Assembly (NCBI RefSeq): GCF_000240165.1
Contig: NC_017586.1
Span: 124,001 to 188,000, forward strand
Direction of reading: 5' to 3'
Origin: Streptantibioticus cattleyicolor NRRL 8057 = DSM 46488
GTDB lineage: Bacteria > Actinomycetota > Actinomycetes > Streptomycetales > Streptomycetaceae
Length of the DNA: 64,000 bases
This document shows positions 1 to 64,000 of this stretch, in pieces. The notes beneath the pieces are model-generated. The model searched no databases and was not told the origin of the DNA. It saw only the letters and a list, made by a program, of their open reading frames with translations. Numbering within the stretch: the first letter of the stretch is position 1; each line of letters starts with the position of its first letter. A program made the translations under genes and the position numbers.

Positions 1-1
1 C

Positions 2-982
2 ATCGCGCTGGCCAACGACACCCACATCGGCGAGCAGACCAGCGGCATCGTCCACGGCGCCTGGCCGCCCTCGTTCCAGCAGGACCCGGGGCTGCCGCCG
101 TACCCGGAGGTGATGCTCGGCGCGATGCTGGAGGACCTGCGCCGGCCCGACCGCGGCGCCGACGTCCTCGTGGTGGCCGGCGACCTGACCTCCGAGGCGA
201 GACCCGCCGACGTGGCACGGGTACGCCAACTCCTCGACGGGTGGGGGACGTTGGGCACCGATTACTTCGTGGCCCGGGGCAACCACGACCGGCCGCACGT
301 GGGGGACGCGTACGCCGGGTGCACCCCGGTCTCCGGCGCCGCCGACCACCACGACTGCTGGGGGGACGTGTTCACCTACCGGCGGCAGGCGCTCACCGAG
401 CACGAGGTGGGCGGCCTGCGGCTGATCGGGCTGGACACCACCACCCTGGACGCGCCCGGCGGCACCCTGGAGGAGGCGCAGTTCGCCGAGCTGGCCCGGC
501 GGCTGCGGCACGACAAGGAGCGGCCCACGCTGCTCTTCGGCCACCACCCGGTGACGTACGAGTCGGCGGTCACCACGGCGGCCGGCCCCTCCTTCGACCT
601 CGACCAGCACCAGGCCCGCCGGCTGGAGGCGCTCTACCGGCGCACCCCCGGGGTCTTCCTGCACCACAGCGGCCACACCCACCGCAACAAGCGCACCTTC
701 GCCGACGACGCGGGACGGGTGGAGTTCCTGGAGGTGGGCGCCGTCAAGGAGTACCCCGGCGGCTACACCCTGGTGCGGCTGTACACCGGCGGCTACCAGG
801 TCACCTTCCACAAGACCCGCTCCGACCTGGCCCGCCGGTGGAGCCAGCGCAGCCGCGCCGAGTACTTCGGGGTCTGGCCGCACTACACGCTGGGCACGAT
901 CGCCGACCGCAACCACACGGTGGTGCGCGACCTGTCGGGGCTCACCCGGCCCACCGGTACGCGGACGGCGACCGGCGGCTGA
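2..982 (+). CDS. Calcineurin-like metallophosphoesterase (5' end missing)
   Basis: The reading frame is open from the first bases of the window, so the true start lies upstream. The first in-frame ATG at 110 is not the start, because the metal-binding motif ANDTHIG lies before it (about 14-34). The other family motifs follow in order: VVAGDLT (aspartate ligand), GNHD, GHHP and GHTHRNK near the C-terminus. Together they form the dinuclear metal site of calcineurin-like phosphoesterases. The family hydrolyses phosphomono- or diesters; the substrate here cannot be read from sequence. The DUF72 gene follows 89 bp downstream on the same strand. No signal peptide can be judged because the N-terminus is missing. 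Confidence 0.9.
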   Translation: MALANDTHIGEQTSGIVHGAWPPSFQQDPGLPPYPEVMLGAMLEDLRRPDRGADVLVVAGDLTSEARPADVARVRQLLDGWGTLGTDYFVARGNHDRPHVGDAYAGCTPVSGAADHHDCWGDVFTYRRQALTEHEVGGLRLIGLDTTTLDAPGGTLEEAQFAELARRLRHDKERPTLLFGHHPVTYESAVTTAAGPSFDLDQHQARRLEALYRRTPGVFLHHSGHTHRNKRTFADDAGRVEFLEVGAVKEYPGGYTLVRLYTGGYQVTFHKTRSDLARRWSQRSRAEYFGVWPHYTLGTIADRNHTVVRDLSGLTRPTGTRTATGG

Positions 983-1071
983 CCTGCCGTCCGGCGGGCG
1001 GCGCTGCCCCATGCCGACGATTTCCGGTCCGCCGGCCGGTGCCCGCTCCCCCGCGCGGGCAGGGATCGGGC

Positions 1072-1857
1072 ATGCCCCTGCTCGTCGGAACCTCGGGGTG
1101 GCAGTACAAGGACTGGCGTGGCGTGCTCTACCCGCCCGACGTGCCGCAGCGCGCGTGGCTGGCGGAGTACGCCCGGCGGTTCGCCACCGTGGAGAACAAC
1201 AACGCCTTCTACCGCCTGCCCTCCCCCGAGACCTTCGCGGCCTGGCGGGAGACGACCCCGGAGGGGTTCGTGATGGCGGTCAAGGCGAGCCGTTTCCTGA
1301 CCCATATGAAGCGGCTGCGGGATCCGGCGGAACCGGTGGAGCGGCTGCTGCGGCACGCCGCCCCGCTGGGGTCGCGGCTGGGCCCGGTGCTGTTGCAGCT
1401 GCCGCCCACGCTGCGGGGTGACGCCGGTCTCCTCGACGCCTGCCTGGAGCGCTTCCCGGCCGGGGTCCGGGTGGCGGTGGAGCCGCGTCACGAGTCGTGG
1501 TGGACGCACCCGGTGCGCGCGGTGCTGGAGCGCCAGGGGGCCGCGCTGTGCTGGGCCGACCGGCTGGCGCGTCCGGTAACCCCGCTGTGGCCGACGGCCG
1601 GATGGGGATACGTGCGCTTCCACGTGGGCATCGCCTCGCCGTGGCCGCGGTACGGGCGGCGGTCGCTGGTGTCGTGGGTGGAGCGGATCGCGCGGGAGTG
1701 GCCGGACGACGCCGACGTCTTCGTGTACTTCAACAACGACCCCGGGGCGGCGGCGGTGCTGGACGCGGTGGCGTTCGCCCGGCTGGCCGCGGCGGCGGGG
1801 CGGACGGTGGGGCGGACACCGGCGATTTCGGGCCGTTCCGGGCCGCCGGGCCGCTGA
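1072..1857 (+). CDS. DUF72 family protein
   Basis: A 261-residue protein that begins MPLLVGTSGWQYKDW, the usual N-terminus of DUF72 (YecE-like) proteins. The family motif around ENNNAFYRLPS and the C-terminal VYFNND segment are also present. Members form a TIM-barrel-like fold; their biochemical role is not settled. The frame stays open far upstream of 1072, but that extension reads as low-complexity Pro/Arg/Gly and overlaps the phosphoesterase gene, so I place the start at the ATG directly before the conserved N-terminus. It has no signal peptide and is probably cytoplasmic. It lies between the phosphoesterase and the carboxypeptidase and has no evident functional link to either. Confidence 0.88.
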   Translation: MPLLVGTSGWQYKDWRGVLYPPDVPQRAWLAEYARRFATVENNNAFYRLPSPETFAAWRETTPEGFVMAVKASRFLTHMKRLRDPAEPVERLLRHAAPLGSRLGPVLLQLPPTLRGDAGLLDACLERFPAGVRVAVEPRHESWWTHPVRAVLERQGAALCWADRLARPVTPLWPTAGWGYVRFHVGIASPWPRYGRRSLVSWVERIAREWPDDADVFVYFNNDPGAAAVLDAVAFARLAAAAGRTVGRTPAISGRSGPPGR

Positions 1858-1973
1858 CCGGTGCGCTACCCGTGGTGGCGCGGGCCGTGCCGCGCCATGG
1901 TGGTACCCGGCCCGCGCGCTCCACCGCGCCGGGCCCGTTCCGGTCCCCGCTTCGCGTCACCCACGGAGGTCGC

Positions 1974-2939
1974 ATGTCCCCCGGAACCGCTCCGCCGCAC
2001 CGCGCCGGCCCGCCGCGCCGCGTCCATGCCGCCCGCCGGGCCGCCGCGCTGGCCGTGGTCTCGGCCGCCACCGCCGCCCTGGTCACCGTTCCGGCGGCCG
2101 GTGCCCACGCCGCCTCCCCCGCCCCGCCGCGTACCTCCGCCCGGGGCGGGGTCCTGGTGGACACCGGCACCGGACGCCAGTTGTGGGACAAGGGGGCCGA
2201 CACCGCCCGCCCGATGGCCAGCACCACCAAGGTGATGACCGCCCTGGTCGTCCTGGACCGCCGTGATCCGCAGCTCGGCCGGCTCGTCACGGTCAAGCGG
2301 GTCTACCGCGACTACGTGGCCCGGATGGGCGCCAGCACCGCCGATCTGCGCACCGGCGACAAGCTGACGGTTCGTCAACTCCTGTACGGCACGATGCTGC
2401 CCTCCGGATGCGACGCCGCCTACGCGCTCGCCGACGCCTTCGGCAGCGGACGCACCATCGCCGCCCGGGTCGCCTCGTTCATCGCCCGGATGAACGCCGA
2501 GGCGGCCCGACTCGGGCTGCGCCGTACCCACTTCGACTCCTTCGACGGCATATCGCAGCACGGCACCAACCACGCCTCCCCGCGCGACCTGGTCCGGCTG
2601 ACCCGGTACGCGATGGGCAACAGCCTGTTCCGCACGCTGGTACGCACCCCGCGCACCGTCCAGCGGGCCACCGACGGGCGCGTCTACACCTGGTACAACA
2701 CCAACCGCCTGGTGGGCTCCTATCCGGGCGCGATCGGCGTGAAGACCGGTTCGGGCACCGCGGCCGGGCTGTGCCTGGTCTTCGCCGCCACCCGGGGAGG
2801 CCGCACGGTGGTGGGCGTACTGCTCGGCGACAACAACCGCTTCCCGGACGCGGAACACCTACTGGACTGGGCGTTCGGGGCGCGGCACACCTCCCGGCAG
2901 GCGTTGCCCGCGCTGCCCGCCGGCCTCCGGGCGGACTGA
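1974..2939 (+). CDS. D-alanyl-D-alanine carboxypeptidase (penicillin-binding protein, S11 type)
   Basis: A 321-residue secreted serine peptidase that trims the terminal D-Ala from peptidoglycan stem peptides. The ATG at 1974 has a strong ribosome-binding site (GGAGGT, 1965-1970). It is followed by a signal peptide: basic residues up to about 22, then a hydrophobic stretch to the AHAAS region near residue 48. The acyl-enzyme motif STTK gives Ser83 and Lys86. The KTG box is present as VKTGSGTAAG. The second motif, normally S-G-N, reads SGCD around residues 144-147, so Asn is replaced by Cys. The upstream part of the long open frame (1497-1973) is a shadow of the DUF72 gene. A hairpin terminator follows at 2969-2992. 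Confidence 0.93.
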   Translation: MSPGTAPPHRAGPPRRVHAARRAAALAVVSAATAALVTVPAAGAHAASPAPPRTSARGGVLVDTGTGRQLWDKGADTARPMASTTKVMTALVVLDRRDPQLGRLVTVKRVYRDYVARMGASTADLRTGDKLTVRQLLYGTMLPSGCDAAYALADAFGSGRTIAARVASFIARMNAEAARLGLRRTHFDSFDGISQHGTNHASPRDLVRLTRYAMGNSLFRTLVRTPRTVQRATDGRVYTWYNTNRLVGSYPGAIGVKTGSGTAAGLCLVFAATRGGRTVVGVLLGDNNRFPDAEHLLDWAFGARHTSRQALPALPAGLRAD

Positions 2940-2940
2940 T

Positions 2941-3094
2941 GTGACCCGGGCCACCCGCCCCCGGGACCGGGGCGCCGTCCTGGCGGCGCCCCAACTCCCG
3001 CCGCCCGCACGGCATGTGGCCCGGGCCACACCAACGGGGTGAAAAGCAGTGGCCCGGGCCACATCCGGCCCCGGCCGCGAGTGAACGTGCTCAC
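2941..3094. promoter_or_regulatory. Cluster of four Crp-like palindromes
   Basis: Three copies of the palindrome GTG(G/A)CCCGGGCCAC lie at 2941-2954, 3016-3029 and 3049-3062. Each fits the Streptomyces Crp-type consensus GTG-N6-GNCAC. A fourth palindrome at 3081-3094 has the classical form GTGA-N6-TCAC. Starts of the last three are 33 and 32 bp apart, about three helical turns, so bound proteins would sit on one face of the DNA. The cluster lies 360-510 bp upstream of the transglycosylase gene at 3454. The palindromes are direct observation; Crp binding is inferred. Confidence 0.45.
2969..2992 (+). terminator. Rho-independent-type hairpin after the carboxypeptidase gene
   Basis: A perfect 9-bp GC stem (2969-2977 pairing with 2984-2992) with a 6-nt loop starts 30 bp after the carboxypeptidase stop codon. 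There is no T-run, as is common for Streptomyces terminators. Confidence 0.6.
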
Positions 3095-3136
3095 AGGCCC
3101 CACCGGGCCTACGACCCGGCATAGTGGCGCCGTGCG

Positions 3137-3162
3137 GTACATCCGGCCACTTCCGGATGTAC
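3137..3162. repeat. Perfect 10-bp inverted repeat in the leader of the transglycosylase gene
   Basis: GTACATCCGG (3137-3146) and its exact complement CCGGATGTAC (3153-3162) flank the 6-nt spacer CCACTT. It could be an operator or an RNA hairpin in the roughly 300-nt leader before 3454. From the palindrome cluster to 3453 I see no coding sequence. Confidence 0.4.
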
Positions 3163-3453
3163 GGGTCTGACCTGGGCTTTCCTCCCCGTGGACCCGTTCG
3201 TCGAGGGGTGGTGCGCGGCGCCTGGAGGGCGTGTGATACGGCGGCCGGTAGTAACGGGCCCTCTTGGCTCCCGTTCCGAACCGGGTTACCAAGGATGTGT
3301 CACCACGACACGCGGCAATCCAGTCGCGATCCCGTCCCCCCGACGAGCGCCTCAACTCCCGTGTGCCGTCGGCCCCCGCCACCGCGTCGGGTCCCTCCCC
3401 GGACCACCGCATCTCGGCGGGAGACCCCCAACCACGTGAGGTCTTCTCTCTCC

Positions 3454-3849
3454 ATGCGCAAGTTCACCAGCCGTCTGCGTACCACCGCCGCCCTGCTCGC
3501 CACCACCGCCGGTCTGGCCGGCGCGGGCGCGGCCCTCGTCCCGGCCACCGCCTCGGCGGCCCCGGCCTCCCCGCAGGCCATCGCTGCGCAGATCGTCCCG
3601 GCGAACCAGCTCGCGTCCTTCAACCAGATCATCTCCCACGAGAGCGGCTGGAACATCTCCGCCACCAACGCCTCCTCCGGCGCCTACGGCCTGCCGCAGG
3701 CCCTGCCGGGCTCCAAGATGGCCTCGGCCGGTTCCGACTGGCGGACCAACCCGACCACCCAGATCAAGTGGGCGCTGGACTACATGAACTCCCGCTACGG
3801 CAGCCCGAACGCCGCCTGGGCCTACTGGCAGACCCACCACAACTACTGA
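3454..3849 (+). CDS. Small secreted transglycosylase SLT-like protein
   Basis: A 131-residue protein starting at the ATG directly before an arginine-rich signal peptide (MRKFTSRLRTTAALLATTAG through ATASAAP at about residue 37). The mature part contains the lysozyme-like segment FNQIISHESGWN, in which the Glu of HESGW is the likely catalytic acid. It continues with ASSGAYGLPQALPGSKMAS, then WALDYMNSRYGSP and AWAYWQTHHNY. This is the pattern of short Streptomyces lytic transglycosylases that cleave peptidoglycan glycan strands. No LysM or other wall-binding domain is present. The frame is open back to 3124, but that stretch has no protein character and precedes the signal peptide. It appears monocistronic, with a terminator 85 bp downstream. 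A long leader and the palindromes at 2941-3094 suggest regulated expression. Confidence 0.85.
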   Translation: MRKFTSRLRTTAALLATTAGLAGAGAALVPATASAAPASPQAIAAQIVPANQLASFNQIISHESGWNISATNASSGAYGLPQALPGSKMASAGSDWRTNPTTQIKWALDYMNSRYGSPNAAWAYWQTHHNY

Positions 3850-3934
3850 TCGGCCCGTCCGATCCGATGACGCGCCCGATCGGGCGAGCGGTCAGCCGTC
3901 CGGCCCCGCCGCCATGATCCGCGTCACAGCCTCC

Positions 3935-3962
3935 GAGGGGGCCCGGTTCTCCGGGCCCCCTC
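3935..3962 (+). terminator. Strong hairpin terminator after the transglycosylase gene
   Basis: A perfect 12-bp stem (3935-3946 with 3951-3962) closes the tetraloop TTCT. It insulates the transglycosylase gene from the SpoIIE gene that starts at 4044. Confidence 0.75.
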
Positions 3963-4030
3963 CGGCGTTCCCGGCCGCCCCGGCGCGACGCCCGCGCCAC
4001 GCACCGTTCGCCTCCCCGCGGCGAGCGGTG

Positions 4031-4036
4031 TAGGTA
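4031..4036 (+). promoter_or_regulatory. Putative -10 box of a leaderless SpoIIE-phosphatase transcript
   Basis: TAGGTA ends 7 nt before the ATG at 4044 and no Shine-Dalgarno sequence precedes that ATG, the arrangement expected of a leaderless mRNA. A weak -35-like TTCGCC lies at 4007-4012, 18 bp upstream. Confidence 0.4.
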
Positions 4037-4043
4037 TAGGCGT

Positions 4044-6809
4044 ATGGCCCGCCCACAGGGCCGATCCTGGGCCCTGTCGGCCCCGCGAGTCACCGGTCGG
4101 CGCCGGGGTCGGCGTGAGCAACCGCGTGTCTCGGCCGCGGAGCGCAAGGAACGCGAGGAGCGCCGGCCCCCCGGGCGGCGCCCCCGGTCCCCGCTGAGCC
4201 CGCGCTCGCTGGCCGGCCAGGTCTTCGTCCTCCAGGTCTTCGTGGTGCTGCTGCTCGTGGTGGCCGGCGCGGTCGCCCTGGTCCTGCAGGCCGGCCGGGA
4301 CAGCACCGAGAACGCCCGGAACCGTTCGCTGGCCGTGGCCGAGTCCTTCGCGTACGCCCCCGGCACCGCCGCCGCGCTGGCCTCCCCGCACCCCACCGCC
4401 GTCCTCCAGCCCCGCGCCGAGCAGGTGCGCCGGGACGCCGGGGTCGACTTCCTGGTCGTGATGAACCCGCGAGGGATCCGCTACACCCATCCGAACCCGG
4501 CCGAGATCGGCAGGCGCTTCGTCGGCGACCTGGGCCCGGCCCGCTCCGGGCAGCCGACCACCGAGACCGTCCAGGGCACCCTCGGCCGCCTGGTGCAGGC
4601 GATCGTCCCGGTGCCCGGCGCACACGGCCGGGTGGTCGGGCTGGTCGCGGCCGGGATCCGCACCAGCCAGGTCAGCGGCGCCGTCAACCGTCAGTTGCCG
4701 ATACTGCTGGGCGCCGCCGCGGTGGGGCTCGCCCTCGCCACCGGCGGCACCGCCCTGGTCACCCGCCGGCTGCGGCGCCAGACGCGCGGGCTCGACCCGG
4801 CCGAGATGACCCGGATGTACGAACACCACGACGCCGTACTGCACGCAGTGCGCGAGGGCGTCCTCATCGTGGGCGGCGAGGGGCGGCTGGTCCTCGCCAA
4901 CGACGAGGCGCGCCGGCTGCTGGCGCTGCCGCCGGACGCCGAGGGGCGCCCGGTGACCGCCCTCGGGCTCACCGGGCGGGCCGCGGAGGTGCTGACCGGC
5001 GGCGAGGCCAGCACCGACCAGGTGGTGCCGGCCGGGGAACGGCTGCTGGCGGTGAGCGTCCGCCCCACCGACCGGGCCGGCGGCCCGCCCGGCTACGTGG
5101 CCACCCTGCGCGACACCACCGAACTGCGCGCCCTGTCCGGCCGCGCCGAGCAGGCCCGTACCCGGCTGCGCCTGCTGTACGAGGCGAGCATGCGGATCGG
5201 CACCACCCTGGAGGTGTCCACCACCGCCGACGAGCTGGTCGCCGCCGCCGTACCGCGGTTCGCCGACTACGTCACGGTGGATCTGCTGGCGTCGGTGCTG
5301 GAGGGCGAGGAGCCGCGGGCCGGCGAGGAGGAGCAGATGTGCCGGGCGGCGGTCGGCGGCATCCGTCCCGACCACCCGCTGTATCCGCGCGGCTCCCTGG
5401 TGCGGTTCAGCGCGGCCACCCCGATGGGCGCCGGATTCGGCAGCGCCCGGGCCGTCCTCGAACCCGACCTGCGGGCCAAGCCGGACTGGTTCGCCCAGGA
5501 CCGCGAACACGGCCGGCAGATCGCCGCCTTCGGCATCCACTCGCTGATCACCGCCCCGATCCAGGCCCGCGGGGTGGTGCTGGGGCTGGCCAACTTCTAC
5601 CGCTCCGAGGTGCCGGCGCCGTTCGAGGAGGACGACCTCTCGCTCGCCGTGGAACTGACCGACCGGGCCGCGGTCTGCATCGACAACGCCCGGCGCTACA
5701 CCCGCGAACACACCATGGCGGTCACCCTCCAGCACAGCCTGCTCCCGCGCGGCCTGCCCGACCAGCACGCCCTGGACGTCGCCTACCGCTACCTGCCGGC
5801 CCGCGCCGGGGTCGGCGGCGACTGGTTCGACGTGATCGCGCTGCCCGGCGCCCGGGTGGCCCTGGTGGTCGGGGACGTGGTCGGCCACGGGCTGCACGCG
5901 GCGGCCACCATGGGGCGGCTGCGTACCGCGGTGCGCAACTTCTCCTCGCTCGACCTGCCGCCCGACGAACTCCTGGGCCACCTGGACGAACTGGTCAGCC
6001 AGATCGACCAGGAGGAGGCGGGCGACGACGGCGCTCCCCCGGTCACCGGCGCCACCTGCCTGTACGCCGTCTACGACCCGGCCGAGCGCCGCTGCACCAT
6101 GGCCCGGGCCGGCCACGTCGAACCCGCGGTGACGCGTCCGGACGGCACGGTGGGCTTCCTGACCCTGCCCGCCGGCCCCCCGCTGGGGCTGTCCGGGATG
6201 CCGTTCGAGGCGGCCGAGGTGGAACTGCCCGAAGGCAGCCACCTGGTGCTCTACACCGACGGCCTCGTCGAGGACCGCACCCGGGACATCGAGGAGGGCC
6301 TCGACATGCTGCGCGCCGCCCTCACCGCGGCGCGGGGCTCGCCCGAGGAGATCTGCCGTGCGGTGCTCGACGCGATGCTGCCGCCGCGCCCCAGCGACGA
6401 CATCGCCCTGCTGGTGGCCCGTACCCGGGCGCTGCGCCCGGACCAGATGGCCCGCTGGGAGGTGCCCTCCGACCCGGCCGCCGTGAGCACGGTACGGGCC
6501 GCCGTGACCCGTCAGCTGACCGAGTGGGGCCTGGAGGAGAGCGCGTTCACCGCCGAGCTGGTCCTCAGCGAGCTGATCACCAACGCGATCCGCCACGCCT
6601 CCGGCCCGATCGGCGTACGGCTGCTCCGCGACCACGCGCTGATCTGCGAGGTCTCCGACACCAGCAGCACCTCCCCGCACCTGCGGTACGCGGCCACCAC
6701 CGACGAGGGCGGGCGCGGGCTCTTCCTGGTCGCCCAGTTCGCCGACCGCTGGGGCACCCGGTACACCGCCACCGGCAAGGTCATCTGGGCGGAGCTGGCG
6801 TTGTCGTGA
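4044..6809 (+). CDS. Membrane-anchored PAS-GAF-SpoIIE/PP2C phosphatase with C-terminal anti-sigma-type ATPase
   Basis: A 921-residue signalling protein. After a basic N-terminus there is a membrane segment at about 55-85, an extracellular Cache-like sensor, and a second membrane segment at about 216-242 (LPILLGAAAVGLALATGG). A PAS domain follows (about 265-370), then GAF (about 385-545). The SpoIIE-type PP2C phosphatase at about 560-780 has GGDWFDV, GDVVGHG, YTDGLVE and SDDIALL as metal-binding motifs. The end is an RsbW-like HATPase with N-box ELVLSELITNAIRHA and GGRGLFLVAQ. Such proteins dephosphorylate anti-anti-sigma factors and may also bind them, coupling an outside signal to partner switching. 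No sigma or anti-sigma gene is adjacent, so the partners are unknown. Confidence 0.9.
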   Translation: MARPQGRSWALSAPRVTGRRRGRREQPRVSAAERKEREERRPPGRRPRSPLSPRSLAGQVFVLQVFVVLLLVVAGAVALVLQAGRDSTENARNRSLAVAESFAYAPGTAAALASPHPTAVLQPRAEQVRRDAGVDFLVVMNPRGIRYTHPNPAEIGRRFVGDLGPARSGQPTTETVQGTLGRLVQAIVPVPGAHGRVVGLVAAGIRTSQVSGAVNRQLPILLGAAAVGLALATGGTALVTRRLRRQTRGLDPAEMTRMYEHHDAVLHAVREGVLIVGGEGRLVLANDEARRLLALPPDAEGRPVTALGLTGRAAEVLTGGEASTDQVVPAGERLLAVSVRPTDRAGGPPGYVATLRDTTELRALSGRAEQARTRLRLLYEASMRIGTTLEVSTTADELVAAAVPRFADYVTVDLLASVLEGEEPRAGEEEQMCRAAVGGIRPDHPLYPRGSLVRFSAATPMGAGFGSARAVLEPDLRAKPDWFAQDREHGRQIAAFGIHSLITAPIQARGVVLGLANFYRSEVPAPFEEDDLSLAVELTDRAAVCIDNARRYTREHTMAVTLQHSLLPRGLPDQHALDVAYRYLPARAGVGGDWFDVIALPGARVALVVGDVVGHGLHAAATMGRLRTAVRNFSSLDLPPDELLGHLDELVSQIDQEEAGDDGAPPVTGATCLYAVYDPAERRCTMARAGHVEPAVTRPDGTVGFLTLPAGPPLGLSGMPFEAAEVELPEGSHLVLYTDGLVEDRTRDIEEGLDMLRAALTAARGSPEEICRAVLDAMLPPRPSDDIALLVARTRALRPDQMARWEVPSDPAAVSTVRAAVTRQLTEWGLEESAFTAELVLSELITNAIRHASGPIGVRLLRDHALICEVSDTSSTSPHLRYAATTDEGGRGLFLVAQFADRWGTRYTATGKVIWAELALS

Positions 6810-6878
6810 GCGCTGTTGTGAGCGCTGCCGTGAGCGGGGCGGCGGGCGGCCCGGTTGCCGTCATTCGGCCGCCTGCCG

Positions 6879-7394
6879 TCACTCGGCCGCCTGCTGGAGC
6901 CTGGCGTACGCCAGTTGCAGCGCGTCGGCCGCCGCGACGGCGGTCATCCCGCCGGTGATCCACCGGGTCGTACGGGGCAGCACCACGAGCCCGGCCAGCC
7001 CCGCCGTGGCCACCCACTGGGTCAGGCAGAACGGGCAGGTCACCAGCTCACCCACGGCGTGCCGCACCGGCCCCGGGCGGGGCGCCTCCATCACCTCACC
7101 GGGGCCCGCGGTGCCCTGGTAGGTGGTGAACGGGGCGCGCAGCGGGGTCATCACGGAGTCCTTGGCCAGCATCCGGCTGATCCGGAAGGTGGCCACCGCG
7201 AGCAGCGCGAGGTCACCGGCGGCCGGACGGGACGCGGGCCGGCCACGCCACCGCAGCACGGCCGCGGTCGCGGCGGCGGTCAGCGTGGCGTAGCCGGCGA
7301 GCAGCGCGGTGTACCCGGTCAACGGGCGCTCGTCGCCCGCCTCGTCCTGCCCCTCCTCGTAGCCCGCGCGGATCCGCGTCCACCATCCGCCCAC
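6879..7394 (-). CDS. DUF1360 family membrane protein
   Basis: A protein of about 171 residues on the minus strand with hydrophobic segments (GYTALLAGYATLTAAATAAV, WVATAGLAGLVVLP, ITGGMTAVAAADALQLAYA). The DUF1360 core includes FRISRMLAKDSVMTPLRAPF and GELVTCPFCLTQW. The CPFC pair is characteristic of the family; its function is unknown. The frame is open far upstream through the lpdA region, but that part is antisense shadow. I use the GTG at 7394; another GTG at 7412, preceded closely by GGAGG, would add six residues. It converges on the SpoIIE gene; the short space between holds small tandem repeats (GTGAGCGCT units; GCCGTCA-TCGGCCGCCT twice) but no clear terminator. Confidence 0.8.
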   Translation of the reverse strand: MGGWWTRIRAGYEEGQDEAGDERPLTGYTALLAGYATLTAAATAAVLRWRGRPASRPAAGDLALLAVATFRISRMLAKDSVMTPLRAPFTTYQGTAGPGEVMEAPRPGPVRHAVGELVTCPFCLTQWVATAGLAGLVVLPRTTRWITGGMTAVAAADALQLAYARLQQAAE

Positions 7395-7618
7395 TCGCCG
7401 CCCTGCTCGCACGCGCCCTCCAACGGTCTCGCCACGTTCCGTTCCGCCCGCCGGGCCGGGGCGCCGGCGGGCCGGGGCGGACGGGTACCCGGCGGGCGCG
7501 GCGCCATGCCGGAGCGCCGGAGCGGGGCAGGGCGGGGCCGGGCCGCCGGGCGGGGAGGTGTGCTCGCGATCACCCAGTAAATATGATCGATCAGGCTGCG
7601 GGAGTGGGCGGTCCGCCC

Positions 7619-7624
7619 TAGGCT
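7619..7624 (+). promoter_or_regulatory. Putative -10 box of a leaderless lpdA transcript
   Basis: TAGGCT ends 7 nt before the lpdA ATG at 7632, and the sequence between has no Shine-Dalgarno element. No convincing -35 box is visible. Confidence 0.35.
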
Positions 7625-7631
7625 GCCGTCC

Positions 7632-9032
<1,401 letters not shown>

Positions 9033-9038
9033 CCACCC

Positions 9039-9098
9039 GGCGCCTCCGCGCCCCGTCTGCCCTGTGGTGATGTGGGCCGGGGGGGGCGTGGAGGCGCC
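9039..9098 (+). terminator. Long-stem hairpin after lpdA
   Basis: GGCGCCTCCGCGCCCC (9039-9054) pairs with 9083-9098 over 16 bp with one G-U, across a 28-nt loop. It starts 7 bp after the lpdA stop and lies between convergent lpdA and the recombinase remnant, so it may serve both directions. Confidence 0.5.
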
Positions 9099-9139
9099 GC
9101 GGAAGTGGTCAGGGGGTTCGGCCGTAGTACGCGAGACGA

Positions 9140-9700
9140 CGCCGATGGCGGCGCAGCCTCGTGCGCGGGAAGTGTGTGGCATGGCTGAGCCGTTGGGCGA
9201 GGGAGACGATCGACTCGTCGGCCTCCGTTGCTCGGAGGCGTGGAAGTGCCGCAGGGTGTGGAAGCCGTGCTCCCTGGAGGCGGTGTAGCGGCGTGCTCCC
9301 CCGCGTTCGGGGTCTTTCAGTACGGCGATGACGCCGGCCTTGACCAGGGCGGGTTTCCACGTCGAGTCGTTGAAGTGGTTCCGCTTGATGGCCTCGCCCT
9401 GCTGTGTGGTCACCAGCAGGCGGTGGGTCCGCGGCTGGCGGTGCCTGGCTTCCGCCCGCGTCTGCGGCGGGCGCGGGTCGTCCCACGGCAGGGTCACCGG
9501 AACCGGGGCGAACAGTTCTGCGTGCTGCCGGATGGCCAGCGCCACGCTGGGAGGCAGGGGGACGTCGCGGACCTTCTTCCCCTTGGGCAGGGCGAAGCAC
9601 GGCTTGGCGGCGACCAGTCGGACCTGCCGCCGGATGTGGACGACCCCTTCGGCGAAGTCGATGTCGTCCAGCTCGTTATCGGCAGGAAGGTTCGAGGACC
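9140..9700 (-). pseudogene. Remnant of a phage-type tyrosine recombinase (integrase)
   Basis: On the minus strand, one frame reads typical actinomycete integrase catalytic-domain sequence: DIDFAEGVVHIRRQVRLV, then KGKKVRDVPLPPSVALAI, then the catalytic HTLRHFHAS box (about 9210-9240). After that box the homology jumps to another frame, where DESIVSLAQRLSH replaces the usual continuation. The catalytic tyrosine region (normally GHSDP...TYTHL) is not recognisable. Upstream of about 9700 the N-terminal SAM-like and core-binding domains cannot be found. It is therefore a truncated, frameshifted gene. I found no tRNA or obvious attachment site beside it. It probably records an old insertion at the border of the accessory region. 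Confidence 0.7.
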
Positions 9701-10052
9701 AGTGGTCGGTGGGGGCTGCCGTCCGGGCAGGCCACTCGACCAGCAGCCACAGGACGGGCAGGACGCCGTCCCGCCAGCCCTGTTCGGCCGAGGCCCGGGC
9801 CCTGGGGCGGGCGGTTGACGCAGTGGCCGGCCGTGCGGACCCGCAGGGCCGCGAAGTGCGAACGCATCGGGTCGCGGGAGCCCTGTCGCCGGGTGACCTC
9901 GGTGAAGGTGCAGCGTCCCGGATCGGCGGCGTGAGCGGTCCCGGTCGGCGGGGCCTGAAGCGGCCGGCAGCCGTTGGCGCCCTTGCGGGCGGGCGCCTTG
10001 GAGACCGCGGACATGGGGAGGGTGTGCCCCAGAGACCCCAGAGGTGTCTTGT

Positions 10053-10089
10053 GAAAACTAGGGGATGGCTCACCGGGAAAACTAGGGGA
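10053..10089. repeat. Two 13-bp direct repeats GAAAACTAGGGGA
   Basis: Identical copies lie at 10053-10065 and 10077-10089, 24 bp apart start to start, upstream of the P450 remnant. The CTAGGGG core also occurs in the divergent PKS promoter region at 57752. They could be regulator sites; the factor is unknown. Confidence 0.4.
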
Positions 10090-10148
10090 GGGATCGCCGA
10101 GTCGCAGAGCCTACCGTGGGGCGCACGCAGCTTTCCGGAGGTTGATTC

Positions 10149-10448
10149 ATGGCTCATGCCGACCGAGCGCCAGTCTTGACCCGTTTTCCGCCCACGCCAT
10201 CACTGTTCCATCCCCCGCCGGAGCTGAACGGGCTGCAACGGGACCGGCCGGTCACCCGGTTCCGGCTCGCTGACGGCACGACCGGTTGGCCGGCCACGCG
10301 CTACGAGGACGTGTGCCAGGTGCCGACCGACCCGCCCGAGCACACCCGTCCGCGTCGGCTCGTCGCCGGCGCGTTCACCGCCCGTCGTGCGGACGCGATG
10401 CGACCGCGAGTGACCGATGTGGACGCCGACCTGGTGGAGAACTCGTGA
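10149..10448 (+). pseudogene. Cytochrome P450 N-terminal remnant with internal deletion
   Basis: A 99-residue reading frame with a good ribosome-binding site (GGAGG, 10137-10141). It starts like a bacterial P450 (RFPPTPSLFHPPPELNGLQR, RPVTRF, GWPATRYEDVCQV). It then joins directly to PTDPPEHTRPRRLVAGAFTA, the C-helix region that normally lies some 40-50 residues further on. It ends before the I-helix, the ExxR motif and the heme-cysteine loop. It cannot bind heme and is best called a deletion remnant. Its TGA overlaps the GTG start of the following monooxygenase gene (GTGA, 10445-10448), so translation may still be coupled. Confidence 0.75.
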
Positions 10449-11626
10449 CTAGTCTGCGCTTCGGTGCGTTCCTGCCCCCGATCCACCCGCTGGGGGAGAG
10501 CCCGACGTGGTGGCTGCGCCACGACCTGGACTTCATGGCGCACCTCGATCGGCTGGGGTTCGACGAGGCGTGGATCGGCGAGCACCACTCGACCGGTCGG
10601 GACCTCATCGCCTCGCCCGAGATCTTCATCGCGGCGGCGGCGGAGCGCACCACCCGGATCCGCCTCGGGACCGGCATGACCTCGCTCCCGTACCACCATC
10701 CGCTGTGGGTGGCCGACCGGATGGTGATGCTCGACCACCTCACGCGGGGCCGGGTGATGCTCGGGGTCGGTCCCGGCTCCCTACCCTCCGACGTCGCCAT
10801 GATCGGCATGACCCCCACTGAGAGCCGCGAGCTCCTCGAGACCCATCTCGACGTCATCCAGCGGCTGCTCGCCGGTGAGTCGGTCACCACGACGGTCGGG
10901 AGCCACACACTGGTCGACGCGACGCTGCAGCTGCGCCCGTTCACCGAGCCGTGCTTCGAGATCGCGGTGGCCGCGACGGCGTCGCCGACCGGCGCGCGCC
11001 TGGCCGGCAGCCGCGGTGCGAGCCTGATCTCGCTCGGGGCGACCATGAGCCAGGACGGATTCGACGCGCTGGCGTACCACTGGGGGATCGCCACCGAGCG
11101 CGCCGCCCACGCGGGACGGCCGGCGCCCGACCGCGCGACCTGGCGGCTGGTCACCAACGTGCACGTCGCCGAGACCCGGGAGCAGGCCTACCGCGACGTC
11201 GAGTTCGGGCTGCAGGACTGGTTGAGGCACCTGAATGACAACGCGGCCACGCCTGGGCTCGCGCTGCCCGACGGCAGCACGCGGGAGCTGATCGAGTTCG
11301 TCAACGAATCGGGCCTGGGCGCGATCGGCACGGCCGACGACGTCCGCCGCCAGATCCAGCGCATGGTCGACCAGTCCGGCGGGTTCGGCACGGTGCTGCT
11401 GCTGGCGCACGACTGGGCCGACCCGACGGCGAAGTGGCGCTCGTGGGAACTCGTCGCCCGTCAGGTCGCCCCACACTTCCAGGGATCGGGGACGACCCAC
11501 GCCCAGGCGTCCCACGACGCCCGGGCCCGGATTCTCGCGCGGCGCGAGGAGGCGCGCATCGCAGCCGGCGCGGCGCTCGAGCACATGAACCGCAAGTACG
11601 CCGACGAGGTGGCCGGGGGGGCCTGA
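10445..11626 (+). CDS. Luciferase-like (LLM class) flavin-dependent monooxygenase
   Basis: A 393-residue protein starting at GTG 10445 (VTSLRFGAFLPPIHPLGESP). Features of the bacterial luciferase-like TIM-barrel family are LDRLGFDEAWIGEHHSTGRD, then RIRLGTGMTSLPYHHPLWVA, then GRVMLGVGPGSLPSDV. The EHHS segment and the GTGMTSLPYHHP strand are typical of limonene- or alkanal-type monooxygenases that use reduced FMN supplied by a separate reductase. No reductase gene is adjacent; the PPOX-fold protein at 57.1 kb is the only other candidate flavoprotein in the window, and a link is speculative. It overlaps the P450 remnant by four bases and precedes the SDR gene by 242 bp. The substrate is unknown. 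Confidence 0.85.
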   Translation: MTSLRFGAFLPPIHPLGESPTWWLRHDLDFMAHLDRLGFDEAWIGEHHSTGRDLIASPEIFIAAAAERTTRIRLGTGMTSLPYHHPLWVADRMVMLDHLTRGRVMLGVGPGSLPSDVAMIGMTPTESRELLETHLDVIQRLLAGESVTTTVGSHTLVDATLQLRPFTEPCFEIAVAATASPTGARLAGSRGASLISLGATMSQDGFDALAYHWGIATERAAHAGRPAPDRATWRLVTNVHVAETREQAYRDVEFGLQDWLRHLNDNAATPGLALPDGSTRELIEFVNESGLGAIGTADDVRRQIQRMVDQSGGFGTVLLLAHDWADPTAKWRSWELVARQVAPHFQGSGTTHAQASHDARARILARREEARIAAGAALEHMNRKYADEVAGGA

Positions 11627-11868
11627 CCGTGCCGTCGTGACACGCCTGTCCGTGGAAGACGAACGCCGCCAGGGGATCTCGTGGTCCGGGGCTGTGGCAC
11701 CGGCGCGTCGCCACCCGGTCCCGCGGGCCGCGGCGTCGCCCGGCGACGTCGGACGGACAGTCAGCGCCCACCGCGAGCGACACCGCCGGATCAAGAAGGA
11801 ACTTCGCCGGGCCGTTGACCGCGGCCCGGCAGCGAGCACCGATGCCTGCAGAAGGAGACGTTTCCGTA

Positions 11869-12702
11869 ATGGCGACATGGTTGATCACCGGAGCCGCCCG
11901 AGGGCTGGGCGCTGAGATGGCCCGGCACGCCCTGAAGGCGGGACACGACGTCGCCGTCGGCGCCCGGCGTGTCGACGCGTTGCCCGACGACCTGCGCGGC
12001 GCCGAGCGATGCCATCCGGTCACCCTCGACGTCACCGACCAGGCCCAGATCGACCGTGCCGTCGCGCAGGTCGTCGATCGGTTCTCCACGATCGACGTGC
12101 TGGTCAACAACGCGGGCCGCGTGCTGGTGGGTGCGCTGGAGGAGGTCACCGACGCCGAGGCCAGGTCGCTGTTCGACGTCAACGTCTTCGGTTTGATCAA
12201 CGTGACGCGAGCGGTCCTGCCGACGATGCGTGCCGCTGGAAAGGGCAAGATCGTGCACATCGGCTCCCGGGCGGGGTTCGAGGGCGAGCCCGGGGTGAGC
12301 CTGTACAGCGCCTCGAAGTTCGCGGTCGCCGGTATCAGCGAAGCCCTCGCCCGCGAACTGGGACCGTTGGGGATCCAGAGCATGGTCGTCGAGCCCGGGG
12401 CGTTCCGCACCGACCTCTTCGACGCCAGCTCCATGTCGGTCTCCGGGGCCCGGCTGGCGGCCTACGACGGCACCCCCGCCCACCTCGTGCGCGACGGGGT
12501 CGACGCGGCCAACCACGCCCAGCCCGGGGACCCGGTCAAGGGCGCGGCGCTGATCGTCGAGGTGACCGACGGCGAGACGCTGCCCTCGCACCTGCTGGTG
12601 GGCAGTGACGCTTACGAGCGTCTTGAGGCCAAGAACGCGATGGTCGCGGAGCACATCGCCCCGTGGCGCAGCAAGGCGCTGGCCACCGCGCACCGCGACT
12701 GA
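11869..12702 (+). CDS. Short-chain dehydrogenase/reductase (classical SDR)
   Basis: A 277-residue NAD(P)-dependent oxidoreductase. It starts MATWLITGAARGLGAEMA, with the TGxxxGxG cofactor motif. The NNAG motif is at VLVNNAGRV, the catalytic Ser in IVHIGSRAG, and the Tyr-Lys pair in LYSASKFAV. The segment VEPGAFRTDLF follows the active site. An upstream in-frame start at 11815 would add residues of no SDR character; an AGGAG at 11853-11857 sits 11 nt before the chosen ATG. It lies between the luciferase-like gene and ccr on the same strand. Substrate unknown. Confidence 0.88.
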   Translation: MATWLITGAARGLGAEMARHALKAGHDVAVGARRVDALPDDLRGAERCHPVTLDVTDQAQIDRAVAQVVDRFSTIDVLVNNAGRVLVGALEEVTDAEARSLFDVNVFGLINVTRAVLPTMRAAGKGKIVHIGSRAGFEGEPGVSLYSASKFAVAGISEALARELGPLGIQSMVVEPGAFRTDLFDASSMSVSGARLAAYDGTPAHLVRDGVDAANHAQPGDPVKGAALIVEVTDGETLPSHLLVGSDAYERLEAKNAMVAEHIAPWRSKALATAHRD

Positions 12703-13238
12703 GCCTGACCGTTTCGCAGCGCGCCGCAGCGCCGGGCTCTGCTCGGCCCCACGGCGCGAACGTCCCCCGGCCGTGCCGCCCGGGCCGGCTGGGTGGGCGT
12801 GGTCGACGCCCGCGCGGACGCCGAACTCGACGGGCTTCCCGTTGCACTGCGTGGGAAAGTCGCCGCCGCGCAGGCAGCGTGGGTCGTTCCTCACCGGGCG
12901 CGGCACACGGTCGTCCCGGAACACCACTGGCCGCACGAAACCGATCCCGCCGCGCTGCGCGGCGCTCGGGGTCGCCGATTCGGAGGCCGTTTTCGGACCC
13001 GCCGTCGTCGGCTGGACCGAAGAGCCGGCGCTCGACCGGTTCGTCGACACGGTTTGGTGGGCCGAAGCACTGCGCGAGTGGCTCGGCAGGCCCGGTGACA
13101 ACCCCTGGACTCCGCGGCCGGACGGCCGCCGGCGAACGGGAACGGCTGGTGGCGCCCGGGTGAACGTGCCGCCGGCGAGGACGACGAGGCCGACGCGGGC
13201 CTCCTGTCGTAAACCGGACCAGCGAAGGAAGGAAAGCC
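12703..13238. other. Gap of about 535 bp without a recognisable gene
   Basis: No complete gene is visible. In plus frame 2, about 12955-13137 reads like real protein (ALGVADSEAVFGPAVVGW, then LDRFVDTVWWAEALREWL, then NPWTPRP), but it has no plausible start, and the upstream part of the frame is low-complexity. It may be the tail of a degraded gene. The ribosome-binding site of ccr (GAAGGAAGGAA) is at the right end. Confidence 0.5.
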
Positions 13239-14603
13239 GTGCCGAACGCAAAGCTCAAGGAGATCCAGCAGGCCGTCGTGACCGGGGACCCGGGCGCGCT
13301 GGCCGGGCTGCGGGTGCCGGAGAGCTACCGCGGCGTGACCGTGCACGCCGAGGAGACCGAGATGTTCGAGGGCATCGCCGGCGCGGACAAGGACCCGCGC
13401 AAGTCGCTGCACGTGGAGGAGGTCCCGACACCGGAGCTCGGGCCCGGTGAGGCGCTGATCGCGGTGATGGCGAGCGCGATCAACTACAACACGGTCTGGA
13501 CCTCGATCTTCGAGCCCTTGCCGACCTTCAAGTTCCTCCGGCGCTACGGGAAACTGTCCCCGCTGGCGAAGCGGCACGACCTGCCGTACCACGTGGTCGG
13601 CTCGGACGCCTCGGGTGTCGTGCTGCGGACCGGGCCCGGGGTGCACCGCTGGAAGCCCGGCGACGAGGTCGTGGCGCACTGCCTCAGCGTCGAGCTGGAA
13701 GGCCCCGAGGGCCACGACGACACGATGCTCGATCCCGAGCAGCGGATCTGGGGTTTCGAGACCAACTTCGGTGGCCTCGCCGAGATCTCCCTGGTGAAGG
13801 CGAACCAGCTGATGCCCAAACCCGCGCACCTGACGTGGGAGGAGGCGGCAAGTCCCGGGCTGGTCAACTCGACCGCGTACCGGCAGCTGGTGTCGCGCAA
13901 CGGTGCGAACATGAAGCAGGGCGACGTGGTCCTGATCTGGGGTGCCTCCGGCGGGCTCGGCTCGTACGCCACGCAATACGTGCTCAACGGCGGCGGCATC
14001 CCGGTGTGCGTCGTGTCCAGCCCGGAGAAGGCGGAGATCTGCCACCGCCTCGGTGCGGAGCTGGTCATCGACCGCAGCGCCGAGGGGTACCGGTTCTGGC
14101 GGGACGAGCACACCCAGGATCCGAAGGAATGGCAGCGGTTCGGCGCCCGCATCAGGGAACTGACCGGCGGCGACGACGCGGACATCGTGTTCGAGCACCC
14201 GGGCCGGGAGACGTTCGGCGCTTCGGTCTACGCGGCCCGCAAGGGCGGCACGATCGTGACCTGCGCGTCCACCTCGGGGTACACGCACCAGTTCGACAAC
14301 CGGTACCTGTGGATGAACCTCAAGCGGATCGTCGGATCGCACTTCGCGAACTACCGGGAGTCGTGGGAAGCCAACCGGCTGATCGACAAGGGACTCATCC
14401 ACCCGACGCTGTCGAAGTCCTACGCGCTGGAGGACACCGGCCAGGCCGCACTCGACGTGCACCGCAACGCGCACCACGGCAAGGTCGGCGTGCTGTGCCT
14501 CGCGCCCGAAGAGGGCCTCGGCGTGCGGGACGAGGACAAGCGTGCCCGGCACCTCGGCAGCATCAACGCATTCCGCCAGGTGCCCCGGGATACCGGTCGG
14601 TGA
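13239..14603 (+). CDS. ccr: Crotonyl-CoA carboxylase/reductase
   Basis: A 454-residue medium-chain dehydrogenase-type protein that reductively carboxylates crotonyl-CoA to ethylmalonyl-CoA with NADPH and CO2; some relatives accept longer enoyl-CoAs. The CCR signature is clear: ASAINYNTVWTSIFEPLPTF near residue 90, YHVVGSDASGVVLRTGPGVH, and RIWGFETNFGGLAEISLVK. The cofactor motif is IWGASGGLGSYATQYVLNGG, followed by IVFEHPGRETFGASVYAARK and the C-terminal MNLKRIVGSHFANYRESWEA. The start is GTG 13239 behind an AGGA-rich ribosome-binding site. Its presence beside a modular PKS indicates that at least one AT uses an ethylmalonyl-type extender. The ATs of module 4 and of PKS C are the candidates. 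Confidence 0.95.
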   Translation: MPNAKLKEIQQAVVTGDPGALAGLRVPESYRGVTVHAEETEMFEGIAGADKDPRKSLHVEEVPTPELGPGEALIAVMASAINYNTVWTSIFEPLPTFKFLRRYGKLSPLAKRHDLPYHVVGSDASGVVLRTGPGVHRWKPGDEVVAHCLSVELEGPEGHDDTMLDPEQRIWGFETNFGGLAEISLVKANQLMPKPAHLTWEEAASPGLVNSTAYRQLVSRNGANMKQGDVVLIWGASGGLGSYATQYVLNGGGIPVCVVSSPEKAEICHRLGAELVIDRSAEGYRFWRDEHTQDPKEWQRFGARIRELTGGDDADIVFEHPGRETFGASVYAARKGGTIVTCASTSGYTHQFDNRYLWMNLKRIVGSHFANYRESWEANRLIDKGLIHPTLSKSYALEDTGQAALDVHRNAHHGKVGVLCLAPEEGLGVRDEDKRARHLGSINAFRQVPRDTGR

Positions 14604-14700
14604 CGCGGCAGGCGTGGCCGTGAGCGACGAGTTCGGGGCCGAGGCCGGTGAACCGCCACGGGTGAGGTGGGGACTCGGTTCCGGGTAAGGCATCCGAGCC

Positions 14701-15374
14701 ATGGCACGGCCCTCGATGTACCCGCCCGAGCTGCGCAAGCGCGCGGTCCGCACGGTCGTCGTTCCCGGCCGCCGCCCGGCGTGAGTTCGGCGTCGCCGGC
14801 GCCCTCCGCGGCAAGAAGGTGATCACCACCGTGCCGGATCCGGCCGCCGCCCGGGCCCCGGACCTGCTCGACCGCGAGTCCGTCGCCCCGGCTCCGAACC
14901 GCGCCTGGTCGCCGACTTCACACACGTCGCGGCCTGGGCGGGCGTCGTCCATGCCGCGTTCGTCGTGGACACCTTCACACGTCGCGTTGGCGGCTGGTCC
15001 GCGTCGCTGTCGAAGGAGACCCGACTCGTCCTGGACTCCCTGACATGGAGCCGCGGCAGCGCGACCGCGACGGCCGTCCGCCGCCCCCCGGCGAGTTGGT
15101 GCACCGCTCCGACGCCGGTTCGCGATACACCTCGTTCCGCCTCGCCGAAGACCTCGACGCGGCTGGCATCGCAGCCTCGATCGGCTCGGTCGGCGACGTG
15201 TACGACAACGCGCTGACGAAGTCTACGATCGGCATGTTCAAGACCGAGGTCATCAAACCGCAGCGGCCGTGGACGACACTCTCGCACGTCGAACTCGCCA
15301 CCGCCGAGTGGGCCGACTGGTACAACCACCGTCGGCTCCACGGTGAAATAGGGCAAATTCCGTCTGTAAAATAG
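14701..15374 (+). pseudogene. Degraded IS3-family transposase
   Basis: The segment starting at 14701 reads MARPSMYPPELRKRAVRTVV, the start of an IS3 OrfA, and breaks off after about 20 residues. OrfB fragments follow in changing frames: GALRGKKVITTVPDPAA (about 14800-14850), VDTFTRRVGGWSASLS (about 14960-15010), and an intact C-terminal stretch from about 15090 to 15374. That stretch contains LVHRSDAGSRYTSFRLAEDL, GDVYDNALTKSTIGMFKTEV and WYNHRRLHGEIG. The catalytic Glu expected in DNALAES is Lys here. Frameshifts, deletions and the missing Glu make it inactive. It lies between ccr and the LAL regulator. Confidence 0.85.
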
Positions 15375-15392
15375 GGCAAATTCCGCCTGTAA
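15346..15392. repeat. Tandem 23-bp repeat at the 3' end of the IS3 remnant
   Basis: AAATAGGGCAAATTCCG(T/C)CTGTAA occurs at 15346-15369 and 15369-15392, period 23 bp with one difference. It is AT-rich against its surroundings. The first copy replaces the expected end of the transposase frame. It may be a terminal sequence of the element or of a second inserted element. Confidence 0.5.
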
Positions 15393-15608
15393 TACGAAAC
15401 AAACTACTACCGAGCAACCACGAACCCCCAGCTCACAGCCGCCAACTGAGATCGAAACCAGGGCGGTTCATCATTCAGCTCACGGGTTCAACGGCGTGAT
15501 CGACTGGGATAGACATGGATATGGCCATCGGTTTTCCGATCCTTCTTCCGCGCGGTCTGTCGGTGCGCGCGCGACGTAGGAACCGCTCCATGAGAGAGGG
15601 GATCGTGC

Positions 15609-18386
15609 ATGATCGAGCGAGAGTCCGAGCTCGCTGAGCTGGCTGCAGCTTTTGCCGAGTCCGCCGCTGGGGGTGTGCGGGTCGTCGTGCTCAAGGGGGT
15701 TGTCGGGACCGGTAAGACAGCGTTGATGGAGGAGTTCGGTGGCCGGGCTCGTGGGGCGGGGGCGCGATTGCTCCGGGCGAGTGGGGCGCCGACCGAGAGC
15801 TCGCTTTCCTTGGGCATCGTGCGTCAGTTGCTTGCTGGTGAGGTTTTCGACCGCGACAGGGCGGTGGTCGTGCGTGGTTTGCTCGACCACCAGTTGCTCG
15901 CCGATGCGGCGTGCGACGGGGTGAGTCGCTCTCGGGTGTTGGACGGGTTGGCGACGGCGGTCCTGGAGTTGGCCGAGCAGAGCCCGGTGGTGATCGCCAT
16001 TGACGACACACAGTATCTCGACGCGTTCTCCCAGGATTGGCTGATCTATCTGATCCGCCGTGCCGGGCTCGCCCGCATCTTGATCGTCCTTGGCTGGCGC
16101 GACGACGACATCGAGATGTCTCCGAGCAACTCCCGGCTACTGTGCGCCGAGCTCTACCAGCATGCCTACTTGCGACTGCTGCTGCTGGCTCCACTGTCGT
16201 CGAGCGGCGTCGCGGAACTCATGACCGAGCGACTCCCCCAGTCCGTTTCGACGGAACTGGCCGCGGAGGCACACCAGCTCACCGGTGGCAATCTGCTGCT
16301 GCTGCATGCGTTGCTGGAGGACAGTTGGGCTGCCATCCGCGGCGATGGCCCGCCGACCGAGCTGAACACCGGTCCCGAGTTCGAGCGGGCGGTCCAGCTC
16401 GTCCTGCGCCGGTGCGATCCGGTGACGTTGCGGGTCGCGGGTGCGATCTCGGTGATCGGTGAGCCGTCGCGGTTCGCCTTCCTCGACCGGCTGGTCGGCG
16501 TCGCGTCGGACCGGGTCGCTGCCGCCACGCAGATCCTGACCCGGACCGGTTTGGTGGAGGCCGGCCGGATGCGGCACCCGATCATGGCCGGCGCCGTGCT
16601 CAACGCCTTCTCGGCCACGGAGCGCTCCGAGCTGAGCCGACGCGCCGCGGATCTGCTCAAGGCGTGTGGTGCGGACTCCTTGACGATCGCGGAGCACTTC
16701 GTCGCCTCCGGCCGTCTCGACGACCCGTCGGCCGTGCTGAACCTGGTGGAGGGGGCGCAGCAGGCGCTGGAGGAGGGCCACTCGCGGCGGGCCACGGAGT
16801 TGCTGCGGCTCGCGTACCAGGTCGACACCGACGGCCGGCGTCGGGTGGAGATTCTCGCCCTGCTGCTGCGGGCGGGGTGGCGGGACGATCTGCGAGCCTC
16901 GGTCGGGCATCTGTCCGAGCTGACCGAGGCGATGCTGAGCGGTCGGCTTCGGGGCCGGCACGCGACGATGCCCATCATCATGCTGCTGATCCAGGGGCGG
17001 GTGGAGGATGCCTGCTCCGTGCTCTCCCGGCTGGCGGCCGACGTGCCGCCGGGCTCCCGGCCCTCATGGGAGTTCGAGATGGTACGGATGTGGCTGGCCA
17101 ACATCTATCCGGGCATCTTCCGGCGCGTGGCCGGCGAGAGCAGGACGAACGGCACGCCGATCATGCCTCCGGGCGCTATCGGTTATCGACTGCTCGAACA
17201 CTTCCAGAGCTCCCACCACCAGGGGGCACCCGCGGAACGCCTGGTCCAAGCCGACGAGGCGCTGTGGCAACAGCCGCTGACCGAGATCAATCTGTTGCCG
17301 CTCATTCTCGCGTTGCACACGATGATGTATGCCGAGCGATTGGAGGAAGCCGAGCAGCGGTGCCGGGAACTGACGCAGACCTGCCTCGACCTCCAGGCAC
17401 CCACCTGGCGTGCGCTGTTCTGCGCGATCGCGGCGGACATCGCCTTGCGCCGAGGCTCGCTCGGCGTCGCGGCCTCCCGGGCGGCCGCCGCGCTCGAACT
17501 CGTCCCGGTCGCCGAATGGGGCGTGATGGCCGCTGAACCGTTGAGTACCCTGCTGACGGCGCAAACGCTACAGGGCAAACACGACGAAGCGGCACGCACG
17601 CTCGCCCTGCGAGTGCCGGACGTGATGTTCGAGACGCCGTTCGGCCTGTCCTACCTGCTGGCGCGCGGCCGCCACTACGTCGAACGCGGCCTCGCCCAGG
17701 TCGCCCTCGACGATTTCCAGGCCGTCGCCGACCTGCTCGACCAGTGGGGGGTGGCCCAAACCGAGACACTGCCGTGGCGCACCGAGATGGCCGCCGCTCA
17801 CCTGCAACTCGGGGACCACGAGACGGCCGCGCGCTACGCTCGCGAGCAGCTGCGGCGCATCGGGACGGACAGCCATCTGCGGGTGCGCGGACGCACCATG
17901 CGGCTGCTGGCGGCCACCCGCGAACTGCACCTGCGGCCACCCCTGCTGTGCGAGGCTGTGGATGTGCTGCACCGAAGCGGGGACAAGTTCGAGTTGGCGA
18001 CTGCGCTCGCCGCCCTGCGCGATACATACACCCAACTTGGTGATGCCGGCCGGGCGCGGTCAGTGGCACGCAAGACCAACAGCATCAGGCAGGCGTGCTT
18101 CGCGGAACAACCCGCTCGGCGGGTCGACGCGCCGGACGTGCTGGAGGAGACGGAAGTCGACATGCTCGCGCTCAGCGACGCGGAGCGGAGGGTCGCCAAG
18201 TTCGCGGCAAAAGGCCTGACCAACCGGGAGATCGCGAGCAAGCTCTACCTCACGACCAGCACGGTGGAGCAGCACCTGACCCGGATCTACCGCAAACTGG
18301 GGGTCAGCTCACGAGTACAGCTGCTGTCCCGCCTCGGACCCCAGCCAACCCCCTCACACCCGGCTCTTGAAAACGCCTCCGCCTGA
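15609..18386 (+). CDS. LAL-type LuxR transcriptional regulator
   Basis: A 925-residue regulator. The N-terminus begins MIERESELAELAAAF, followed by the Walker A motif LKGVVGTGKTALMEEF. A Walker B-like VVIAIDDTQYLDAFSQDW lies near residues 118-135. A long helical-repeat middle region follows, and the C-terminal LuxR HTH is at about 860-915: LSDAERRVAKFAAKGLTNRE, IASKLYLTTSTVEQHLTRIY. This architecture is that of the LAL family, whose members (for example PikD) are pathway-specific activators of macrolide clusters. The ATG at 15609 has a GAGAGGGG ribosome-binding site. It is flanked on both sides by dead transposases and is the only regulator seen in the window, so it probably controls the PKS cluster. 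Target sites are not established. Confidence 0.93.
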   Translation: MIERESELAELAAAFAESAAGGVRVVVLKGVVGTGKTALMEEFGGRARGAGARLLRASGAPTESSLSLGIVRQLLAGEVFDRDRAVVVRGLLDHQLLADAACDGVSRSRVLDGLATAVLELAEQSPVVIAIDDTQYLDAFSQDWLIYLIRRAGLARILIVLGWRDDDIEMSPSNSRLLCAELYQHAYLRLLLLAPLSSSGVAELMTERLPQSVSTELAAEAHQLTGGNLLLLHALLEDSWAAIRGDGPPTELNTGPEFERAVQLVLRRCDPVTLRVAGAISVIGEPSRFAFLDRLVGVASDRVAAATQILTRTGLVEAGRMRHPIMAGAVLNAFSATERSELSRRAADLLKACGADSLTIAEHFVASGRLDDPSAVLNLVEGAQQALEEGHSRRATELLRLAYQVDTDGRRRVEILALLLRAGWRDDLRASVGHLSELTEAMLSGRLRGRHATMPIIMLLIQGRVEDACSVLSRLAADVPPGSRPSWEFEMVRMWLANIYPGIFRRVAGESRTNGTPIMPPGAIGYRLLEHFQSSHHQGAPAERLVQADEALWQQPLTEINLLPLILALHTMMYAERLEEAEQRCRELTQTCLDLQAPTWRALFCAIAADIALRRGSLGVAASRAAAALELVPVAEWGVMAAEPLSTLLTAQTLQGKHDEAARTLALRVPDVMFETPFGLSYLLARGRHYVERGLAQVALDDFQAVADLLDQWGVAQTETLPWRTEMAAAHLQLGDHETAARYAREQLRRIGTDSHLRVRGRTMRLLAATRELHLRPPLLCEAVDVLHRSGDKFELATALAALRDTYTQLGDAGRARSVARKTNSIRQACFAEQPARRVDAPDVLEETEVDMLALSDAERRVAKFAAKGLTNREIASKLYLTTSTVEQHLTRIYRKLGVSSRVQLLSRLGPQPTPSHPALENASA

Positions 18387-18449
18387 AGGGCTGTCCCGTA
18401 ACACCTGGTCACGGTAGGGCCCTGCCCACTGGGAAGCCGGGACCGACAG

Positions 18450-19500
18450 ACTGCTCGCCACGATGGCGGGGCGGTTCGCCCGGGTGAAGACCCGGCGGCG
18501 GCTCCGATGGGTCCATGGGTCCTGCTCGGGCTGCCGGCCGACGTGCCCGGCAAGACCCGCTGGTCGATCGCCGGGCACGCTGATGACCCGGACCCGCATG
18601 GCACGCAGCACCTGCTGGCCCGGGCAAGCTGGGACACCACCGACGGGTGTCCACGACGACCTGCGGAACCACGTCACCTTCCACCTCCGCGACGCCGACG
18701 CCGTGTTGGTGGTCGACGAGACCGGCGACCTGAGGAAGGGCCGGTGCACGATCGGGGTCGGCGCCAGTACACCGGCGCCGCCGGTCGGATCGAGAACGCC
18801 CGAGTCGCGGTGCATTCGACCTCCGCCGGCGCCCGCGGACACGGCCGTGATCGACCGGGAGCTCCACCTCCCGCGGCCTTGGATCACCGAACCGGACCGG
18901 CACGACGAGGCCGGCATGCTCATCCGCGTCCTGGCCATCGGCCGCGGCCTCCGCAGCCGGACCGCCGTCGGGCTGCGGCGTGCCGACGAGATCACATCCT
19001 GCCCCGGCATGCCTGGCAACGGTTCTCGGCCGGGTCAGGAACCCAAGGGCAGCGCCGGCACGACTGGGCCCTGAACAGCCACCTGATCCCACCGGCGGGC
19101 CGAGGAGCCGGCGTTCCATCGCTGCTGTTCCCCCGAGATCGTGCCGCCGCGCAAGTCGCGGAGGGGCTGGCCGGGCTCGACGAACACCAGGTTCGGCGCC
19201 GGACTTCCTGGCAGCGCCGGACACTGCTTCGCGGTGCTCACCCACGCCCTGCTCGCCATGGTCGCCGCCAGTGAACACACCGAGCAGCCCGCCACGGACG
19301 GGCTGACTGCGCTGACCGGCAACGAGATCCGCCGACTCTGCACGGTCTTCGTCATCGAACCCGCCCCGCCGCCGAGCTTGCCCCCAGTCCTGGTCACGCC
19401 GGCGACGACGCCACCAACACCGCGCCAGGATCAGCCACTACCAACGCCAGGTGGTGGCCACCCTCGCACGCGCACGACGAACTACGGCCGGCGTACTGGA
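18450..19500 (+). pseudogene. Degraded IS701-family transposase
   Basis: Fragments in several plus-strand frames match the DDE_5 type transposase of IS701 elements: MAGRFARVKTRRR at the left (about 18463), DADAVLVVDETGDLRKGRC around 18690-18750, and QYTGAAGRIENARVAVHSTS in the next frame. GLAGLDEHQVRRRTSW lies around 19160-19210, with a final part LTGNEIRRLCTVFVIEPAPP. The VVDETG motif holds the first catalytic Asp. At least two frameshifts separate the pieces and no full-length frame exists. With the IS3 remnant it brackets the LAL regulator. No functional gene is present between 18387 and 19553. Confidence 0.8.
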
Positions 19501-19553
19501 AGCAGGGGCCCCTGGCCGGCCGATGGGACAGATCGCCGTTCTCCGAAGATCAA

Positions 19554-20780
19554 TCATGCCGCTTTGACCGGGATCCCCCGGAGGCCCCGCAGCGTGAAGT
19601 CGGGGCCGAATTCAATATCGCCCGCGATCTCGTACTCCGGCAACTCGTCCAGCAGCCGATTCAACCAAATATGCATCTCCATCCGAGCCATATGAATTCC
19701 AAGGCAGATGTGAGGCCCGAAACCAAATCCGATATGTGCTTTACGGAGACGGAAGATGTCGAAGGAGTCCGGGTTGTCCCAGCGAGCGGGATCGCGATTC
19801 GCGCATCCCAGAAGAGCCACGACCGAGGAACCCTCGGGGATCGTAAAGCCCTCGACCTGCGACTCGTCGCTACAGGCGAAGCGCAAGACCGATTGCGTGA
19901 GAGTCGACCAACGGTGGACCTCCTCGAGTGCGGCGGGAACGAGCGACCTGTCGGCGACCAGCGCGCGACGTTGGTCAGGATGGCGTCCCAGCGCGTACAA
20001 CATCATCGCCATCACCTGTGCGGTACTCTCATTCGCCGCAACCGTCAGCATCGTCCCGTTGGCCAATATTTCCCGATCAGGCATGGACGGCGCGAAATCG
20101 TCGAACACCATCTGGCCCATGAGCGATCCATCAGACACCCCCAGCGCACGGTGCCTTTCGATGAGGCCGCCGATGTACGAGTTCAAAGCAACTGCTGCCG
20201 CAGCGCCCTCGGCGACAATCTCTTGCCCCCTCGGAGTCGGGTCCAGCCGCGCGCCGAGAACCGCCGCCGTTGCGTCACTCCATTTGATGAAGTCGTCGTA
20301 CACGTCCTCTTCGACGCCCAGCAACTGGGCAGTGACAACAGTGGGAATGATCCGCGTCATCTCCGCGAGAGCGTCGAGAGATTCGCCGGAGCGAAGGCGT
20401 TCGACGAAACGATCCACGTATACGTCCACAACTCGCTGTATCCGCGCCGCCCACTCGGCCTCGACAGCCCTGCGCTCGAATCCTGGCTCCCAGATTCCGC
20501 GGACCCTCTGATGCCGTGCACCATCGGTGCCGAGAAAAGTCGGTCCGCCGAACGCTTTCTCCATCTCCGGGAGCACGTTCGCCGAGTTGAAATGGCGGAT
20601 GTCACCAAGCACTCGCGCGCAGTTGTGATGCGACATGATCATGTACTGATCGTGGTGGGAGTTGTAGACAACCGGCCCCAAAGCTCGCCATGCGGCCATG
20701 GTCTCATAGGGGTCCTGCACGAAGTCTGGATCAAGCATGTTCAAGTCCACGGTGGGACATTCCGTCACTGCGGAGTTCAT
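19554..20780 (-). CDS. Cytochrome P450 (tailoring hydroxylase/epoxidase)
   Basis: A 408-residue soluble P450. The heme loop FGFGPHICLG supplies the Cys ligand, and the ExxR motif is in EEVHRW. The I-helix reads LTVAANESTAQVM, where most P450s have AGxET(T/S); the usual Thr is Ser, followed by Thr. The start ATG at 20778-20780 overlaps the TEII stop as ATGA, so translation is coupled. It is the last gene of the minus-strand cluster operon, with no clear terminator before the IS701 remnant. It probably oxidises the polyketide after release; position and stereochemistry cannot be predicted. P450 electron partners are not encoded nearby. Confidence 0.92.
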   Translation of the reverse strand: MNSAVTECPTVDLNMLDPDFVQDPYETMAAWRALGPVVYNSHHDQYMIMSHHNCARVLGDIRHFNSANVLPEMEKAFGGPTFLGTDGARHQRVRGIWEPGFERRAVEAEWAARIQRVVDVYVDRFVERLRSGESLDALAEMTRIIPTVVTAQLLGVEEDVYDDFIKWSDATAAVLGARLDPTPRGQEIVAEGAAAAVALNSYIGGLIERHRALGVSDGSLMGQMVFDDFAPSMPDREILANGTMLTVAANESTAQVMAMMLYALGRHPDQRRALVADRSLVPAALEEVHRWSTLTQSVLRFACSDESQVEGFTIPEGSSVVALLGCANRDPARWDNPDSFDIFRLRKAHIGFGFGPHICLGIHMARMEMHIWLNRLLDELPEYEIAGDIEFGPDFTLRGLRGIPVKAA

Positions 20781-21796
20781 CGGACGTCCTCTCCCTGGCC
20801 GGGATCGATATCACCGGGCGTCATTGCGGCCAACACGTGTTCAGCGGGAACGTTGTAGCAGTGGGCATCAAGAGTGTGCAGCTGGGACAAGCGGATGAGC
20901 TCATCCTTGTCAGTCGCCTCGATGAGACCTCCGCACATCGGGCAGCTCACTTCAAGGCCGGCGTCCATGGCCGCACCCTCTTCCGGTTCGTCGCTGAACA
21001 GACCCTGGCGTTCCGCCGTGATGCCTCGTTCGGAACGGAAGCCGAAGAGCACACGCCTCACGCAGTCGGCTATCTCGGCGATGTGCTCGTGTATGAAGAA
21101 ATGACCTCCGGTCAGGACCTTGATCTCGAAGGATCCGGCTGCGTGTTCTCGCCAAGCACTTGCCTCCTCGAGCGACACGCTCGGATCGCGATCGCCCGTT
21201 ATTGCCATGATCGGCACGTTCAACGTCGTCTCTGTTGTCGGCGCACGATACGTCTCGACGGCCCGATAATCGCCACGGATCACGGGAAGGATCACGCGTC
21301 TCATCTCGTCGTCTTCGAGAAGAGCCGGGTCCGTGCCACCCAGCGATCGGAGGTTGGCGATGATGCTGTCGTCATCGGCCGCATGAGAATCCTCATCACG
21401 ATGACGCGACGGGGCGCGGCGCCCGGACGCGAACAATGCGAGCGGCGCGCGTCGATCATCTCGCTGGAAGCGACGCGCCACCTCGAACGCCACCACCGCA
21501 CCCATGCTGTGACCGAAGAATGCGAGTGGCTGCGTTTCCCACGGGATCAGCGCCTCACAAATCTCATCGGCGAGCTGACCAATGTCCTCGATCAAAGGCT
21601 CGTGACGACGGTCCTGTCGCCCTGGATACTGGACTCCGAGCACCAAGATGTCCGGTTCGAGCGATTTTGCCAGCGAGTGAAAATACCCTGCCGAACCGCC
21701 CGCGAACGGAAAGCATACGAGATGTACTCGACCGCGCCGAGCCGAGCTTCGCAGCGGCCTGATCCAGGATCCGCCACTCGTGGTTGATGCGTGCAC
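20777..21796 (-). CDS. Type II thioesterase with fused C2H2 zinc-finger-like tail
   Basis: A 339-residue protein in two parts. Residues 1 to about 255 form an editing type II thioesterase (alpha/beta hydrolase) that removes wrong or stalled acyl groups from PKS carrier proteins. It has LVCFPFAGGSAGYF, the nucleophile elbow FFGHSMGAVVAFE (Ser97), an acid in ITGDRDPSV, and His232 in TGGHFFIHEH. TEII proteins normally end there. This one continues about 80 residues with CPMCGG, ELIRLSQLHTLDAH and YNVPAEHV, giving Cys285, Cys288, His307 and His312 (C-x2-C-x18-H-x4-H). The tail resembles small DUF1059-type metal-binding proteins. The start is GTG 21796 behind AAGGAA. The stop overlaps the P450 start. 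Confidence 0.88.
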   Translation of the reverse strand: MHASTTSGGSWIRPLRSSARRGRVHLVCFPFAGGSAGYFHSLAKSLEPDILVLGVQYPGRQDRRHEPLIEDIGQLADEICEALIPWETQPLAFFGHSMGAVVAFEVARRFQRDDRRAPLALFASGRRAPSRHRDEDSHAADDDSIIANLRSLGGTDPALLEDDEMRRVILPVIRGDYRAVETYRAPTTETTLNVPIMAITGDRDPSVSLEEASAWREHAAGSFEIKVLTGGHFFIHEHIAEIADCVRRVLFGFRSERGITAERQGLFSDEPEEGAAMDAGLEVSCPMCGGLIEATDKDELIRLSQLHTLDAHCYNVPAEHVLAAMTPGDIDPGQGEDVR

Positions 21797-21950
21797 GTTC
21801 CTTCTTTCTCAGGCTGCGCGACCGGCAACACCGCTGGTCGCCGAGAACGGGAATCCGAAGCAATCGACGCACAGCCAGGTGGTCGGCACCGGCCGCGGGG
21901 AGTCCTGCGATCCGACGCGTGACGGCGGCCTCAGGGCGTAGCTGTCCGGT

Positions 21951-22427
21951 CTACTGATCGAATGGGCTCCGCCCTGCCGGGAATTCGAAGGTACCGACTT
22001 CCGGCCTGGTCAACGGGATCACTTTGCGGCTGGCGAACTTCCAGATCCCGTCCTCGCGAACGTATTCATCCTTGTAGTACGCGGTGGCCCGTGAGATCCC
22101 GCCGGCCCGCACATCGCCCTGGGCGAAGACATGGCAGTTACCGGACGCTCGGGATTCGTGAATCTCATTGATGACATGATTGGCCGTCAGATGGCAGAGG
22201 TTCTCCATCTGCCCGTAAATATCGACTTCGAAGTGATGCCGGATCTCGTCCTTCCCGGTGAACCTTCCCAGTCCGAACTCTTCTTCGTCGAAAACCGGGC
22301 CGACGTCGCTCCACAGCTCCATCAAAGAATCGAACTGGCGAGTGTCGAGCCGATACGCATACTTGGCCGTCAGCTCAATGATGTCGAGTCGATCGACCAT
22401 GCGAGAGAATGCGTTCTCCGTCACCAC
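21951..22427 (-). CDS. SnoaL/NTF2-like protein (possible cyclase or dehydratase)
   Basis: A protein of about 158 residues of the SnoaL_4 type: FSRMVDRLDIIELTAKYAYR, LDTRQFDSLMELWSDVG, then GKDEIRHHFEVDIYG, LCHLTANHVINEI, and ATAYYKDEYVREDGIWKFAS. The paired His residues after GKDEIR and the Asp of the first helix region resemble catalytic positions in this fold. Members include polyketide cyclases, dehydratases and isomerases. The frame is open to 22514, but GGAGG at 22434-22438 lies 6 nt from the GTG at 22427 and 9 nt from the GTG at 22424, so the start is one of these. It sits between the TEII and SDR genes of the tailoring operon. Ring formation or isomerisation of the polyketide is inferred. 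Confidence 0.8.
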   Translation of the reverse strand: MVTENAFSRMVDRLDIIELTAKYAYRLDTRQFDSLMELWSDVGPVFDEEEFGLGRFTGKDEIRHHFEVDIYGQMENLCHLTANHVINEIHESRASGNCHVFAQGDVRAGGISRATAYYKDEYVREDGIWKFASRKVIPLTRPEVGTFEFPAGRSPFDQ

Positions 22428-22520
22428 GGGAAGCCTCCGGTAACTTGTTCGCGCCTGGGGCGCTGACAGGACTTCGGTTGATCGATGAGCGACGTCTTTT
22501 TCGTGAACCGGCACCAGCTC

Positions 22521-23363
22521 CTATCGAATTTTGTTGGGAAGCATCATTCCGGCATCCACGGGAAGGGTGATTCCGGTAATGTGACGTGCCTCGTCCGACG
22601 CCAGATAGAGCACGGCGTCGCTGACCCCCCGCGAGTCCAGCCAGCCGACGGGCAACGCGCTCATCTCCTTCATCACATCGTTTGCAGCCTCCGGTGTCGG
22701 ATCGGAGACTCCGGGCAGGAAGAGTTTTCGCATCGGAGCATTGTTGACCATCGGCGTGTCGATATTTCCCGGATTGACCGAATTCACGCGTATGTTGTGC
22801 GGTGCCAGCTCTGCTGCCAAGGCACGCATCAACCCGACCACGCCGTGCTTGGATGCGGTGTAGTGCGACATGGTCGGCACGCCGATCAACCCCGCTGTCG
22901 AGCTGACGAAGACCAGTGATCCGCCCTCGTTCCGTTCGATCATGTGGGGAATCACCGCTTTGACGGTTTTCCACGATCCCGTCAGATTGACGTCAATAAT
23001 TTCCTGCCAGGCTTCGTCGGAAAGTTCCCACGAGAACCCGAAGCTGGATATTCCAGCATTTGCGCACACGACGTCGATATGACCGAACTCGGCTATCGCC
23101 TCATCGACGACACCCTGCAGTTCCTCGAAGTTGCGCGTATCCGCCCGGCGGGCGAGGATCCGCCGGCCCAGCTGTTCGACCAGTTGCGTCGTCGAGGCAA
23201 GATCCTCACTGTTCGCCCCTGGATACGGCGTGGTTTCGAGGTCCGCGCACAGGTCAACAGCTACGATGTCTGCCCCTTCCTGGGCAAGTCGCACCGCATG
23301 CGAACGTCCCATTCCACGCGCAGCGCCAGTAACCAATGCGACTTTCCCGGCGACCCGGCTCAA
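22521..23363 (-). CDS. Mycofactocin-type SDR family oxidoreductase
   Basis: A 280-residue SDR. The N-terminus VALVTGAARGMGRSHAVRLA, followed by EGADIVAVDLC, is the typical sequence of the SDR group annotated as mycofactocin-coupled (carveol-dehydrogenase-like). Those enzymes hold a non-exchanging NAD and pass electrons to the peptide-derived cofactor mycofactocin. NAG (CANAGISSFG), the catalytic Ser (FVSSTAG) and the YTASK pair are present. The long insertion before the second strand (DLETTPYPGANSEDLAST) also fits that group. The start is TTG 23363, supported by GGAGGT with 6-nt spacing. No mycofactocin biosynthesis gene is in the window. In this operon it probably oxidises a hydroxyl of the polyketide. 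Confidence 0.85.
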   Translation of the reverse strand: MSRVAGKVALVTGAARGMGRSHAVRLAQEGADIVAVDLCADLETTPYPGANSEDLASTTQLVEQLGRRILARRADTRNFEELQGVVDEAIAEFGHIDVVCANAGISSFGFSWELSDEAWQEIIDVNLTGSWKTVKAVIPHMIERNEGGSLVFVSSTAGLIGVPTMSHYTASKHGVVGLMRALAAELAPHNIRVNSVNPGNIDTPMVNNAPMRKLFLPGVSDPTPEAANDVMKEMSALPVGWLDSRGVSDAVLYLASDEARHITGITLPVDAGMMLPNKIR

Positions 23364-23411
23364 TTCTCGACCTCCACGTCAAAGAAAACAAGGATGCTCG
23401 ATTCGGATCGT

Positions 23412-23834
23412 TCACTCGGCAGCGGCGAACATGATCAGTTTCACGTCGGCCCCTTCGACCTTACCGAGATCGTAAGGACGCCAAGCCATGAAACCCGTCT
23501 GGCCGAGGTACCGGCCACTGGTACCCACACTCGGGTAGTAGGCCCAGTCCCCCGACAGGAGTGACCCGAGGTCGATCCAACCGGCAACCCGGATCGTTCC
23601 GGATCCGTCCTCGAAGACGACTTCGTTGGTCAGGTAAGCCATGAACTGGTTGTCGGATTCTCGCTGATAGAGAATCTTGTAGCCACCCGAGGTGGTGGCC
23701 ACTTTTTCACCGGACCTGGTGAACAGGGCGTGCTCGTAGGTACCACCCTGGCCGACCTGGATGTTCTGGAAGTCCTCGATGTCAGTGGTGGCGCTGATCG
23801 TCGTCTCGACCAGTTCCTCGTAGCTGTTGAGCAC
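23412..23834 (-). CDS. AbyU-like / allene-oxide-cyclase-type beta-barrel protein (candidate pericyclase)
   Basis: A 140-residue protein rich in alternating beta-strand pattern, without signal peptide. Motifs are TTSGGYKILYQRESD (47-61), TIRVAGWIDLG (80-90), WAYYPSVGTSGRYLGQTGFM (97-116) and AWRPYDLG (117-124). Length and motif order match, from memory, the spirotetronate [4+2] cyclase AbyU and its relatives, which share the eight-stranded barrel of allene oxide cyclase-like proteins. Such enzymes enclose a linear polyketide and catalyse an intramolecular cycloaddition. The start is GTG 23834 after AAAGGG. It lies in the tailoring operon between a SnoaL-like gene and the SDR gene. Family membership is fairly sure; the reaction is inferred. 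Confidence 0.75.
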   Translation of the reverse strand: MLNSYEELVETTISATTDIEDFQNIQVGQGGTYEHALFTRSGEKVATTSGGYKILYQRESDNQFMAYLTNEVVFEDGSGTIRVAGWIDLGSLLSGDWAYYPSVGTSGRYLGQTGFMAWRPYDLGKVEGADVKLIMFAAAE

Positions 23835-23861
23835 GGTTGGACCCTTTCTTGACCGAGTAGT

Positions 23862-24221
23862 TCAGACCTTGCGGTAGACGTCCTTGAGCACGATCTTCCC
23901 GTCGCTCAGGATGAAGAGGTCGACACCACGATTGACCACCTTTCCGTCATCGGTCTCCACGGTCCACCGAACCAGCCCCATGTTCTCACCGAACATGATC
24001 GGCGATTCGAACTTTCCGTCGACCCCAGAGGCGATCATCTTTTCGCGCATCGCGTTCATGCTGGTGATCAGATCGCCGATCTGATCCTTGGTGTGGACCG
24101 TTCCGAGTCCGTCTCCGTCGGGCGTGATCCACTGCCCGTCATCGGCGAAACATTCGACGGCGGTCTCGATGTCGCCGGCCCCCGAGCTCTTGAAGAACCG
24201 GTCGATCACTTCTGCTGACAT
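23862..24221 (-). CDS. Small SnoaL-like protein (NTF2 fold)
   Basis: A 119-residue protein beginning MSAEVIDRFFKSSGAGDIET, then CFADDGQWITPDGDGLGTVH, DQIGDLITSM, VRWTVETDDGKVVNRGVDLF and DGKIVLKDVYRKV. This is a SnoaL-like/limonene-epoxide-hydrolase-type cone fold by pattern. Proteins of this size act in polyketide clusters as epoxide-opening cyclases, pyran synthases or cycloaddition catalysts. The ATG at 24221 has GGAG 8 nt upstream; the extension to 24425 is antisense-like and overlaps the P450 gene. It is 38 bp downstream of P450 and 27 bp upstream of the AbyU-like gene. Its partner role with the barrel protein is inferred. Confidence 0.8.
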   Translation of the reverse strand: MSAEVIDRFFKSSGAGDIETAVECFADDGQWITPDGDGLGTVHTKDQIGDLITSMNAMREKMIASGVDGKFESPIMFGENMGLVRWTVETDDGKVVNRGVDLFILSDGKIVLKDVYRKV

Positions 24222-24259
24222 GGTTCCGCTCCGTTCTCGTCGTTGACGGTGCTCATCGG

Positions 24260-25510
24260 TCATGCGTGCAACCTGACCGGTAGCCGCTCCAAACCACGGA
24301 ACTGCAGGGTGTAACGCCAGGTGAGTCGTTCCAGTGGCTCGGCCGCCTCCCAGTGGGAGAACCTGTCCAACAGCCGGGCCAGCACGATTTCGCCCTCGAG
24401 TCGTGCCAGCGGCGCACCGACACAATGATGGATACCGTGCCCGAAGGCCAGGTGTGTAGCAGCATTACGGCGAATGTCCAGCCGGTCCGGCTCCGCGAAC
24501 CGATTCGGGTCCCGATTCGCCGAGGACAGCGCCAGGAACACGACCTCGCCGGCGGGAATAACAGTATCACCGACCTCCACCGGTTCGGTAGTGTAGCGCA
24601 ATGTAGAAAGGTTCAACGGGCTTTCATACCGCAAGAATTCTTCCACTGCGTTCGGTATGAGGGTGGCATCCCCGCGCAACAGCTCCAACTGTTCGGGATA
24701 CTTCAGCAGGGCGTACACCGAGCTGCTGATCAGGTTGGCGGTGGTCTCGTACCCCGCGTTCATCATCAGGAAGATGGTGGAAAGCAGCTCGGACTCTTCG
24801 AACCGCTCCTCGTTGTCCGGATCGATCATCGCGTTGATCAGGTCGTCCGCGCCGTCATGACTGCTCGCCTTCTGGGCCACCAGGGTCCGGAAGTACTCGA
24901 GCGACGCCATGTAGGCCTGATACTTCTCCGACGGCTCCGAGTCGACACTGGTCAGCGCGCGGTTCCACCGGCGAAGATCCTGGTGGGCGGCGCGAGGTAC
25001 ACCGAGCAACTCGCCGATCACCGCGATGGGGATGGCCATCGCCACCGACTCCACCAGGTCGATCTCGGCTCCCGTCGGGATCGCGTCGAGCAGCTCGTCG
25101 GTGAGCTCCTCGACGCGCGGCCGCAGATCGAGTGTCCGGCGCATCGTGAACGCCCTGCTGAACATCCGGCGCAACCGCGAGTGTTGCGGCGGATCGCTGA
25201 ACAGCATGCTCTCCGACGTGATCGCCGCGCCCGAGACGTCCTCCGTGCTGTGCTTGGCGATGATCGGTGCGGCACCCCCGGCCGCCTTCGAGAGTCTGGG
25301 ATCGGCCAGCAGCCGGCGCACATCGCTGTATTCGGTGACCAGCCATGAACGCAGGCCTGTGCTCAATGTCTTGATGACGAGCCGCCGAGGGCCCGTCCCG
25401 GCGCGCATCTCGTGGTAGGTCAGGTACGGGTCCTGGATGAAGTCCCAGCTCAACAGGTCGGCCTCGGCTGTCCCGGTGCCGGAGGCGCAGGGCTTCGTGG
25501 AGTCGGTCAT
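24260..25510 (-). CDS. Cytochrome P450 (tailoring hydroxylase)
   Basis: A 416-residue P450 with all canonical motifs: I-helix MMNAGYETTAN, ExxR in EEFLRYESP, heme loop FGHGIHHCVGAPLARLE. It is of the CYP105/107-like soluble bacterial type by appearance. I choose the ATG at 25510 (AAGGGA 9 nt upstream). A GTG at 25579 overlaps the PKS B stop codon (GTGA) and would add 23 residues; either is possible, and the overlap would couple translation with PKS B. It is the first tailoring gene after the PKS genes. The reaction on the polyketide is not predictable. Confidence 0.92.
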   Translation of the reverse strand: MTDSTKPCASGTGTAEADLLSWDFIQDPYLTYHEMRAGTGPRRLVIKTLSTGLRSWLVTEYSDVRRLLADPRLSKAAGGAAPIIAKHSTEDVSGAAITSESMLFSDPPQHSRLRRMFSRAFTMRRTLDLRPRVEELTDELLDAIPTGAEIDLVESVAMAIPIAVIGELLGVPRAAHQDLRRWNRALTSVDSEPSEKYQAYMASLEYFRTLVAQKASSHDGADDLINAMIDPDNEERFEESELLSTIFLMMNAGYETTANLISSSVYALLKYPEQLELLRGDATLIPNAVEEFLRYESPLNLSTLRYTTEPVEVGDTVIPAGEVVFLALSSANRDPNRFAEPDRLDIRRNAATHLAFGHGIHHCVGAPLARLEGEIVLARLLDRFSHWEAAEPLERLTWRYTLQFRGLERLPVRLHA

Positions 25511-25575
25511 GAGGGGGCGTCCCTTGTGCTCGAGTGGGGGAACGAGGGGATCAACTGGTCCGGACCGGTCTCGGT

Positions 25576-56978
<31,403 letters not shown>

Positions 56979-57102
56979 CCGGATCGTCCCCTTCCACATC
57001 TCACATTGCGTCTTGCGGGGTCACGGCGGCGAGCGCCGGACACAATCTCCGTGGCGCGTCGAATTCCCCGGGCCGGATTTGTGCGCGGCCAACTTCAGCC
57101 GG

Positions 57103-57621
57103 TCAAGACTGCGGAAAGTCCCACCTGGTCGCGGACTCCCATCCGGCGATTCCCGCCCACCCGTAGATCCGCTCGGGGTTCAGCCGGAACACCGGCGCAC
57201 TCTGGCCGAAACGCGTGTGGACACGATCCTCGCTCACCGAGAGTTCCCAGTCGTACTTCACCCCGACGCCTTCGGCGAGCACGTTGATGTCGTCCCCGAT
57301 CACTCGGGAGCAACTGCCCTCGACCATCACCACGTCCTCGCCGACCTGCAAGTTCACGGAGGCCCGCGGGTTGACCTTCAAGAATTCACCGCAGCGGTTC
57401 TGGCTCGAGAACCAGAAGGTGTTCCGCTGCCAGATACCCCACAAGGGCCTGCTGTGTGGGCGTCCGTCCGGGCTGGTGGTGACCAGCCAGTACGTGGACG
57501 CGGACTTGAGCAAGTTCTCCGCCCAGCCCCACGGTTGTGTCGGCCCCGGCGCGGTCTGGCTGAAGATGAATGCCGACGTCCCCTTCGGGTTCTCCGCGTT
57601 CTTCAACACCTCGGCAGTCAT
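57103..57621 (-). CDS. PPOX/flavin-reductase-like split-barrel protein
   Basis: A 172-residue protein starting at ATG 57621 (AAGGGA 8 nt upstream), beginning MTAEVLKNAENPKGTSAFIF. A pyridoxamine-5'-phosphate-oxidase-like split barrel is indicated by STYWLVTTSPDGRPHSRPLW, NTFWFSSQNRCGEFLKVNP, RASVNLQVGEDVVMVEGSC and FRLNPERIYGWAG. Members bind FMN or F420 and act as reductases, oxidases or cofactor-binding proteins. The frame is open to 57795, but that part is arginine-rich and lacks homology. It is the first gene of the minus-strand operon, 103-124 bp before PKS A, and divergent from PKS C. It may supply reduced flavin or tailor the product; neither is shown. Confidence 0.75.
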   Translation of the reverse strand: MTAEVLKNAENPKGTSAFIFSQTAPGPTQPWGWAENLLKSASTYWLVTTSPDGRPHSRPLWGIWQRNTFWFSSQNRCGEFLKVNPRASVNLQVGEDVVMVEGSCSRVIGDDINVLAEGVGVKYDWELSVSEDRVHTRFGQSAPVFRLNPERIYGWAGIAGWESATRWDFPQS

Positions 57622-57991
57622 GTTGCTGTCCCTTCGCTCGTCCGCTGTGGGCGACCAGCGAGACGCACCGGTCTGGCTTCCGCGGTTCATGCTCGCAGCG
57701 CGATCGCGACACCGGCACCCCAAAAGAACCGCGTGACCACCGGGGTGGCGACTAGGGGGGTTAGGGGGGTGCCCGCGCCGACGTCGCAAGAGCATGGTTG
57801 TTCACGCGACCGCCCAGAGGTGGTCTTGATCGTGGTCCCGCCCAAGCCCTTTGCGCACGAGCTCTTCGCCGGACCGCCGGCCTCAGCAGACGCCTGCCAC
57901 GTGTCCAGGCACGACAAGTCCGGGGTACGCCGGACCACTCCGGGGTCCCCCGGGCCACTGGAACAGACGGAAGACAGATGGGGTTGCTCGT
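57622..57991. promoter_or_regulatory. Divergent promoter region of the PKS cluster
   Basis: This 370-bp non-coding region must hold promoters for both the minus-strand operon and PKS C. Two abutting 9-bp repeats (C/T)TAGGGGGG lie at 57752-57760 and 57761-57769. A perfect 6-bp inverted repeat GTCCGG/CCGGAC with a 6-nt spacer is at 57918-57935. I cannot place -10 and -35 boxes with confidence. Confidence 0.55.
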
Positions 57992-60900
57992 ATGGAGAAC
58001 GAGGACAAGCTTCGCCAGTATCTCAAGTTGGTCACGAGCGACCTCTACCAGGCTCGCAAGAAGATCACCGAGATGGAGGCCCAGGACACCGAGCCGATCG
58101 CCATCGTCTCGATGGCCTGCCGCTTGCCCGGCGACGTCTGGTCACCGGAGGACCTCTGGGAACTGGTCGCCAGTGGAACCGACGCGATCGGCGAGTCGCC
58201 GACCGACCGGGGCTGGGACATGGACAGCATCTACGACCCGGAGCCCGGGAAGCCCGGAAAGACGTACACCCGCGAGGGCGGCTTCATGTCCGGCCTGGCC
58301 GACTTCGACGCGGACTTCTTCGGCATCTCCCCACGCGAAGCTCTTGCCATGGACCCGCAGCAACGGATCGTCCTGGAGGCCGCCTGGGAGTCGTTCGAAC
58401 GGGCCGGCATCGACCCGGAGACCCTCCGCGGCACCGAGACAGGTGTGTTCATCGGCTCCAACACCCATGACTACGTGCCGTTGACCGTCACGGCACCCCG
58501 CGAGGTCGACGGCTATCTGCTGCTGGGCAACGCGCCCAGCGTGCTCTCCGGCCGCGTCGCGTACACATTCGGCTTCGAGGGCCCCGCAGTCACCGTCGAC
58601 ACCGCCTGTTCCTCGTCGTTGGTCGCGATGGACTACGCCGTTCGGGCCTTGCGTCGCGGCGAGACCACGATGGCTCTGGTCGGCGGCGTCGCGTCGATGT
58701 GCTCGCCACTGGTCATGGTCGACTTCAGTCGGCAGCGCGGGATCGCGCCCAACGGCCGGTGCAAGGCGTACGCGGACACCGCGGACGGCACCGGCTGGTC
58801 GGAGGGGGTCGGCCTGGTCCTGCTCGAGCGGCTCTCCGACGCGCGGGCCAACGGCCACCCGGTGCTTGCCGTCATCCGTGGTTCGGCGATCAACCAGGAC
58901 GGTGCCTCCAACGGCCTGACCGCTCCCAACGGCCCCGCCCAGCAACGGGTCATCCAGGCGGCGCTGGCCGACGGCCAGGTTCCGATGGAACAGGTCGACC
59001 TGGTCGAAGGGCACGGCACCGGCACCCGGCTGGGCGACCCGATCGAGGCTCAGGCCCTGCTGGCCACCTACGGCCGCAAGAAGAAGGACGGCGAGCCACT
59101 GTGGCTGGGCTCGCTGAAGTCGAACGTGGGTCACACCCAGGCGGCCGCGGGCGTCGTCGGCGTGATCAAGGCAGTGATGGCCATGCGCCACGGCGTCCTC
59201 CCCAAGACACTGCACGTGGACGAGCCGACGCGCGAAGTGGACTGGTCGGCCGGCGGGGTCAAGGTGCTGACGGAGAACCGCCCGTGGCCGGAGAACGAGT
59301 GGCCGCGCCGGGCAGGTGTGTCGTCGTTCGGCATGAGCGGTACCAACGCGCACGTCGTCCTGGAGCAGGCGCCCGCGCCGGAGGCGGTCGAGGCCGAGCC
59401 GGTGAGCGCACGGCCGACCGCCTTGCCCTTCCTGCTCTCCGCCCGTACTCCGCAGGCCCTGGCCGGTCAGGCGACGCGGCTGCGTGACTGGCTCGCCGAC
59501 GAGGACGTCGCCCTGCTCGACGTCGCGAAGTCGCTCGCGCTGCACCGCGTGACGTTCGAGCACCGCGCCGCCGTGGTCGCGGGCGACAAGGAGGGCCTGC
59601 TCGCGCAGCTCGACCTGCTGGCCGGCGGCGGCAGCGGTGCCACGGCGGTCGTCGGCACCGAGTGTCGCGGTCTCACCGCGGTGATGTTCCCCGGGCAAGG
59701 CTCGCAGCGCATCGGCATGGGCGCCCAACTCGCGGCCGCCTTCCCCGTCTTCGCCGCGGCGTACTCGGAGGTGCTGGGGTGGCTCGACCCCGAGCTGCCG
59801 CGGATCATCGCCGAGGGCGGCCCGACGCTGGACCGGCCCGAGTACGCGCATCCCGCGCTGTTCGCGATCGAGGTGGCGCTCTACCGCCTGGTCGAGTCGT
59901 GGGGTCTGCGCCCCGACTACCTGCTCGGACAGTCCTGTGGGGACATCGCGGCGGCGCACGTCGCGGGTGTGCTGTCACTCAAGGACGCGGCCACCATGGT
60001 CACCGCCCGAGCACGGCTGATCCAGACCTCGGCCGCCGGTGTGATGGCCTCGGTCGCGGCCGGCGCCGACGTGGTGGAGCCGGTCATCGCCGGCATCGAG
60101 GGCGTATCGCTCGCCGGTATCAACAGCCCGAGCTCAGTCACCATCTCGGGGCTGAAGGGCCCGGTCGAGGCGGCTGTGGCGCGACTGTCCGAACTCGGCC
60201 ACGCGTCCCGCACGCTGCGGGTCGGCGTCGCGGGCCACTCGGTCACGATGGAGCCGATCCAGGCCCGGTTCCGGGCCGTGGTGGAGACCTTGACCTATTC
60301 GGCCCCGACCATCCCGATGGTGGTGCCCGCCGAGGTGCTGTGCACCCCTGAGTTCTGGGTCCGGCAGATGCGCGACCCGGTGGACCTCGTCGGCGGCGTG
60401 GCCCGGCTGCGCGAGCGCGGCGTCACCCGGTTCATCGAACTGTCGCCCGCCGCGTCGATGACCAGCCACGTACGCGAATGCTACGGCGACGAGTCGGTGG
60501 TGGTCACACCGTCCCTGCGCAGTCGGCGCGACGAGGCGGAATGCGTCGCCGTGGCGATGGCCACCCTGCACGCCGCCGGCGTCGAGGTGGACTGGGCGGC
60601 CTTCTTCGCCGGCACCGGCGCGCGACGCGTCGACCTGCCCACCTACGCGTTCCAGCACGAACGCTTCTGGCTCGAGACCAGCCACGTCGGAGGGAACGAC
60701 CTCAGTTCGATCGGCCTGCGCTCGGTGGACGCCCCGCTCCTGGGTGCCGGAGTCTCGCTCGCCAACGACGGCGGCTTCCTGTGCACCGGCCGCCTGTCGC
60801 TCTCCACCCAGCCCTGGCTTGCCGACCACGCCCTGTTCGGCCGCGCCCTGCTGCCCGGCACCGCGTTCGTCGAGTTCGCGCTGCGCGCGGCGGACCAGGT

Positions 60901-63900
60901 CGGCTGTGAGCTGGTCGAGGAGCTGACCATCGAGGCCCCGCTGCCGCTGGAGCGGGGCGGCGTGGCGCTGCAGATCGTGGTCGGCGAGCCGGAGGAGTCC
61001 ACCGGCCGACGGTCGATCACCATCTGGTCGCAGCAGCAGGACCCGGACTCCCCCGACATCGACGCGGCCTGGACACGGCACGCCAGCGGGTTCGTCTCGG
61101 GGACCGCCGGCGCGAGCCGCGACGACCCCGAGATGGCCGAGTGGCCACCCGCCGGCGTCGAGGAAGTCGGGGTCGGCGATCTTTACGAGACCTTCGCCGC
61201 CGCCGGGTACGCCTACGGGCCGGTGTTCCGCGGTCTGAAGGCCGCCTGGCTGCGCGACGGGGAGGTCTTCGCCGAGGTGGCCCTGCCCGAGCAGGTGGGC
61301 GACGCCGGCGCGTACGGCATGCACCCTGCCCTGCTGGACGCCGCGCTGCACGCGATCGCGGTCACCGGCACCACCCAGGGTGTCGTCCCCTTCGTGTGGT
61401 CGGGCGTCCGGCTGTACGCCGTCGGTGCTTCCGCGCTGCGCGTACGGCTGACCCCGGTGGGGGCCGACACGGTGGCACTGCTGGTCGCTGACGGGACCGG
61501 CCGCACGGTACTGTCCGTCGACTCGCTGACCTTGCGGTCCGCCACCGCGGAACAGATCGCCGAGAGTGCTCCCCAGGCCCACGACTCCCTCTACGAGATC
61601 GAGTGGATCTCCGCGGGTGAGGTCGAGTCCTCGTCGCCCACCGGCTGGGCGAACCTGGGCGGCGGCGCGCCCGCGACGGGCACGGCGTACGACGGCTTCC
61701 CGGCGCTGCGGGCCGCCCTCGACGCCGGGGGCGAGGTGCCCACCGTGGTGCTGGCCGCTCCCGGTCACGACCACGGCCACGACGTGGCCGCGAACGTGCA
61801 CTCAGCTGTCAACCAGATGCTCGAACTGGTCCGCGCCTGGCTGGCCGACGAACGGCTGGCCACCTCACGGCTGGTCCTGGTCACCCGTGGCGCGTTGGCC
61901 ACGTACGAGGGCGAAGTCGTCCGTGACCTGGTCGGCGCGGCCCTGCACGGCCTGTTCCGCTCGGCGCGTGCCGAGAACCCGGGCCGGCTCGTCCAGGTCG
62001 ACCTCGCGCCCGGCGAGCCCGACTCGGCCGTGGTGGCGGCGCTCGACGCCGGGGAGGACGAGGTCGCCGTGCGCGCGGGCACGATCCTGGTGCCGCGGCT
62101 GGTCAAGGTCTCCTCCTCGAGGACGCTCGCCGTGCCGGCGGAGTCGACCGCCTGGCGCCTGTCCGCCCCCCACCCCGGTACTTTCGACGGGCTCGCCTTG
62201 ATCGAGTCACCCGAGGCGGTCGCGCCCTTGGCCGAGGGTGAGGTGCGGGTGGCCGTCCGAGCCGCCGGCGTGAACTTCCGGGACGTCATGTCCATCCTGG
62301 GCCTGGTCCGCGGTCAAGAAGTGCTCGGCGGCGAGGCGGCCGGCGTGGTGACCGAGGTCGGCCCGGGGGTCGTCGGTCTGGAGCCCGGGGACCGGGTGAT
62401 GGGCCTGTTCTTCGGGCCGTTCGGGCCGGTGGCCGTGGGCGACCACCGGATGGTGGTACCGATCCCGGACGGGTGGTCGTACCTGCAGGCCGCGACAGTC
62501 CCGATCACCTACCTGACCGCGTACTTCGGGCTCGTCGACGTGGCCGGCCTGCGGCCCGGCGAGTCCGTGCTCATCCACGCCGCCGCCGGTGGCGTCGGCA
62601 TGGCGGCCGTGCAGCTGGCCGCCCATCTGGGCGCCGAGATCTTCGCCACCGCCGGCCCCGCCAAGTGGGCGGCCGTTCGCGAGCTCGGCGTCCCCCGCGA
62701 ACGCATCTCGAACTCCCGCACCGCACAGTTCGCATCCGATCTGCTCGGCGCCACCGACGGCCGCGGCGTCGACGTGGTCCTCAACTCGCTCACCAACGAG
62801 CTCGTGGACGCCTCGCTACGACTGCTGCCGCGTGGCGGCCGGTTCGTCGAGATGGGCAAGACCGACATCCGCGACGCCGACCGGGTGGCCGAGGCGTTCC
62901 CCGGTGTGCGCTACCAGGCGTTCGACCTGCTCGGGGTGGCGCCCGAACGGGTCCACGAGATGTTGGTCGAGTTGCTGGACCTGTTCGACCGCGGCGCTCT
63001 CACCCTGCCTCCGACCACCACTTGGGACGTCCGCCGGGCCCCGGACGCGTTGAGGTTCCTCAGCCAGGCTCGGCACGTCGGCAAGATCGCCCTGACCATC
63101 CCGGTGCCCGTCGATCCGGCCGGGACCGTGCTGGTGACCGGCGCCTCCGGCGCGCTGGGCGGCTTGGTCGCCCGGCACTTGGTCGCCGAGCACGGCGTAC
63201 GCAACCTCGTGCTGGCGAGCCGGCGCGGCCCGGATGCTCCCGGCGCCACCGAGTTCACCACCGAGTTGACCGAGCTCGGCGCCTCGGTGACGACTGTCGC
63301 CTGTGACGTCTCCCACCGCGAATCGCTGCTCGGGGTGCTGGCCGCGATCCCCGCCGAACATCCGCTGACCGCGGTTGTGCACATCGCGGGCACCAGCGAC
63401 GACGGCGTCATCGGCTCGCTGACGACCGAGCAGATCGACACCGTGTTGCGTCCCAAGGTGGACGCCGGTTGGCTCCTGCACGAGCTGACCCAGGATCTCG
63501 ACCTCTCCGCCTTCGTGCTGTTCTCCTCCGCCGTCGGGGCATTCGGCGCCCCGGGCCAGGCCAATTACGCCGCCGCCAACGCGTTCCTGGACGCCCTCGC
63601 CCGGCACCGCCGCGCGTTGGGTCTGCCCGCCGTCTCGCTCGACTGGGGCCTTTGGTCCGCCACGAGCCACATGACGTCCTCGCTGCGGGAGGCCGACTGG
63701 GAACGGATGGCACGCGCCGGTATCAAGGCGATGTCCGACGAGGAAGGCCTGGCCCTCTTCGACGCGGCCGTCACCGTCGGCGCCCCGGTGGTGCTACCGG
63801 TCCGGCTCGACCTGGCCGCGTTCCGCGGGGAGGTGCCGCCCCTGCTGCGCCACCAGGTCTCCGGGCGGGTGCGTCGTACCGCCGTCGCGAGCGGCGGCGA

Positions 63901-64000
63901 TGCCAGCTCGTGGACCCGCCGTCTGCTCGCCCGGCCTCCGGCCGCCCGGCATCGGATCGTGCTGGACGCTCTCGCCGCCGAGACCGCGGCCGTGCTCGGG
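57992..64000 (+). CDS. Modular type I polyketide synthase, fully reducing module (PKS C, 3' end missing)
   Basis: Open from ATG 57992 to the window edge, over 2,000 residues. The N-terminal docking coiled coil ([20 protein letters not shown]) shows it accepts a chain from another PKS. KS: DTACSSS, Cys206. AT: active site GQSCGD instead of GHSxGE (Ser648), and VAGHS (His749) where malonyl ATs have [18 protein letters not shown] (His946) and [21 protein letters not shown] and [17 protein letters not shown] (about 1527). [11 protein letters not shown] (about 1716), AGTSDDG in place of LDD, and NYAAANAF. The start of an ACP is reached at the edge. The module would give a saturated two-carbon unit. 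It is transcribed away from the other PKS genes, so its position in the assembly line is unknown. Confidence 0.93.

Follow-up and report, generated by a model that had tools for sequence, protein, structure and literature searches.

A putative AbyU-branch barrel cyclase encoded beside P450 and SnoaL-type cyclase genes in an actinomycete polyketide cluster

Gene content of the extended cluster

The window, a stretch of 64,000 nucleotides corresponding to C2:124001-188000 of an 8.1 Mb actinomycete genome, carries a modular polyketide synthase (PKS) cluster which is cut by its right end (Table 1). Inspection of the sequence to the right, up to C2:243000, revealed that the cluster runs approximately 10 kb past the window, with two more PKS genes, C and D. 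Following PKS A on the same strand are genes for a cytochrome P450, a SnoaL-type cyclase, the barrel protein considered here, an SDR oxidoreductase, a second SnoaL-like protein, a thioesterase and a second P450, with only 27 bp separating the SnoaL-type gene from the barrel gene. This gene order is kept in orthologous clusters, and the last genes were not found in 2 of the more distant loci. The SDR scores 402 bits against the TIGR03971 cut-off of 300; despite this assignment, no mftC radical SAM gene scoring over its cut-off was found in the genome. The second SnoaL-like protein displays weak similarity to the dehydrochlorinase LinA (E 3e-5).

Table 1. Features of the polyketide cluster; positions are those of the window and its rightward extension.
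Feature	Position	Strand	Remarks
LuxR-family large regulator (AAA_16 + GerE)	15609..18386	+	Beside some orthologous clusters too
Second cytochrome P450	19554..20780	-	
Discrete thioesterase	20777..21796	-	
Second SnoaL-like protein (SnoaL_4, LinA-like)	21951..22514	-	
SDR oxidoreductase	22521..23363	-	Mycofactocin-coupled subfamily (TIGR03971)
AOC_like beta-barrel protein (AbyU branch), putative cyclase	23412..23834	-	140 aa; focal gene; translation, Pfam, PDB search, fold model, tree
SnoaL-type cyclase, AkaM family	23862..24221	-	119 aa; identical to PDB 9iq5
Cytochrome P450	24260..25579	-	Adjoins SnoaL-type gene in all related clusters examined
Modular PKS A	25576..43953	-	6125 aa; modules 3-6 (none; DH-KR; DH-KR; KR); source of predicted diene
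Modular PKS B	43950..56999	-	4349 aa; KSQ loading module and modules 1-2 (DH-KR; KR)
PNPOx / F420-dependent PPOX-class protein	57103..57795	-	Between divergent PKS genes
PKS C	57992..64000 in window, on to 69787 beyond	+	3931 aa; modules 7-8 (DH-ER-KR; DH-KR)
PKS D	69842-73879, beyond window	+	1345 aa; KS-AT-ACP-TE

The 4 PKS genes encode 9 extension modules in all, the terminal one being a beta-keto module with a thioesterase, and their docking-type termini point to B, A, C, D as the order. Based on motifs, the loading module is KSQ-AT(malonyl)-ACP, in agreement with the acetate start proposed in an earlier, sequence-only reading of the locus. Modules 1 to 3 were read as malonyl DH-KR, methylmalonyl-like KR, and malonyl without reduction; modules 4 to 6 as an unusual AT with DH-KR, malonyl DH-KR, and malonyl KR; and modules 7 to 9 as an unusual AT with DH-ER-KR, methylmalonyl DH-KR, and malonyl without reduction, with the thioesterase, the domain calls in modules 4, 5, and 7 resting on motifs only. 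Provided that all domains are active, the predicted product would be a 20-carbon chain that ends in a beta-keto acid and carries an enone (C3-C5), a diene (C10-C13), a ketone (C15), and a but-2-enyl-type terminus (C18-C20); given the unusual AT and DH motifs of modules 4, 5, and 7, this drawing may be wrong. The conjugated diene foreseen by the sequence-only reading is thus retained, but its predicted source is not PKS B, which has a single DH domain; it would derive from modules 4 and 5 of PKS A. The unusual AT motifs, in PKS A (residues ~1660-1800) and in module 7 of PKS C (~540-800), read AHSVGE with YPTH and GQSCGD with VAGH, and point to unusual extender units or to a loss of activity.

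FkbH (TIGR01686) is not encoded on the cluster contig; the single genome copy lies on another contig, at C1:1477505, and was judged unrelated. Nor was a FabH-type gene found near the cluster; on this contig, the closest KAS III C-terminal domain listed is at C2:248420, 100 kb off. PKS D contains its own thioesterase and no NRPS domains, and no tetramate genes were found in the extended cluster. As neither an FkbH- nor a FabH-type gene lies close by, a tetronate route cannot be seen, and the earlier observation that tetronate and tetramate genes are missing from the window also holds for its rightward extension.

Family assignment and distribution of the barrel protein

The barrel gene, on the reverse strand, is stop-free, starts with GTG, has a ribosome-binding-like AAAGGG just upstream, and encodes both motifs noted previously, TTSGGYKILY and WAYYPSVGTSGRYLGQTGFMAW. 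Its product matches the Pfam AOC_like model over the full profile (positions 1-123 of 123; E 7.8e-45; 152 bits against a cut-off of 25.9 bits). The top PDB match is AbyU (5dyq; E 3.5e-21; 38% identity over 93 residues), next come AbmU and AbnU (7dvi), and further matches include LucK (9uuv; E 7e-12), Cyc15b, and Cyc15, with PyrI4 being marginal (E 0.06). Orthologues are present in 8 other species (86-96% identity) and evolve under purifying selection (dN/dS 0.05-0.19); no relative was found in the plasmid records searched. The match and the conservation are far beyond chance, and on sequence grounds the window protein is an AOC_like barrel of the AbyU branch. Translation, the Pfam profile, and the PDB search therefore bear out the AbyU-type assignment of the sequence-only reading, which had listed AbyU, VstJ, and Tsn15 together; the nearest relatives are AbyU and AbnU, not VstJ and Tsn15.

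A low-confidence AlphaFold2 model of the barrel (pLDDT 54), computed from 9 near-identical rows, has AbyU as its top structural match (Z 10.4, 3.5 A over 120 residues), followed by other barrel [4+2] cyclases, with plant allene oxide cyclases and unrelated barrels ranking lower; LucK matches the same low-confidence model with Z 9.7. Because only near-identical orthologues were usable as rows, the model is weak support. AbyU, the abyssomicin spirotetronate Diels-Alderase (PDB 5dyv/7pxo), and AbnU share the Pfam family with the window barrel and, going by this low-confidence model, may share its eight-stranded barrel fold. Tsn15, PyrI4, and PloI4 belong to the same barrel superfamily of polyketide-pathway cyclases but are far more distant in sequence and act in tetronate or tetramate pathways.

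A search of relatives' genomes with the AOC_like model, covering a sample of the class, yielded AOC_like proteins in 63 of 297 genomes, including 12 matches of more than 100 bits. These strong matches fall into 2 sets. Seven have FkbH within 2 to 44 kb, and no relative of the window SnoaL gene was found within approximately 10 kb of them. The remaining 5 (the window, G161, G179, G142, and G125) have the SnoaL gene adjacent and FkbH not nearby, with G142 lacking FkbH in its whole genome. Since G161 and G179 appear to correspond to L009 and L010, 2 of the close orthologues, the 5 SnoaL-linked matches represent 2 lineages. The P450-SnoaL-barrel order recurs in G142, G125, and G662 (barrel identity ~42%), the last of which, found with a SnoaL alignment and belonging to another family, is a third barrel-bearing lineage. 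The same alignment retrieved P450-SnoaL clusters in G569, G492, and G313, with no barrel in the stretch read. The P450 and SnoaL genes are adjacent in every system examined; as this pair is constant and no barrel was found in the stretches read of 3 clusters, the barrel appears to be an addition in a subset. P450 and AkaM-type SnoaL clusters without an adjacent barrel (L069, L071, and L072), 2 of them with a thioesterase beside the SnoaL gene, are orphan candidates for carbocyclic polyketides. In G263 (L043 6970-10101), a YD-repeat (Rhs-like) reading frame runs on without a break into the AbyU-like frame downstream of it, which may explain the PDB name of AbyU, "YD repeat protein".

In the barrel tree, from which G662 and LucK were left out, the SnoaL-linked barrels form one group with moderate support (92/65), sister to AbyU and AbnU; the 2 groups together constitute a clade with 99/98 support, and a separate set of FkbH-linked barrels falls outside it. 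Positions equivalent to Trp124, Trp103, and Tyr106 of AbyU are kept in the window barrel, and Trp124 is retained in the SnoaL-linked barrels. Tyr76, which in AbyU hydrogen-bonds the lactone carbonyl of a bound tetronate analogue (PMC11268479), is replaced by Leu68 in the window barrel, and the remaining SnoaL-linked barrels have Leu or Ile there. FkbH-linked barrels have Tyr or Phe at this position, and distant members other residues; given the Phe in some FkbH-linked barrels, Tyr at position 76 is not universal. Arg122, part of the Glu19-Arg122 type salt bridge at the barrel head, corresponds to Met116 in the window barrel and stays Arg in G142, G125, and G662; the salt bridge is also absent from some library members (PMC10946715). 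Thus, the window barrel differs from AbyU in these 2 substitutions and in being linked to P450 and SnoaL genes without tetronate genes.

The SnoaL-type neighbour and the akaeolide pathway

The sequence-only reading did not mention the key neighbour of the barrel, the AkaM-type SnoaL cyclase, and what is new here is this company. The cyclase is identical over 119 of 119 residues to PDB entry 9iq5, and also 9iqm, with a W-to-A mutant in 9iqn. Because an identical structure has been deposited, the cluster or an identical gene is probably under experimental study elsewhere; no publication on this cluster turned up in a literature search that covered AkaM and the 9iq entries as well as cochleamycin, macquarimicin, FR182877, and hexacyclinic acid. 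Related PDB entries are 9iq7, 9iqd, and one named AkaM, 9iq3; from the name and the shared family, we infer that this AkaM is the akaeolide SnoaL-type cyclase. Structure prediction of the SnoaL neighbour alone was poor (pLDDT 49) and gave no useful fold match.

In the akaeolide pathway, a SnoaL-type cyclase beside a P450 has been proposed to couple an aldehyde, made out of the starter methyl group, with the activated methylene carbon of a beta-keto-delta-lactone; this closure, put forward in that paper as a proposal, would give a 15-membered carbocycle (PMC4306953). The akaeolide cluster resembles the one described here in having 4 modular PKS genes followed by the P450 and the SnoaL-type cyclase, and in the proposed conversion of a terminal methyl to an aldehyde with subsequent C-C closure; it differs in that its gene table lists no AOC_like barrel and its PKS has 7 extension modules versus 9. 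As in AkaM-type clusters, the P450 gene in the window adjoins an AkaM-family SnoaL gene beside a modular PKS, and the terminal PKS module (PKS D) has a thioesterase and no ketoreductase, leaving a beta-keto acyl end. The barrel is not needed for carbocyclisation, given that 3 AkaM-type clusters and akaeolide appear to manage without it (PMC4306953).

Candidate reaction of the barrel and alternatives

Given the missing tetronate genes and the coupling to the P450 and SnoaL-type cyclase, the barrel probably builds rings in a different polyketide class. Both the conservation of the P450-SnoaL-barrel cassette and the loss of the Tyr76 equivalent lend weight to the earlier suggestion of another polyketide scaffold. 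The best reading is a putative [4+2] cyclase whose substrate would be a polyketide with a beta-dicarbonyl, probably a macro-carbocyclic one. Its most likely role is to close a ring following, or in concert with, the P450 and SnoaL steps, through [4+2] reaction of the predicted diene with an alkene activated by the terminal 1,3-dicarbonyl. PKS B, A, C, and D would make the 20-carbon beta-keto acyl chain, which the thioesterase would release. The adjacent P450 would oxidise the terminal allylic methyl to an aldehyde, and the SnoaL-type cyclase would join this aldehyde to the acidic carbon between 2 carbonyls, producing a large carbocycle whose new alkene is doubly activated. The barrel would then enclose the carbocycle and direct an intramolecular [4+2] cycloaddition, probably a transannular one, in which the C10-C13 diene would react with one activated alkene out of C4=C5, C18=C19, and the newly formed C2=C20. 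The sequences themselves show the family, the operon, the conservation of the cassette, the PKS domain order as read from motifs, the lack of tetronate genes, and the replacement of the tetronate-contacting Tyr; every chemical step here, and the order of the steps, is what we infer. The proposal is supported by the linkage pattern of the strong matches (SnoaL-linked barrels without FkbH nearby in 5 of 5 cases, FkbH near the others in 7 of 7) and by the diene and terminal beta-dicarbonyl which the motif reading of the PKS predicts. Weighing against it are the nucleophilic activity described for LucK, which has the same fold, the AkaM-type clusters that appear to manage without a barrel, the low confidence of the barrel model, and the unusual motifs in modules 4, 5, and 7. 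Altogether, we give about an even chance that the window protein is an AbyU-branch barrel cyclase in an AkaM-type carbocyclic polyketide pathway, with a transannular [4+2] reaction as its probable activity.

The main rival, which we consider rather unlikely, is a nucleophilic ring closure, of the Michael or oxa-Michael type, on an alkylidene beta-dicarbonyl made by the SnoaL-type cyclase. The precedent is LucK of lucensimycin biosynthesis, likewise an AOC_like barrel of a modular PKS pathway and a match to the window protein in both sequence and model, which PMC12843353, citing JACS 2025, describes as catalysing nucleophilic spirocyclisation and not [4+2] cycloaddition; LucK works in a spirotetronate pathway. 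Chemistry combining a beta-keto ester with an unsaturated aldehyde gives ready Michael acceptors, and the loss of Tyr76 would fit such a change; however, LucK is more distant in sequence (E 7e-12 versus 3.5e-21 for AbyU), and the window barrel groups with AbyU and AbnU, albeit in a tree from which LucK is absent. Somewhat less probable again is an early [4+2] reaction on the linear chain, independent of the P450 and SnoaL steps, in which the C4=C5 enone and the C10-C13 diene would yield a decalin. The predicted diene and alpha,beta-unsaturated ketone are 4 carbons apart, which is decalin spacing, and no oxidation would be needed, but coupling to those steps is suggested by the 3 lineages in which barrels of this branch are linked with P450 and SnoaL genes, and AbyU-type barrels are not known to make decalins.

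A role as a carrier without catalysis, or as an AOC_like protein of general function that closes no ring, appears improbable: the family has no defining catalytic residue (PMC10946715) and its members are widespread in the genomes sampled, but the operon position, the purifying selection, and the recurrence of the cassette all argue against it. Least probable by far is a spirotetronate cyclase served by tetronate genes elsewhere in the genome. The closest solved relatives are spirotetronate cyclases and one FkbH domain is encoded in the genome, but on another contig; the nearest listed KAS III is 100 kb away, the PKS ends in its own thioesterase, and Tyr76 is replaced. As the tetronate context and the Tyr76 contact were both looked for and found lacking, the window barrel should not be filed as a spirotetronate cyclase. 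TedJ, considered as another non-spiro cyclase, is an unrelated flavoprotein. FR182877-like and cochleamycin-like products were set aside because the predicted PKS does not clearly match either, and therefore we name no product.

Tetronates or tetramates are the substrates of the barrel [4+2] cyclases that have been studied best. For polycyclic polyketides, proposals of transannular Diels-Alder steps go back a long way, in many cases with no enzyme assigned to the step. More tentatively than the assignment of the window protein itself, we suggest that one AbyU-type branch may have left tetronate chemistry to become the third part of a movable P450-SnoaL-barrel cassette, in which the first 2 enzymes would make a carbocycle bearing an activated alkene, on which the barrel would perform a transannular Diels-Alder or hetero-Diels-Alder reaction. 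The arrangement provides a genome-mining rule, namely a P450 gene beside a SnoaL gene beside an AOC_like gene, with no FkbH, and the SnoaL-linked barrels constitute a natural test of the contributions of Tyr76 and the barrel-head salt bridge. If the proposal is true, this conserved sister group tied to carbocycle-forming genes would show how the barrel scaffold is re-used for other ring systems.
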